From Chlorobiaceae bacterium (GTDB lineage Bacteria > Bacteroidota > Chlorobiia > Chlorobiales > Chlorobiaceae): a DNA stretch of 64,000 nucleotides. This document shows, piece after piece, positions 1 through 64,000 of this stretch. The position numbers were made by a program, and so were the translations under genes. The notes below the pieces were generated by a model that searched no databases, was not told where the DNA came from, and worked only from the letters and a program-made list of their open reading frames with translations. The stretch lies in assembly GCA_013335115.1 (NCBI GenBank), contig JAAXWQ010000001.1, positions 186,001-250,000 on the forward strand, read 5' to 3'. Each line of letters begins with the position of its first letter. The first letter of the stretch is position 1.

Positions 1-450
1 TGCAGGGATCTTCTCGATGAGGTGCATGGTATCGTACCCGAAATAGCCGAACACGCCGGAGGTGGTCATGGATGGCGAACCGCTCTTGCTCCGGGGCATC
101 TCGGCGGAAGTGAAAGCCCCGAGGCAGCGGTCGACGATCCCGCGGAGGTCGCATCCATCACCAAGAGCGGATTCGAGCCCACGGAACCGCTCGTCGCGGA
201 TATCGATCGTGGCCTCGCCTCCGACCGTCCCCCTCAGCACGGCAACAGGGTCGACCGCGATATAGGAAAACCGGGCAAGCAGCTCCTCGCCCTCAACCGA
301 TTCGAGGAGGCACGAGTAAGGACGTTGCATCTTGAGGTAGACCGAAACCGGGGTCTCGGTATCTGCCTGGAAGGTACTGACGAGCGGATTGAGCATGAAC
401 GCGGGCCTCGACGCCTCATCGTTCCCGCCCGATGAAAGAGTGATGGTCAT
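1..450 (-). CDS. trpE: Anthranilate synthase component I, 5' part (cut by window edge)
   Basis: The first committed step of tryptophan synthesis turns chorismate and ammonia or glutamine into anthranilate, with TrpG as partner. Reading the minus strand down from 450 gives an open frame that runs off the left edge. It carries the N-terminal TrpE signature: PVSVYLKMQRPYSCLLES near residue 35, followed by a LARFSYIAVDPVAVLRG stretch typical of the tryptophan-sensing domain. Only about 150 of some 500 residues are present, so the catalytic domain is outside the window. The start is uncertain: ATG at 450 or an in-frame ATG at 396, neither with a strong Shine-Dalgarno. It is divergent from the gene at 535. 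Confidence 0.85.
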   Translation of the reverse strand, partial: MTITLSSGGNDEASRPAFMLNPLVSTFQADTETPVSVYLKMQRPYSCLLESVEGEELLARFSYIAVDPVAVLRGTVGGEATIDIRDERFRGLESALGDGCDLRGIVDRCLGAFTSAEMPRSKSGSPSMTTSGVFGYFGYDTMHLIEKIPA

Positions 451-534
451 GACTATTGACAGCTTCGATAAAGGAAAAAAATCATATAACTTGAGTCAAC
501 AGGCTCTCCAACAAGTGAACCAGGCCCGTGACCC

Positions 535-1015
535 CATGAAACCAGTACCCGCCTACAGCATGAAATGGCTCAAGGCGCTCATGCTCTCACCTGGAGTGCT
601 GTTCGCGCTCGCCTACCTCTTCCTCTGGAATGCGACCAACCTCTACCTCGACCATGCATTCAGGGGTAAGCTCGACCGGGCCTTCAACGCCGTTGCCGGT
701 AGCCGTTACCGGCTCACGATCGGCGCCCTCGGCACCGGATCCGACTTCAGCACAGTGACCCTGGAACACCTCGAGCTGATTGCCGTCGACACCAGGAGTT
801 CCGGCCAGCCCCGCCGCATCAGGGTCGACAAGCTCGACATCTCCTGTCCGGACATCGGACTGCTCATGGTCAGGCCCTCAAAGGCGGAAGCCGCAAGCAT
901 GCTGGTGTCGAAAGCGCTCCTGAACCGTTGCGCCGAAGGCATCACCTCAATGGACCACCAGGCCGGTCCTGCCCCAGCGGATCGAAGCGATCTTGCCTAC
1001 CGGGTCTGTCAGTAA
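535..1015 (+). CDS. Membrane-anchored protein of unknown function, 3' end overlaps lepB
   Basis: A protein of about 160 residues that I cannot assign. A hydrophobic segment at residues 15-35 (LMLSPGVLFALAYLFLW) would act as a single membrane anchor or uncleaved signal. The rest (KLDRAFNAVAGSRYRLTIGAL onward) resembles the start of AsmA-like envelope proteins, whose first transmembrane helix is followed by a beta-rich domain. The last 23 codons lie inside lepB on the other strand, and that tail looks like low-complexity shadow sequence. The native C-terminus may therefore have been lost. The start at 535 is a choice; in-frame ATGs at 443 and 449 would add up to 30 residues and overlap trpE. 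Confidence 0.5.
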
Positions 1016-1786
1016 TGAAAGGTCCGGGTCCCATGACCAGTAGACCATGAGGGCCTGGCCGACCACGTCGGTCTCGGGAAGGAATCCCCAGTAGCGGCTG
1101 TCCAGGCTGTTGTCGCGGTTATCGCCCATCGCGAAATAGTAGTTCTTTGCCACCGTGTAGGTCGCCTGCGACATGCCGTCCACATACACCCGGCCCCCGA
1201 TCATGCCGACATCGTGCCCCTCGTCGGCCATCAGGTCGCGGTAGAGCGGGAAGGTCGCCTGGTTGAGTTTGACGACATCGCCCTTGCGCGGCACCCTGAT
1301 GGGGCCGTAGTTGTCCTTGTTGAAGTCTGAAAGGCCTGGAAAGATCTGGAAGTCGGCAAGGCCCGGCGGCATTTCGTTGCCGATGAACTGAGCCCGCTGC
1401 GGAAGCTGGACGGCTTCGCCGTTGATGAAGAGGCGGCGCTGCCTGATCTCGAGCATGTCGCCCGGAAGGGCAACGCAACGCTTGATGTAGTTCAGGCTGC
1501 GGTCCTTCGGGAATTTGAACACGATGATCTCTCCCCGCTGGACATCATGTACCTTCGGGAGCCTGATTTCGGTGAAGGGAACCTTGGGGCCGTAGACGTA
1601 TTTGTTCACAAACAGGAAATCGCCGGCCAGCAGCGTGCGCTCCATCGAGCCGGTGGGAATCCGGTAGGACTCCACCACGAAAAGCCGCAGTACCGTCGCC
1701 ACCAGGGCTGCGATAATGAGGGCCTCGAACCACTCCCTCGACTTGCCTTTATCGTTTATTCCGTTCTGCTTGTTCATATCCCGCAT
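947..1786 (-). CDS. lepB: Signal peptidase I
   Basis: Membrane-bound serine protease that cleaves signal peptides from exported preproteins. The 279-residue product has an N-terminal membrane helix (EALIIAALVATVLRLFVV), then box B with the catalytic serine (RIPTGSMERTLLAGDF), the catalytic lysine in box D (YIKRCVALPGD), and box E (GDNRDNSLDSRYWGF). The long insert between boxes D and E is common in Bacteroidota and Chlorobi. The first ATG encodes MRDMNKQ; a start three codons later is equally possible. It lies downstream of lepA on the same strand, the usual lepA-lepB pairing, with a short direct repeat between them. Its 3' end overlaps the convergent gene at 535-1015 by 69 bp. Confidence 0.95.
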   Translation of the reverse strand: MRDMNKQNGINDKGKSREWFEALIIAALVATVLRLFVVESYRIPTGSMERTLLAGDFLFVNKYVYGPKVPFTEIRLPKVHDVQRGEIIVFKFPKDRSLNYIKRCVALPGDMLEIRQRRLFINGEAVQLPQRAQFIGNEMPPGLADFQIFPGLSDFNKDNYGPIRVPRKGDVVKLNQATFPLYRDLMADEGHDVGMIGGRVYVDGMSQATYTVAKNYYFAMGDNRDNSLDSRYWGFLPETDVVGQALMVYWSWDPDLSLLTDPVGKIASIRWGRTGLVVH

Positions 1787-1830
1787 TAAAATTTCCGTTA
1801 TGCGCCCGAACCCCGGGCCTCACTATCAAT

Positions 1831-1874
1831 TCATCATTCTTCACTCATCACTCATCATTCATCATTCTTCACTC
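1831..1874. repeat. Short direct repeat between lepA and lepB
   Basis: The 16-mer TCATCATTCTTCACTC occurs at 1831-1846 and again at 1859-1874, with a related CTCATCA-type stretch between. The second copy overlaps the last codons and stop of lepA. It looks like the simple intergenic tandem repeats scattered through this chromosome (compare 37520-37612). Confidence 0.6.
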
Positions 1875-3686
1875 GTCGATATTCAGCACAGCCAGGAACG
1901 CCTCCTGCGGAATTTCGACGCGACCGACCTGCTTCATGCGCTTCTTGCCCTCTTTCTGCTTTTCGAGCAGTTTGCGCTTACGGCTGATGTCGCCGCCATA
2001 GCATTTGGCGAGCACGTTCTTTCGCATGGCCGAGATGGTCTCCCTGGAAATCACCCGGCTGCCGATGGCCGCCTGGATGGCTACTTCGTACATCTGGCGC
2101 GGAATGATTCCCTTCAGCTTCTGGCAGAGTTTGCGGCCCCACTCATAGGACTTGGAGCGGTGCACGATCGAGGAGAGCGCGTCGACCGGATCGCCGTTGA
2201 GCAGCACGTCGAGCTTCACCAGGTCGGAACGGCGGTAGCCGATGTATTCGTAATCCATGGAGGCGTACCCCTTGGAAATCGACTTCAGCCGGTCGTGGAA
2301 ATCGAACACCACCTCGCCCAGCGGAAACTCGAAATGCATGTTCACCCGCTGCGTGTCGAGGTAGTCGGTATTCTTGTACTCGCCGCGACGCTCCATGCCG
2401 AGCTTCATGATGTTGCCGATGTACTCCGACATGGTGATGATCTGCATCGACACATAGGGCTCCTCGACCCAGTTGATCTTCGTCGTGTCGGGCATCTTCG
2501 AGGGGTTGTCGACCTCGATCGTCTCCCCGTCGCTCTGGATCACCCGGTACTCCACGTTCGGCACCGTCGTGATGATGTTCACGTTGTACTCGCGTTCGAG
2601 ACGCTCCTGGATGATCTCCATGTGCAGTAACCCGAGGAAGCCGCAGCGGAACCCGAAGCCGAGCGCCACCGAGGTTTCCGGAGTGTAGATGAGCGATGCG
2701 TCGTTCAGCGAGAGCTTCTCGAGCGATTCGCGAAGGTCCTCGAACTCGTTCGACTCGACCGGATAGAGGCCGCTGAAGACCATCGGCTTTACGTCCTTGT
2801 AACCGGCAAGCGGCCCTTGAGCCGGGTTTTCGGCCAGGGTCACGGTATCGCCGACCTTGGCGTCCTTGACATCCTTGATCGAGCAGATCAGGTAGCCGAC
2901 GTTGCCCGCATCGAGCATGTCCGCGGGGTTGCGCTTCAGGCTCATCGTGCCGATCTCGTCGGCCTGGAAAATTTTGTCGTTGGCGAAAAAGCGCACCCGG
3001 TCACCCTTCCTGAGCACTCCGTCCACGATCCTGATGTAGGCGATCGCTCCACGGTACGCATCGAAAACCGAGTCGAAGATGAGCGCCCTGAGCGGCATAT
3101 GCCGGTTGTCCGCCGGGGCGGGTACACGTTCGACGATGGCTTCGATCAGCTCGTCGATGCCGATTCCGGCCTTGGCCGATACCTGCAAAATCTCATCGCG
3201 ATTCACCCCGATCAGGTCGATAATCTGCTGGGCGACCCCTTCCACATCCGAAGAAGGAAGGTCGATCTTGTTGATGACCGGAATGATTTCGAGCCCGGCC
3301 TCGATAGCCAGGTACAGGTTGGCGATCGTCTGCGCCTCGACGCCCTGGGTGGCGTCCACCACCAGCAATGCGCCTTCGCAGGCGGCAAGCGAGCGTGAGA
3401 CCTCGTAGCTGAAGTCGACGTGGCCGGGGGTATCGATCAGGTTCAGCACGTACTCCCGGCCGTCCTTCGCCTTGTGGCGCATCTGCACCGCATGGCTCTT
3501 GATGGTGATGCCGCGCTCACGCTCCAGGTCCATATCGTCCAGCACCTGGGCGGTGGACATCTGGTTGTAGGCAAGCGTCTTGGTCACCTCGAGCAGGCGG
3601 TCGGCAAGCGTCGATTTCCCGTGGTCGATATGGGCGATAATGCAGAAGTTTCTGATCATGCCGACTTCAGTTCCGGTCGGAGGCAT
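1869..3686 (-). CDS. lepA: Elongation factor 4 (LepA), ribosome back-translocase GTPase
   Basis: A translational GTPase that binds the ribosome and remodels stalled or mistranslocated complexes. The 605-residue product is full length. The G domain shows G1 AHIDHGKST, the effector region RERGITI, G3 DTPGH and G4 NKID. Domain II and an EF-G-like domain follow, then the LepA-specific C-terminal domain ending in [20 protein letters not shown]. The start used ([15 protein letters not shown]) matches the N-terminus I recall for green sulfur bacterial LepA; MIRNFC nine codons later is the alternative. The gene is followed by lepB on the same strand. Confidence 0.97.
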
Positions 3687-3807
3687 AAATAGTCGTGTCT
3701 ATCTGGTGAAACGGGTTTCAACGTACCGCTGCCCGGGCTTGGAGGGACCGGGCGGAATTCGGGTTGTGGAATATAAGAAAAAATAATGGCGGATCGCCCC
3801 GCGCGGG

Positions 3808-4755
3808 TCATGAAAAGCAGGGTAGCCCTTCGCCCGGACGAAGCCCCCTGGCAAACGATTCACCGTCCATGGCCTTCTTCCCTTCGACCTGCAGGCTGAG
3901 CAATTCAAGCCAGCCGTCGTTGCCGCGGGCAAGGAGGCGGCCCCCGTCGATCCTGAGCGTGCCCGGAGCCGCATCGTCGAGGGGGTTGCCGGAGGATGGC
4001 CGGGCGCGGTAGATCTTGACCATCTTGCCACCAAGGGTCGTCCAGGCCGTCGGGCGCATGGCGAGCCCACGAATGAAGTCGTGCAGGCGCCGCACCGGTT
4101 GGTCCCACTCGATGCGGGTGTTCTCCCGGTTGAGCTTCGGGGCCTTCGTCGCCAGGCGGTCGTCCTGCTTCTGCGGCACCACGGAACCGGAGGCGATCAT
4201 CGACAGGGTCCGTACCACGGTGCCGGCGCCGATCCCGGAGAGGCGCTGCAGCAGTTCCGAGGCGTTCTCATCAGGCCCGATCGGCGTCTCGTCGAAGGTA
4301 ATCACATTACCTGTATCGACCGACTGTTGCAGGAAAAAGGTGGTCACCCCGCTCTTTCCGTCTCCGTTCATGATCGCCCGGTTGACCGGCGCGGCCCCCC
4401 GGTATGCCGGCAGGAGCGAACCGTGCAGGTTGAAGGTGCCGAGCGGGGGGAGTTCGAACACCTCTGGCGGAAGGATGCGGAACGCGGCCACCACGATTAC
4501 GTCAGGCCGGCTTTCGGCCACTTTCGCCGCGAATTCCGGGCTCCGAACATCATCGGTTGCATACACCGGCAGCCCGAGTTCGAGGGCAGCCCGCTTGACC
4601 GGCGTGGGCTCGGGTTCGGAATGGCTGTTACGGCGCGGCTTGTCGCAACCGGTCACGACCAGCACCACCTCGTATGCCGCACCTTCGGCCACGATCCGGC
4701 GAAGCGACGGCACCGCGAAATCGGGGGTGCCCATGAAGACGACCCTCATGCCCAT
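3808..4755 (-). CDS. fmt: Methionyl-tRNA formyltransferase
   Basis: Formylates initiator Met-tRNA using 10-formyltetrahydrofolate, for translation initiation. The 315-residue product begins MGMRVVFMGTPDFAVPSL and carries the catalytic signature NLHGSLLPAYRGAAPVNRAI (Asn, His and the later Asp of the formyltransferase fold). The C-terminal tRNA-binding domain starts near residue 205. A GAGGGG Shine-Dalgarno about 8 bp upstream supports the ATG at 4755. It starts 3 bp after the def stop, so def-fmt is a two-gene operon coupling formylation to deformylation. Confidence 0.96.
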   Translation of the reverse strand: MGMRVVFMGTPDFAVPSLRRIVAEGAAYEVVLVVTGCDKPRRNSHSEPEPTPVKRAALELGLPVYATDDVRSPEFAAKVAESRPDVIVVAAFRILPPEVFELPPLGTFNLHGSLLPAYRGAAPVNRAIMNGDGKSGVTTFFLQQSVDTGNVITFDETPIGPDENASELLQRLSGIGAGTVVRTLSMIASGSVVPQKQDDRLATKAPKLNRENTRIEWDQPVRRLHDFIRGLAMRPTAWTTLGGKMVKIYRARPSSGNPLDDAAPGTLRIDGGRLLARGNDGWLELLSLQVEGKKAMDGESFARGLRPGEGLPCFS

Positions 4756-4758
4756 GCT

Positions 4759-5322
4759 TCAGCCCCTCACGGTTACCAGCCCGGCATCCCTTGCCAGCGG
4801 ATAAGTGGTCGTGATCCTGCCTTCGGCGATCGCCTCGAGCTCCTTCTGGATCTTCCGGCGGTCACGTTTCTCCATGCGGTCCACGAAGAGTGTTCCGTCG
4901 AGATGGTCGATCTCGTGCTGCAACGCCCTCGACAGCATGCCGCTGAACTCGGCGGTATGTTCCTCGAAATGCTCGTCGCGGTAATGCAGGTTGATCGCCG
5001 AAGGACGGAGCACCTCACCCATCACGCCGGGCACGCTGAGGCACCCCTCGTCCATGACGTTGCGCCCCTTCACCCCAATGATCCGGGGGTTGATCACCAC
5101 CATAGGCTTCGCATCACGGTGCGATTCCATGCAGGAGAGGTCGAGCACCAGCACCCGGAGCGAAACGCCGATCTGCGGGGCGGCAAGCCCTATGCCTTCG
5201 GCATTGCGCATCGATTCGAACATGTTGCCGATCAGTTCCCCGATCGACGGGTCAAGGCCTTTCAAAGGCTTCGCCTTGAGCGAAAGCACCGGATCGCTAT
5301 AGGTGTTTATGGGTACGATCAT
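4759..5322 (-). CDS. def: Peptide deformylase
   Basis: Metal-dependent hydrolase that removes the formyl group from nascent chains. The 187-residue product has all three family motifs: GIGLAAPQIG (near residue 50), EGCLSVPG (metal-binding Cys) and QHEIDHLDG (two metal His and the catalytic Glu). The start at 5322 (MIVPINTYSDPVL) gives the usual family length. The open frame continues upstream to 5454, but that extension is rich in Cys and Arg and unlike the family. It is the first gene of the def-fmt pair. Confidence 0.95.
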   Translation of the reverse strand: MIVPINTYSDPVLSLKAKPLKGLDPSIGELIGNMFESMRNAEGIGLAAPQIGVSLRVLVLDLSCMESHRDAKPMVVINPRIIGVKGRNVMDEGCLSVPGVMGEVLRPSAINLHYRDEHFEEHTAEFSGMLSRALQHEIDHLDGTLFVDRMEKRDRRKIQKELEAIAEGRITTTYPLARDAGLVTVRG

Positions 5323-5565
5323 ACGCTGTGTGAACATCGTTGAGGGACGCCGCAACCGGATTTTCAAAAACCGGCATGGGCAACTGCATGAACTGATGAA
5401 ACTCTCTTTCGAACAACCCGGCGAAGTCACAAAAAGTTGCCCCCCGGGCCCCACCCCGCAACGCGCTCAAACCTGGAGCAAGCCGCCGGAAGTGAGCATG
5501 AATTTACGATTCCCGGGACAATTTTCAGCGCCAGGCCGGTAAAACCCCGACTTGGTCGCACCGGA

Positions 5566-6135
5566 ATGGATTTAAAGCAAAAACCTTACATTTCAGATGA
5601 TGACCCGAAACCCTCCCTCAACCGGACGAACAACGCCAACCCCGTGCGACAAAAGAGCAGCGAACAGACCGCGCAGGCCGAAGCCCTGTTCAGGTCCTCC
5701 ATGAAGGCCGAGGGACTGCGCTGCACATCCGAACGCATCGACGTCCTGTACGAGGTCTACCGTTCAGACACCCACCTCGACGCCGACGGGATCTATGTCA
5801 GGCTCAGGGAAAAAGGAACCGGCATTTCGCGGGCCACGGTCTACCATACGCTCGACCTGCTCTTCAGGCTCAACCTCGTGACCAGGATCGATCTCGGCCA
5901 CCACCATACCCATTACGAAAAAGCCCTCGGCGTAACCAACCACCTGCACATCGTCTGCCACCGATGCGGCAAGGTCGAAGAGGCCGCGAGCCACCAGCTC
6001 GCCGGCATGATCGAAAAGCTCTGCACCGACAACGGATTCTCTCTCGGTAGCTTCAGCCTTCAGGTCTTCGGCGAGTGCCGCGACCGGGAGGGATGCGACT
6101 CGAGGTCGGGAGCAGGAAAGCCCGGTTATCCGTAG
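5566..6135 (+). CDS. Fur-family metal or peroxide responsive repressor
   Basis: A DNA-binding metalloregulator of about 189 residues. The winged-helix domain covers roughly residues 45-115 (LRCTSERIDVLYEV; GISRATVYHTLDLLFRLNLV, the recognition helix). The dimerisation domain has the HHHTHYEK metal-binding stretch, a CHRCGK structural-zinc CxxC and a second Cys pair near the C-terminus (CRDREGC). The N-terminal 40 residues are extra, polar and possibly disordered. Whether it senses Fe (Fur), Zn (Zur) or peroxide (PerR) cannot be settled from motifs. A Fur/PerR-like box near the peroxiredoxin gene (38314-38333) makes a peroxide role plausible. It lies 30 bp upstream of the SMR exporter gene. 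Confidence 0.88.
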   Translation: MDLKQKPYISDDDPKPSLNRTNNANPVRQKSSEQTAQAEALFRSSMKAEGLRCTSERIDVLYEVYRSDTHLDADGIYVRLREKGTGISRATVYHTLDLLFRLNLVTRIDLGHHHTHYEKALGVTNHLHIVCHRCGKVEEAASHQLAGMIEKLCTDNGFSLGSFSLQVFGECRDREGCDSRSGAGKPGYP

Positions 6136-6164
6136 CCATCGAGAAACGCATAAACCAAACCGAC

Positions 6165-6491
6165 ATGCACTGGCTCTACCTGCTGCTCGCCATCCTCACC
6201 GAAGTCTGCGGAACGACGAGCATGAAGCTCTCCGAAGGCTTCACCCGGACACTCCCATCGGTTTTTATTTTCGTTTTTTACGCCATGAGCTTTACCTTTG
6301 TGACGCTGGCCCTCAAGGTGCTGCCCGTGGGAATGACCTATGCCGTGTGGTCGGCGATCGGCACGGCGCTCATCACCCTCATCGGCGTCTTCTGGTTCGG
6401 CGAAGGCATGAACACCCTCAAGGCCGCGTCCCTGCTGCTCATCATCCTCGGCGTTGCAGGGCTCCAGTACAGCCAGGAACATTTGAAATAA
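6165..6491 (+). CDS. Small multidrug resistance (SMR) family exporter
   Basis: A 108-residue four-helix inner-membrane protein of the EmrE/SugE/QacE family, which exports cationic compounds or guanidinium in exchange for protons as an antiparallel dimer. The essential Glu in helix 1 is present (LLLAILTEVCGTTSMKLSEGF), as is the helix 3 signature VGMTYAVWSAIGTALITLIG. Length and topology are typical. The start at 6165 (MHWLYLLL) follows from alignment to the family. proB starts 4 bp after its stop, so the two are probably co-transcribed, although their functions are not obviously linked. Confidence 0.92.
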   Translation: MHWLYLLLAILTEVCGTTSMKLSEGFTRTLPSVFIFVFYAMSFTFVTLALKVLPVGMTYAVWSAIGTALITLIGVFWFGEGMNTLKAASLLLIILGVAGLQYSQEHLK

Positions 6492-6495
6492 GGGC

Positions 6496-7581
6496 ATGAC
6501 GCAGAAACACCCCGTCTACAGGAAAATCGTCGTCAAGGTCGGCACCAACGTCATCACCGGACGGGACGGCAAACTCGACCCCGGGATCCTCGACAGCCTC
6601 ACCGCCCAGATCGCGGCACTTTCGGAAGCAGGCGTCGAAGTCATCCTCGTGTCATCGGGCGCGGTCGGGGCGGGACGCGGCATCGTGCAGCTCTGCGGCA
6701 GCCTCACCCCCGTCGAAACCCGGCAGGTGCTCGCCGCCACAGGGCAGATCCGCCTCATCAACGCCTACAGCGACCGCTTTGAAAAGCACGGCATGACCTC
6801 CGCCCAGATCCTCGTCACCAAAGGGGACTTCCGCGACCGCCAGCACTACCTCAACATGAGCACCTGCTTCCGCGCCCTGCTCCACCAGAAGATCGTGCCC
6901 ATCGTCAACGAGAACGACGCTGTGGCCGTCACCGAGCTCATGTTCACCGACAACGACGAGCTTTCCGGGCTCATCGCCTCCATGATGCAGGTCGACGCCC
7001 ACATCATCCTTTCCAATATCGACGGACTCTTCGACCTTTCGGGAGAAACCAGGAAAGTGATCTCCGAGGTCGATCCCTCATCGAAGAACTTCAGCCAGTA
7101 CATCCGTCCGACCAAGTCCGAATTCGGCCGCGGCGGCATGCTGACCAAGTGCAACATCGCCCAGAAGCTGTCGCAGCTCGGCATCACCGTGCACATCGCC
7201 AACGGCATGACCCCCGGAATCCTGCTGTCGATCGTCGGCGGAGAACCGGTCGGCACCAGGTTCCTTGCCCAGAAACCCAAGCACGGCGTGAAGCGCTGGA
7301 TCGCCAACAGCGAAGGACTCGAGAAAGGCGCCGTCGTCATCAACGAAGGAGCCATCGCCGCCCTCACCTCCCACGAACGCGCCAGCAGCCTCCTGCCCGT
7401 CGGCATCACCGCGGTCGAAGGCAGCTTCTCGAAAGGCGACATCATCCGCGTCTGCGCTGGTGACGGCACCGTCGTCGGCTACGGCATGGCCGCCTGCAAC
7501 GACGAAAAAGCCCGCGCCACCCTCGGCCAGAAAGGCCACAAACCCATCATCCACTACGACTACCTGTACATCGTACCGTAG
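6496..7581 (+). CDS. proB: Glutamate 5-kinase
   Basis: Phosphorylates L-glutamate to gamma-glutamyl phosphate, the first step of proline synthesis; ProA (21486-22748) does the next. The 361-residue product has an amino-acid-kinase domain (KIVVKVGTNVITG; VSSGAVGAGRG; VNENDAVAVTEL; GRGGMLTKC) and a C-terminal PUA domain from about residue 275. It is full length. proA is encoded 14 kb away, not in an operon with proB. Confidence 0.97.
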   Translation: MTQKHPVYRKIVVKVGTNVITGRDGKLDPGILDSLTAQIAALSEAGVEVILVSSGAVGAGRGIVQLCGSLTPVETRQVLAATGQIRLINAYSDRFEKHGMTSAQILVTKGDFRDRQHYLNMSTCFRALLHQKIVPIVNENDAVAVTELMFTDNDELSGLIASMMQVDAHIILSNIDGLFDLSGETRKVISEVDPSSKNFSQYIRPTKSEFGRGGMLTKCNIAQKLSQLGITVHIANGMTPGILLSIVGGEPVGTRFLAQKPKHGVKRWIANSEGLEKGAVVINEGAIAALTSHERASSLLPVGITAVEGSFSKGDIIRVCAGDGTVVGYGMAACNDEKARATLGQKGHKPIIHYDYLYIVP

Positions 7582-7614
7582 CCCCGGCGCTTGATTTAAA
7601 ACAGGAATCAGGAA

Positions 7615-8448
7615 TCACCGGCTGATGATATTTTCAAGCATCTGGCGCAATTCGCTCATGGGAATGGCGTTGTTGCCGGCTATTTCCTTCAGGGCCATAC
7701 CCGGCTCCACCGCAACGTTTTTCTGACGGAGGGCAAGTTTGAGCGATATGGCCGACACCCCCGAAGAGTCTGCAACATCCTGCAAGGTTCTACGTCCCAG
7801 CCCTTCAGCCGGTAGCGTGTATTTCCCGATCCGGGCAGGAGCGATGTATCGATAGAGCTTTTCGGCAGTCATGTTGTTCCGGCCGGCAATTTCCGCAAAC
7901 GTCTCATTGACGGACATGACCCTGAAGCCTGCTTGCTGAAGCTTCGCCTTCAGAAGCTCTGCATCACCGCCCTGACCCGGTTGTCGGGAAAGCTCGACGA
8001 GGGTCATGGCTTCGGCATGAGGAACGGGAGCCTGCTTTCCCTGTTGCTCCCATGACGCTGAAATCCGGTGCCCGAAATCGACAACCGAAGAAAACGGCTG
8101 AAGGGAATAAGCGGTCCCCACCCCGAACGCCAGAAAAAGGAGGAGGCTTGCGAACAGTTCTCCCGGGCTGCGCAGGCCCTCCGTCGCCCGTACTTTCAGG
8201 TAAGAAAGAAAGGCCCTCCAGTTGATAAAAAACAGATGGCATGCCGAAAGGATGGCGAAGGCAAATCCGAAAACAGCGTGCTGCTCCTGCCAACCCGCCT
8301 TGGAGAGTCCGATCATCCGCCAGTCGGTCCAGTTGGCAACCCTGCCCGGAGGGGAAATGAACAGGACCACCCCCGAGACAAGCAGCATGCCGAATGACAG
8401 CACAAGCCCGAAACTGATGAAAATCTTCCAGTTGAACGATGTTTTCAT
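7615..8448 (-). CDS. DUF4405-type membrane protein with three C-terminal helical repeats
   Basis: The 277-residue product has membrane segments near residues 8-33, 55-77 and 98-115. One carries two His 14 residues apart (HAVFGFAFAILSACH), a pattern compatible with b-type haem in DUF4405/cytochrome b561-like proteins; haem binding is inferred. The C-terminal third contains three copies of a 35-40 residue motif: FAEIAGRNNMTAEKLYRYI, TLQDVADSSGVSAISLKLAL and ALKEIAGNNAIPMSELRQML. The start at ATG 8448 has a GGTGAGGTG ribosome-binding region just upstream; a GTG at 8454 is in frame. It is the last gene of the same-strand block that includes the sigma54 two-component pair, and may share its regulation. 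Confidence 0.7.
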   Translation of the reverse strand: MKTSFNWKIFISFGLVLSFGMLLVSGVVLFISPPGRVANWTDWRMIGLSKAGWQEQHAVFGFAFAILSACHLFFINWRAFLSYLKVRATEGLRSPGELFASLLLFLAFGVGTAYSLQPFSSVVDFGHRISASWEQQGKQAPVPHAEAMTLVELSRQPGQGGDAELLKAKLQQAGFRVMSVNETFAEIAGRNNMTAEKLYRYIAPARIGKYTLPAEGLGRRTLQDVADSSGVSAISLKLALRQKNVAVEPGMALKEIAGNNAIPMSELRQMLENIISR

Positions 8449-8597
8449 AGTCACCTCACCTTAAACTGTTTCGTCAAAATCCTCCTGCAGGTACCACGTC
8501 TCCGGATTCGTCCCATTCCCGGAACATACCAGTCCGGGAACCATGGAGCCACAACACTGACCGGTTCTTCGGAAGCCGGGACGTCGTGCCTGCTCAT

Positions 8598-8625
8598 CGC
8601 CGCAACCATGGCTACCCTTGCGGCG
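8598..8625 (-). terminator. Hairpin after the outer-membrane-like protein gene
   Basis: Perfect 8-bp arms CGCCGCAA and TTGCGGCG enclose a 12-nt loop about 20 bp past the stop at 8645. No T-run follows, so it may be a pause or mRNA-stabilising hairpin and not a true intrinsic terminator. Confidence 0.4.
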
Positions 8626-8644
8626 ACGGTTGCGGAATCAGGGC

Positions 8645-9793
8645 TCAGAATACCAACTCGAACCCGATGGTCGTCGTGAACGCAACATAGCGATAGTCGA
8701 CATCGCTCGAACCGTTCCAGGCCTGACGGCATTGTGCCGAGATGTTCGCCTTCATTCCGCCGTCACCGATCGGCAGGTTTTTTTCCAGGCGGGCCCACAG
8801 GCTTCGATAGTTGTCGTTCCTGCCAGGCATGACCAGGCCGGGGTAGCCCACCGAATCGATGGGCACGTCCCGATAGTCCTTGATGGCCTGGTCGTACCCG
8901 ACGCGGGCTATCGCGGCATACGGCAGGGCACGTGAAAGCATGCCGCCGAATTCGCGGCTTTCATAACTGAACCTGTCGTCGTAGAGGCCATCGCCGGCAT
9001 AATGCCCGGAATCCGGATCGGAAAAAAGACGTGGCGGCTCGCCGAAACAGGTACGCAGCTTCACATAGGCCCGCAAGCCGGTCTTGTCGTCGATGACCGG
9101 CATCGAGACACTTAGTGAATTGACCCATTGACCGGAGCCCGACGCCGGCGTTTCGGCGGCAAAAGCACGTTGCCACCGGTATGCGACCAGAGCCCCAGGC
9201 TGGCTGTCGCCTTGAGGGGTACTGTAGCGACGGTAGCCTGCATCGCTGGACAAGGTGACCGTGGCACCGTTGTCCAAAGGCAGGTGCAACCTTCCGAAGA
9301 TACCGTGCTCCACGTTGTCCAGGACTGCAATCCGGTCGTAGGATCGCCGGACAAGGCGGTAGCCGGTAAAGATGGCTGCCCGCCCTCCGATCGGAATTTT
9401 CGCATCAAGGAAGGCCTTCCATTCCCCATAGTCGAAAACCGCATACTCCCCGTGGTCGATCCTGAACATGCCGCCCGATCCCGCCCAGACCCAACCCTCC
9501 TTCCCGAGTTTTCGCCGTATTGCGGCTTCAGCCTTGTGCAGCAGATAGTCGTGGTCGGAATGTGTTGTAAAAGCGATATGCGAAACCTCGTATGAAACGA
9601 ATGCCGGCCAGGCCTCCCACTCCCAATCCTTGACAACCATCGCAGAGGTTTCGATGACCAGGTCTGCGGCCGGGACGCTGGCAAGGAAAACGTTGTTTTC
9701 GGCGTTCAGCGCTACCGAAGCGCGTCCATGCCAATCGGCCATCGCGAAAGACGGCCAGAGTGCCAGGAGCGTAGCAAGAAGAGTATGCTTCAT
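8645..9793 (-). CDS. Exported protein, probable outer-membrane beta-barrel, function unknown
   Basis: The 382-residue product starts with a clear signal peptide (MKHTLLATLLALWPSFAMADW, cleavage after AMA). The mature part is rich in alternating aromatic and polar residues, and ends in a beta-strand closing with Phe (VAFTTTIGFELVF), the hallmark of outer-membrane barrels recognised by BamA. I do not recognise a family. The start ATG at 9793 sits 6 bp after AGCAGGAC; an ATG directly before it (9796) is the alternative. It begins about 28 bp after the small DxDGDG protein gene (9822-10169) and is probably transcribed with it from the sigma54-like promoter at 10291. Confidence 0.65.
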   Translation of the reverse strand: MKHTLLATLLALWPSFAMADWHGRASVALNAENNVFLASVPAADLVIETSAMVVKDWEWEAWPAFVSYEVSHIAFTTHSDHDYLLHKAEAAIRRKLGKEGWVWAGSGGMFRIDHGEYAVFDYGEWKAFLDAKIPIGGRAAIFTGYRLVRRSYDRIAVLDNVEHGIFGRLHLPLDNGATVTLSSDAGYRRYSTPQGDSQPGALVAYRWQRAFAAETPASGSGQWVNSLSVSMPVIDDKTGLRAYVKLRTCFGEPPRLFSDPDSGHYAGDGLYDDRFSYESREFGGMLSRALPYAAIARVGYDQAIKDYRDVPIDSVGYPGLVMPGRNDNYRSLWARLEKNLPIGDGGMKANISAQCRQAWNGSSDVDYRYVAFTTTIGFELVF

Positions 9794-9821
9794 CATGTCC
9801 TGCTGGAAATGGTTCCGGGCC

Positions 9822-10169
9822 TCATCTTCCTGCACCCCTCAGCAGCGAACCCTGGCCTTTTGCCCTGCCACGACCATCGCCGTCGTTGTCGGTGAACAAC
9901 CCGGCACCCGAACCGTCCCGCATTCCAAAATCCTTGATACGGGAACCTGAGGAGAGCCCCGGCCTCCCCTGCAGGAGGTCGTTGATCCCGTCGCCATCCT
10001 CGTCGACGAACCGGACTCTTTTCATCGCCCCGGCCTCCTCGCCACCGTCAGCCATTCCTGGCCGGCCGGCCTCGGGCGCCAGGCGACCAGGCGGCTTGTC
10101 GTCGGCAAGGGCCGGCGAAGCGATGGCCAGCCAGAAAAAAACAGTAAGGGATAATGACGTTGGCTTCAT
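9822..10169 (-). CDS. Small exported DxDGDG-repeat protein
   Basis: A 115-residue protein with a signal peptide (MKPTSLSLTVFFWLAIASPA, cleavage near ALA-DD). The mature chain carries two calcium-loop-like motifs, DEDGDGINDLL (near residue 56) and DNDGDGRGRA (near residue 95), resembling thrombospondin type 3 or EF-hand loops. The rest is Gly, Pro and Arg rich and probably disordered until metal is bound. A strong GGGGGAGAT ribosome-binding site precedes the ATG at 10169. A sigma54-like promoter and paired palindromes lie upstream, between this gene and the response regulator. The protein at 13992-14327 shares the same kind of motif. Function unknown; a Ca2+-binding envelope or surface role is an inference. 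Confidence 0.75.
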   Translation of the reverse strand: MKPTSLSLTVFFWLAIASPALADDKPPGRLAPEAGRPGMADGGEEAGAMKRVRFVDEDGDGINDLLQGRPGLSSGSRIKDFGMRDGSGAGLFTDNDGDGRGRAKGQGSLLRGAGR

Positions 10170-10290
10170 GGATATCTCCCCCGGGAGTGCGAAAATGTGG
10201 CAGGGGCGCTGACCCCTGCCGGATGAAATATGTTGTTCAATCAACGGCCTTTTGCGTTGCCTTTGGGGCCCGTCCCGTCGATTATCATTA

Positions 10291-10306
10291 CTCAAGAATC
10301 GTACCA
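10291..10306 (-). promoter_or_regulatory. Candidate sigma54 (-24/-12) promoter for the DxDGDG protein gene
   Basis: On the minus strand this reads TGGTAC, five bases GATTC, then TTGAG. The sigma54 consensus is TGGCAC-N5-TTGCW, so the spacing is exact and GG at -24 is kept, but the -12 GC is GA. Its twin at 14409-14424 (TGGCACGGTTCTTGTT) matches far better and the two share TGGyACGrTTCTTG. The predicted start near 10279 gives a leader of about 110 nt. Confidence 0.6.
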
Positions 10307-10382
10307 ATCCGACCATCATGGTCAACCGCATGTCCCATAGTCATTTATAGCCACACACCCCCGCTCTCCTCGAGGCAGGATT

Positions 10383-10416
10383 CGACCACTTGGTCGAAAT
10401 CCGGTCCAAATGGTCG
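10383..10416. promoter_or_regulatory. Paired activator sites upstream of the sigma54-like promoter
   Basis: Site 1 (10383-10396) is CGACCACTTGGTCG, extended by flanking TT and AA to an 18-bp inverted repeat with perfect 7-bp arms. Site 2 (10403-10416) is GGTCCAAATGGTCG, which differs from CGACCANNTGGTCG at two fixed positions. They start exactly 20 bp apart, two helical turns, and lie 77 bp upstream of the -24 element, the usual place for a sigma54 enhancer. A related GACCATCATGGTC is at 10311-10323, beside the promoter. Confidence 0.6.
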
Positions 10417-10434
10417 GAAATGCCGGGCGGCCCT

Positions 10435-11793
10435 CTATTTCATTCCATATTTTTTCAACTTGTACCGCAAATGGCGTTCGGTGATGCCCAGGCGTTCGGC
10501 TGCCCTGGTCTGCACATATCCGGCCTGTCGCATCGCTTCAGTGATCTGCGCCTGTTCGAATGCCTCGACCCGCTCGACAAGGCGCGTGGGTTCAGGGTGC
10601 CAGCCCGCCGCAGGAACCGGCGGTTCGGCCACCCTTGCCGGCAAGTCGTCGAGCTTTACGGTTTCCCCCCGGCAGAGCACGACGGACTGTTGCACGATGT
10701 TTTCGAGCTCACGGACATTGCCTGGATAGTCGTATTTCATAAGCGCATCCATGGCCTCCCTGGAAATTCCGGCGATCCTCTTGCCGTTTTCTTCCGCAAA
10801 CCGGAGAAGGAAGCCTTCGACGAGCGGTGGAATGTCCGTCCGTCGTTCCCGCAACGGGGGAATCCTGATCGACACGACGTTCAGACGGTAGAAGAGGTCC
10901 TGCCGGAACGTACCGTCCCGGACCATCTCTTCGAGGTTCCTGTTGGTCGCCGCGACGATGCGGGCATTGGAACGGAGCGGCGAGCTGCTGCCGATACGAT
11001 CATAGCTCCTCTCCTGGAGGACCCGCAGGAGCTTGACCTGCAGTGCAAGGGGGATCTCCCCGACTTCGTCGATGAACAGGGTGCCGTTTCCGACAAGTTC
11101 GAATCGCCCCTTACGCTGGCGCTCGGCACCGGTGAAGGCCCCTTTCTCATGGCCGAAAAGTTCGCTTTCGAGCAGGTTTTCGGGAAGTGCAGCGCAATTG
11201 ACGGCCAGGAACGGCTGCTCCCTTCGGGCCCCCGAGTAATGGAGCGCCTTGGCGATGAGCTCCTTGCCTGTTCCCGTCTCCCCGGTGATGAGTACGGTGG
11301 CGTTGCTGTCGGCAACCCTTCCGGCGATGTTCAGTACGCGGTTCATTTCCGTCGACTCGGAGACGATCCCGTCGAAATTGAAACGTTCCGTAAGCTGTTG
11401 ACGCAACACGCGGTTTTCCCGTTCGAGTTGCTGACGCTCGACGACATGCCCGATCACCATCCGCAGACGGCACAGGTCGACCGGCTTGGAGATATAATCC
11501 ACGGCCCCCGTTTTCATGGCCTCGGTAGCAGATTCGATCGTACCGAAAGCCGTCATGATGATCACCTGGATCGACGGGTTAAGCTCCTTCAGGGCGCCAA
11601 GCAGTTCAACGCCGTTCATGCCGGGCATCCTGAAATCTGAAAGCACCAGGTCGATCGTATTGGCCCGGGCGAGCGACAGGGCCTGTTCGGGGATCGGAGC
11701 TTTCAGGACCCGGTATCCCTGTTTGGCCAGAAAGCCGGACAGGCTTTCGAGTTGCAGCGGTTCGTCTTCGACGACCATAATGGTTACATCCAT
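10435..11793 (-). CDS. NtrC-family sigma54-dependent response regulator
   Basis: A 452-residue three-domain activator. The receiver (1-120) has acidic VVEDE, phospho-acceptor Asp53 in LSDFRMPG, Thr81 and Lys104. The AAA+ domain (about 140-375) has Walker A GETGTGKE (171-178), the sigma54-contacting GAFTGA loop (218-223), Walker B GTLFIDEVGE, and an arginine region NVRELEN. A Fis-type HTH closes the protein (TRAAERLGITERHLRYKLKKYG). ATG 11793 (MDVTIMVVED) is the natural start. The partner kinase ends 31 bp upstream. Likely targets are the paired palindromes at 10383 and 14513, because no other gene in the block encodes a DNA-binding protein. Confidence 0.93.
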   Translation of the reverse strand: MDVTIMVVEDEPLQLESLSGFLAKQGYRVLKAPIPEQALSLARANTIDLVLSDFRMPGMNGVELLGALKELNPSIQVIIMTAFGTIESATEAMKTGAVDYISKPVDLCRLRMVIGHVVERQQLERENRVLRQQLTERFNFDGIVSESTEMNRVLNIAGRVADSNATVLITGETGTGKELIAKALHYSGARREQPFLAVNCAALPENLLESELFGHEKGAFTGAERQRKGRFELVGNGTLFIDEVGEIPLALQVKLLRVLQERSYDRIGSSSPLRSNARIVAATNRNLEEMVRDGTFRQDLFYRLNVVSIRIPPLRERRTDIPPLVEGFLLRFAEENGKRIAGISREAMDALMKYDYPGNVRELENIVQQSVVLCRGETVKLDDLPARVAEPPVPAAGWHPEPTRLVERVEAFEQAQITEAMRQAGYVQTRAAERLGITERHLRYKLKKYGMK

Positions 11794-11824
11794 ATCGATA
11801 GTTCCGTGTTTCGATCGAGCCACC

Positions 11825-13861
11825 TCATGACAACGGCAGCTCAATGGTAAATGTGCTTCCCTGCCCCTCCGCGCTCTCGACCCGTATCATGCCGCCATGG
11901 GCCTGGACGATCTGGTTCGCTATGCTCAGACCCATGCCGGTGCCGTTTGCTTTTGTGGTAAAGTAAAGATTGAAAATCTGCTGCATCAACGCGGCCGGAA
12001 TACCCTTCCCCGTATCCGCCACCTCGATGAACGCGCAGGAATCGCTCCGGCCGCAAGTAACGGTGACCTTGCCACCAGGGTCGACAGACTCCACAGCGTT
12101 CCGCACCAGGTTGAGCAACGCCTGCTGCATCTGCTCCCTGTCAATCGAAACCCTGCACGGGTTTCCGGCCGGGAGTATCAGGTTGGCTCGCCGGGTTTCC
12201 GCTTCACCCTCAAGCAACGGACGGTAGGAGACGAGCCAGTCGGCCATATCTGTTTCAGCCAGCCTGAGGCGGGGTGGCCTGGCGAATTTCAGGAACCGCC
12301 TGATGATGGCGTCCACCCGATGCACCTCGCCGACGATTGCGCCGGCCAGTTGCCGGTACTCGTCCACGCCTTCGACGGGGGTGAACTCCATGGCGAGCCT
12401 CTGGCCCAGGACACCGATCGCATTCAGCGGATTCCTGATTTCGTGAGCAACGCCCGAGGCAAGTTCGCCCATGGCGGTGAGCTTCTCCTGGCGCTCGATG
12501 AGTTGCTGCATCTCCCGCTGCCCGGTCATATCACGAAGGACGACGACCGCACCTCCCTGACTTTCGGCACCGGCCTCAAGCGGATTGAAATTGCCCGACA
12601 GGATGCGTTTTTTCCCGGCGATAGTGCAGGCGAATTCACGCTCCACACTTGGGCCTTCTCCCGAAAGCAGTTCCTGGAGGCCCGTGCCGAAACCCGGCAT
12701 GGCCTCTGCCAACGGTTTGCCCCGAACCTCGCATGCATCGACGTGCAATAACTGCTCTGCGGCCGTATTGAGCATCGTGACACACCGGTTATCATCCACC
12801 GAGATGACGGCATCAGCCATGTTGGAAAGGATCGCGGATGAAAAGCGCTGTTCCCGCAGGTACGCTTCCGCCATGAGGCTTTCGTTGCGACGCGACGCCA
12901 TCAGGCTGAACACGGAGATCCCGCCGATCACCGCGAGGCCGAGCAACATGAGGAGCCTGGTCTGAAGGCGTTTGTTGGCGATATCGATAGGATCTGCGTT
13001 CATGCCGATACGGAAGATACCCATGTTGACACCGTTCGAGACGAACGGAGAGACCGCCTCGAAAACCCGTTTCCCGTTGAATCGGGTGAATCGGGTGCTC
13101 GGCCTGTTCTGGTCAATGGCTGACGACAGCACAGGATCCGACGGAATCGACTCTGCATCGACGACATTGGGCGTCGCAGCAATTATGGCATCACGGTTCT
13201 GCCAGATGATATACTCGATGCCCGGCTCATTGGCCCCGATGCGCTGGATGAGGCGTCCAGGGCCGATTTGGCGACGCAGTTCAACGAGTTTCGATGCATC
13301 GACATTGCCGACGATGGCGCCCCCCCTTCTCCGCGCAACGGCGATGACCAGCCGTGGCCCTTTATTCGAAGGGCTTTGCCTGATACCAAGATTGATTTGG
13401 TCAGCCCTCCCGGAAAATATCGGTTCGAGGCGGACGGAAGGATCGCAATCCTGAAAAATCGGCTGGTGGTCCGGAAGATTATTCCACGCGACTCTCCTGC
13501 CCCTTCGGTCGAACACCGTTACCCGGTACAGGTTGCTTTTTCCGGCGATATCCGTGAGGGTGCGGGAGGTCAGGGGGCGTTGCCTGTCCATGCGCTCGAT
13601 GAGCCGCAACTGGTCAACCAACCCTCCGGTGACGATGTCGGTGTTGTCGTTATAACCCTGCAGTGCCGTTTCAGCACCGTTTACCAGTGCATGGACCAGG
13701 ATCCTGGCCTCCTCCTGCATCTGATGCTCGATTTCGGATGTCCTCGAGAAATATTGATAAACCGCCGTCCCTGAAAAAGCAAGCAGTACCAGCAGGAACA
13801 GGGATGCCAGGAGCGTCGGCGGTATATCAGCAATAGCCCTGCCTGGTGTTCGGTTATCCAT
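11825..13861 (-). CDS. Membrane sensor histidine kinase with PAS domain
   Basis: The 678-residue partner of the response regulator. Transmembrane helix 1 is at 16-37 and helix 2 at 303-321, enclosing a large periplasmic sensor (about 265 residues) that contains a Cache-like region (LYRVTVFDRRGRRVAWNN). A PAS domain covers about 340-450 (ILSNMADAVISVDDN). HisKA has the phospho-acceptor His473 (GVAHEIRNPLNAIG). HATPase_c has the N box NLVRNAVES, G1 DTGKGIP and G2 GTGMGLSIA. I see no HAMP domain, so the second helix leads directly towards the PAS domain. The periplasmic domain suggests an envelope or extracellular signal. It may be transcribed with the small gene at 13992-14327 just upstream. 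Confidence 0.93.
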   Translation of the reverse strand: MDNRTPGRAIADIPPTLLASLFLLVLLAFSGTAVYQYFSRTSEIEHQMQEEARILVHALVNGAETALQGYNDNTDIVTGGLVDQLRLIERMDRQRPLTSRTLTDIAGKSNLYRVTVFDRRGRRVAWNNLPDHQPIFQDCDPSVRLEPIFSGRADQINLGIRQSPSNKGPRLVIAVARRRGGAIVGNVDASKLVELRRQIGPGRLIQRIGANEPGIEYIIWQNRDAIIAATPNVVDAESIPSDPVLSSAIDQNRPSTRFTRFNGKRVFEAVSPFVSNGVNMGIFRIGMNADPIDIANKRLQTRLLMLLGLAVIGGISVFSLMASRRNESLMAEAYLREQRFSSAILSNMADAVISVDDNRCVTMLNTAAEQLLHVDACEVRGKPLAEAMPGFGTGLQELLSGEGPSVEREFACTIAGKKRILSGNFNPLEAGAESQGGAVVVLRDMTGQREMQQLIERQEKLTAMGELASGVAHEIRNPLNAIGVLGQRLAMEFTPVEGVDEYRQLAGAIVGEVHRVDAIIRRFLKFARPPRLRLAETDMADWLVSYRPLLEGEAETRRANLILPAGNPCRVSIDREQMQQALLNLVRNAVESVDPGGKVTVTCGRSDSCAFIEVADTGKGIPAALMQQIFNLYFTTKANGTGMGLSIANQIVQAHGGMIRVESAEGQGSTFTIELPLS

Positions 13862-13938
13862 AGTCTTACGGAATGAAGCTCCTCACCGTGTCGCATTCCC
13901 CACTGCGGCAACGAAGCTCGGTTTGAGGGACCGGCCAT

Positions 13939-13963
13939 CGGGAGGAATGGATACCGCCTCCCG
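13939..13963 (-). terminator. Hairpin between the small exported-protein gene and the kinase gene
   Basis: Perfect 7-bp arms CGGGAGG and CCTCCCG with an 11-nt loop, about 30 bp after the stop at 13992. No T-run follows. It could attenuate read-through from the strongly regulated small gene into the kinase gene, giving high output of the former and low output of the latter. Confidence 0.35.
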
Positions 13964-13991
13964 ACGACCGGAGACCTCATTCATGCGGTCA

Positions 13992-14327
13992 TTATTGCGC
14001 AGGAACGTTCTTGCCGTGAGGACCCGTACCGTCAAGCACCCGGGTACCCGTCCCGGCTCCCTTGAAATCCGTGGCGCCGCTGCCCGTGCCATCCTGAGGG
14101 CGGACGTAGTCCGCATCCGTCCTGTTGGCAACGCCGTCCCCATCGGCATCGGCAGACCTGAAAGCACCGTTTTTACTTCCGTAGCCGTTCATCGATCCCG
14201 AACCGGCGCCACTCCCTCCGCCCATGCCGCCGCCCATGCCTCCCCCGCCCCGGGCAAAAAGGTTATCCGTGGCTGAAAACGCAAGGATTGCGCATGCTGC
14301 GGCAGTAATTACCGTTCGTCTCTTCAT
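13992..14327 (-). CDS. Small exported Gly-rich DxDGDG protein
   Basis: A 111-residue protein with a signal peptide (MKRRTVITAAACAILAFSAT) and a mature chain that begins with a Gly-rich run (ARGGGGMGGGMGGGSGAGSG). One calcium-loop-like motif follows (DADGDGVANRTDADYVRPQDG). This DADGDG...DxDYVRPQDG form resembles small exported proteins I recall from other anaerobes, but no function is known to me. The ATG at 14327 has a strong AGGAGGAGA ribosome-binding site. It is preceded by the best sigma54 element in the window (14409-14424) and by paired palindromes (14513-14546), which mirror the arrangement at the second DxDGDG gene. It heads the same-strand block. Confidence 0.75.
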   Translation of the reverse strand: MKRRTVITAAACAILAFSATDNLFARGGGGMGGGMGGGSGAGSGSMNGYGSKNGAFRSADADGDGVANRTDADYVRPQDGTGSGATDFKGAGTGTRVLDGTGPHGKNVPAQ

Positions 14328-14408
14328 AGTCTCCTCCTGTGTCATCCGGGTTATTGTTTGCTTTCGACTCCTGTTGAAGCTGTCGACTGACGGCCTCGCC
14401 GAATTAAT

Positions 14409-14424
14409 AACAAGAACCGTGCCA
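14409..14424 (-). promoter_or_regulatory. Sigma54 (-24/-12) promoter
   Basis: Minus strand TGGCAC-GGTTC-TTGTT matches the consensus TGGCAC-N5-TTGCW at every defined base except the C of the -12 GC (T here). The predicted start is near 14398, giving a leader of about 70 nt before the ATG at 14327. The surrounding sequence is AT-rich. Confidence 0.72.
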
Positions 14425-14506
14425 TCCCGCAAAATTAACCGTATTTTATAATAATATATAATGTTATGACTGTGAGTCCTAAAATTCCCCGCTAGCATGC
14501 GCCCAT

Positions 14507-14552
14507 CATTCACGACCGTTTCGGCGACTATTCGACGAAATGGTCGTGAATG
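14507..14552. promoter_or_regulatory. Long inverted repeat holding paired activator sites
   Basis: Arms at 14507-14523 and 14536-14552 match at 16 of 17 positions around a 12-bp centre. Inside are two 14-bp sites of the same kind as at 10383: CGACCGTTTCGGCG (14513-14526) and CGACGAAATGGTCG (14533-14546), again starting exactly 20 bp apart. The pair lies 89 bp upstream of the -24 element, 12 bp farther than at the sister promoter, close to one helical turn. Confidence 0.6.
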
Positions 14553-14647
14553 CCTGCCTGCATTCAATAATCAGACGGGAAACTGCCGGATCGAGGCACC
14601 CTGCCGATGGCTTGCAGGAAAGGAAAAAACCCACTGCCCTGGAAAAA

Positions 14648-14836
14648 GCCATATTAGGGTTTGTCTGCCAGGCCCCCTTTCTGATTCCGTTTATCGATGT
14701 CATCGACAATATCGCCATTCTTCCGATGCCTGCCGGAGAAAGCATCGGCTCGGCAAGAAAAAAGGCAAGGGAAATTCTGGAGGTGCTCGATGTCGCCCAC
14801 AGAGCCACGGCAATGCCGTCCCGACATTCAGGCGGA
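14648..14836 (+). pseudogene. Relic of an ABC-transporter ATPase (MacB/LolD-like efflux type)
   Basis: An open stretch of about 63 codons reads LGFVCQAPFLIPFIDVIDN, then ILPMPAGESIGSARKKA and VLDVAHRATAMPSRHSGG. This matches the segment of MacB/LolD-like ATPases from the Q loop to the ABC signature (LSGG, here HSGG). Walker A is missing upstream, and the sequence diverges straight after SGG, so Walker B is missing as well. No start or ribosome-binding site is evident. It is followed by an outer-membrane-factor relic, so a whole tripartite efflux locus probably stood here. The 14553-14647 stretch before it shows nothing recognisable. Confidence 0.7.
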
Positions 14837-14915
14837 TCTATCATATCCGTGTTGGCCGCACCCATGAAGAGCAAGGGAAAGGTAAAATGCCCCACGCAAC
14901 TGAAGATCAGCTACC

Positions 14916-15071
14916 ATGTCACACGACATTCGAATGAACAGGCCGCTGACGACACTCATGATCCTCTGCTGGACAATCCTGGACCGGGGCTGCGCGGCAG
15001 GACCGGATTTCCAGAGGCCGGAGCCTCCCGGATTCGAACGTTCCGGACCAGAGCGAAGCTTTCTCCGGTGA
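14916..15071 (+). pseudogene. Relic of an outer-membrane efflux lipoprotein (NodT/OprM type)
   Basis: Fifty-one codons from ATG 14916 to TGA 15071. The product has a lipoprotein-like N-terminus (LMILCWTILDRGCAAGPDF, Cys26) followed by QRPEPPGFE. Intact efflux outer-membrane factors begin with the same pattern: hydrophobic stretch, GC, AxGPDY/F, xRPxxP. The usual Leu-Ala before the Cys has become Asp-Arg, and the frame ends where some 430 more residues are expected. No continuation is recognisable in 15072-15413. It is almost certainly a decayed gene. Confidence 0.7.
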
Positions 15072-15136
15072 ACGGCGCGTCTTCCCTTTCCACGATACCC
15101 TCAAGAGCAGACGTATCGGTTTTTCAAAAAATTATA

Positions 15137-15150
15137 TACATATTTATGTA
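15137..15150. promoter_or_regulatory. AT-rich palindrome in the region upstream of katA
   Basis: TACATATTTATGTA is a perfect 6-bp inverted repeat around TT, inside an AT-rich island in otherwise GC-rich DNA. It could be an operator or a -10 region. It is 260 bp from katA, so it may be a leftover of the efflux locus. The rest of 15072-15413 holds no gene I can support. Confidence 0.35.
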
Positions 15151-15413
15151 TTGGTATACGAATCGCATGCATTCACAAGACCTGCTCATATCCTGTGCGC
15201 GGGCATCACCTGTGACTTATGCAACAGCTGTTCCCCGATCCCTTGACGTTACCGCCGAAACCGACGGCAACAGCCCACCCCCGTTGAAGCCCCCCTGCTG
15301 TGAACCTTGCAATCAATCAGTCGATTGGCAGTTGCGCTACCCGGAACGAAGATTCGGCGGCACGCGCCATTCGGCAGGATCGAATCACGTAAACAACCCA
15401 TGGAGGCTTTGTT

Positions 15414-16868
15414 ATGGAAGACAAAGGACACAAGTTCCTCACCAATGACGCGGGAATCCCGGTCACCAGCGATGAATACTCCCTCACGGTCGGACCTGAC
15501 GGGCCGATCCTGATGCACGATGCCTATCTGATGGAACAGATGGCCAATTTCAACCGGGAGATGATCCCTGACCGGCAGCCGCACGCGAAAGGGTCGGGGG
15601 CGTTCGGCTGGTTCGAGACGACCGGCGATGTGAGCGCCTACACGAAAGCAGCCCTGTTCCAGCCCGGGACGAAGACGAAGGTTCTGGCGCGGTTTTCCAC
15701 GGTGGCCGGGGAGAGCGGCAGCCCGGACACCTGGCGGGACGTGCGGGGCTTCGCCGTCAAGTTCTACACGACCGAAGGGAACTACGACATGGTTGGCAAC
15801 AACACGCCGGTGTTCTTCGTCCGCGACCCCATGAAATTCCAGCATTTCATTCACTCTCAAAAGCGCCGCGCTGACAACGGCATGCGGGATAACGACATGC
15901 AATGGGACTTCTGGACGCTCTCACCCGAGACCGCCCATCAGGTAACGATCCTCATGAGCGACCGGGGAATCCCGAGGTCCTACCGGCATATGCACGGCTT
16001 TTCGAGCCACACCTACCTGTGGGTCAACGCTTCGGGAGAGCGATATTGGGTCAAGTACCATTTCATCACCGAACAGGGTATCGAAAACCTGACGCAGGAA
16101 GAGGCCGACAAAATCGCAGGCTCAGATGCCGACTTCCATCGCCGCGACCTGTTCGATGCGATCAGGCGGGAAGAGTTCCCCTGCTGGTCATTCAAGGTAC
16201 AGATCATGCCGTTCAAGGAAGCCGAGAGCTACCGGTTCAACCCGTTCGACCTGACCAAGGTGTGGCCTCACGGCGATTACCCACTGCACGAGGTCGGACA
16301 ACTGGTGCTGAACCGCAATCCCGACGACTTCCACAGCGAAATCGAACAGTCGGCATTCGAGCCGAACAACATCGTCCCGGGCATCGGCATCAGCCCGGAC
16401 AGGATGCTGCTCGCCCGCATGGTATCCTACAGCGACGCGCACCGGGCACGGCTCGGCGTCAACTACAAGCAGATTCCGGTGAACCGGCCGGCCAGCGAGG
16501 TGCACAGCTACAGCAAAGGGGGAACCATGCGGGTCGACAAGGTTGCTGATCCGGTCTACGCGCCCAATTCGAAGGGGGGGCCCGTCGTCGACCCCGACAG
16601 TTCGTCAGAAGTGAATTCCTGGAAGACGGGTGGCGAGATCCTGCGCGCGCCCTACTCCCTGCGAAAGGACGACGACGATTTCGGACAGGCCGGCGAGCTG
16701 GTGCGGAAGGTGATGAACGAAGCGGAGCGTGACCGGCTGGTGTCGAACGTGGTGGGGCACCTGAAAAAAGGGGTGACCGAACCGGTCCTGCAACGAGTGT
16801 TCGGGTACTGGAGGAAAATCGACCGGGAGACCGGCGAACGGATTGCACAAGGGATGCAGTCTCCCTGA
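15414..16868 (+). CDS. katA: Haem catalase (monofunctional, small-subunit type)
   Basis: Converts hydrogen peroxide to water and oxygen. The 484-residue product has the distal His ([12 protein letters not shown], near residue 62), the distal Asn ([11 protein letters not shown]) and the proximal haem-ligand Tyr ([14 protein letters not shown]), so it should be active. Length fits the clade 3 small-subunit catalases. The residues just before the catalytic His (DRQPHAKG) differ from the usual ERVVHAKG. A GGAGG ribosome-binding site stands about 8 bp before the ATG. The gene follows efflux relics and is unusual for a strict anaerobe, so horizontal acquisition is plausible but not shown. Confidence 0.95.
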
Positions 16869-16876
16869 GGCAGTAA

Positions 16877-16918
16877 GACGGCAACGGCGGGCTGTTTTTC
16901 CCACCCGCCATTGCCGTC
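16877..16918 (+). terminator. Hairpin after katA
   Basis: Arms 16877-16891 and 16904-16918 pair at 14 of 15 positions with a T-rich 12-nt loop, 9 bp past the katA stop. There is no T-run after the stem, so termination efficiency is uncertain. Confidence 0.5.
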
Positions 16919-16989
16919 CATATCCCTATGGGCGTTCGATTACCTGAAGAAGCCAAGCTGGAGTCCGGCGCTCCCGGGCAAGGAATGGA

Positions 16990-17862
16990 TTACCCTGCCG
17001 ATTCCAGCGCCGCGATCCTCGATTCGATGGGCGGGTGGCTGCTGAACAGCGCCATCATGCCGCCGCCGGCGATACCGCTGGCCGCCATCTGCTTCGGCAG
17101 TTCACCGGCATGGAGATTTCCAAGTACGTGCAGTGCGTCGATCATCGGGCGCCGGTCGCCCATGAGCGCGGCCGCGCCGGCATCCGCCCGGTACTCGCGC
17201 CGGCGCGAGAAGTACATGACGATAATGCTGGCAAGGATGCCGAACACGATCTCGAACACCATGCTGGCGATCCAGTAGCCGATGCCCGGGCTGTCGGACT
17301 CCTCGTCCCTGCGGAGGAAGCTGTCTACCACGTAGCCAAGGGCACGCGACAGGAAGATTACGAAGGTATTGACCACCCCCTGGATCAGGGTAAGCGTCAC
17401 CATATCGCCGTTCTGGATATGGGCGACCTCGTGGGCCAGCACCGCTTCAACCTCTTTCCGGTTCATGCCGTTCAGCAGGCCGGTCGAGACGGCCACCAGC
17501 GACCTGTTCTTGCTGGACCCGGTGGCGAAGGCGTTGGCGTCCCCATGGTAGATGGCCACCTCGGGCATCCGCAACCCGGCCCTGGCGGAAAGCTGCTTGA
17601 CGGTATCGACAAGCCATGCCTCGTCCTGGTTCGAGGGCTGCGAGATGACGCGGGCTCCGGTACTCCACTTCGCCATGGCCTTGGACATCAAGAGCGAGAT
17701 AAAGGAGCCGCCAAAGCCGATCAGGGCCGCGAATGCCAGCAGCATACCCAGGTCGAGGCCATTGCCGGTCAAAAAGCGGTCGATGCCGAGAATGCGGGCG
17801 CTGACCGACAGCACCCCCAGCACCGCAAAGTTGGTCAACAGGAAAAGGACTACACGTTTCAT
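16990..17862 (-). CDS. htpX: HtpX-type membrane zinc metalloprotease
   Basis: Inner-membrane M48B protease that degrades misfolded membrane proteins with FtsH. The 290-residue product has two N-terminal transmembrane helices ([40 protein letters not shown]), the zinc motif HEVAH, two further helices, and the third-ligand region [16 protein letters not shown]. It is full length. A GGAGGAT ribosome-binding site supports the start at 17862. Confidence 0.95.
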
Positions 17863-17991
17863 CAGGATCCTCCAAGATCACTATAATTATGGGGTTGACA
17901 GGTATTGGCACGGTTTGCGCACACTACCGTCCGGTACAACACTCGTCGTACAAAAATAATCACCCCGCGCCAGAGAAATGCATGGAAAAAT

Positions 17992-18066
17992 TCATACCTG
18001 GCCGATACCCCGACTTGCGCCGGTGACCAACGCGTCATTGCCTTTCATATCCTGTAAGCTCTCCAT
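17992..18066 (-). pseudogene. N-terminal relic of a short-chain dehydrogenase
   Basis: Twenty-four codons, MESLQDMKGNDALVTGASRG followed by IGQV and a stop. LVTGASRGIG is the cofactor-binding glycine motif of classical short-chain dehydrogenases such as 3-oxoacyl-ACP reductase. About 220 residues are missing and I see no continuation in any frame downstream (17887-17991). It lies 40 bp after the NmrA-like gene on the same strand. Confidence 0.65.
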
Positions 18067-18106
18067 GAGTTCCGGAACCATTACTGAATCAGCAAAGGGA
18101 CGCCGT

Positions 18107-18991
18107 TCAGCATTTAGCCGCGAGTTCGCGGTAAAAATCCTTCAGGCGCCTCGTTCCGAAGGAAGGGGCGACGTTTTCCATGCGGCTGACGGCGAGCGCG
18201 AATGACATGATGCTCCCGAGCGGCCTGTTGAAGAACCCGATGATGAAGAGGGCTGCGTCGCCGATCCACATGGGCATGTGCGTGATCTTCGGCGACAGGC
18301 CGAGTGCTTCGAACGCCATAAGGTTGGTCTGGTCGTAGGTGAAGGTATCCGGACCGCCGACGGCAACCTCCCTATCCCCCTCGTCGGTTGCGGCATCGGC
18401 GCACACCTTTGCCAAATCGGCGCCGTGGATCGGGTTGAAGCGGTTCGATCCGTCGCCGAAGAGGAAAACATGCCCTTTCCGTGCAAAGCCGAAGAACATG
18501 CCCATGTCGTTGAAATACGCGGTCGGGCGGATGACGGTGTAGGCCATTGCCGAGGCCCGCAGGTCTGCCACGAAAAGTTCGTGCGCACGGACCATATCCG
18601 AATCCGGCATCTTGTCGGCATTGAACACGGAGACGTAGACGAACCTTTTTACGCCGCTTTCGAGTGCCTCCTCCAGGAGCGCCCTGTTGCCGAGGTGGTC
18701 GACCTCTTCGCTCGTGACGCCATGCTGCGGCTTGGTGAGCCTCATGCAGGAAAAGACGATATCGACTCCATTGCAGGCTCCCCTAAGCGATGGCCTGTCG
18801 GTCGCGTCACCGATATGCACCTCCGCCACCAGGCCCGAAACGTCAGGCTCGAAGTTCTGCCCGATACCCGAGAGCCGGTTCCTGTCCCTGGCCAGGGCCC
18901 GGACAGCATATCCCCTTCCGGCGAATTCACTGACGACATACCTTCCGAGATATCCCGAAGCTCCAGCGACCAGTACCTTTTTTTGTGCCAT
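18107..18991 (-). CDS. NAD(P)-binding NmrA-like atypical short-chain dehydrogenase
   Basis: A 294-residue Rossmann-fold protein. The dinucleotide motif is VLVAGASGYLGRYV (residues 6-19). NAD(P) specificity may come from RALARDRNRL after beta-2. The classical Tyr-x-x-x-Lys is not evident, which places it with NmrA-like/atypical enzymes. That group includes the divinyl chlorophyllide reductase BciA, but this protein is shorter and I see no BciA-specific signature. Near the C-terminus is a possible membrane-associating stretch (WIGDAALFIIGFF). Substrate unknown. Confidence 0.8.
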   Translation of the reverse strand: MAQKKVLVAGASGYLGRYVVSEFAGRGYAVRALARDRNRLSGIGQNFEPDVSGLVAEVHIGDATDRPSLRGACNGVDIVFSCMRLTKPQHGVTSEEVDHLGNRALLEEALESGVKRFVYVSVFNADKMPDSDMVRAHELFVADLRASAMAYTVIRPTAYFNDMGMFFGFARKGHVFLFGDGSNRFNPIHGADLAKVCADAATDEGDREVAVGGPDTFTYDQTNLMAFEALGLSPKITHMPMWIGDAALFIIGFFNRPLGSIMSFALAVSRMENVAPSFGTRRLKDFYRELAAKC

Positions 18992-19192
18992 GCCTGTGGG
19001 CTTTTAAGGTGTACCGAACCTTACCATCAATCAAAATGTAGCAAATGATTTACCTCTTCATGGCGGCAATCTGCCGGACGACCGGTTCGGGAACCGGCGA
19101 GGAACGGGGTTTCGCTATCACGAAAATAAGACGTAAAATGCAGTAAACGAAATACGGCGACCGACCCGTAACCAGGAAACACAGGAGATGCG

Positions 19193-20206
19193 ATGAAACA
19201 GTCAAGGCCCCCTCTGGTCCGGATACAGTACATCGACCAGCAGCTCAAGGAGAACCGGTTTCCGAACTGCTGCAGCGTAGCGAAGTATTTCGAAGTATCG
19301 GCAAAAAGCATCCAGAGGGATATCGAGTACATGCGGGACATGCTGCATGCACCGATCGTTTACGACCAGAAAAAGCGGGGCTACTTCTACGAAACCCCGG
19401 GATGGGGTTTCCTGCCATCCGCGATATGGGAACAAAAGGAGGCCGAGGCGCTCATGGCCACCAAAAAAGTCCTTGCCCAGTACCAGGGGACCCCGTATCA
19501 TGCCGAAGTTTGCCGGGCTCTCGACAAGGTCAGGCAGTACCTTCCGGAAAATTCCGCCGCCGACGAGTTCTTCAGGATCTACTCCATCGAGCAATCCACC
19601 TCGCTGGCTATCGAGCCGCGGATATTCGCCACTCTCGAAAACGCCATCCGCAGCAGCCTGAAGATATCGATGACCTACCGGGCATCATGGAACCAGGAGG
19701 TCAGCGAACGCACGGTACACCCCTACACGCTCCGCTATTCGCCGGCCAGGGAGACCTGGTACCTGATAGCCTACTGTGAATTGAGGAACGATATCAGGAC
19801 CTTCGCCCTGGGCCGCATCAGGACCATCTCCCAGACATCGAAGCACTTTACGGTACTCGATGGCTTTTCCATCGACACCTATCTGGACAAGACCTTCGAG
19901 CAGATCCATGAGGACGAGCTCCATGTCGTCTCCATCCGGTTCACCCCTTACCAGGCGCAATGGATAAGGGAACACCGATGGCACCCGACCCAGGTCGTCA
20001 CGGAGCACGCGCATGGAGGCCTGACCCTGACGATGAGGGTCGGTGCGCTCGAAGCGATCAAACGCTGGATCATGCGCTACGGCAGCGAAGCCGAAGTGCT
20101 TGAGCCGCAGGAGCTCCGGGAGATGATCAAATACGAACTTCTGACGATGGAGCAGATGTACGAGGATGTACGGGCCGTGAAACTGGAATCCCTGTCGCTG
20201 TTTTAA
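19193..20206 (+). CDS. WYL-domain transcriptional regulator
   Basis: The 337-residue product has an N-terminal winged HTH (VAKYFEVSAKSIQRDIEYMR; DQKKRGYFYE, the wing) and a WYL domain from about residue 140, whose signature is PARETWYLIAYCELRNDIRTFALGRI. A WCX-like C-terminal domain follows. WYL proteins bind small nucleotides or nucleic acid and control DNA repair, defence or metabolic genes. A CAGGAGATG ribosome-binding site precedes the ATG. It is 143 bp upstream of a DUF481 gene whose promoter is overlapped by an inverted repeat, so it could regulate that gene (inference). No defence genes are nearby. Confidence 0.88.
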   Translation: MKQSRPPLVRIQYIDQQLKENRFPNCCSVAKYFEVSAKSIQRDIEYMRDMLHAPIVYDQKKRGYFYETPGWGFLPSAIWEQKEAEALMATKKVLAQYQGTPYHAEVCRALDKVRQYLPENSAADEFFRIYSIEQSTSLAIEPRIFATLENAIRSSLKISMTYRASWNQEVSERTVHPYTLRYSPARETWYLIAYCELRNDIRTFALGRIRTISQTSKHFTVLDGFSIDTYLDKTFEQIHEDELHVVSIRFTPYQAQWIREHRWHPTQVVTEHAHGGLTLTMRVGALEAIKRWIMRYGSEAEVLEPQELREMIKYELLTMEQMYEDVRAVKLESLSLF

Positions 20207-20279
20207 GAACATCCATGTACTGGCAACCTGTCGGCGACCCGCCCGCCCCTCCGGGTGATCTGGGAGCGTTCGTGCGAGG

Positions 20280-20321
20280 TTGACACTCCGTAACGCAACT
20301 GCTATATTGCAGCGCAGTTAC
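20280..20321 (+). promoter_or_regulatory. Sigma70 promoter overlapped by an inverted repeat
   Basis: The -35 is TTGACA (20280-20285) and the -10 is TATATT (20303-20308) with 17 bp between, the best sigma70-type promoter I see in the window. An inverted repeat, GTAACGCAACTGC (20290-20302) and GCAGCGCAGTTAC (20309-20321), matching at 9 of 13 positions, is centred exactly on the -10 box. A protein bound there would block transcription. The start would be near 20315, 35 nt before the DUF481 gene. Confidence 0.7.
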
Positions 20322-20349
20322 GAAATCATGCCAATCAGTACCTGAAACC

Positions 20350-21366
20350 ATGCATCGCATCGGATACCGGAGCGTCGTCACCACCCTTGCCCTTTTGCTC
20401 ATCGCACCAGCCGCATCCGGGGCAGCCGAAACCATCGTCATGGACAACGGCGACCGGCTGAGCGGACAATTGGTTCGTATGGCCGACGGCATACTCGAAC
20501 TGGAAACAGGTTATGCCGGCATGGTCAAGGCTGCATGGAATCATGTGCGGGAGATAACTACCGACGGCATGTTCGACGTCCGCCTCAACGGCGATGAAGT
20601 TGTGGCCGTCCAATCACTGAGGCTCCAGGATGGATCGGCCTTCCTGGACGACAGGTGCGTGCCGCTCGTGAACGTGAAGCAGCTGAATCCCGCGGACTGG
20701 GAACTCGGCAGATCAGCAAAGATCAGCGGAGAGATCGACGTTGCGCTCAAGATGGAACGGGGCAACACCCACGATGACCTGACCGACCTGCAGGGCAGGC
20801 TCGAATGGAAAAAAAGGATGCAGAGGATCCGGCTGGGCGGCGAATTCCAGTATAACCAGAACGGCCGGGATGTCACCGCCGACCGCTGGTCGGTGGAAGC
20901 CACCTACGACAACAACGCGTCGAAACGTTTCTATTTCGGGGAAGGCACCTCGTTCAAATCGGACAGGATGGGCAACCTCATCCTTCGCTGGGCTGCCGGT
21001 CCCTATGCCGGCGTGCACCTCATCGACACCCAACGGACCAGGCTCAACGCCGAAACCGGATTGGACTACGCATCGGACAATTACCGGTCGCAGCCCGTCG
21101 AGACCTTCCTCGCCGAATCGTGGAGGGTGGAGTTCAGCCATTTCATCATACCGGACAAGCTCGAGATTTACCACCGCGACAGCGGCCTGTTCAGTCTGAC
21201 CTCCTCTGCAGGATTCTCATTCGACACCTGGACAGGGCTGAAGTTCCCGGTCGCCAGCGGCATGTACACCAGCACCGAAATCAAGACTACCTTCAACGGC
21301 GATGCTCCGCCCGAAGCGTCGGCATGGGATACCACCTACCGGTTCAAGATCGGCTACCAGTGGTAG
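20350..21366 (+). CDS. Exported DUF481-family protein, probable outer-membrane barrel
   Basis: A 338-residue protein with a signal peptide (VVTTLALLLIAPAASGAAE). An N-terminal domain of about 90 residues (TIVMDNGDRLSGQLVRMADG) is followed by a barrel-like DUF481 region (ISGEIDVALKMERGNTHDD onward), with many amphipathic strands and a C-terminal aromatic (FKIGYQW). DUF481 proteins such as YdiY are predicted outer-membrane salt- or stress-induced proteins of unknown function. It stands behind the strong, apparently repressible promoter at 20280. Confidence 0.82.
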   Translation: MHRIGYRSVVTTLALLLIAPAASGAAETIVMDNGDRLSGQLVRMADGILELETGYAGMVKAAWNHVREITTDGMFDVRLNGDEVVAVQSLRLQDGSAFLDDRCVPLVNVKQLNPADWELGRSAKISGEIDVALKMERGNTHDDLTDLQGRLEWKKRMQRIRLGGEFQYNQNGRDVTADRWSVEATYDNNASKRFYFGEGTSFKSDRMGNLILRWAAGPYAGVHLIDTQRTRLNAETGLDYASDNYRSQPVETFLAESWRVEFSHFIIPDKLEIYHRDSGLFSLTSSAGFSFDTWTGLKFPVASGMYTSTEIKTTFNGDAPPEASAWDTTYRFKIGYQW

Positions 21367-21485
21367 GGTCCCCGTTTACTCCCGATGATTTTTCCTGCAA
21401 CTCCGGAATTGTGGCGGTGCGCTAATAATGACTATCTTTCGTGTCAAAACCGTCTAACCAATACCCATCGAAGGAGTTGCTCGTC

Positions 21486-22748
21486 ATGACCGACCACGAA
21501 GCCATCGTCGAACGCCTGAAAGCCGTCCAAAAAGCCAGCCGGGGCATCGTCGCCCTCGATACGGAGGCGATCAACGGCATGCTCCTGGAACTTGCCGACA
21601 GGATTCCCGCTGCAGCAGCATCGATCCTCGCCGCCAACCGCCAGGACCTCGACCGGATGGACCCCGCCGACCCGCGGTACGACCGCCTGCTGCTGAACGA
21701 GGCGAGGCTCGAATCGATCGCGTCGGATATCAGGAACGTGGCCGCGCTCCCCTCCCCCCTCGACCAGGTGCTGGAAGAGCGGGCATTGCCGAACGGCCTT
21801 GAGGTGAAGAAGGTGACCGTGCCGCTCGGCGTCGTCGGCATCATCTACGAGTCGCGACCCAACGTCACCTTCGACGTCTTCTCGCTCTGCCTGAAGTCGG
21901 GCAACGCCACCGTGCTGAAAGGAGGCAGCGACGCGGCATGCTCGAACATTGCCATCGTCGGCCTGATCCAGCAGGTACTCGCCGACCGCGGGCTCGATCC
22001 CGACATCATCTACCTGCTTCCTGCCGAGCGTGAAGCTGCCCACGTGATGCTGAATGCGGTCGGGTTCATCGACGTCATCATTCCGAGGGGAAGCCAGCAA
22101 CTCATCGATTTCGCACGAAAGCACTCGACGGTACCGGTGATCGAGACCGGTGCGGGTATCGTGCACACCTATTTCGACAGGAGCGGCGACCTGGAAAAAG
22201 GCAAGGCGATCGTGTTCAACGCCAAGACGAGGCGACCGAGCGTTTGCAACGCCCTCGACACGCTGATCGTGCATAGCGACCGGCTTGCAGCGCTACCTGA
22301 ACTGGTGGCCCCGCTCACGGAGAAGATGGTGCAGATCTTCGCCGACGAACCGGCATTTTTCAAGCTCTCGGGGATCTATCCGCAGGAGCTGCTCGATATG
22401 GCGAGCCCGGAACATTTCGGCACGGAGTTCCTGTCGCTGAAGATGTCGATCAGGACCGTCGACAGCCTCGACGAGGCGCTGGAGCACATCGCGCACCACA
22501 GCTCGAAGCACAGCGAGGCCGTGATTGCCGAAGACCAGGAGGTAATCGAGGCATTCATGAAGCGGGTGGATGCGGCTGCCGTCTACGCGAACAGCTCGAC
22601 GGCCTTCACCGACGGAGCCCAGTTCGGACTCGGCGCGGAGATCGGCATCAGCACCCAAAAGCTGCACGCCCGAGGCCCGATGGCCCTGAAGGAGCTGTGT
22701 AGCTACAAGTGGCTGGTCAACGGCAACGGCCAGGTGAGGCCTGCCTGA
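21486..22748 (+). CDS. proA: Gamma-glutamyl phosphate reductase
   Basis: NADPH-dependent reduction of gamma-glutamyl phosphate to glutamate semialdehyde, the second step of proline synthesis after ProB. The 420-residue product carries [32 protein letters not shown], and the catalytic-Cys segment [17 protein letters not shown]. The aldehyde-dehydrogenase fold is complete, with the conserved [16 protein letters not shown] end. AAGGAG about 10 bp before ATG 21486 fixes the start. lolD starts 1 bp after the stop. Confidence 0.97.
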
Positions 22749-22749
22749 G

Positions 22750-23445
<696 letters not shown>

Positions 23446-23575
23446 GGGACCTCCCACTCCCGGCCTGAAGCCCGGGAAAATTGAAAGGAAAAGTATGATT
23501 CGAATGTCCAACGAAAGACATCCCTCCTCGATCTGGGAGTCTGCGGCACAGGAGAGTTAATAAAACAGGCATCCA

Positions 23576-24871
23576 ATGGGACAAAGCACCCCCGGCAACA
23601 GGATAGGCCCTGTTGAACTCGCTCCTTCGGTTCAACCAAAGCACGGCTGGAGTTTCCTCGTCATAGCCTTTTTCTCGATCAGCATGATCACCTTCGTGTC
23701 GATCGGGCAGGCCTACATCCTGAACCAGAACCTCGGCATTCCGCCGCACCTGCAGGGCACCATCAGCGGCGACCTGGTCTTCTGGACCGAGATCGTGACG
23801 CTGCTGCTGTTCGGCCCGGCCGGGGCCCTGATGGACCGTATCGGGCGCAAGCCCGTCTACGCCGCAGGGTTCCTGGTCCTGGCGCTCGCCTACCTCCTCT
23901 ACCCTTTCGCCAGGAGCGTGGCAGAGCTGACGGCTTACCGCATGATCTACGCGGTGGGCGTGGTGGCAGTGACAAGCGGCCTGTCGACCGTGCTGGTGGA
24001 TTACCCTGCCGAGCGGTCGAGGGGCAAGCTGATCGCGATCATCGGGTTCCTCAACGGCCTCGGGATCGTGGTATTGAACCAGTTTTTCGGGAGCCTTCCC
24101 CATCGGCTCGTCACCAGTGGCCACAGCGGCGCCGAAGCCGCCTTCTGGACACATGCCTCGGTCGCCGGCACCTGCGTCGCGATCGCCATCTTCGTCGCCG
24201 CCGGCCTCAAGGGAGGCACGCCGGTCCGCCATGAGGAGCGCCTGCCGCTCGGCAAACTGCTCTTGAGCGGCATCAGGCATGCAAGGAACCCGAGGATCCT
24301 GCTCTCCTACGCGGCCGCGTTCGTTGCGCGGGGAGACCAGTCGATCATCGGCACCTTCGTACCGCTATGGGGCACCACTGCCGGCATCGCCATGGGCATG
24401 ACCCCTGCCGAGGCGGTCAGGCGCGGGACCATCCTGTTCATCGTCTCCCAGGGCGCAGCCCTCCTCTGGGCGCCGGTGATCGGCCCGCTGATCGACCGTT
24501 GGAACCGGGTGAAGGCCCTCACGGTGAGCATGGGTCTGGCCGCGGTCGGCTACCTGTCACTGGTGCTGATCGGCAACCCGCTGGAAACCTTGTCGCTGGT
24601 ATTTTTCGTACTGCTCGGCATCGGGCAGATCAGCGCATTCCTGGGTTCGCAGTCCCTGATCGGCCAGGAAGCCCCCAGGGAGGCCCGGGGATCGGTGATG
24701 GGGGCGTTCAACATCAGCGGCGCGGTCGGAATACTGCTGATTACCATGGCTGGCGGGCGCCTGTTCGACGGCATGAGCCCCAAGGCGCCATTCCTGATCG
24801 TCGGCGCGATCAACCTGCTGGTGATGGCCGCCGGCGTGCTGCTGAACGTCAAGGAGGGGAAAAAAGAGTAA
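23576..24871 (+). CDS. Major facilitator superfamily transporter
   Basis: A 431-residue inner-membrane protein with about 12 predicted helices. The MFS loop 2-3 motif is clear (GPAGALMDRIGRKPVYAAG) and a related motif recurs between helices 8 and 9 (GPLIDRWNRVKAL). The N-terminal 25 residues are cytosolic. It resembles general drug/metabolite antiporters of the MFS, and the substrate cannot be told. No ribosome-binding site of note precedes it. The 130-bp gap to lolD shows nothing distinctive. Confidence 0.85.
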   Translation: MGQSTPGNRIGPVELAPSVQPKHGWSFLVIAFFSISMITFVSIGQAYILNQNLGIPPHLQGTISGDLVFWTEIVTLLLFGPAGALMDRIGRKPVYAAGFLVLALAYLLYPFARSVAELTAYRMIYAVGVVAVTSGLSTVLVDYPAERSRGKLIAIIGFLNGLGIVVLNQFFGSLPHRLVTSGHSGAEAAFWTHASVAGTCVAIAIFVAAGLKGGTPVRHEERLPLGKLLLSGIRHARNPRILLSYAAAFVARGDQSIIGTFVPLWGTTAGIAMGMTPAEAVRRGTILFIVSQGAALLWAPVIGPLIDRWNRVKALTVSMGLAAVGYLSLVLIGNPLETLSLVFFVLLGIGQISAFLGSQSLIGQEAPREARGSVMGAFNISGAVGILLITMAGGRLFDGMSPKAPFLIVGAINLLVMAAGVLLNVKEGKKE

Positions 24872-24896
24872 GCGCAGTCCTTTCCCTACCGGTCCC

Positions 24897-26018
24897 TTAA
24901 GCCTTGAGGATCACGGCGCAGATTTCCTCGATATCCTCATCCTTGAGGTAGGGATGCATCGGCAGCGAGAAGACCCTGGAGCTGAAATCCTCCGATATCG
25001 GGAAATCCCCTTTCGCATAGCCGAGGTCGAGGTAGGCCTTCTGCAGGTGCAGGGGGATGCGGTAGTAGACGACCGAGGGGATGCCGGCCTGTTGCAGGGC
25101 GCCCATGATCCTTTCCCGCTCGGCAGTGCAGGATGCGAGCACCGAGTACTGGGCCCAGGATGAGGTGTATCCCGAGGGAACTTCGGGAACCTCGACCCTG
25201 CCCCTGAGGCGGCTGGAGTAAGCGTCGGCCACGCGCTGGCGGGCCACGAGTTCGTCATCGAAGATCGCCAGCTTTTCGAGCAGCACGGCAGCCTGCATCG
25301 TATCGAGGCGGCCGTTGATGCCGATGCGGACGTTGAAATACTTGTCGTCGCCGTCCCCCTGCCCATGCACCCGGACTGAGCGGAGTACACGGTCGAGCTC
25401 GTCGTCGTCCGTGAAGACTGCGCCGCCGTCGCCGTAGCAGCCGAGCGGCTTTGCCGGGAAGAAGGAAGTGGCGCCGACCAGGCCGAAGCAGCCGGCGCGC
25501 CTGCCCCGGAAGGTGCCGCCGAACCCCTGGGCAGCATCCTCGAGGATCCAGATCCCGTTTTCGGCCGCGACCTGTTCGAGGCGTCCGTAGTCCGCCGGAA
25601 GGCCGAAGAGGTCGACCGGGATGAGTGCCTTGGGGTTCAATCCTTTCGCCCTCGCCTGCCCGACGGCAGCGCCGACCAGGTCCGGATCGATGTTGAATGT
25701 GCCGGGAAGGACGTCCACGAACACGGGCGTCGCACCGGCAAGGCTGATCACCTCTGCCGTGGCAACGAAGGTGAAGGGGGTAGTCAGGACGGCGTCGCCG
25801 GGTCCGACACCCATCGCCATAAGCGGCATCAGAAGGGCGTCGGTGCCGGAAGAACAGGAGACGCAGTGCTTCGTGCCGACGTAGGCCGCGAGCTGCTTTT
25901 CGAGTTCGGGGACTTCGGGGCCCATGACGTACTGGCCGTGGTCGACGATCGCTTCGAGGCGCTGCATGACGCGCTCGCGAATACGGTTCTTCTGGGTGAT
26001 CAGGTCTATGAACTGCAT
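24897..26018 (-). CDS. DegT/DnrJ/EryC1/StrS-family PLP aminotransferase
   Basis: A sugar aminotransferase-type enzyme of 373 residues, usually working on nucleotide-linked 4-keto sugars for surface polysaccharides. Visible features are the substrate/PLP loop SCSSGTDALLMPLMA, the Asp that contacts the PLP ring nitrogen in WILEDAAQGFGG, and the Lys in TSFFPAKPLGCYGDGGAV, which forms the Schiff base. It is full length. The nearest genes (MFS, mpl) do not form a sugar operon, so the exact product is unknown. Confidence 0.9.
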   Translation of the reverse strand: MQFIDLITQKNRIRERVMQRLEAIVDHGQYVMGPEVPELEKQLAAYVGTKHCVSCSSGTDALLMPLMAMGVGPGDAVLTTPFTFVATAEVISLAGATPVFVDVLPGTFNIDPDLVGAAVGQARAKGLNPKALIPVDLFGLPADYGRLEQVAAENGIWILEDAAQGFGGTFRGRRAGCFGLVGATSFFPAKPLGCYGDGGAVFTDDDELDRVLRSVRVHGQGDGDDKYFNVRIGINGRLDTMQAAVLLEKLAIFDDELVARQRVADAYSSRLRGRVEVPEVPSGYTSSWAQYSVLASCTAERERIMGALQQAGIPSVVYYRIPLHLQKAYLDLGYAKGDFPISEDFSSRVFSLPMHPYLKDEDIEEICAVILKA

Positions 26019-26212
26019 GGAATAACGGTCTGAGAATTTGAAATGGAATCAGATACGTTATAATAAGGATTGATCGCCTCATTCCCGCGAGTCCGGACAG
26101 ATAGCGGCGTGTTTTGCCCAAGTGCCGATTTTGCTTACTATTGTGGACATTAATCGCATCAATCGAAATCCAGCGGGAATTTTACCGGCGTCAAACCAAT
26201 AGCGCAAGCTTC

Positions 26213-27643
26213 ATGAGCTCAATCTACTTCATCGGCATCGGCGGTACGGCTATGGCCTCGGTGGCCGTGGCACTCTCCCACATGGGACACGCCGTCACCG
26301 GTTCGGACACGCAGCTCTACCCCCCAATGAGCACCTACCTCGACGAACACAACATCCGCTACTTCAACGGCTTTTCGGAAGGCAACCCCGAAAGCTCCTC
26401 GCCTGATTTCGTGGTGGTGGGCAACGCCGTCAGCCGCGGCAACCCGGAACTCGAATATGCGCTCGACAATCGGATGGAGCTGGTCTCCATGCCGGACCTG
26501 GTGCGACGCGAGCTGATCGGCCGGAACACCTCGATCGTGGTTGCCGGCACGCACGGCAAGACCACGACCACCTCGATCGCGGCATGGCTGCTCGAGGCAG
26601 GGGGACTCGAACCGGGCTTCCTGGTCGGCGGCATCCCGGAGAATTTCGGGATGGGATGCCGGCCCTCAGGCATGACCGAAAACGGGTACTTCGTGACCGA
26701 AGGCGACGAATACGATTCGGCCTTTTTCGACAAGCGAAGCAAGTTCCTGCTCTACCGGCCCGACGTGGCCATCGTGAACAACGTCGAGTTCGACCATGCA
26801 GACATCTTCAACTCACTCGATGAGATCAAGCGCAGCTTCAGGCTGCTGGTAAACCTCGTGCCCCGCAGCGGCCTGCTGCTGGTAAACGGCGACGACCCGA
26901 ACTCGCTCGAAGTCGCCTCGAAAGCGCACTGCCGCGTCGAACGCTTCAGCCTCACGCACGATGCGGACTTGAGCGCGGCAGACATCGCGGTCGGCCCCGA
27001 AGGCACCACCTTTACGCTCATGCGCAAGGGCGGGGCACTGGGGCGGGTTTTCGTGCCGATGTTCGGCAACTACAACGTGATGAACGTGCTGGCCGCCGCC
27101 GGTGCCGCCATGCACGCCGGGGTCGGATTCGATGCGATCGTGCGGGGCCTGGCGTCGTTCAGGCGCCCGAAGCGCAGGATGGAGGTCGTCGGCGAGTTCC
27201 ACGGCGGCATCACCCTCATGGAGGATTTCGCCCACCACCCGACGGCCATCGGCGTCACCCTCGGCGCCATAGCGTCATGTTACCCGGCTCGCCGCATCGT
27301 GGCATGCTTCGAACCCCGGTCGAACACCACCAGCCGGAACATCTTCCAGCGGGAGCTTGCCGAGTGCTTCGACGCGGCATCGGTGGTCGTCCTCGGCAAG
27401 GTCAACCGCCCTGAACGCTATGCGCCTGAGGAGCGGCTCGACACGGAACGGTTATGCAGGGAGCTGGAAGCGAAAGGCAAGCGGGTCTTTTCGGCAGGGG
27501 TTTCCGGTGCCGACTATCCGGAAGAGATCGTCCGCTTCCTGGAAGGCGAGGCCCGTCAGGATGACGTGGTGGTCCTGCTGAGCAACGGCAGCTTCGGCAA
27601 CCTCAAGGAGCTGTTGACGAAAAGTTTCCAAAATAAATCATGA
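26213..27643 (+). CDS. mpl: UDP-MurNAc:L-Ala-gamma-D-Glu-mDAP ligase (murein peptide recycling)
   Basis: Reattaches recycled murein tripeptide to UDP-N-acetylmuramate, bypassing the MurC-MurD-MurE steps. The 476-residue product has an N-terminal Rossmann-like domain (IYFIGIGGTAMASVAVALSH), ATP-binding GTHGKTTTTS, a central region (EYDSAFFDKRSKFLLYRPD) characteristic of Mpl and unlike MurC, and a C-terminal ligase domain with DFAHHPTAI. The start at 26213 (MSSIYFIGIGG) is chosen by alignment; the open frame extends upstream without a plausible signal. Confidence 0.92.
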   Translation: MSSIYFIGIGGTAMASVAVALSHMGHAVTGSDTQLYPPMSTYLDEHNIRYFNGFSEGNPESSSPDFVVVGNAVSRGNPELEYALDNRMELVSMPDLVRRELIGRNTSIVVAGTHGKTTTTSIAAWLLEAGGLEPGFLVGGIPENFGMGCRPSGMTENGYFVTEGDEYDSAFFDKRSKFLLYRPDVAIVNNVEFDHADIFNSLDEIKRSFRLLVNLVPRSGLLLVNGDDPNSLEVASKAHCRVERFSLTHDADLSAADIAVGPEGTTFTLMRKGGALGRVFVPMFGNYNVMNVLAAAGAAMHAGVGFDAIVRGLASFRRPKRRMEVVGEFHGGITLMEDFAHHPTAIGVTLGAIASCYPARRIVACFEPRSNTTSRNIFQRELAECFDAASVVVLGKVNRPERYAPEERLDTERLCRELEAKGKRVFSAGVSGADYPEEIVRFLEGEARQDDVVVLLSNGSFGNLKELLTKSFQNKS

Positions 27644-27678
27644 CAATTTCCCCCACTGTGGGTTATCTTAGCCGATGA

Positions 27679-28764
<1,086 letters not shown>

Positions 28765-28788
28765 GGAACGTCTCCCGGTCTTGACATC

Positions 28789-28825
28789 AAAGAGGCTGTA
28801 TCGATCGGTACAGCCTCTTTTTTTA
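28789..28825 (+). terminator. Intrinsic terminator of gap
   Basis: Perfect 12-bp arms (AAAGAGGCTGTA and its complement) with an 8-nt loop, running into a T-run at 28818-28825, about 25 bp after the gap stop. Confidence 0.92.
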
Positions 28826-28971
28826 TAGTTTGTCGAAGCCAGGAGGCTCCCCCCCCCCTCCATCCTCGTCCACCATCCTCCTGCCGGTTGATATATTCAG
28901 GTGAATAGTGGTATCTTGACATCAGGTACGTCCCATTCCGGGATGAGGCTCAACCACATAGCATGATGCCC

Positions 28972-29451
28972 ATGACCAAGAACGAAAGCAGGCCCATGAA
29001 GGCCGTCATCCTCTACGACAGCATGTCTGTCGGCGGCTCCACCGACCGGTTCATCGATGCGGTCGGCCTGGAACTGGCCAAATCCGGCGCTTATGTGGAA
29101 AAGGCCCGCTGCAGGCAAAACGGCGACTACAGCTTCATCGATGAGTTCGACGTGGTTGTCATGGGAGCTCCGATCTATTACCTGCTCGTCTCGTCCCAAC
29201 TCTTCGGGGCACTGTCGAAAAGCAACCTCAAGCAACACCTCAAGGGAAAGATGGTCGCGCTGTTCGTGGCGTGCGGAAGCCCGGAGCCCATGGCCCGGCT
29301 ACTCTACCTCCCCCAGCTCAAAATGAACCTCGAAAAACCGGTAATCCTGGCAGAACGGGTCCTTTCACCCGATCAGCTCAACGATCCGGCTACAGCTTCC
29401 GACTTTGTCGTCGAGATCGTAGGATCCTACCAAAAGGCACCGAAACCCTGA
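28972..29451 (+). CDS. Flavodoxin-like protein (first of two paralogues)
   Basis: A 159-residue protein with a flavodoxin-like fold. The FMN phosphate loop region is AVILYDSMSVGGSTDRFIDAV (residues 10-30), in place of the classical T/SxTGxT. A second loop region is VVVMGAPIYYLLVSS. It shares length and most motifs with the first 155 residues of the next gene, so the two arose by duplication. The N-termini align when translation starts at 28972 (MTKNESRP against MTVNEEMP), which fixes the start. FMN binding and redox function are inferred from fold. It is followed after 9 bp by the paralogue. Confidence 0.75.
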   Translation: MTKNESRPMKAVILYDSMSVGGSTDRFIDAVGLELAKSGAYVEKARCRQNGDYSFIDEFDVVVMGAPIYYLLVSSQLFGALSKSNLKQHLKGKMVALFVACGSPEPMARLLYLPQLKMNLEKPVILAERVLSPDQLNDPATASDFVVEIVGSYQKAPKP

Positions 29452-29460
29452 CATCAACCC

Positions 29461-30117
29461 ATGACCGTCAACGAAGAAATGCCCCTGAGGGCGATCATCC
29501 TTTACGACAGCAGGACCAGTGGCGGTTCGACCGACCGGCTGATCGACGCCATCGGCCATGAACTGGTAGAGACGGGAGCCTATGTGGAAAAGGCCAAATG
29601 TCGGGCGAATGCCGACTACAGCTTCGTCAGGGAGTTCGACCTGGTGATCCTCGGCGCACCGGTCTACTACCTGGTCGTCTCCTCGCAACTCCTCGGGGCC
29701 CTGGTGCAGAGCAACCTGAAAAAGTGCCTGAAAGGCAAGAAGATCGCCCTGTTCCTGGCATGCGGCAGCCCGGAACCAATGGCCCTGACGCTCTACCTTC
29801 CGCAGGTCAAGGTCCACCTGGTCAGGAACCGGATCCTCTCCGAGAAGATCTTCGCCCCCCACCAGATGGACGATCCCGATGAAGTCGAAGGGTTCGTGGA
29901 AGAGATCCTCGATGAGTATGAAAAAGCCGACCGGGGCCGACCGGGTTCAAGCCAGCTCCAGTGGGACGATGAGGCTTCCGACATGGTCAACGCCATGCCG
30001 TCATTCATCAGCGGCAAGATCCGGTCATCGCTCGAAGAGTATGCCAGGATAAACGGCATCAAGCTCATCACCCCTGAAGTGATCAACGTGGCACGGTCAA
30101 GCTCGATGGGCATGTGA
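29461..30117 (+). CDS. Flavodoxin-like protein fused to a PCP_red-like C-terminal domain
   Basis: A 218-residue protein. Residues 10-155 repeat the flavodoxin-like fold of the preceding gene (AIILYDSRTSGGSTDRLIDA; LVILGAPVYYLVVSS). After a linker (about 156-166), residues 167-212 (WDDEASDMVNAMPSFISGK and EEYARINGIKLITPEVINVA) match the pattern of the PCP_red domain. That domain is known at the C-terminus of the BchB/ChlB subunit of dark-operative protochlorophyllide reductase, and also in other redox proteins. The fusion suggests electron delivery in or near tetrapyrrole metabolism, but this is inference. The paralogue upstream lacks the extra domain. Confidence 0.72.
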   Translation: MTVNEEMPLRAIILYDSRTSGGSTDRLIDAIGHELVETGAYVEKAKCRANADYSFVREFDLVILGAPVYYLVVSSQLLGALVQSNLKKCLKGKKIALFLACGSPEPMALTLYLPQVKVHLVRNRILSEKIFAPHQMDDPDEVEGFVEEILDEYEKADRGRPGSSQLQWDDEASDMVNAMPSFISGKIRSSLEEYARINGIKLITPEVINVARSSSMGM

Positions 30118-30145
30118 CACCGGCAGGGAGGGGAAAACGGGTAAC

Positions 30146-30177
30146 GCAAAAGCCGGCTCGAAACAGCCGGCTTTTGC
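30146..30177. terminator. Bidirectional terminator between the flavodoxin-like pair and dnaJ
   Basis: Perfect 13-bp arms (GCAAAAGCCGGCT and its complement) around a 6-nt loop. The stem carries A4 on one side and T4 on the other, so it can serve both the + genes ending at 30117 and dnaJ, which ends at 30234 on the minus strand. Confidence 0.75.
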
Positions 30178-30192
30178 CGTATGCATCCAAAT

Positions 30193-30224
30193 CGAAATCG
30201 GCACCGGTATCGATACCGATTTCG
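30193..30224. repeat. Nested inverted repeat downstream of dnaJ
   Basis: Perfect 9-bp arms CGAAATCGG (30193-30201) and CCGATTTCG (30216-30224) enclose a 12-bp palindrome, GGTATCGATACC (30206-30217). The two are out of register, so only one can form at a time. There is no T-run. It may be a 3' stabilising structure for dnaJ mRNA. Confidence 0.45.
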
Positions 30225-30233
30225 GTTACGAGC

Positions 30234-31445
30234 TCAGCTGAAAAGGTCCTTGGCCTTCTCGAAGATGCTCTTCTCGGTCTCGGGGTCCCCCGCTGCGGGA
30301 GTGATGCCCGGGGAGTTCCTGAGCTCCCTGAGTTGCTCCTTTTCCTTGACGGACAGCTCCTTCGGGACGAAGACGTTCACCCTGACGTACTGGTCACCGG
30401 CACCGCCGCCCTTCAGGTGCCCGATGCCCTTTCCGGCAATGCGCAGCATGGTGTTCGGCTGGGTCGCGGCCGGGATGGTCAGCTTTACCGTGCCGTCGAG
30501 GGTCGGGACGTCGATCTTCGTGCCGAGCACCAGGTCGGGGAACCCGACGGCAAGGTCGAGGATCACGTCGTCGCCATTTCGGTGGAAGACCTCATGCGGC
30601 TTCTCCTCGATAATGACGATCAGGTCGCCGCTGGCGCCTCCCCTCGGACCGGTGTTGCCCTGCCCCCTGAGCGTCAGGTAGTTGCTGTCCTGCACTCCGG
30701 CGGGCACGTTGATCTTCACGGTCACTTCGCCCTGCTTGATGCCCTCCCCGTAACACGAGGGGCAACGGTCCTTGACGACATGCCCTTCACCGCCGCAAGT
30801 CGGGCAGGCCACGATGTTCACGAACTGGCCGAACATCGTCTTGGAGGCCTGCCGGACCTCGCCTGCTCCATGGCAGGTCTGGCAGGTCTCGGTTTTGCCG
30901 CTCTTCGAGCCGCTGCCGTTGCACTCCTGGCAGGCGACCTGCTTCTTGATCTTGAGCGTTTTTTCGACACCCCTGGCTATCTCCTCGAGGGTGAGCTTGA
31001 GCCGGATCTTCAGGTCGGTCCCCTGGATGCCCGCCTGCCTGGTACGGCGCCCACCACCAGAGAAGCCGCCCCCAAAGACGTCCTCGAATCCACCGAACGG
31101 CGAGCCTCCGCCCCTGGCACGGCCCCCGCCACCACCGAACATGTCGTTGAAGGCACTGAAGATGTCGTTGAAGTCGGCGCCGTAGCCGCCGGCACCTGCA
31201 CCTCCCGACGACGCCGCGGACGAACCGACGCCCGCGTGCCCGAACTGGTCATACCGGCGGCGTTTGTCGTCGTTGCTCAGCACTTCGTAGGCCTCGTTGA
31301 CCTCCTTGAACTTCTCCTCCGCCTCCTTGTTGTCTGGATTCTTGTCCGGATGGAACTTCAGTGCCAGTTTCCTGTATGCCTTCTTGATCTCGTCCTTGTC
31401 GGCCGACCGGCCAACGCCGAGAACCTCATAATAATCTCTCTTCAT
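30234..31445 (-). CDS. dnaJ: Co-chaperone DnaJ (Hsp40)
   Basis: Stimulates DnaK ATPase and delivers substrates. The 403-residue product has the J domain with HPDKNPD (HPD motif, near residue 32), a Gly-rich region rich in [10 protein letters not shown], the zinc domain with four CxxCxGxG-type repeats ([32 protein letters not shown]), and the C-terminal substrate-binding domain. It is the last gene of hrcA-grpE-dnaJ. dnaK is not in this window. Confidence 0.98.
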
Positions 31446-31491
31446 GGTCTTCCTCTGTATCGAAAAACATTAAACCTTAAACCTGCGTTAC

Positions 31492-32079
31492 CTAGCGAGC
31501 CACGATCACCTTGGCGTGCCTGATCACCCGGTCACCGAGCGTGTAGCCGGTCTGGTACTCCTCGACGACGGTGTCCGGCTCGGCTTCGGGATGGTCGACC
31601 TGGGTGATGGCTTCGTGGAAATTGACGTCGAGCTTCTGCCCCTTTGCCTCGATCTCCTTCACCCCCTTGCCCTCGAGCCAGCCGGTAAAATTCTTCCTGA
31701 TGAGCTCTACCCCTTCAACGAAAGGCCTGGCTTCGGGCATGGCCTGGAGTTCGGCGGGAATGTGGTGCATGAGCCGCTTCAGGTCGTCGAGCAGCGGCAA
31801 CAGGTCCCTGACCGTGTTCTCCAGCGAACGCGATGCGGTCATGGAGGCCTCCCGCTCCTTCTGCTTCCTGAAGTTCTCGAACTCGGCTGCACGGCGCACC
31901 ACCTCTTCGCGCAACTTGTCGACTTGCAGCTTCTGTGCCTCGAGTTCCGCCTCGAAGCCGCTTGCCGGAGCTTCGACTGGCACTTCGTTGCCCTCTACCC
32001 GGGCCTCCTGGCTGGCGGTGGACTCTTCGCCATTCGTCTCGTGTATCCCGTCCTCGTGATGTGATGCTTTCCTGGTCAT
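31492..32079 (-). CDS. grpE: Nucleotide exchange factor GrpE
   Basis: Releases ADP from DnaK. The 195-residue product has an acidic, disordered N-terminus (about 1-50), a long coiled coil ([20 protein letters not shown] through [10 protein letters not shown]) and the C-terminal beta domain ending in the conserved [22 protein letters not shown]. It is 16 bp downstream of hrcA and 46 bp upstream of dnaJ. Confidence 0.96.
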
Positions 32080-32095
32080 GTCGATGCGTTCGTTA

Positions 32096-33169
32096 TTATT
32101 GATTATTGTCCGACAACTCCTCTGAGAGGCGGTCGGCCATATAGTTCACCACGCGTACGGCGTGTTCGTAATCCATGCGTTTTGGACCAAGGATCCCGAC
32201 CTTGCCGACCATCTTCCCCGCATAGTAGGGTGATGAGACGATCGTCAGGTCCGCCGCCCCCAGTCCGCGGTTCTCCGTGCCGATGCTGATGAGCACCTCG
32301 CGGCCATCACCCGCAACCGGCGAAGCGCTACCGACATCGGCGACGAGCCTGGCCATGCCGAACTTGTCGCCGATCATCGTGATGATGTTGCGCACCTTCT
32401 CCGGCTGGCTGAACTCAGGCTGGTCGACAATATACTCCGTACCCGAAATATAGAGCTGTTCAAGGATCGAGGATTCGTCGAACAGCGTGTCGGCCGCACC
32501 GACGATGCTGTGCATCAACCCCGGCTCACCCTGGCAGTCCGAAAGCCTCCTGGCGATGGTGCTGCGGATTTCGTCAAGCGTCAAACCCGAAAGGCGGTCG
32601 TTCAGGATCTCCACCACGGCGTCGATCTGCTGCCTCGACACATCGGCCGTCAGCTCCATGACGATGGTCTTGACGAAGAGCGACTGGATGGCGATCACCA
32701 CCATGATGCGTGCCGAGCCGAGCTGCACGATATCGAGCCGCTCGAAAACCGCATTGGAAAGCCGCGGAGGCAGCACGACGCTCAGCTGCCTGGAGATGCT
32801 CCCCAGCACCCTGGCTGCCGCGCCCAGCACTTCGGCGGAAGTTCCTGTCCGCTCCGAACCGGCGTGCCGCAGGTTGCTGTCGATCATCCGCTTCTCATCA
32901 TCGTCGATCCGGCTGACCTTCATGATCAGGTCCACATAGTACCGGTACCCCTTGTCGGTCGGTACGCGCCCGGCCGAAGTATGGGGCTGGCTGATGAACC
33001 CCGCGTCCTCAAGGTCCGCCATCACGTTGCGGATGGTGGCGTCCGAAAGGCCGAGGTTGTAGGTCCTCGTTATGGTGCGTGAACCGACCGGGGCGGCCGT
33101 GACGACATAGGACTGGATGATGATCCCCAGCACCTGCCGCTCACGCAGGGTCAAATCACGATTGATCAT
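32096..33169 (-). CDS. hrcA: Heat-shock repressor HrcA
   Basis: Represses class I heat-shock genes by binding CIRCE elements, and depends on GroEL for folding. The 357-residue product has an N-terminal winged helix ([45 protein letters not shown]) and the HrcA dimerisation domain with a central inserted domain. It heads hrcA-grpE-dnaJ. I looked for CIRCE (TTAGCACTC-N9-GAGTGCTAA) in 33170-33372 and found none, so this operon may not be autoregulated through a standard element. Confidence 0.96.
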
Positions 33170-33424
33170 CGGGTTAACAACAAATTCATGAACAGGATGA
33201 CTCTTGGCCCGCAGGCCGGTGAACGCCCCGCTGCATTGCGCTCAGGGCGAAGTCCATGTGCTCCATCAATCCAACAACCGGAGCATCCCGTTAGTTGCGG
33301 ATCGCAGGTTTCGGCATGCACGCCAGCGACTTACGCATGCCAATCCGCCAAGGAACGGCATTTAATATAATGAAAAGCCGCCTATTCAATACCGGTTTGG
33401 CAGAGATGCGATTTTTTCATAATA

Positions 33425-33438
33425 TTCGGATATCCGAA
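33425..33438. promoter_or_regulatory. Candidate operator of the S24-type repressor, upstream copy
   Basis: TTCGGATATCCGAA is a perfect 14-bp palindrome whose end is 24 bp before the start codon of the repressor gene at 33463. Its core, TCGGATATCCGA, recurs at 33570-33581 inside that gene. Position and repetition suggest autoregulation. Confidence 0.5.
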
Positions 33439-33462
33439 CTTCCCAACCAAACATCGACAGCA

Positions 33463-34188
33463 ATGGCAGAGCGACAAGCCGCCACCATCGGCGAAAGGAT
33501 AGGAATGGTCAGGCGTCACTTTTCGCTGCAGCAGGATGCATTCGGCCAGAAAATCGGCATGTCCGGCAATCGGATATCCGAACTCGAAAACAACAAAGGG
33601 GGCGCTGGAGCCGGGGTGCTGGTAGCCATCTGCCGTGAATTCCCGGTAAGCCACGAATGGATGCTTACGGGAAAGGGCCCCATGCTGAAACCGGATGGAG
33701 GGACCGTCGACAGCGGAAGCGAACTTTCGCGGCGCGTCGGGGAGCTCGAACGGCAGGTTCGGCTGGTCATCAGGGGCAGGGATGACGAGGGGCATTCGCT
33801 TTTGAAGGTGCCGCTCTTCTCGTCGGCCGTCGCTGCAGGAATGCCCGGCCTCGCGTCGTGCGACGTGGAGGATACGATGGAGATCCCCTCGGCATGGTCG
33901 CACGGCAGGAAAAACCTGTTCGCCGTCAGGGTGCAGGGCGAGAGCATGCTCGACGCCGGCATCATGCCCGGCGACCGGCTGCTGGTGGAGGCGACGCAGA
34001 CGGCCCGCGACCTTCAGATCGTGATCGCCAGCGTCAACGGCGAACTGACCGTCAAGAAGCTCAACATCGCCCGTGACGGCGCCGTGATGCTCGAACCGCA
34101 GAACAGCGCCTTCGAGCCCATCGCCATCACCCCTGAGATGGACTTCCGCATCCTCGGCGTCGTGCTCGCCGCATTACGGCAGTATTGA
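33463..34188 (+). CDS. CI/LexA-like repressor: XRE HTH plus S24 peptidase-like domain
   Basis: A 241-residue phage-repressor-like regulator. The HTH spans about 8-62 (LQQDAFGQKIGMSGNRISELE). After a coiled-coil linker, the S24 domain shows a cleavage-site-like Ala125-Gly126 (SSAVAAGMPG), catalytic Ser161 (VQGESMLDAG) and catalytic Lys198 or Lys199 (GELTVKKLNI), so it may self-cleave with RecA in response to DNA damage. The start at 33463 is the first that fits the domain. No prophage genes are nearby, so it is probably a chromosomal SOS-type or stress regulator. A 14-bp palindrome lies just upstream. Confidence 0.85.
   Translation: MAERQAATIGERIGMVRRHFSLQQDAFGQKIGMSGNRISELENNKGGAGAGVLVAICREFPVSHEWMLTGKGPMLKPDGGTVDSGSELSRRVGELERQVRLVIRGRDDEGHSLLKVPLFSSAVAAGMPGLASCDVEDTMEIPSAWSHGRKNLFAVRVQGESMLDAGIMPGDRLLVEATQTARDLQIVIASVNGELTVKKLNIARDGAVMLEPQNSAFEPIAITPEMDFRILGVVLAALRQY
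33570..33581. promoter_or_regulatory. Candidate operator, second copy inside the repressor gene
   Basis: TCGGATATCCGA lies in the HTH-coding part of the gene, where it encodes RISEL-type residues. The upstream copy at 33425 would encode the same residues if read in that frame. It could be a second, roadblock-type operator or a coincidence of codons. Confidence 0.3.
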
Positions 34189-34205
34189 AATTTCCGTGAC
34201 ACAAG

Positions 34206-35090
34206 TCACTTCCTCACTCCCGACAGCGCCCGGTCAAGTCCGGAGTAGTCCTGCATCACCTCGATATTGCTGAATGCAGGCTCAACGAGGCTGCGCACCC
34301 CGGTGGCTGCGTCAGCGTGCAGCTCAAAGCAGAGCACACCGCCATTCCTGACAAGCGCCATCCCCATATCGGCGACAGCCTTGTAGAACTCAAAGCCTTG
34401 AGGTGAGACAAGGGCGAGCCTGGGTTCGTACCCGCGAACCTCCGCCTGCAACCCTACCCACTCCGTTTCGGGGATGTAGGGAGGGTTGGAAACCACCAGG
34501 TCGAACGGAGCGCCGACCACATCGGGAAACGACGGGTCCAGCATGTCGGCGCGCACAAAGCGGATCCTTTCGACGACGCCGAGCTCCCTGGCGTTCGCCT
34601 CCGCCACGACAAGCGCATCGGCCGACACCTCCGCAGCCGTCACTCTGGCACCCGGAAGCCGCAGGGCGATGGTGATCGCAATGCAGCCGCTGCCGGTGCC
34701 GATATCCAGGATGGATGGCTCGTCGCTGCCCGATCCCGGACTTGATGCAAAGCGTTCGAGGGCGTGCTCGACGACCAGTTCGGTTTCCGGCCGCGGGATC
34801 AGCACCCGCTCGTCGACCAGGTAGCGGTTGCCGTAGAAGAAGGCTTCCCCGGCGATATACTGCACCGGACGCCCCTGCAGGCGCTGACGGCAAAGCTCGC
34901 GGAAAGCCTGGAGCTCACCCGGCATGACCGGGCGCTCATGGTTCAGGTAGAGGTCGAGCCGCTTCAGCTTGAGCACCTGGCCAAGCAGAAGCTCGGCAGA
35001 AAGGCGCGCCTCGTCAACCCTCTTTTCCGTAAAAAAGTCCACCGTCGTCTTCAGCAGTTCGACGACGCTCCACGTTTTCGATTCCGGCAT
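34206..35090 (-). CDS. prmC: Release factor glutamine methyltransferase
   Basis: Methylates the GGQ glutamine of RF1 and RF2, improving termination. The 294-residue product has the N-terminal helical domain (RPVQYIAGEAFFYGNRYLV), the SAM motif LDIGTGSGCIAI, and the catalytic NPPYIPETE. The start at 35090 (MPESKTW) is the first ATG giving the usual length; upstream in-frame sequence is not conserved-looking. It is convergent with the repressor gene, with 17 bp between the stops. Confidence 0.95.
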   Translation of the reverse strand: MPESKTWSVVELLKTTVDFFTEKRVDEARLSAELLLGQVLKLKRLDLYLNHERPVMPGELQAFRELCRQRLQGRPVQYIAGEAFFYGNRYLVDERVLIPRPETELVVEHALERFASSPGSGSDEPSILDIGTGSGCIAITIALRLPGARVTAAEVSADALVVAEANARELGVVERIRFVRADMLDPSFPDVVGAPFDLVVSNPPYIPETEWVGLQAEVRGYEPRLALVSPQGFEFYKAVADMGMALVRNGGVLCFELHADAATGVRSLVEPAFSNIEVMQDYSGLDRALSGVRK

Positions 35091-35282
35091 GCTGTAGTTG
35101 ATTATGCTTTGCGTCAGTATACAACCTTTTTCCCATTCCCTCGACGGCATCCTCCTGAAGTAGCGTCCAAACCAGTGAACAGGGCAAACGATACCTTCAC
35201 CTCCGATTTTTTTGCGATATTTCCCTGAAGAACCGGTTGAAAAGCCCCATTACCGCCACGAAAACCAATCAAGGCATTTCCG

Positions 35283-36023
35283 ATGAACCCACAATTCCGC
35301 ACCTTTGCCCTCCTCCTCATCATGCTCTCCGCCCTGCCGTCGATGGCGGCGGCGGCCTTCACCGGACGGATGGAGATGGCGCTGACGATGCCGAACGGCA
35401 CGGCGGAAGTCACTTACCTGTTCGGCAGGGGCGCGCAGCGCATGGACATGGCCATGCGTGTCGAGAGCATTCCCGAACCGCTCAGGACCACCGTCATCAC
35501 CCGTACCTCCCGCCCGGACGAGGCGACCATCGTCAACCATCGTACCAGAAGCTGGAGCGCGGTCAACCTGCGGTCGGCCGCGGAGGGCGCGATCCTGATC
35601 GACTTCGACAGCAACTACCGGCTCGCCCGCCTCGGCAGCGAGACGATCAAAGGCTACCGGTGCGAGCACATCAGGCTGACGAGCGCCACCGAGCAGCTCG
35701 ACCTCTGGATGTCGCGGGAACTGGCCGATTTCTCGACCTTCAGGCTGCTGCAGTCGCAGAACCCGCGCCTGTCGAACACCGCGCTTTCGAAAACCATCGC
35801 AAAGGCTGGCGTGGAGGGGTTCCCGGTAAAGATCGTCCAGAAGAACGACAACGGGCTTTATGTGATGGAGCTGCAACGGGCCGTCACGCAACCGGTGCCC
35901 GATACCGAATTCAGTGTGCCGAAGGGGTATGCGAAGGCCGACGCCGTGCAGAAACCGGTCGACAGCCGCCAGAAGGAGCACCTGAGGAAGCTCATGGAAA
36001 AAATGAAGGATTTTGAGCGTTAG
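35283..36023 (+). CDS. Exported DUF4412-type protein, function unknown
   Basis: A 246-residue protein with a signal peptide (TFALLLIMLSALPSMAAAA). The mature part is beta-rich (FTGRMEMALTMPNGTAEV; GYRCEHIRLTSATEQLDLWM) and resembles DUF4412 or LolA-like lipid-binding periplasmic proteins. The C-terminal 30 residues are charged and helical. I cannot name a function. It lies 46 bp upstream of proS on the same strand and may share its transcript. Confidence 0.72.
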   Translation: MNPQFRTFALLLIMLSALPSMAAAAFTGRMEMALTMPNGTAEVTYLFGRGAQRMDMAMRVESIPEPLRTTVITRTSRPDEATIVNHRTRSWSAVNLRSAAEGAILIDFDSNYRLARLGSETIKGYRCEHIRLTSATEQLDLWMSRELADFSTFRLLQSQNPRLSNTALSKTIAKAGVEGFPVKIVQKNDNGLYVMELQRAVTQPVPDTEFSVPKGYAKADAVQKPVDSRQKEHLRKLMEKMKDFER

Positions 36024-36069
36024 TCGCTATATTTTCGGACTTTCCACCCATTATTAATCAGGACGTAAC

Positions 36070-37515
36070 GTGGCTGACAAAATCACTTCGAGGGCGCAGG
36101 ACTATTCTCAATGGTATATCGACCTGGTCCGGTCGGCGAAACTGGCCGATTATTCGGACGTGCGCGGATGCATGGTCATCAGGCCGAACGGGTACGCCAT
36201 CTGGGAAAAGATGCAGGCGGCACTGGATGGCATGTTCAAGGCGACGGGGCATGTCAACGCCTACTTCCCGATGTTCATCCCCGAGAACTTCATCGCCAGG
36301 GAGGCCGAGCACATCGAGGGATTCGCGCCGGAGTGCGCCGTGGTCACGCATGGTGGCGGTGAGGAGCTGGCCGAGAAGCTGTACGTCCGCCCGACCTCTG
36401 AAACCATCATCTGGTCATCCTACAAGAAGTGGATCCAGTCGTACCGCGACCTGCCGATCCTGATCAACCAGTGGGCCAACGTCGTGCGCTGGGAGATGCG
36501 CACCCGCCTGTTCCTGAGGACGACGGAGTTCCTCTGGCAGGAGGGGCATACGGCCCATGCCACCCCGGAGGAGGCGCAGGAGGAGGTGATCCGCATGATC
36601 AACGTCTACAGGACCTTCGCCGAAGAATACATGGCCATGCCGGTCATCGTCGGGCGCAAGACCGACAGCGAAAAGTTCGCCGGTGCCGACGCGACCTGGT
36701 GCATCGAGGCCATGATGCAGGACGGCAAGGCGCTGCAGGCAGGCACCTCGCACAACCTCGGGCAGAACTTCGCCAAGGCCTTCGACTGCCAGTTCCAGAC
36801 CAAAGAGAGCGGCCTCGACTACGTCTGGGCGACCAGCTGGGGCGTCTCGACCAGGCTCATCGGAGCCCTGATCATGGCGCACTCCGACGACCGCGGCCTG
36901 GTGCTCCCCCCGAAACTCGCCACCCGCCAGGTGGTGATCATACCGATCCTCAAGGGCGACAAGGAGATGGTCCGCTCGCACGCGAGGTTCGTCGCCAAGG
37001 CGCTGAGCCACCACGGCATCCCGACCTTCGTGGACGACAGCGAGCAGAACTCCCCCGGCTGGAAGTTCGCCGAGTACGAGTTGCAGGGCATCCCGATCAG
37101 GATTGAACTCGGGCCCAGGGATATCGAGAACGGCAAGTGCATCGCCGCCCGCAGGGACACGCTGGAGAAAACCGAGCTGCTGCTCGACGATTCGCTGCCG
37201 AGTGTCGTCAGAGGGATCCTGGAAAGCATCCAGCAGAACCTCTTCGACCGGGCCCTGCGGTTCAGGACGGAAAACACCGTGCAGGCTACCGACTGGGAGG
37301 GGTTCAAGGCCGCCGTGGAGCAGGGGTTCGTGATCGCACACTGGGACGGCACGGCCGAGACCGAGGCGAAGATCAAGGAGGAGACGAAGGCCACCATCAG
37401 GGTGATCCCCACCGACGAAGACTACCGTGAACGCTACGCCATGGACGAACCCGGAACCTGCATCTGCTCAGGCAAACCCGCATCGCAGAAGGTCGTCTTC
37501 GCGAAAGCGTACTGA
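36070..37515 (+). CDS. proS: Prolyl-tRNA synthetase, short (archaeal/eukaryal-like) type
   Basis: Charges tRNA-Pro. The 481-residue product lacks the editing insertion found between motifs 2 and 3 in the standard long bacterial enzyme and has the extra C-terminal zinc-like domain ([18 protein letters not shown]), so it is the short type 3 form. Class II motif 2 is visible ([20 protein letters not shown]), as is the motif 3 region ([20 protein letters not shown]). Translation starts at GTG 36070. Without the insertion, mischarged Ala-tRNA-Pro would need a separate trans-editing protein. Confidence 0.96.
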
Positions 37516-37519
37516 AGAC

Positions 37520-37612
37520 AATTGACAATGGATAATGGACAATGAAGAGGTGAGGAAAAATCCCGCGATCCAATCTCTTCCATTATCCATTATCCATTGT
37601 CCACTATCAATT
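37520..37612. repeat. Simple repeat with inverted arrangement
   Basis: Copies of an ATTGACAATGGATAATGG-type motif run one way at 37520-37548 and the complementary way at 37579-37612, so the RNA could fold into a long imperfect hairpin. It separates proS from the terminator. Confidence 0.65.
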
Positions 37613-37615
37613 AAA

Positions 37616-37656
37616 AAAGAGCTCCCCTGCGATACAACCTTGCAGGGGAGCTCTTT
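37616..37656 (-). terminator. Terminator of the peroxiredoxin gene
   Basis: Perfect 15-bp arms (37616-37630 and 37642-37656) with an 11-nt loop. On the minus strand the stem runs into T6, a textbook terminator 20 bp after the peroxiredoxin stop. It may also stop proS read-through from the other side. Confidence 0.88.
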
Positions 37657-37675
37657 CTGTTTCAACTATCAACGA

Positions 37676-38266
37676 TCAACCAGCGAAATACTCCTTCAGG
37701 CCTTCGTCGGTCGGCTTCATGCTCTTGTCGCCCTTATTCCAGTTGGCGGGGCACACCTCGCCGAACTCCTCGGTGAACTGCAGCGCGTCGACCAGCCTGA
37801 GCACCTCGTCGATGTTCCTGCCGAGGCCGAGGTCGTTGACCACCTGGTGCTTCACGACGCCCTCGCGGTCGATCAGGAACAGGCCCCTCAGCGCCACGCC
37901 GCTGTCCCCTTCGGTCAGCACATCATATTCTTTGGCGATGGTCTTGTTGATGTCGGAGATGAGCGGATAGGTCACCCCCTGGATACCGCCCTTGCTGCGA
38001 GGAGTGTTGAGCCAGGCGAAGTGTGAGAACTTGGAGTCTACCGAGCAGCCGAGCACGGCGACGTTCTTCTTGCTGAACTCGTCGAGCTTGTCCTGAAAGG
38101 CGTGGAGCTCGGTCGGGCACACGAAGGTGAAGTCGAGGGGATAGAAGAAGAGGACGACATACTTGCCCCGGTAATCGGAAAGCTTGCAATTGTCGACGAA
38201 GGTGGAACCGTTGACGACTGCCGGTGCGTCGAAATCAGGTGCCTTGCGGCCTACGAGAACGCCCAT
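37676..38266 (-). CDS. Typical 2-Cys peroxiredoxin
   Basis: Reduces hydrogen peroxide and organic peroxides using thiols. The 196-residue product has the peroxidatic Cys in [12 protein letters not shown] and the resolving Cys in [15 protein letters not shown], the pattern of AhpC/Prx1-type dimers. A strong AAGGAGAT ribosome-binding site stands before ATG 38266. A Fur/PerR-like 20-bp inverted repeat lies about 50 bp upstream. With katA, it gives this anaerobe two peroxide-removing enzymes within 23 kb. Confidence 0.95.
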
Positions 38267-38313
38267 GTGATATCTCCTTGTCTTGATGTGTTGTTGATGG
38301 CTTTTAAATAGGA

Positions 38314-38333
38314 TTTATTTAGTCCAATATAAA
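38314..38333. promoter_or_regulatory. Possible Fur/PerR-family box upstream of the peroxiredoxin gene
   Basis: TTTATTTAGTCCAATATAAA matches its own reverse complement at 14 of 20 positions and is AT-rich at both ends, as Fur-family boxes are. It sits where the promoter of the minus-strand peroxiredoxin gene should be. A Fur-family regulator is encoded at 5566-6135. Confidence 0.35.
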
Positions 38334-38420
38334 CAACCCGAGGTATTCCGCCAACCCCCGGATTCATTTTTTCTTTTTTTCCGGTGCGCCCGCCCCGGTT
38401 CAAGAGCTGCCCGGGAATGC

Positions 38421-38479
38421 GGTTTCCTGCCCCGTTATGCTTATTTTGCAGCAGGAAAACATCTTGTGTTATAAGCATA
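38421..38479 (+). promoter_or_regulatory. Possible pseudoknot leader before the purine permease gene
   Basis: Two inverted repeats interleave: TTTCCTGC (38423-38430) with GCAGGAAA (38451-38458), and TATGCTTAT (38436-38444) with ATAAGCATA (38471-38479). The order A1-B1-A2-B2 is that of an H-type pseudoknot. A2 contains AGGA, the only Shine-Dalgarno-like sequence near the start of the permease gene, so pairing with A1 would hide it. This is how translational riboswitches such as preQ1 and SAM-II work. I recognise no known ligand core. Confidence 0.4.
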
Positions 38480-38487
38480 CTCCGCCA

Positions 38488-39789
38488 ATGCGAACCTTCT
38501 TCGAATTCGACCGGCACCAAACCGGCTACCGTCAGGAGATCGTTGCGGGAGTGACCACCTTCTTCACGCTCTCCTATATCATCATCGTCAACCCGGCCAT
38601 CCTCGAAGCTGCCGGCATGCCCCGGGGCGCCTCGATGACCGCCACGATCCTTACGGCGATCTTCGGCACGCTGCTCATGGCCGTCTATGCGAAGCGCCCG
38701 TTCGCGGTCGCGCCCTACATGGGGGAAAACGCCTTCATCGCCTACACGGTGGTCAAAACCCTCGGCTACTCCTGGCAGACCGCCCTCGGGGCAATCATGA
38801 TCAGCGGCCTGCTCTTCACCTTCATCACGCTCACCGGCCTGCGCAGCTGGATGGCCGAGGCGATCCCGCCGTCGCTCAAGCACAGCTTTTCGGTAGGAAT
38901 CGGCCTCTTCCTGGCCTTCCTCGGGCTGAACAGCATGGGGGTGATCGCCATGGGTGTACCGGACGCACCGGTCAAGCTGGCCGACATCACCATGCCCTCC
39001 GTCCTGTGCGCGATCTTCGGGCTCTGCCTGACAGCCATCCTGTTGGCACGACGGATCTCTGGCGCGCTCTTCGCCGGCATGGCGGTGACGACCCTGGTGA
39101 TGATCGGGTTCGGACTGGCTCCACTTCCCCGGAGCCTCTTCAGCCTGCCACCGTCGATCGAACCGCTCTTCCTGAAACTCGACGTTGCAGGTGCGCTCAC
39201 CTGGGGGTTCATCGGGGTGGTGACCAGCGTGCTGGTCATGGATTTCGTAGACACCATGGGCACCCTCATCGGCCTTTCCTCAAGGGCAGGCCTGCTTGAC
39301 GAAAACGGCAACCTGCCGGAAATCGGCAAGCCCATGCTCGTCGATGCGCTGGCGACCATCGTCGCCGCCCTGCTCGGTACCACGACCACCGGCGCCTTCA
39401 TCGAATCGGCGGCAGGCATAGAGCAGGGGGGCCGAAGCGGATTCACGGCCCTCGTCGTCGCGGCATTGTTCACCCTTGCGCTCTTCTTCTCGCCACTCCT
39501 CACCATCGTGCCGCCCCAGGCTTACGGGCCGGTGCTGGTCGTGGTCGGCATGTTCATGCTTGAATCGGCCGGCAAGCTCGATTTCGGCGACTACACCGAA
39601 CTGATGCCGGCATTCCTGACCATCACCCTGATGCTGTTCACCTTCAATATCGGCGTCGGCATTACCGCGGGGTTCATCAGCTGGGTGCTGTTCAAGGCGC
39701 TTTCGGGCCGGTTCCGCGAAATCAGCGGTGGCATGGCTGCACTGGCCGCGCTGTCGCTCTGCTTCTACCTCTCCTATCCATACCATTAA
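38488..39789 (+). CDS. NCS2-family purine (hypoxanthine/adenine/guanine) permease, AzgA-like
   Basis: A 433-residue inner-membrane transporter with about 13 helices. Family motifs are TFFTLSYIIIVNPAILEAAG at the N-terminus, MGENAFIAYTVV, DFVDTMGTLIGLS, and the signature GAFIESAAGIEQGGRSGFTA. This pattern is that of the AzgA-like (COG2252) group for purines, distinct from UraA/XanQ. The start is not certain: ATG 38488 has no Shine-Dalgarno, while an in-frame TTG at 38464 lies 8 bp after AGGA. The nitrilase-family gene starts 12 bp after its stop. Confidence 0.9.
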   Translation: MRTFFEFDRHQTGYRQEIVAGVTTFFTLSYIIIVNPAILEAAGMPRGASMTATILTAIFGTLLMAVYAKRPFAVAPYMGENAFIAYTVVKTLGYSWQTALGAIMISGLLFTFITLTGLRSWMAEAIPPSLKHSFSVGIGLFLAFLGLNSMGVIAMGVPDAPVKLADITMPSVLCAIFGLCLTAILLARRISGALFAGMAVTTLVMIGFGLAPLPRSLFSLPPSIEPLFLKLDVAGALTWGFIGVVTSVLVMDFVDTMGTLIGLSSRAGLLDENGNLPEIGKPMLVDALATIVAALLGTTTTGAFIESAAGIEQGGRSGFTALVVAALFTLALFFSPLLTIVPPQAYGPVLVVVGMFMLESAGKLDFGDYTELMPAFLTITLMLFTFNIGVGITAGFISWVLFKALSGRFREISGGMAALAALSLCFYLSYPYH

Positions 39790-39801
39790 GACCGGACAAC
39801 G

Positions 39802-40662
39802 ATGCTCAAGTCAACCCTACGCGTCGTGCAGAGCGACTGCACCCTGGCCAACTTCGACGAGAACCTCGCCCGTCACGTCGCGGCCATCGAACAGGCCATC
39901 AGGGACGGTGTGCAGGCCATCGCGTTCCCCGAGCTGTCGCTGACCGGGTACAACGTGCAGGATGCGGCGCAGGACATGGCCATGCACATCGACGACCCGA
40001 GGCTCGACCCCCTGCGTGAGCTGAGCCGGTATATCTGCATCGTGTGCGGAGGGATCGAGCTGAGTGACGACTACGGGGTGTACAACTCGGCATTCATGTT
40101 CGAGGACGGGATAGCAAAAAGCGTGCACCGGAAGGCCTACCTGCCGACCTACGGCATGTTCGAAGAGCTGCGGTACTTCTCGGCAGGGCAAAAGGTCGAA
40201 GCGGTCGATTCGAGGAGGCTCGGAAGGATCGGCGTGGCCATCTGCGAGGATTTCTGGCACGTCTCGGTGCCCTACCTGCTGGCTCACCAGGGTGCCAAAC
40301 TGTTGCTGGTGATGATGTCGAGTCCGCTGAGGCTCTCGCCCGGGAGCAGCACCCCGTCGATCGTGTCGCAGTGGCAGACCATCGCCGGCACCAACGCATT
40401 CCTCTTCAGCTGCTATGTGGCCTGCGTCAACCGGGTGGGGACAGAGGACAGCTTCACCTACTGGGGCAACTCGACGGTCACCGGGCCCAACGGGATGCTC
40501 GTTGCGGAGGCGCCGATGTTCACCGGGCACTCGATGGACGCGGTAATCGACTACTCGGAGGTGAAGCGGGCCCGCCTGCACTCATCCCACTTCCTTGACG
40601 AGGACCTGAAACTCTTCTCCTCGGAACTGGACAACATCATCGGCAGGAAGCGGAAAGGTTGA
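39802..40662 (+). CDS. Carbon-nitrogen hydrolase (nitrilase superfamily)
   Basis: A 286-residue amidase-fold enzyme. The catalytic triad is present: Glu in AIAFPELSLTGYN, Lys in VHRKAYLPTYGMF, Cys in VAICEDFWH. The sequence is close to the glutaminase domain of NAD synthetase and to stand-alone relatives, but no synthetase domain follows. Substrate unknown. It is paired with the purine permease upstream. Confidence 0.88.
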   Translation: MLKSTLRVVQSDCTLANFDENLARHVAAIEQAIRDGVQAIAFPELSLTGYNVQDAAQDMAMHIDDPRLDPLRELSRYICIVCGGIELSDDYGVYNSAFMFEDGIAKSVHRKAYLPTYGMFEELRYFSAGQKVEAVDSRRLGRIGVAICEDFWHVSVPYLLAHQGAKLLLVMMSSPLRLSPGSSTPSIVSQWQTIAGTNAFLFSCYVACVNRVGTEDSFTYWGNSTVTGPNGMLVAEAPMFTGHSMDAVIDYSEVKRARLHSSHFLDEDLKLFSSELDNIIGRKRKG

Positions 40663-40681
40663 CGCCTCCCCGGCGGCACGA

Positions 40682-41542
40682 TCATTCCATCCGGAAGCCC
40701 GGCGGGGTCACATTGACCCGTCCGAAGGCCTGCATCCCTCCGGCGGCAGCCTGCGCGGCAGCGCCATCCCTGAAAAGCGCATAAACGGCCGATCCACTGC
40801 CTGAAAGCGATACGAAGGCCGCACCCGCCCCTGCCAGCCCGTCGCGCACTTCACGCACGATCGGGTAGTGTTCGAACACCACCGGGGAGAAATCGTTCTC
40901 GAACACCCCCAGCACACCCGTATCGCCCTCATCGCACAGCTTTGCAACCAGTTCTTTCAGGTCCGGAACCGGGCGGTCGAACTTCGGGCGGAAGTTTTTG
41001 TAGGCCCACACGGTCGGCACTTGCACCTCGGGGAATACGGTCACGACGTGGTACGGCAGCGAGAGCGAAAGGTCCTCAAGCTCCTCGCCGATACCTGCCG
41101 CGTAAGCCAGTCCCTTCATTTCGAGGAAATAGGGTACATCGGCACCGAGCTTCACGGCAATCCGGTGCAGCTCGACCGAGGGGACGTCGACCTCCCAGAG
41201 CCTGTTGAGCACCCTCAGTGTCGCGGCGGCGTCGCTGCTTCCGCCACCCAGGCCGGCGCCGAACGGGACCTGCTTGACGAGGCCGATCCGCACCCCGGCC
41301 TTCACGCCGGCATAATCGCGCAGGGCTTTGGCCGCCCTTACGCAAAGGTTCGAATCATCCGACGGCAGGTCGAGGTTCGAACAGCTCATGGAGATGCCTT
41401 CATCGAGGGTGAAGTCGAGCGTATCGTGCCATTCGATCGGGGCGAACACCGTTTCGAGGGTGTGGTACCCATCCGGGCGGCGCCCGGTGATGAGCAGGCC
41501 GAGATTGATCTTCGCACATGCCTTGACCGAAACGTGAAGCAT
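40682..41542 (-). CDS. ispE: 4-diphosphocytidyl-2-C-methyl-D-erythritol kinase
   Basis: GHMP kinase of the non-mevalonate isoprenoid pathway, which supplies carotenoids, the chlorophyll tail and menaquinone side chains. The 286-residue product has the substrate-side motif VKACAKINLGLLITGRRPDGYH, the ATP-binding PFGAGLGGGSSDAAATL, and the C-terminal SLSGSGSAVYALF. The start at 41542 (MLHVSVKAC) is preferred over 41551. Confidence 0.95.
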   Translation of the reverse strand: MLHVSVKACAKINLGLLITGRRPDGYHTLETVFAPIEWHDTLDFTLDEGISMSCSNLDLPSDDSNLCVRAAKALRDYAGVKAGVRIGLVKQVPFGAGLGGGSSDAAATLRVLNRLWEVDVPSVELHRIAVKLGADVPYFLEMKGLAYAAGIGEELEDLSLSLPYHVVTVFPEVQVPTVWAYKNFRPKFDRPVPDLKELVAKLCDEGDTGVLGVFENDFSPVVFEHYPIVREVRDGLAGAGAAFVSLSGSGSAVYALFRDGAAAQAAAGGMQAFGRVNVTPPGFRME

Positions 41543-41653
41543 AGAAAGCAATTGATTTTATCGTAATTATTTTGCCATATTCATACATGGTCCCATCCAC
41601 GGGACGATGGCAATCCATGGACCTTTTCATCCAAATACCCGACCCGCAGACCC

Positions 41654-42385
41654 ATGCAAAAGGCACGCAACCTCCTCCTCCCGGCCATCCTCATTTCAGG
41701 CAGCCTCTCCTGCCCTGCCGGCAGCTACGGTGCAGAGGCGGCAAGGAGCTCCTTCGCATCTGAAATCGTGAAGGACGTGAGGGAAGATAAGGTTTATTTG
41801 CTGGAAAATATTCGCCACAAACTGACAAAACCTTCCGAGAAAGCCGTGGTCGACGCCCTGCTCACCGAAGACGGCCCGAAAGCCGCAGGCCTCTACCGGA
41901 AGCAGCTCTCGGAGTATCCGGACCCCCAGCTTGACGAGATCAGCCGTTCGAGGCTCGCCGCCTACGACCGGACGATGGCCGCGACGGCAAAACCGGTCAT
42001 GAACACCCCGAAACCGGGTTCCGCACCGCCGCCTGCCACAGCTGCCGCCAGGAAAGCTGATTCGGTCGCAAGGCAGCCAAAGGCGCCCATGGCCAAGCCA
42101 GCAGCGAATGCCGCTACCCAGCCGGCAACCGCCAAGGCGCCCGCGCCTACGACTCCGAAACCGCTCGCCGGCAGTGCCTTCACCCTGCAGTTCGGGAGCT
42201 TCGACAACGCCGCCAATGCCGGCCAGCTCGCATCACAGCTCTCTTCGAGCTCTCCGGCCAAGGTCGTCGAGGTCAATGGCATCTACAAGGTCAGGCTGAG
42301 AAAGGCCTTCGCATCAAGGGAGGAGGCCAGCGCCTTCAGGCGTTCGCTGCCTTACGAATCGTTCGTGGTGACCGACCAGCCATGA
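41654..42385 (+). CDS. Exported SPOR-domain protein
   Basis: A 243-residue protein with a signal sequence ([19 protein letters not shown]; the Cys could be lipidated but the lipobox is weak), a helical region (residues 33-110), an Ala/Pro/Lys-rich disordered linker (110-170), and a C-terminal SPOR domain ([21 protein letters not shown] onward) that binds denuded glycan strands at division sites or poles. Role: probably cell division or envelope maintenance. It is 34 bp upstream of the sigma54 activator gene. Confidence 0.82.
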
Positions 42386-42419
42386 CGAGCTGCCCGCCAT
42401 ACGATCGACCCATGCCGAC

Positions 42420-43559
42420 ATGAACCGGAGCTTCGACATCCTCGGGCGTTCCCCGGGAATCCAGCGGCTCAGGGAGCTTGCCCAGAAGGTGGCATCGACC
42501 GACGTCACGGTGCTCATCACGGGCGAAACCGGGTCGGGCAAAGAGGTGCTGGCGAGGTTCATCCACGAGCATAGCCGCCGAGCGTCGAAAAGCTTCATCC
42601 CGGTCAACTGCGGCGCGATTCCTTCCGGCATCCTCGAATCGGAGCTGTTCGGCCATGAAAAAGGGGCCTTCACCGGCGCCATCCAGGCAAGGAAAGGCTA
42701 TTTCGAAAGCGCGGACAAGGGAACGATCTTCCTCGACGAGATCGGGGAGACGCCCCTCGAGACCCAGGTCAAGCTCCTCAGGGTCATCGAGACCGGCGAA
42801 TTCCAGCGGGTCGGCGCTTCGGAGACGATCGCCACCGACACCCGCATCGTCGCGGCGACCAACAGGAACCTTCACCAGGCCGTGGCCGAGGGCAATTTCC
42901 GCGAAGACCTCTACTACCGCATGCACAGCGTGGAACTCCAGATCCCGCCGCTGAGGGAGCGAGGGGGTGACATCCTGCTCCTTGCCGAACATTTCATCCA
43001 CGGCTTCGAACGCAAGCACGGCATCGCCTTCGAAGGCTTCAGCCCCGAGGCGACCGAACTGCTGCTCCGCTACCCGTGGCCCGGCAACGTCCGGGAGCTG
43101 CGGAACCTGGTCGAATCGCTGCTGATCCTCGAGCGTGGCAAGGAGGTCACCCCCGATATCCTCGAACGGCACCTCGTGCAACGAAGCCGCCACAAGAGCC
43201 TGGTCCACGACCCGGCAAAGGCGGAGAACAACGAACTGAGCCTCATCTACGGCAGCCTCATCCAGCTCAGGCAGGAGATGGCAGAGATCCGCCAGATGCT
43301 CCAGCAGCTGTTGCTCTCGAACAGGCTGCAGTCCCCGCCGCTCCTGCTGCCCGAACCGCAGGCCCCGCCAGCGGAAAGCACGCCGCCCCCGGCCGACATC
43401 GCCAAGGCCGCAGAGCCGACGCTCCCCCTCGAAGAGATCGAAAGGCGCAGCATCGCCGCAACGTTGCAAAAATTCGGGGGAAACAAACGCAAGACGGCCC
43501 AGGCCCTCGACATCAACGAGCGGACGCTCTACAGGAAGATCAAGGAGTTCGGGCTGTAA
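42420..43559 (+). CDS. Sigma54-dependent activator without a receiver domain
   Basis: A 379-residue AAA+ activator that begins directly with the ATPase domain (no sensor region). Walker A is GETGSGKE (35-42), the sigma54 loop GAFTGA (82-87), Walker [11 protein letters not shown] (101-110) and sensor [10 protein letters not shown]. Between the AAA+ domain and the Fis-type HTH is an unusual 85-residue insert with a coiled coil ([20 protein letters not shown]) and a Pro-rich run. The HTH ([23 protein letters not shown]) ends the protein. Like PspF, it may be controlled by a partner protein. No sigma54 promoter was seen next to it. Confidence 0.93.
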
Positions 43560-43568
43560 GGAGAAAGA

Positions 43569-43662
43569 AAAGGGACAACAGGGACATCAAGGATGATAAG
43601 GACAAAAAAGCAAATCTTGAACACTGATGTCCCTGATCTCCCTGTTGTCCTTATCGTCCTTT
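43569..43662. repeat. GGGAC-type inverted intergenic repeat
   Basis: AGGGACAACAGGGACATCA at 43570-43588 is answered in the opposite sense near 43625-43655 (TGATGTCCC and CCCTGTTGTCC). A related element stands at 48947-49022. Both are placed right after a gene end, and may act as terminators or mRNA stabilisers. The last bases overlap the end of lnt. Confidence 0.6.
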
Positions 43663-45276
43663 CCCGGACAGCCCTTTCCTCCCAACCAAACCAAGAAGCA
43701 TCAATGCCGCACCGATTCCGATACACGCTTTCGGGAAAAGGTCGGGGTGGGCGGTGTAGAAGGTGAGGCCGTCTTCGATGGGCACCTCCGCCACCAGCAC
43801 GGATCCCTCCCACCACGGAATCTCGGAGACGGTCCGACCGAAGCGATCATAGACCAGCGTCACGCCGGTATTGGCGCAGCGGGCCATCGCCCTCCGGTTC
43901 TCGATGCAGCGCAGCCTGCCGATGGCTGCATGCTGCCATGGTCCGTACGAAGTTCCGTACCACCCGTCGTTGGTCACCAGCGTGACCAGCTGCGCCCCCC
44001 GCGACACGAATTCCGAGACCAGGCCGGGAAAAATAGATTCATAGCAGATAATGTTGGCGATCCTGAACGACCCACCTTTGGCACCGCGCACCGTCATGAC
44101 CGTCGCTTCCTTCCCCTGCTGCCAGCTGGTGATCCCCGACATCGAGAAGCTCATGCGTTCCAGCCAGGGAAGGTACTCCGAGTAAGGGACCCGCTCGCCG
44201 AACGGCACAAGCCGCATCTTCCGGTAGACCTGCATCCCCCCATCTCCCGGGTGCAGGAGCATCGACGCGTTGTACGCCGCAAACGGCCGGCCGGCGGAAA
44301 CGGCAGGCCCGTCAGCCGCTGCGCTCATCGAAGCAAGCGCTCCTGGCCGGCGCCCTGCATCAGGGAATCCGGTCAGGAGCGGAACTCCCCACTGCTCCAC
44401 GGCACGCCTGACAGCGTTCATGTAGATACCGTTCTCCGGATCGCGAATGTAGAACGGAATAGCCGTTTCCGGCCACAACACCAGGTCGGCCCGATCGGCC
44501 ACCAGGCTCCTGCCGGTAAGGCGGAACAGCCTGTCCAAAGTCCCGTCGGGGCCAAGTCCGCCCCATTTTTCATGGGGATCGATGTCCGGCTGCACCATGG
44601 CCACCCTGACGGAGCGGGAAGCCTCATGGCGTGATGCCCCACCGAGAATGCTCCACGCGTAACCGAGCGGCGCCGACACCATGAGCACCATCGCCGCAAC
44701 GACGGCGGCCGCCGGTCCGATGCGAAGCCGTTCGCGAACGAGCATCAGCGCAAGGACGTTGAACGAAACCACCCAGAAGCTCACGCCCCAGACTCCGGCA
44801 ATGTCGGCATACTGGACCATCCAGAGCAGGTTTGCCTGTGAGTTCCCGAGGGTCAGCCACCCGAGCGAAAGATCCTGTTGCATATAAGCCCACTCCCAGG
44901 CGGTCCAGAGAAAAGGCAGCGAAACCATCGCGAGGTGTTCGCCGGCGCGGCGTCTGAAAAAGTAGAAAAGGATGAACGGCACGGTCGAGAAAAGCGACTG
45001 GGCGAAAATGGTCAGCAACCCACCGGCCAGGGTGGCAAGGCACACCCACCAGAGGGTGATGACGCAATAAACAAGGGTCGCCACCCATGTTTTCCTGAAA
45101 AAGGAGCCGAAGCATTCGTCGTGCTCCACGGCGAGCAGCAGGGGGAGCAGCGCGACCCAGGCCAGGGGCTCGAGGTGCACGGAAGGCCATGTCGGGAACG
45201 AAATACCGAGGAGGACGCCGCTCAACAGCGGCAGGAAGATGCTTTGAAAAGCAGCAGGAAAAGGGTTGCGGTTCAT
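43651..45276 (-). CDS. lnt: Apolipoprotein N-acyltransferase
   Basis: Adds the third acyl chain to lipoproteins in the inner membrane, after Lgt and LspA; LolCDE then sorts them. The 541-residue product has an N-terminal block of about seven helices and a periplasmic nitrilase-like domain. Its triad is Glu in LWPETAIPF, Lys in VYRKMRLVPFGE, Cys in NIICYESIFPG. A final helix anchors the C-terminus. ATG 45276 (MNRNPFPAAF) is the natural start; upstream in-frame sequence is not protein-like. Confidence 0.95.
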   Translation of the reverse strand: MNRNPFPAAFQSIFLPLLSGVLLGISFPTWPSVHLEPLAWVALLPLLLAVEHDECFGSFFRKTWVATLVYCVITLWWVCLATLAGGLLTIFAQSLFSTVPFILFYFFRRRAGEHLAMVSLPFLWTAWEWAYMQQDLSLGWLTLGNSQANLLWMVQYADIAGVWGVSFWVVSFNVLALMLVRERLRIGPAAAVVAAMVLMVSAPLGYAWSILGGASRHEASRSVRVAMVQPDIDPHEKWGGLGPDGTLDRLFRLTGRSLVADRADLVLWPETAIPFYIRDPENGIYMNAVRRAVEQWGVPLLTGFPDAGRRPGALASMSAAADGPAVSAGRPFAAYNASMLLHPGDGGMQVYRKMRLVPFGERVPYSEYLPWLERMSFSMSGITSWQQGKEATVMTVRGAKGGSFRIANIICYESIFPGLVSEFVSRGAQLVTLVTNDGWYGTSYGPWQHAAIGRLRCIENRRAMARCANTGVTLVYDRFGRTVSEIPWWEGSVLVAEVPIEDGLTFYTAHPDLFPKACIGIGAALMLLGLVGRKGLSGKGR

Positions 45277-45446
45277 GCGGGGGCAAGGTTCTGGCCGGGA
45301 GTAAACCGGCGTAAAAGGCGACTTTCCGCCCCTCCGGGCTCCATCCGGGAAAGGGTCGCACAACAAGCGGGAAGAGGTCCGGAAAGAGGCAAAATTTCTT
45401 TATTTATTAATATTTATTCTTTAAATTTGTTACAAGCTGTTATTTA

Positions 45447-45476
45447 ATCAGGAGGCACCCAAGCGTTTTTCCTGAT
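45447..45476 (+). promoter_or_regulatory. Inverted repeat in the fmoA upstream region
   Basis: ATCAGGA (45447-45453) and TCCTGAT (45470-45476) form a perfect 7-bp inverted repeat, 40 bp before the fmoA start and next to a strongly AT-rich stretch (45392-45446) that probably holds the promoter. It could be an operator or a leader hairpin; which one cannot be said. Confidence 0.4.
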
Positions 45477-45515
45477 AATACCATTTTAAACGCCACCAGA
45501 AAAAGGAGAATGATT

Positions 45516-46616
45516 ATGGCTCTTTTCGGCTCAACCGACACGACAACCGCCCATTCCGATTATGAAATCGTACTCGAGGGTGGTTCCAGCTCCTGGGGAA
45601 AGGTAAAAGCCCGGGCTAAGGTTAATGTCCCTCCTGCAAGCCCCCTGCTTCCTGCGGATTGCAACGTCAAGCTGAATGTGAAACCGCTTGACCCGGCAAA
45701 AGGTTTTGTCAGGATCTCTGCCGTGATTGAATCGATCGTCGACAGCACCAAGAACAAGCTGACCATCGAGGCCGACATTGCCAATGAGACCAAGGAAAGA
45801 AGGATCTCCGTAGGTGAGGGTACCGTCTCGGTAGGCGACTTCAGCCATTCGTTCTCCTTCGAAGGCTCCGTCGTGAACATGTTTTATTACCGGTCCGACG
45901 CGGTCCGCCGCAACGTCCCGAACCCGATCTACATGCAGGGCCGTCAGTTCCACGACATCCTCATGAAAGTCCCGCTCGACAACAACGACCTCATCGACAC
46001 CTGGGAAGGCACCGTGAAAGCGGTTCAGGGTACCGGTGCATTCAACGACTGGATCCGTGATTTCTGGTTCATCGGCCCCGCCTTCACCGCACTGAACGAA
46101 GGTGGCCAGAGGATCTCGAAGATCGAGGTCAACAGCATCGGCACGCAGAGTGGCGAAAAAGGCCCGGTCGGCGTCTCAAGGTGGCGTTTCTCGCACGGCG
46201 GCTCGGGTATGGTCGATTCCATCTCCCGCTGGGCTGAGCTCTTCCCGGCAGACAAGCTCAACAGGCCGGCACAGGTCGAAGCAGGCTTCCGCTCCGACTC
46301 GCAGGGTATCGAAGTCAAGGTCGACGGCGAATTCCCTGGAGTTTCGGTCGATGCAGGCGGCGGTCTGCGCAGGATCCTGAACCACCCGCTCATTCCGCTG
46401 GTCCACCACGGCATGGTCGGCAAGTTCAATGACTTCCGCGTCGACGCCCAGCTGAAGCTCGTGGTTCCGAAAGGTTACAAGGTCCGTTATGCAGCACCCC
46501 AGTTCCGTTCGCAGAACCTGGAAGAGTATCGCTGGAGTGGTGGTGCCTACTCCCGTTGGGTCGAACACGTCTGCAAAGGCGGCGTCGGCCAGTTCGAGAT
46601 CCTGTACGCACAGTAA
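45516..46616 (+). CDS. fmoA: Fenna-Matthews-Olson bacteriochlorophyll a protein
   Basis: Soluble trimeric antenna protein between the chlorosome baseplate and the reaction centre. It passes excitation energy through its bound bacteriochlorophyll a. The 366-residue product is full length, from MALFGSTDTTTAHSDYEIVL to QFEILYAQ. The conserved His-containing loops that ligate pigment are present (HSFSFEGSVV; GRQFHDILMKV; LNHPLIPLVHHGMVGKFN). Codon use is highly biased and an AAGGAGA ribosome-binding site stands about 7 bp before the ATG, as expected for an abundant protein. It is monocistronic with a strong terminator. Confidence 0.99.
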   Translation: MALFGSTDTTTAHSDYEIVLEGGSSSWGKVKARAKVNVPPASPLLPADCNVKLNVKPLDPAKGFVRISAVIESIVDSTKNKLTIEADIANETKERRISVGEGTVSVGDFSHSFSFEGSVVNMFYYRSDAVRRNVPNPIYMQGRQFHDILMKVPLDNNDLIDTWEGTVKAVQGTGAFNDWIRDFWFIGPAFTALNEGGQRISKIEVNSIGTQSGEKGPVGVSRWRFSHGGSGMVDSISRWAELFPADKLNRPAQVEAGFRSDSQGIEVKVDGEFPGVSVDAGGGLRRILNHPLIPLVHHGMVGKFNDFRVDAQLKLVVPKGYKVRYAAPQFRSQNLEEYRWSGGAYSRWVEHVCKGGVGQFEILYAQ

Positions 46617-46630
46617 TCGACAAAAGAATC

Positions 46631-46670
46631 AAAAGCAGAAAGACCGGCACATGCCGGTCTTTCTGCTTTT
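46631..46670 (+). terminator. Terminator of fmoA
   Basis: A perfect 19-bp inverted repeat with a 2-nt centre, starting 15 bp after the fmoA stop and ending in TTTT. It is near-symmetrical, so it can also serve the convergent MerR-family gene. Confidence 0.92.
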
Positions 46671-46702
46671 GAAGGAAAGGGAATTGAAAGCCTTGACAAG
46701 AT

Positions 46703-47134
46703 TCAGCCAATGAGCTGCAGCAGGTCCTCGATCTCCACCTTGATCTCGCGCAACAGCATGCGCCGACGCTCGTCGGTGCCCTCGAACTCCTTCTGCTCAC
46801 GTCCGATCTGCTTTTGCAGTTTAAGTATCTCGTTGGTCTTGTGGTCGGCACGGTCGTCGACGGTTGCTCCCTTGCCGACAAGTTGGCTCGCCTTGTTGAG
46901 CCTGTACCCCTTCTCGTAGACCAGCTCTTTGATGTTCAGCACCATGGCGATGTCGCGGTTGGTGTACCTGCGGTTTCCGCGGGTATCCCTCGCCGGGGCA
47001 AGCTCGCTGAAGAACTCCTCCCAGTAACGCAGCAGATAGGCGGGAATGCCGGAAATGCGGCTCACTTCCCCGATCGAATAGTAGCTCTTGCTTGTCTCGA
47101 AGGCCATGGGGTGATCGGTTTGGTTTTGTTTCAT
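46703..47134 (-). CDS. MerR-family regulator
   Basis: A protein of about 143 residues with a MerR-type winged helix (YYSIGEVSRISGIPAYLLRYWEEFF; NRRYTNRDIAMVLNIKELV) and a C-terminal coiled coil (ILKLQKQIGREQKEFE). There are no effector-domain cysteines, so it is of the short HTH-coiled-coil type. The start is uncertain: 47134 (MKQNQTDHP) or 47107 (MAFETSK). A TATAAT sits just before the first, which would favour the second if it is the -10 box. It is convergent with fmoA and divergent from the ABC exporter gene. Confidence 0.85.
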   Translation of the reverse strand: MKQNQTDHPMAFETSKSYYSIGEVSRISGIPAYLLRYWEEFFSELAPARDTRGNRRYTNRDIAMVLNIKELVYEKGYRLNKASQLVGKGATVDDRADHKTNEILKLQKQIGREQKEFEGTDERRRMLLREIKVEIEDLLQLIG

Positions 47135-47173
47135 CTTATTATACATTACAAAGCACAATTCAAGAAAGGACGG

Positions 47174-48931
47174 ATGAAAAATCTGCTCGCCCTCAAGCCC
47201 TATCTCGTCCGGCACAGGAAAACCCTGGCCTTGGGCATCGCGTGCGTCGTCGCCACCAACTTCTTCGCCGTGGCGGCCCCCCGCTTCCTTGGAGAAGCCA
47301 TCGACCTGATGGGCCGGGAGTTCACGATCGGGTCCATCCTGTCCAAAGCCGCCCTCTACCTGCTGTTCGCCGCACTCAGCGGCATCGCCCTGTACCTCGT
47401 CCGCCAGCTGATCATCGTTACCTCACGGGATATCGAATACGACCTCAAGAACGACTATTACGCACACCTGCAGACCCTGTCGACAAGCTTCTACGACCAG
47501 ACAGGCTCCGGTGAACTCATTTCGAGGGGCACCAACGACCTGAACGCCGTCAGGGATTTCCTCGGCCCGGGGATCATGTACTCGATCAACACCCTTTTCA
47601 GGCTCATCTTTGCGATCGGAGCCATGATCGCCATCTCCCCGTCGTTGACCCTGCTTGCCCTCCTGCCCGCCCCCCTGCTCAGCTGGGCGGTCTACCGGAC
47701 CGGCGTCTCCATACAGAACGGATCCAGGAGGATCCAGGAGAACTACGCATCGATCACCAACCTCGTGCAGGAGAACATCTCGGGTATCCGCATCGTCAGG
47801 AACTACAACAGGGAATCGGTCGAGGTCGATCGTTTCGAAGCACTGAACCGTGAGTACTACGACAACAACATCGTGCTCACCAGGATCCAGGCGATGTTCA
47901 TGGCCTCCCTGACCGCCCTGACCGCGCTTTCGCTCATCCCCGTCGTCTGGGCTGGCGGGTTGAACGTCATGCAAGGCACCATGAGCATCGGCGGCATCGC
48001 GCAGTTCATGATCTATGTCACCATGCTCAGCTGGCCGATGATCTCGATCGGCTGGGTGACCAACATCGTCCAGAAAGCCGCGGCCGCACAGACACGACTC
48101 AGGGAGATTTTCGACACCAAACCGGAGGTGACCGACCAGGCCGTGCGACCTGGCGAAGGAGAGGAGCGTGTGCCCTCAGGCGAGATCGTATTCGAACGGG
48201 TAAGTTTCAGCTACCCTTCGCAACCGGACAAGCAGGTGCTGAAGCAGATATCCTTCTCGATCGAACCCGGTACGAAAGTCGCCATCGTCGGTGCGACCGG
48301 TTCAGGCAAGTCGACCCTCGTCAATCTTATGGCCCGGCTCTACGACCCCGACGAAGGCCGCATCACGATCGGGGGCAGGGAGATCAGGGAAATTCCCCTC
48401 TCGAGCCTCAGGCGCGGCGTCGGGTTCGTGCCGCAGACGAACTTCCTCTTTTCCGACACCATCCGCAACAACATCGATTTCGGCCGTGGGGGCTCGGGTG
48501 GGCTCGACGTGATCGAGGCGAGCCGGATCGCCATGCTTTACGACGACGTCGTCGATTTCCCGGAAGGGTTCGACACGATGCTCGGGGAGAAGGGCATCAA
48601 CCTCTCGGGAGGCCAGAAGCAGCGAGCCTGCATCTCAAGGGCCCTCTGCTGGAACCCGCCGGTCCTGGTACTCGACGATGCGCTCTCAGCCGTGGACACC
48701 GCCACAGAAGCACGGATTTTCGACGGTCTGCTGGAGAAGCTGCCCGACACCACGGTCGTGCTGATCAGCCACAGGATCTCGACCGTTCGGAACTGCGACC
48801 GGATCATCGTGCTGCACGACGGCGCGATCGCCGAGAGCGGCACCCATGAAGAGCTGCTGGAAAACGGCAAATTCTACGCCGACCTCTACACCATGCAGCT
48901 ACTGGAGGAGGAGATCAGCGCGATAAGCTGA
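47174..48931 (+). CDS. ABC exporter, fused membrane and ATPase domains
   Basis: A 585-residue half-transporter. The membrane domain has six helices (residues about 15-300), followed by an ATPase with Walker A VGATGSGKST, Q loop FVPQTNFLFSDTIRNNI, signature LSGGQKQRACISRAL, Walker B LVLDDALSAVD and switch His in LISHRIST. The sequence is of the MdlA/YknU/LmrA multidrug or lipid type. An AGAAAGGA ribosome-binding site precedes ATG 47174. The substrate is unknown. It shares a short divergent promoter region with the MerR-family gene, which may regulate it. Confidence 0.92.
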   Translation: MKNLLALKPYLVRHRKTLALGIACVVATNFFAVAAPRFLGEAIDLMGREFTIGSILSKAALYLLFAALSGIALYLVRQLIIVTSRDIEYDLKNDYYAHLQTLSTSFYDQTGSGELISRGTNDLNAVRDFLGPGIMYSINTLFRLIFAIGAMIAISPSLTLLALLPAPLLSWAVYRTGVSIQNGSRRIQENYASITNLVQENISGIRIVRNYNRESVEVDRFEALNREYYDNNIVLTRIQAMFMASLTALTALSLIPVVWAGGLNVMQGTMSIGGIAQFMIYVTMLSWPMISIGWVTNIVQKAAAAQTRLREIFDTKPEVTDQAVRPGEGEERVPSGEIVFERVSFSYPSQPDKQVLKQISFSIEPGTKVAIVGATGSGKSTLVNLMARLYDPDEGRITIGGREIREIPLSSLRRGVGFVPQTNFLFSDTIRNNIDFGRGGSGGLDVIEASRIAMLYDDVVDFPEGFDTMLGEKGINLSGGQKQRACISRALCWNPPVLVLDDALSAVDTATEARIFDGLLEKLPDTTVVLISHRISTVRNCDRIIVLHDGAIAESGTHEELLENGKFYADLYTMQLLEEEISAIS

Positions 48932-48946
48932 AGAAGGGAAGAACGG

Positions 48947-49022
48947 GACAGCAGGGACGAAAAATAAAATCCCTCTTCAACATTTCAGTCCCTGACCTCC
49001 TTTCAGTCCTTTAAGTCCCTTT
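48947..49022. repeat. GGGAC-type inverted intergenic repeat
   Basis: GGGACAGCAGGGAC at 48947-48960 faces several AGTCCC and AGTCCTTT copies at 48990-49019. It belongs with the element at 43569-43662, and stands between two converging genes. Confidence 0.5.
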
Positions 49023-50453
49023 CTTCATATCTTTTACCTGCTGCCTTAAATCCCGCCTCGACAAGCCGTACATGTGCACATATAGCGCGTTGAACATCAG
49101 CACCGCCGAGCGGAGCGTCGGCGCATGCAGGGCCCGTTGGACCGCGTTCTTCAGGGTGAAGACCCTTGAGGTAAGGCCGGTGTAGCTTGGAACGAACTCT
49201 TCAAGGCTCATCTGCTTCGGCAGGTAGAGCATCTCCTGCGCCCACGAGAACCTGAAAGCCTCGTGGTCGTCGCGGTCGCGCAGCAGGCGCCCCTCCCCGG
49301 CGAGTCGGTCGAAGACACCGGTACCCGGGATCGGTCGGAGGAGGTTGATGCCGGGCACATCGATGCCGGTTTCAGCGATGAACTCCTCGATTGTCGCGGC
49401 CATGCCCGTCGTGTCGCCGTCCAACCCGTAGATGAAGCTTCCGTAGACGCAGATGCCCGCATCCCGGATGGCCTTGATGCACCGGGACTGGCGTGCGGCC
49501 GGGTTGTGGAACTTGTGGTGGGCGTGGTTGCTCTCGTCGGCGAGGCTTTCGATACCGACCAACAGGGCGCCGCACCCCGAGCGGGCGAAGGTTTCGAGCA
49601 GTGCCGGGTTCTCGCCGAGTGCGGTGGTCGCCTGACCCACCCAGCTGATCTTCAGGGGCGCCAGCCTGGAGAAGAGCTCCCCGGCATAGGCGTCGTCGGC
49701 GTTGACCGTGTCGTCGAGGAAGAAGAAGATGCGTCGATCCTGTTCAAGGAACCGCTCGACCTCCCGGACGACGACGTCCACCGGGCGGTGGCGCAGACGG
49801 TGGCCGTTCATGACGTGCACGCTGCAAAAGTCGCAACTGAAGGGGCATCCCCTCGTGGTCTGGACGACGTTGGTGGTAAAGTAGCTGCCGATGTCGAGCA
49901 TTGATTTGCCGACAGCCCTTTCGACCGAAAGGTCGGGGAATTCGCCCTGGCGGTACTCCGGTTTCAGTTGCCCCGCACGCAGGTCTTCCAGCAGCCCCTT
50001 CCAGAGGTCGTCGGCCTCGCCAGTCACCAGCACATCCGCATGTTCCCGGCAACGCTCAGGGAAGATCGTGACGTAGGGGCCACCAAGCACCACCTTTGTG
50101 CCTTGGGCACGGAAGCGGGCGGCGAGTTCGAAGGCAGGGCGGGCCGCGCCGGTCTGCACCCCGATGCCGACCAGGTCCCAGTGGCGGTCGAGCGGGAGCC
50201 GGTCGAACCTGAGGTCGCAGAACTCCTGTCGGACACCCGCCACATCGACCGATGCGAGCAGCATGAGCGAGAGTGGAGGGATGGCGAACTGCGCTCGCTT
50301 GATCACGCCACTCAAGGCACGATCCTTCAGCAGCGAGAACATCCCTTTCGACGATGCGGCGTCGAGCGATGCCGCGCCGTCCACGCCGCTTGAGGCCTGG
50401 ACGAACACCAGCAGCACCGAAAGCTCTTTTTGTGTGGAGGGCATGGTCGTCAC
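49011..50453 (-). CDS. B12-binding-type radical SAM protein
   Basis: A 480-residue enzyme. Residues about 55-190 form a cobalamin-binding-like Rossmann domain ([12 protein letters not shown]), although the B12 DxHxxG ligand motif is not visible. The radical SAM motif CxxxCxxC is at Cys203, Cys207 and Cys210 ([12 protein letters not shown]), followed by [19 protein letters not shown]-terminal domain follows. This is the architecture of BchE and of the chlorosome pigment methylases BchQ and BchR; other class B methylases share it, so a pigment role is a hypothesis. Translation starts at GTG 50453, whose bases overlap the mutS stop, or at ATG 50444. Confidence 0.85.
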
Positions 50454-53089
50454 GGTGCAATGCGTCCGAGCGCGATATCCTGGAGGCGCTTCAGCTCCAT
50501 GAGGGCTTCAATCGGCGTGAGGGAATTGATGTCGATGGCCGAAACCGCCTTGCGCAACACGCTCTCCTCCTCCTCGAACAGCGAAATCTGCCGGGCCTGC
50601 AAGGCCGGCGTGACCGGCCTCGACAGCGGCACCTCGACCTCTCGATGCTCCATGCCGGCAAGGATCTCCCTCGCCCTCGAAATCACCTCCGGGGGCATGC
50701 CCGCCATCTTGGCAACCTCGATACCGTAGCTGTTGTCCGAGGCCCCGCGAACGATCTTGCGCAGGAAGATGACCCTGTCTGCCGTCTCGACGACCGTTGC
50801 GTTAAAGTTGACCACCCGTTCGAGCCGCTCCTCGAGCTCGGCCAGCTCGTGGTAGTGGGTGGCGAAGAGGGTGCGAGCCCGCAGCCGGTCGTGGATGTAC
50901 TCGCTCATGGACCAGGCGATCGACATCCCGTCGAAGGTGCTGGTGCCCCGGCCGATCTCGTCGAAAAGCAGGAGGCTCTGCGACGTGGCGTTGTTCAGGA
51001 TGCTCGACGCCTCATTCATCTCGACCAGGAAGGTGCTCTCGCCCGAGGTCAGGTTGTCCGAGGCCCCTACCCTGGTAAAGATCCGGTCCACGATCCCGAT
51101 CTCGGCCTCGTCGGCGGGCACGAAGCTGCCGACCTGGGCCAGCAGCACGATCAGGCCTGCCTGGCGGAGGAACGAGCTCTTACCGGCCATATTGGGGCCG
51201 GTGACGATGATGAGCTGCTGCTTTTCACCGATTTCGCAGTCGTTGGCGACGTAGGGTTCATCGACGCCCAGTATCCGTTCGAGTACCGGGTGGCGTCCGC
51301 CCTTGATGGAGAGCTCGGGTCGCGAGGTCATCATGGGCCGGCAGTACCGGTACTCGGCGGCGCACGAGGCGAACGATGCCAGGCAGTCCAGTTCGGCCAG
51401 TGCGGCGGCGCTCTTCTGGATGGAGGCGGCGCAGGCGGCACAGGCGGCGCAAAGGTCGTGGAAGAGCTGGTGCTCAAGCAGGAGCCCCTTCTCCTCGGCC
51501 GTCAGGATCTTCTCTTCGTACTCCTTCAGGTCGGGAATGGTGTAGCGTTCGGCGTTGACCAGCGTCTGCTTTTTTTCGTAGTAGTCGGGGACCTTGTCGC
51601 TGTTGGCCCGGCTGACTTCGATGTAATAGCCGAACACCTTGTTGTACTGTACCTTCAGCGTCGAGATCGAGGTCTTGCGGCGCTCCTCCTGCTGGATCTC
51701 GACCAGGCGGTCGCGTGCCCCCGAGGAGATGGCGCGAAGCTCGTCAAGCTCGTCGTTGTAGCCGCTCCGGATGTAGCCGCCGTCACGCAGCGTGCCGGTA
51801 GCCTCCGGATCGAGCGCGCGCTCGATCGATCCCGCCAGTTCCGGAAGCTCCTCGAGTTCGGCGGCGACCTGCCGCAACCTTGCCGAACCGGCGTCAGCGA
51901 GCAGCTCCCTGATCCTTGGAATCATGGAGAGCGATGTGCCGAGCATCCGGACCTCCCTCGGCATGGCCCTGAAAGTGGCGACCCGCGACAACGCCCGTTC
52001 GAGGTCGATCACACCGCCAAGCATCCCCTGGGCAGCCTCGCGCAGGCGGGGTTCGTCGACCATCTCCCCGACCGCATCGTGCCGGGCGGAAATCGCATCG
52101 ATCCGCCTGAGGGGATGCAGCAGCCAGCGCCTGAGGAGCCTGGCGCCCATCGCGTTCCGCGTCCTGTCGAGCACCTCGAGCAGGCTACCGTTCAGGGTAC
52201 CGTCCTGCATCGAGGAGATGATCTCCAGGTTCCTCCGGGTCTGGACGTCGAGCGTCATGGTGTCCGCACTCTCGACCATGGAGATGCGGGCAAGGTACTG
52301 CAGGCTCCCCTGCCTGGCCTCTTCGAGGTACTGCAGCACCGCACCGGCAGCGACCTTTCCGGCCTCGGCGCCGTCGATACCGAACCCCTTCATGGAGTGG
52401 GTCCTGAAATGGGCGGCGAGCACGCGTGAAGCCTGCTCCTCCGAGAACATCCACTCCTCCATCTCGGTGAAGAGCGCGTCGGCATGGAGGTTTTTCCGCA
52501 GGGCCTCCTTCAGGTCGCGCTCTTTCGGGGAGATGAGGATCTCAGCGGGATGAAGCGACTGCAGGAAGTCCCTGAGCCCCTCGGGCGCCAGTTCGGCCAT
52601 CCGGAACTCGGCAGTGGTCACGTCCACATAGGCAACGCCGGCCACCCGTTCACGCCCGCGTTTAAGCATGGCCACGGCGCAAAGGTAGTTGTTGTGGCGG
52701 TCGTCAAGGATCTTGTCGCTATACGTGATGCCCGGGGTAACGATATCGGTGATCTCCCGCCGGACGATCCCCTTGGCCAGCGCAGGATCTTCGACCTGGT
52801 CGCACACCGCGACCTTGAACCCCTTCTTGACCAGCTTGGCGATATAGCCTTCGCTGGCGTGGTGCGGAAAGCCGGCCATCGGCACCTCGGAGGCGCCACC
52901 GTTGGACCGGCGCGTCAGGACGATGTTCAGGGCCGTCGAGACCGAGATGGCATCATCGTAGAAGGTCTCGTAGAAATCCCCCACCCGGAAAAGCAGCAGG
53001 AAGTCGGGATACCGCTCCTTGACCTCCAGGTACTGGCGCATCATCGGGGTCGCCTCTCGTTTGCGGGCTTCGGCGTCAGGGGTGGCCAT
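50450..53089 (-). CDS. mutS: DNA mismatch repair protein MutS
   Basis: Recognises mismatches and recruits MutL. The 879-residue product has the mismatch-binding FxE motif ([13 protein letters not shown]), connector and lever domains, clamp, and the ABC-type ATPase with Walker [11 protein letters not shown], Walker [13 protein letters not shown] and the [10 protein letters not shown] loop. It is full length. An AGGAGG is very close to the ATG at 53089. The downstream radical SAM gene overlaps its stop codon, so the two are translationally coupled. Confidence 0.98.
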
Positions 53090-53262
53090 ATCCTCCTGGT
53101 CGGGTTAATAGTGACGGCAGCATCGGACTTGCAGGTGAAAGGTCAAGCTAAATCAGGCAGGCAAAAAAAGCAAACACCACCGGGACCTTCGGCGCTTGAC
53201 AAGACGCCGCCAAGTCGATATCTTATCGTCGTTGCCACGAAACTGCCAAACATCCTCCCTCC

Positions 53263-53700
53263 ATGGACTTCCACAACATCCTGAGGCTGGTGCACATCAC
53301 CGGATTTGCTGCCTGGTTCGGCACCATCTTCGCCTCGATGTTCCTGCTCAAGACGCTCGAACCCGGCATGACCGACGAGGCGGCAAAAGCGAGTGAGTAC
53401 AAGGGGCTGCTGATGCGCTACATCGGGCTGGAAACGAAAGTGGCCGACGTCGCGGTCGTCGCCGTGCTCTTCTCGGGCCTCCTCCTGGCGCACTTCTACC
53501 ATGGCTGGACCATCTGGGTCGTCGTGAAGATCGTCCTCCTCCTCCTGCAGATAGCCCTGACGATGGCTTACATCTTCAGGAAGATCCAACCGATCACCTA
53601 CCCTTGCGACACCGCCCGGTTCTCATCGTGGTACGTGCTGTTCACGATCTCGCTGGGCATGTTCGGCATCGTTCTGGCCGTAACCTTTTTCCTGCTCTGA
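53263..53700 (+). CDS. Small four-helix membrane protein (CopD-like)
   Basis: A 145-residue integral membrane protein with about four helices (residues 8-30, 60-80, 85-106, 122-144). Conserved-looking His residues are at the start of helix 1 (ILRLVHITGFAAWFGTIFAS) and in LLLAHFYHG, which resembles CopD/YphA-like proteins that may bind metal or haem. I cannot give a function. It lies 83 bp upstream of rplU. Confidence 0.7.
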   Translation: MDFHNILRLVHITGFAAWFGTIFASMFLLKTLEPGMTDEAAKASEYKGLLMRYIGLETKVADVAVVAVLFSGLLLAHFYHGWTIWVVVKIVLLLLQIALTMAYIFRKIQPITYPCDTARFSSWYVLFTISLGMFGIVLAVTFFLL

Positions 53701-53782
53701 TTCAGGAGATTCACTTTTTGGGATTTTTGAAAAGTGAAGAACTTCCCTTATATTCAAGCTCTTTATCACCAAACTATTGACT

Positions 53783-54076
53783 ATGATGCAGGCGCTGATC
53801 GTGATTTCCGACAAACAGTATCTGGTAAAGCAGGGCGACAAGCTGTTCGTGCCCAAGCAAAATGCCGTTGCTGGCGATGTTATAGAAGTGAAGCCCCTTA
53901 TGCACGTTGATCAGGCGCAGTCCTCCCTCCAGCCGGCCGGCACGGTCACGGTCAAGGTGCTCGAGCACGTCAGGGACGAGAAGGTTATCGTGTTCAGGAA
54001 GAAGCGCCGCAAGCGTTTCCAGAAGAGGAATGGCCACAGGCAGCACATGACCCGGGTCGAAGTGGTGTCCATTTGA
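53783..54076 (+). CDS. rplU: Ribosomal protein L21
   Basis: Large-subunit protein that binds 23S rRNA and depends on L20. The 97-residue product has the usual MQALIVISDKQYLVKQGDKL start and the C-terminal signature VIVFRKKRRKRFQKRNGHRQ. ATG 53783 or 53786 is the start; the frame also opens at a TTG six bases earlier. rpmA follows after 36 bp, the standard L21-L27 pair. Confidence 0.97.
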   Translation: MMQALIVISDKQYLVKQGDKLFVPKQNAVAGDVIEVKPLMHVDQAQSSLQPAGTVTVKVLEHVRDEKVIVFRKKRRKRFQKRNGHRQHMTRVEVVSI

Positions 54077-54112
54077 CCTGACAAAGATTCACAACACTAA
54101 TTCTTTTTTGAC

Positions 54113-54367
54113 ATGGCTCATAAAAAAGGTGGCGGTTCTACCAAGAACGGCCGCGACAGCAACCCTAAATACCTCGGCGTCAAGGCTGCCGGAGGTTCAT
54201 CCGTCAACGCAGGCACCATCATCCTCCGTCAGAGGGGCACGGTGATCAAGCCGGGCGACAATGCCGGAATCGGCAGGGACCATACCATTTTCGCACTCGT
54301 CGACGGTACGGTCACCTTCAGGAACGGCCGCAACAACAAGAAGCATGTGGACATCATCGCCGACTGA
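54113..54367 (+). CDS. rpmA: Ribosomal protein L27
   Basis: Large-subunit protein whose N-terminus reaches the peptidyl-transferase centre. The 84-residue product has [20 protein letters not shown] at the N-terminus and [18 protein letters not shown] later. There is no Firmicutes-type N-terminal extension to cleave. It is co-transcribed with rplU and ends at the terminator at 54401. Confidence 0.98.
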
Positions 54368-54395
54368 CGACTTCGTCGACATGATTTTTACCTGA

Positions 54396-55439
<1,044 letters not shown>

Positions 55440-55458
55440 CCGGCAACATCTCGACATA

Positions 55459-55494
55459 CCAACAAAAAAGCGGCCTAAGCCGCTTTTTTGTTGG
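55459..55494 (+). terminator. Terminator of mdh and first hairpin of the repeat array
   Basis: Perfect 16-bp arms with a CTAA loop, containing GCGGC/GCCGC and a T6 run, 20 bp after the mdh stop. The same hairpin type opens the repeat units at 55927 and 56070. Confidence 0.88.
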
Positions 55495-56200
55495 ACAGGT
55501 GTCCCCCATTTCACCTGCCCGCTCCGCTTTCGCGGAACTTTTTTACATCGCTGATCAATCCGGTGCCAATCTCAACATCAGGGCCTTGACCTCATCATCG
55601 AATCATCACCATAACCATAGTCACTTCTGTCCACACAGTATCACCACATCACAAGTCCTGCAGGAAAATGCCGGATGTCTCCCATTCACCCGACCCGCCC
55701 GCTTTCGCAACGCACTCCCGTACAGGACAACAATATTATATCAACAAGCGTGCCAAACATTGGCATCAACAGGCCTCGCACCCACCAACTCCTTTCCAAA
55801 CAAACATTTATCGTGATACCACCAGGCTTCCAAACACCAGCCAAGATACTGTAAAGCCGTCTCGCCGATAACACAAAGAGTGCATTATTGAGACGCCGGA
55901 TCTCATCCTGAGAAATGGCAGACAACAAAAAAAGCAGCTTTCGCTGCTTTTTTTGCGAACAGGTGTCCCCCATTTCACCTGCTCCACCTCACTTTCATGA
56001 GGCATCTCTCTCAGTTCTCAAGTTTTCCGCTGCCACGAAGGGCTTCGGCATAACATATTGGCCTGCAGGAAAAAGCGGCGTTGAGGCCGCTTTTTTTGGT
56101 CAGGTGTCCCCCATTTCACCTGACCCTGCCTCGCTTTCGCGAAACATTCCTGTTCAGACCAACAATAATGACTCAATAAGCGTGCCAAAGCATGAACAGC
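55459..56200. repeat. Array of three to four non-coding repeat units after mdh
   Basis: The 950 bp between mdh and aguA hold no gene I can support. They hold three clear copies of a unit: a terminator-like hairpin (55459-55494, 55927-55954, 56070-56095), then CAGGTG-N10-CACCTG (55496-55517, 55960-55981, 56101-56122; all 22 bases identical), then a small stem around CTTTC. A decayed fourth copy starts near 55680. The tails at 55720-55765 and 56150-56195 also match, including AAGCGTGCCAAA (55746 and 56178). The rest (56200-56388) shows nothing. Confidence 0.75.
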
Positions 56201-56388
56201 TTATCAAAAATAATACTATCTAATTATTTCAAAGCATCTTAGCGATTCCGAACAATACAAGGGGGTGGGAATAAGCTGGAGAGGCGCTCCGTCTCATAGC
56301 GAGAAGTTGGTGTCAACTTGAGAACCAAAGTCTCAATATGAAACACCTGTTCGACAGCGGTGACGCGATCCCTGATGACGGGCTGCAA

Positions 56389-57432
56389 TCAAAGGGCCGG
56401 CTCCTCATGGGTCACGCAGTGGATAGCCCCCAGGCCCCAGATCAGGTCGCTGCAGTCGATGCCGACGACTTCACGGCCCGGGAAACACCCCTGCAGCACC
56501 TCGATAGCCTGACGGTCCCTTGAGCATCGGTAGATCGGCACGAGCACGGCGGAGTTGGCGATATAGAAGTTGGCATAGCTTGCGGGAAGGCGCTCGCCGT
56601 CGTAGAAGACCGGTTCCGGCATGGGCAGGCGAACGATTTCGAGGGGGCGCCCATCGAGGCCGGTGAATCCCTGGAGCCGGCGAAGGTTATCCTGAAGCAG
56701 TTCGTAGTTCTCGTCAGAAGGGTCCTCCTCGACGGCAGTCACCACGCTCGATTCACCCACAAAGCGCGTCATGTCGTCGACATGGCCGTCGGTGTCGTCA
56801 CCGACGATGCCGTCTCCGAGCCAGAGCACTTTCCTGATGCCGAGGTACCTGCCGAGGCGCTCCTCGATCTCCGCCCTACCCAGCGAAGGGTTGCGGTTCG
56901 GGTTCAGCAGGCAGGCCTCCGTGGTGAGCAGCAACCCGTTGCCGTTGACATCGATGGCTCCACCTTCGAGCACCATGCCGGGGAGGATTCGGGGCAGCCC
57001 CTGGAGTTCAGCAACCCTCGACGGAACGGCGTCGTCATCGTCGTAGGGCTCGTACTTGCCGCCCCAGGCGTTGTACTCCCAGTCGAGGATCACCTTGTCG
57101 CGCCGGCCGCCCACTTCACGGAAGACATAGTTGGGGCCGTGGTCTCGGCACCAGGCATCGTTAGTGCGGATCCGGTGGAAATGCACCCGATCCGAGAACC
57201 GGCCTTCCGGGTCACGCTCATTGAGGAGCGTCCTGGCCCCGGCCTCCATCGCTTCGTCAAGGACGTTGATGTTGACCGCCTCGGAACGGCTGAGTTGGAA
57301 CGCAAGCTCGGCAAACACGGCCGGCACCGGCTCGAACTTGCCTGGCCACGACTCGAGTTTGTGCGGCCAGGAGAGCCAGGTCGAGCTGTGCTGCGCCCAT
57401 TCCGGGGGCATGAGATATCTAGGTTCGGACAT
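56389..57432 (-). CDS. aguA: Agmatine deiminase
   Basis: Turns agmatine into N-carbamoylputrescine and ammonia, for putrescine synthesis from arginine. The 347-residue product has the family N-terminus MPPEWAQHSSTWLSWPHK, the active-site RDHGPNYV, the conserved GGAIDVNGNGLLLTTEACLL, and the catalytic Cys in GLGAIHCVTHEEPA near the C-terminus. AAGGAAT precedes the ATG. It is the last of a same-strand run that includes aguB, with an M48 protease gene between the two. Confidence 0.97.
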   Translation of the reverse strand: MSEPRYLMPPEWAQHSSTWLSWPHKLESWPGKFEPVPAVFAELAFQLSRSEAVNINVLDEAMEAGARTLLNERDPEGRFSDRVHFHRIRTNDAWCRDHGPNYVFREVGGRRDKVILDWEYNAWGGKYEPYDDDDAVPSRVAELQGLPRILPGMVLEGGAIDVNGNGLLLTTEACLLNPNRNPSLGRAEIEERLGRYLGIRKVLWLGDGIVGDDTDGHVDDMTRFVGESSVVTAVEEDPSDENYELLQDNLRRLQGFTGLDGRPLEIVRLPMPEPVFYDGERLPASYANFYIANSAVLVPIYRCSRDRQAIEVLQGCFPGREVVGIDCSDLIWGLGAIHCVTHEEPAL

Positions 57433-57458
57433 CGGGATTCCTTCTTGATCGATGACGG

Positions 57459-58709
57459 TTATGATGGATTCCTTGCGGCCTCGGCCTCGATGCGCAGGAT
57501 GCGCTGCAGCACCGGCGGATGCGAATGGTTCAGGAAAACGTAGAACGGATGGGGCGTAAGGTTCGACAGGTTCGACCTCGACAGCTGCTTCAGTGCGTCT
57601 GAAAGCGCCCGTCCTCCGCCGTAGGTCGTCACGGCAAAGCGGTCCGCCTGGAACTCGTGCCTCCGCGAAAGCATCTGCAGGAGGATCGAAAGGATGAACT
57701 CGACAGGACTGTAGAGGAGCATGAAGAAGAGCAGGCTGCCGTAAACCGAGGTCTCGTGCATGAAGAAGGCGTCAAACAGTTGCCGGTTGCCCATGAAAAG
57801 GGAGAGGAGGAAAAACACCATGCCAAGGTTCAGCATGCTGAGCACCATCGAGGTAAGGATATGCTTCTTCCTGAAGTGGCCGATCTCGTGCGCAAGCACG
57901 GCAACCAGCTCTTCGACAGTATGGTTGGCGATCAGGGTATCGAACAGCGCGATCCGTTTGTTGCGGCCAAAACCGGTAAAGAAGGCATTGGCTTTCGAGG
58001 AGCGCTTCGAGCCGTCGATGACGTAGATGCCGGCGAGCGGGAAACGGACCGACGAGGCGTACCTGGTGATGGATTCCCTGAGTTCCCCCTGTCCGAGCGG
58101 GACGAATTTGTTGAACATCGGCATGATCAGGCTCGGCGCGACGTACTGCAGGAGCAGGCTGAACAGGCTCACGCCCCCCCATGCCCAGAGCCAGGCGAGC
58201 GGCCCGCCGTTCTCGAAGAACCAGATGACGAGGGCCAGAACCGGAGTGCCGAGCAGCACGAAAAGCCCAAGGGACTTGACGAGGTCGGCGGCAAAAACCT
58301 GCGGCGTGGTCTTGTTGAACCCGAAACGACCTTCGAGCACGAAGGTCCTGTATATCCTGAACGGCAGGCCGACGATCGACTGGAGCAACAGCAGCGCACC
58401 CGTAAAGAGCACGCCGGTAGCTACGGCGCCGAACCCAAGGCTGCGGACGGACTGGTCGAGGAGGTTGAAGCCGCCGGTGAACCAGAAGGCAAGCAGCAGG
58501 AAAAGGTCGACCGAGGCGTCAAGGAGCGAGAAGCGGGTGTTGGCATGGAGGTACTCCTGCGAGCGACGGTAGGCCTCAGGTTCGTAGACCCCGACGAACG
58601 GTTCCGGGATGTCGGGGGAGGCTGCCGCAAGATTGAGCAAGTCGGCGACGAGCTTCACCAGGAAGGTCACCAGGAGCGTAGCGAGGATGATGATGCCGTA
58701 GAGGTTCAT
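57459..58709 (-). CDS. M48-family membrane metalloprotease (Ste24/CAAX type)
   Basis: A 416-residue multi-helix integral membrane protease of the Ste24 type. The zinc motif is HEIGH (VLAHEIGHFRKKH), with the third ligand in the SRRHEFQADRFAV region. The N-terminal domain with EPEAYRRSQEYLHANTRFSL is the M48 N-terminal signature. In bacteria there are no farnesylated CAAX substrates; it probably acts in membrane protein quality control, as htpX does. It is placed between aguB and aguA. Confidence 0.93.
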   Translation of the reverse strand: MNLYGIIILATLLVTFLVKLVADLLNLAAASPDIPEPFVGVYEPEAYRRSQEYLHANTRFSLLDASVDLFLLLAFWFTGGFNLLDQSVRSLGFGAVATGVLFTGALLLLQSIVGLPFRIYRTFVLEGRFGFNKTTPQVFAADLVKSLGLFVLLGTPVLALVIWFFENGGPLAWLWAWGGVSLFSLLLQYVAPSLIMPMFNKFVPLGQGELRESITRYASSVRFPLAGIYVIDGSKRSSKANAFFTGFGRNKRIALFDTLIANHTVEELVAVLAHEIGHFRKKHILTSMVLSMLNLGMVFFLLSLFMGNRQLFDAFFMHETSVYGSLLFFMLLYSPVEFILSILLQMLSRRHEFQADRFAVTTYGGGRALSDALKQLSRSNLSNLTPHPFYVFLNHSHPPVLQRILRIEAEAARNPS

Positions 58710-58730
58710 GGGCTTCGTGGTCAGGGGCCC

Positions 58731-59606
58731 TTATTCGTCGATCCAGCGACGGGTCAGCTCGCCGTACGAGTCGACCCGGCGATCCCTCATGAAGGGCCAG
58801 TGTGAACGGTAGAATGCGATGCGCGACAGGTCGCAGTCGGCCATGAGTACCTGCTCGTCCGAATGCCCGGCTTCGGCCACGACCTGGCCGAAGGGGTCCG
58901 AGACGAAGCTGTTGCCCCAGAACTCCAGCCCGCCTTCGGTTCCGGCCCGGTTCGCCGCGGCGACGAACACGCCATTGGCAACCGCATGGCCGAGTTGCAT
59001 GGTCTTCCAGGCCTGCCGCTGCGAAGCCCTGACCTCGGCTGATTCCTCCGAAACCGCCCACCCGATGGCGGTCGGATAGAAGAGGATATCAGCGCCGCGC
59101 AGTGCCGTCAACCTGGCGGCCTCGGGGTACCACTGGTCCCAGCAGATCAGTACGCCGATGTTGGCATACCGGGTCCGGAACACCTTGTAGCCGAGGTCGC
59201 CAGGCGTGAAATAAAACTTCTCGTAGAACCCGGGGTCGTCCGGGATATGCATCTTCCGGTACTTGCCAAGGTAGCTCCCGTCGGCGTCGATCACCGCCGC
59301 GGTATTGTGGTAAAGACCCCTTGCCCGCACTTCGAACATCGAGGCAACGATCACGACCTCCAACTCGCGGGCAAGCTCCTGCAGGACGGCAGTCGATGGA
59401 CCGGGAATCGCCTCGGCATGGGAAAAAGGCCCGTACTCCTCGACCTGGCAAAAATAAAGGGTCGTGAACAGCTCCTGGAGGCAGACGATCCGGGCACCGC
59501 CGGCAGCGGCATCCCTGATGCGGGCGACGGCCTTTTCGAGGTTGTCGGCAGGATTTTCGCTGCAGGTCATCTGCACGAGCGCGATGCGGACGGAGTCGGA
59601 ATGCAT
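58731..59606 (-). CDS. aguB: N-carbamoylputrescine amidohydrolase
   Basis: Hydrolyses the AguA product to putrescine, CO2 and ammonia. The 291-residue nitrilase-family enzyme has Glu in IVCLQELFTTLYFCQ, Lys in YRKMHIPDDPGFYEKFYF, and Cys in VLICWDQWYPEAARL. The FTTLYFCQ and DQWYPE features are characteristic of AguB. It starts 3 bp after the menA stop, so menA and aguB are probably in one transcript. Confidence 0.95.
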   Translation of the reverse strand: MHSDSVRIALVQMTCSENPADNLEKAVARIRDAAAGGARIVCLQELFTTLYFCQVEEYGPFSHAEAIPGPSTAVLQELARELEVVIVASMFEVRARGLYHNTAAVIDADGSYLGKYRKMHIPDDPGFYEKFYFTPGDLGYKVFRTRYANIGVLICWDQWYPEAARLTALRGADILFYPTAIGWAVSEESAEVRASQRQAWKTMQLGHAVANGVFVAAANRAGTEGGLEFWGNSFVSDPFGQVVAEAGHSDEQVLMADCDLSRIAFYRSHWPFMRDRRVDSYGELTRRWIDE

Positions 59607-59609
59607 GGG

Positions 59610-60521
59610 TTACGGAATGATGTGTTTGGCGAGCAGGCCGGCGGAAAACAGCAGGCCGTGGACGGTCAGCACCTTGCCCGTGCCGGCAAGCACCATGTTC
59701 AGCGCCCGTCCCTCGGAGCTGTAGAGCTTGCGGATCATGCCGATGGCCAGCGGGAGGCTCAAGAGCGACAGCAGGCACCAGGCAGAGTAACCGGAACGGA
59801 CCAGGAAGAGCGGCGCGGCATAGGCGAGCACGGTGAGCATCACGTAAAGCATACGGGCTCGGGAAGCGCCGATACGGGCAGGCAGGGTCATCTTGCCGAC
59901 CTTGCGGTCGGTATCGATGTCGCGGATATTGTTGACGAGCAGGATGTTGACCGAGAAGGCGCCAGGTGCAGCTGCGGCGACCAGCACCGGTACCGTGAGC
60001 ACGAGGGACTGGACGTAATAGGAGCCTCCGACGGCCACCAGGCCGAAAAAGATGAAGACGAACACATCCCCAAGACCGGAATAGGCGATGGGCCAGGGTC
60101 CGCCGGTATAGGCCCAGGCGAACAGGAGCGACAGCAGGCCGATGAGCAGGATCGGCCACCCGCCGATGGCGACGAGGTAGAGTCCCAGGAGGAACACGGA
60201 TGCGCCCAGTGCGGCCGATACGCGAATCATGGTCCTTTCGCTGATGATGCCGGCAGCCACGGTCCTGGTCGGCCCGAGCCGCTCGACGGTATCGGCCCCT
60301 TTCCTGAAATCGTAGATCTCGTTGATGAAGTTGGTGGCAATCTGGATACCCAGCGCACAGACCAGGGCAACCAGCGCCGGAAGCGGTCGGAAAAACCCGT
60401 CCGCAGCCGCCATGGCGGTGGCGAGGATGATGGGCACAGCGCCGGCAGGCAGGGTTTTCGGCCTGATGGCCAGGAGCCACGCCTGGAGCGTGGAAGGTGT
60501 AGCTGGAACGGTTGAGGGCAT
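59610..60521 (-). CDS. menA: 1,4-dihydroxy-2-naphthoate polyprenyltransferase
   Basis: UbiA-family membrane enzyme that prenylates and decarboxylates 1,4-dihydroxy-2-naphthoate to demethylmenaquinone, the quinone used in green sulfur bacterial photosynthesis. The 303-residue product has about nine helices, the first Asp motif NFINEIYDFRKGADTVER (NDxxDxxxGxDT-like) and the second around NNIRDIDTDRKVGKMTL. It is full length. It starts 6 bp after the FNR stop. Confidence 0.95.
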   Translation of the reverse strand: MPSTVPATPSTLQAWLLAIRPKTLPAGAVPIILATAMAAADGFFRPLPALVALVCALGIQIATNFINEIYDFRKGADTVERLGPTRTVAAGIISERTMIRVSAALGASVFLLGLYLVAIGGWPILLIGLLSLLFAWAYTGGPWPIAYSGLGDVFVFIFFGLVAVGGSYYVQSLVLTVPVLVAAAAPGAFSVNILLVNNIRDIDTDRKVGKMTLPARIGASRARMLYVMLTVLAYAAPLFLVRSGYSAWCLLSLLSLPLAIGMIRKLYSSEGRALNMVLAGTGKVLTVHGLLFSAGLLAKHIIP

Positions 60522-60527
60522 CGGTCG

Positions 60528-61598
<1,071 letters not shown>

Positions 61599-61617
61599 TT
61601 ACCGAGTGGCCGGAGGC

Positions 61618-61944
61618 TCAGTTGCCGTGACCCGATTTTTTCAGGTAGATCATGCCCTCAGGATCGACCATGCCGTAGAGGATGGCGATCACACCGCAGT
61701 TTTCGTCGAGTTCGTGGATTTCGACATGCACGGCCTCCTGCTTCGAGACATCCTCGCCGGCATCGTCCTTGAAATAAAATACGGCGTTGACGCCACCATG
61801 GGGAGTCTGGCCAGAAAACCGGTAGGTGCCGTCCTCAAGCTGGTCGAGGGCGCAACCGGGGTTCTTGCAGTCGATCGGGCAGCTGGCACACTGGGAGTAG
61901 AAGCCCTCTTCCGATTCGGCGTAATCGCAAACAGGAAATTTCAT
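61618..61944 (-). CDS. Small Cys-rich protein, function unknown
   Basis: A 108-residue soluble protein. An N-terminal Cys cluster (CDYAESEEGFYSQCASCPID, then CKNPGC) has the look of a zinc or iron-sulfur site, and a beta-rich C-terminal part follows (GVNAVFYFKDDAGED; AILYGMVDPEGMIYLKK). I do not recognise a family. The start at 61944 (MKFPVCDY) is the last ATG before the Cys cluster; upstream in-frame ATGs are poor. It is 40 bp upstream of the FNR gene on the same strand and could be part of that transcript. Confidence 0.7.
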   Translation of the reverse strand: MKFPVCDYAESEEGFYSQCASCPIDCKNPGCALDQLEDGTYRFSGQTPHGGVNAVFYFKDDAGEDVSKQEAVHVEIHELDENCGVIAILYGMVDPEGMIYLKKSGHGN

Positions 61945-62148
61945 CGTCGTTCTTGTTTTAGTCTGCTGATAAGCGGTAAAGGAAAAAACGCAGGCAGGAA
62001 TATAAGACATTAATGGGTCATTAGGTAACAAGGCGATGAACGCCCCCGCCGCCGGCAGGGCGCGGCAGATCGAGTTACATTTCAGGGAATATTGTCGTAC
62101 ATTCTTGCGTCAATGCAATTTTCCACCAATGAATACCGAGAAGCGATC

Positions 62149-62904
62149 GTGCTAGCCAAAAGGATCATCCCGTGCCTCGACGTCCGCGACGGGCGTGTCG
62201 TCAAAGGCATCAATTTCGAAGGTTTGAGGGACGCAGGCTCCATTCTCGAACAGGCGCAGTTCTATAACGGCGAGATGGCCGACGAACTGGTCTTCCTCGA
62301 CATATCGGCATCGATCGAATCCCGAAGGACAACACTCGGGGAGGTCCTGAAAGTTTCCGGCGAGGTCTTCATCCCGCTGACGGTCGGCGGCGGCATCAGC
62401 TCGGTGGAAAGGGCGCGCGACGCCTTCCTGCACGGCGCCGACAAGGTGTCGGTGAACACGGCTGCCGTCAACGAACCGGAACTGATTTCGCGGATCGCCG
62501 AAAAATTCGGGTCCCAGGCGGTTGTCGTCGCCATCGACGTTAAAAAGGTCGACGGCCGCTACATCGTCCATACCCATTCCGGAAAGAGTTCGACGGGCAT
62601 CGAAGCGATCGAGTGGGCCCACCGCGTCGAGAAGCTGGGCGCCGGCGAGATCCTCCTGACCAGCATGGACCGCGACGGGACGAAAGAGGGATACGACAAC
62701 GTCATCCTTCGCCAGATCTCGACCTCGGTGCACATCCCGGTCATCGCATCCGGCGGCGCCGGAAACCTCGAACACCTCTACGAAGGGTTCGCCGAAGGCC
62801 ATGCCGATGCAGCCCTGGCGGCATCGATCTTCCACTTCCGCCAGCACTCCGTCCGCGAGGCCAAGGAGTACCTGCGCGACCGCGGCATCCCCGTGAGGCT
62901 GTAA
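62149..62904 (+). CDS. hisF: Imidazole glycerol phosphate synthase, cyclase subunit
   Basis: With HisH, makes imidazole glycerol phosphate and AICAR in histidine synthesis. The 251-residue (beta/alpha)8 barrel has the catalytic Asp in [15 protein letters not shown] and the second in [16 protein letters not shown], and the phosphate loop IASGGAGN. The start is GTG at 62149 (codes VLAKRIIP), which gives the family length; an in-frame ATG further up adds about 19 unconserved residues. HisH is not nearby. Confidence 0.95.
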
Positions 62905-62943
62905 AAAGGAAACAAGGGACGACTCCTTTTCTTCCCATGCCCC

Positions 62944-64000
62944 TCAATACCACTTCCGGGTCCGGTAGAACCAGACCATGCCGGCGAAGATAAGGCCCAT
63001 GACGCCGAGGACGGCGAAATATCCCCAGCGCCACGCCAACTCCGGCATGTAGCGGAAGTTCATGCCGTACAGCCCGGCGATGAAGGAGAGGGGCATGAAG
63101 ATCGTGGCGATCATGGTCAGGAACTTCATCACCTCGTTCATGCGGTTGTTGACCATGGCCAGATAGGTCTCCTGCATGCCGGTCACGATGTCGCGGAACA
63201 CCTCGACCGTATCGATGACCAGGATGATATGGTCGTAGACGTCCCGGAAATAGGGCTCGACCGTGTCGCCGATAACCCTGAAATCGTCGCGCATGAGGCT
63301 CCCCACCGCCTCGCGGAGTGGCCAGACCGACTTCCGGAGGATGATCAGCTCCCGCTTCAGGCTGTAGATGGACTCGAAAGCTTCGCGGTCGTAGTGGTCC
63401 AGCAGCCCCTCCTCAAGCCGGTCGATGATGCTTTCGATCTCTTCAAGTATCGTCAGGCAGTGGTCGACGACCGCGTCAACGAGTGCATAGGCAAGGAAGT
63501 CCGCCCCGAACCGCCTGAGCCTCGTGGCCGAATTGCCGATCCGCTGGCGGACCGCGTCGAACATGTCGCCGGGCTTCTCCTGGAAGGTGACGACGAGCCC
63601 ATCGGCCAGGATCACGCTAAGTTGTTCCCGCGAAACGGCGGCGCCATCACCCTCGAGCTCGAGCATCTGAAGCACCAGGTAGAGATAGCGGTCGAAATCC
63701 TCGACCTTGGCCCGCTGGCCAGTGTGCAGGATATCCTCAAGCGTCAGCGGCTCGATGCCGAAGAGCTCACCGGCCCGGGCGATCAGCACGGTGTCGTGCA
63801 GGCCGTCGATATTGACCCACACCACCTTTCGGCTCTTGCGGAATGGCAGGCACTCATCCAGGGTGGTAAGGTTCCGCACCGTCACCTCAGCGTCGTCGTA
63901 GGCAATCATCGTGATGACCGGATGCTCCACCTGCCGGTCGCCGACGTGGATCAGGCTACCCGGAGGCTGTCCAACGGTCTTCGTACGGCTTTTCAGCACC
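62944..64000 (-). CDS. corA: CorA-type Mg2+/Co2+ transporter, probably cut at window edge
   Basis: Pentameric magnesium channel. The frame covers 351 residues to the window edge. It shows the cytosolic domain (KKxxWVNIDGLHD-like VVWVNIDGLHDTVLI, then ILHTGQRAKVEDF), the long pore helix, and the signature YGMNFRYMPEL (GMN) between two C-terminal helices. The end RKWY is basic, as usual. A GTG at 63999 could be the start, but the true start may lie outside the window. Confidence 0.95.
   Translation of the reverse strand, partial: VLKSRTKTVGQPPGSLIHVGDRQVEHPVITMIAYDDAEVTVRNLTTLDECLPFRKSRKVVWVNIDGLHDTVLIARAGELFGIEPLTLEDILHTGQRAKVEDFDRYLYLVLQMLELEGDGAAVSREQLSVILADGLVVTFQEKPGDMFDAVRQRIGNSATRLRRFGADFLAYALVDAVVDHCLTILEEIESIIDRLEEGLLDHYDREAFESIYSLKRELIILRKSVWPLREAVGSLMRDDFRVIGDTVEPYFRDVYDHIILVIDTVEVFRDIVTGMQETYLAMVNNRMNEVMKFLTMIATIFMPLSFIAGLYGMNFRYMPELAWRWGYFAVLGVMGLIFAGMVWFYRTRKWY

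Follow-up and report, generated by a model that had tools for sequence, protein, structure and literature searches.

Putative sigma-54 promoters precede tandem Chlorobi-1 RNAs in a Chlorobiaceae genome

A cluster of structured RNAs of the Chlorobi-1 family lies on the minus strand of the 64,000-nucleotide stretch of Chlorobiaceae DNA analysed here (the window), and is organized as two units, P1-A-B and P2-C-D, each containing a predicted sigma-54 promoter and two RNA copies (Table 1). We consider it likely that these are trans-acting small RNAs controlled by sigma-54 and an activator, with a UGGGGGA loop as the active part. The family, the three-hairpin covarying structure, the terminator-like last hairpin, the fixed genomic slot and the consensus spacing of the sigma-54 sites can all be read from the sequence. 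Chlorobi-1 RNA (RF01696) was rated by Weinberg et al. (2010; main text of PMC2864571) as a likely RNA that is neither cis-regulatory nor a switch; no other paper treating it was found in a literature search, the remaining matches to the string RF01696 being unrelated by title.

Table 1. Features of the Chlorobi-1 array and its flanks, with positions numbered within the window.
Feature	Position	Strand	Basis
mdh (malate dehydrogenase), convergent neighbour	54507..55439	+	PF00056, PF02866
Hairpin 3 of copy D, with A-run and T-run flanks	55459..55494		Perfect 16-nt inverted repeat (I5), 20 nt past the mdh stop
Copy D, second in unit 2	55478..55543	-	RF01696, 58.3 bits, above gathering
Copy C, decayed, first in unit 2	55646..55718	-	Model R1, 11.9 bits
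Putative sigma-54 promoter P2, TTGGCACGCTTGTTGAT	55740..55756	-	Read from sequence
Copy B, second in unit 1	55942..56008	-	RF01696, 61.4 bits, above gathering
3' arm of possible helix closing copy A, UUCCUGCAGGCCAA	56058..56071	-	RNAalifold, six genus members
Copy A, promoter-proximal in unit 1	56085..56150	-	RF01696, 48.5 bits, E 2.6e-12
5' arm of possible helix closing copy A, UUGGUCUGAACAGGAA	56147..56162	-	RNAalifold, six genus members
Putative sigma-54 promoter P1, TTGGCACGCTTATTGAG	56172..56188	-	Score 12.9 of 15.1
Two TGAGAC half-sites, possible activator site	56335-56330 and 56296-56291	-	~145 and ~107 nt before the -24 element
Agmatine-deiminase-type gene (PAD_porph), upstream neighbour on the RNA's strand	56389..57432	-	PF04371, E 4e-123

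Rfam covariance models (gathering score 50 for RF01696) identify three intact Chlorobi-1 copies at 56150-55454 on the minus strand. Copies B and D exceed the gathering score and copy A falls slightly under it, reaching 69.8 bits with model R1, which includes copy A among its own sequences; the hairpins, the G loop and the range within Chlorobiia also fit. The array is therefore of a kind catalogued in 2010, with its function left blank there, and the tandem small-RNA family suggested in the first-pass annotation is borne out as RF01696. The bounds given there were correct or nearly so, although the sense strand of the RNA is minus and the promoter, if counted in, carries the feature to ~56190. 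The decayed copy that had also been suspected is real but weak: copy C (E 0.01 over the 1.1 kb searched and 0.6 over the whole window, with model R1) has the loop GGGAG rather than GGGGG, lacks hairpin 3 and does not match the RF01696 model itself. It sits behind its own putative sigma-54 promoter, and genome G010 has a similar layout. Hairpin 3 of copy A reaches ~56071, and the terminator hairpin and U-run of copy B reach ~55926.

Several other candidates were dropped. Rfam matches to rsmX, STnc50 and isrK in the array are all far under gathering, and the copies have no common reading frame past the loop, contrary to a peptide-coding reading. When public genomes were scanned for a short loop pattern, most matches were chance ones in unrelated bacteria, and the many weak RF01696 matches on contig C1 of the window's genome (G000) are false, coming from a CRISPR array at the contig end (G000:C1:146-3761, L006; ~29 nt repeat with the palindrome CCCCCACGCGTGTGGGG, 61-nt period). 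The window also contains Lnt RNA (RF01711), another orphan Chlorobi RNA family, at 45414-45474 on the minus strand (58.6 bits, gathering 55).

Read along the minus strand, the RNA consists of hairpin 1 (the small stem around CTTTC), hairpin 2 (the invariant 22-mer, with AAAUGGGGGA as its loop) and the terminator-like hairpin 3. The 22-mer CAGGTGTCCCCCATTTCACCTG is present exactly at 55496, 55960 and 56101, far beyond the shuffle expectation (with one mismatch allowed, shuffles average 0.06 matches and never contain three). The three units were found as first described, with hairpin stems GCGGC/GCCGC in two and GCAGC/GCTGC in one, and with small stems TCCGC/GCGGA, CCTCA/TGAGG and TCGC/GCGA. The accompanying argument that pairing kept through base changes indicates a structured RNA holds strongly in an alignment of 79 Chlorobiia copies, in which 93.2% of cells are paired and two-sided changes occur in 28 of 29 base pairs, a count reached by none of 500 shuffles; when partner columns are slid, pairing falls to 44–55% vs 93%. 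Within the loop, four G's are invariant and UGGGGGA is nearly so in the 79 copies; an unpaired run of G's of this kind points to base pairing with C-rich stretches of mRNA, or to protein binding.

The A-run and T-run on either side of hairpin 3 of copy D give it the look of a terminator that works in both directions and also serves mdh. The terminators of the RNA itself escaped a terminator scan of the array region, a likely cause being pairing between their A and T flanks. An extra leader in the window's genus can pair with sequence past hairpin 3 (RNAalifold), and the possible helix closing copy A has 95% of cells paired and weak covariation among six sequences.

Model R1 detects the RNA in 48 of 98 Chlorobiia genomes, including all 12 from deeper families, and gives a single weak match among 296 further genomes of the phylum, the family being essentially confined to the class Chlorobiia. 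The main locus in Chlorobiaceae is almost always the same, with one to four RNA copies between the deiminase gene and the convergent mdh; the exception is G075, in which other genes intervene on one contig. Relatives without the main array have either other genes in the slot or a slot that is empty save for a terminator-like hairpin similar to hairpin 3 of copy D (e.g. G012, G030 and G023), and the mdh of G012, with its empty slot, is 95% identical to that of the window.

Paralogues lie elsewhere. A divergent form in the window's genome (G000:C23:102371-102434, 37.4 bits; L004, L161) is located beside a PAS-domain gene, has the loop CCGUGGGGGAAC, lacks a sigma-54 site and occupies one syntenic place in the six array-bearing genus members. 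Another is situated straight behind a coding gene (cluster 23, without a Pfam match) in G021:C5, G028:C61 and G038:C39 (L172, L178, L186; L028/L061-type), also with no sigma-54 site. In a deeper family (G091–G094) copies are merely 2 nt apart (e.g. G092:C7:95298-95391 and 95394-95484), from which the occurrence of copies in pairs looks old.

A shared tail, AAGCGTGCCAAA, had been taken in the first-pass annotation as a sign of longer units. It is present at 55746 and 56178 as described, but is not part of the RNA: on the RNA strand it reads TTTGGCACGCTT, the -24 element of a putative sigma-54 promoter. Promoter P1, with an expected start at ~56161, lies 22 nt before copy A, the spacing found throughout the window's genus; P2 (expected start ~55729) has the same -24 element and the same spacing to copy C, and both promoters deviate at -12 with GA in place of GC. 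Putative sigma-54 promoters are found 11–23 nt before the RNA in 60 of 83 Chlorobiaceae copies (34 genomes), compared with an average of 1.0 and a maximum of 6 in Markov-shuffled leaders. A spacing of 11–12 nt, seen in 38 of the 60, places the predicted start at the opening bases of the Rfam model. Chlorobium G024 contains the perfect core TGGCACG-N4-TTGC four times, at three RNA copies and at nifH. The gene rpoN is present in 92 of 98 genomes, that of the window included, and two features of the sigma-54-dependent sRNA class are found here, namely a promoter at the right distance and a genome with rpoN and activators. No sigma-70-like site was found in the array region.

Copies B and D have no sigma-54 promoter of their own, from which we infer that A-B and C-D are two-copy units; in the window's genus, readthrough from the first copy would probably reach the second copy of each. 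Copies in the deeper families have no sigma-54 site at the expected place, as is also the case for some paralogues, and sigma-54 is for this reason taken to lie outside the core function. The RNA looks older than its sigma-54 control, which seems particular to Chlorobiaceae.

The motif TTGTCTCA/TGAGACAA is found in 13 of 32 upstream regions of relatives (vs 0.15 in shuffles), typically 95–180 nt before the -24 element, which is the usual range for enhancers; the window itself has just the 6-base core. The nifH promoters have the sigma-54 core in common, but carry a different palindrome (CTACA..TGTAG), unlike TTGTCTCA. Control shared with nitrogen fixation was rejected on account of this palindrome and because almost every Chlorobiaceae genome has nifH, whether it carries the RNA or not.

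The window's genome encodes five sigma-54 activators. One NtrC-type group, group D (receiver, sigma-54 AAA+ and Fis-type HTH domains; member G000:C25:146470-147852), scores highly in 33 of 34 genomes with sigma-54-driven copies, and is also present in 4 of 52 other Chlorobiaceae genomes (G023, G027, G041 and G072). Among these, G072 (80% complete) did not yield an mdh, and the other three have group D yet an empty slot; in G042, which is 86% complete, the RNA is present and group D was not detected. A plain count of group D against the RNA in Chlorobiaceae (32, 1, 4, 34; RpoN tree, 75 genomes) gives a Fisher p of 1e-14; corrected for phylogeny there are ~3 independent concordant changes and 0 discordant, which is not significant. 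This is only suggestive, and group D is regarded as a candidate activator of the RNA.

A response-regulator-type activator is also encoded within the window (10867-11367, minus strand; G000:C25:196867-197367); it is outside group D, and none of the five other genomes compared has a close ortholog of it (38% identity at best). Genomes G024, G025, G028, G029 and G038 have a second group-D-like activator (524–534 bits), and their upstream motif is near TTGTGTCATAACTGTACAG instead of TTGTCTCA. A chlorosome-protein relation was considered for the gene beside group D, but found no support in Pfam.

In the mechanism that we favour, a response-regulator-type sigma-54 activator (candidate group D) would bind TTGTCTCA-type sites upstream and switch on the RNAs, which as stand-alone molecules would act in trans. 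The invariant UGGGGGA loop would be the acting part, probably pairing with C-rich sites of target mRNAs, and several copies would give a higher dose. If the loop pairs with mRNA, complements of AAUGGGGGAC near start codons would be candidate sites.

It is quite possible that sigma-54 control is right and that the activator is another one, for example one of two groups (~710 and ~395 aa) shared by the six genomes compared, whether or not these have the RNA. The link between group D and the RNA rests on few independent changes, and G042 points the same way. However, group D is present in nearly all genomes in which the RNA has a sigma-54 promoter and absent wherever the RNA lacks one (G021, G057 and the deeper families), and between the sister genomes G021 and G028 group D and the RNA promoter change together. 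Regulation in cis, in which the deiminase gene and mdh would use the hairpins as elaborate terminators or 3' elements and there would be no separate RNA role, would account for the fixed position between these two genes and for the two-way use of the last hairpin. It is very unlikely nonetheless: each unit has its own putative sigma-54 promoter between it and the gene, the RNA occurs at unrelated loci and in deeper families, relatives manage with a single hairpin, and a terminator does not need an invariant loop.

The RNAs could alternatively be multi-copy decoys for a CsrA/RsmA-type translational regulator, like CsrB or RsmX, in keeping with the invariant GGGGGA hairpin loop, the several copies and a weak rsmX match (24.9 bits vs gathering 56). 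We regard this as unlikely: the loop is not A-N-GGA, and no genome with the RNA has CsrA, ruling out a CsrA sponge; the only confident match among the 98 is in a genome lacking the RNA (G066). That match (G066:C233:2726-2881, L484) is in a 230-contig assembly with 4% contamination and is possibly a contaminant. A decoy for a protein other than CsrA is possible. The short mobile element that had also been proposed at the outset is extremely improbable; there are several copies with long direct repeats and a copy number of 1–4, but the main array occupies a single syntenic slot that is cleanly empty in several relatives, neither transposase nor terminal repeats are present, and the stems covary.

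Compared with Chlorobi-1 as presented in PMC2864571, the array has the same pair of model hairpins, the G loop is likewise invariant, and the terminator hairpin again begins A-rich; sigma-54 promoters, an enhancer-like motif, activator co-occurrence, two-copy units and a closing helix find no mention in the main text there. Judged against that main text, and as far as could be checked, the sigma-54 control, enhancer-like motif, candidate activator and two-copy units proposed here are new. A 2025 survey of sigma-54 regulons names Chlorobiia for nitrogen fixation and does not mention small RNAs. If the proposal is true, Chlorobi-1 would be, so far as we could find, the first small RNA of green sulfur bacteria to be assigned to sigma-54; the promoter class, enhancer-like motif and candidate activator make a family orphaned since 2010 experimentally approachable.

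Similarities to known small RNA systems are partial. The hairpins with G-rich loops resemble those of CsrB/RsmX-type RNAs (rsmX, RF02144), although the rsmX match is far under gathering and CsrA is absent where Chlorobi-1 is present. In Pseudomonas, NrsZ and CrcZ are stand-alone sRNAs under sigma-54 and NtrC-family activators. CrcZ, for which this control is also described in PMC4063720, is an Hfq decoy with CA-rich motifs, whereas Chlorobi-1 has a G-rich hairpin loop. The Qrr sRNAs of Vibrio, controlled by LuxO and sigma-54 (PMC2680268, PMC10162802), are alike in having several related copies per genome with sigma-54 promoters and, for Chlorobi-1 as a proposal, a response-regulator-type activator. 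No Qrr family is among the Rfam matches of the array, even at E 1, and Qrr RNAs require Hfq and pair with known mRNAs, whereas for Chlorobi-1 mRNA pairing is a proposal. Tentatively, Chlorobi-1 might be the output of a Qrr-like switch in which group D and sigma-54 drive tandem sRNAs whose loop pairs with C-rich mRNA, in bacteria that lack CsrA; sigma-54 control would have been acquired later, in Chlorobiaceae, with deeper lineages using other promoters.
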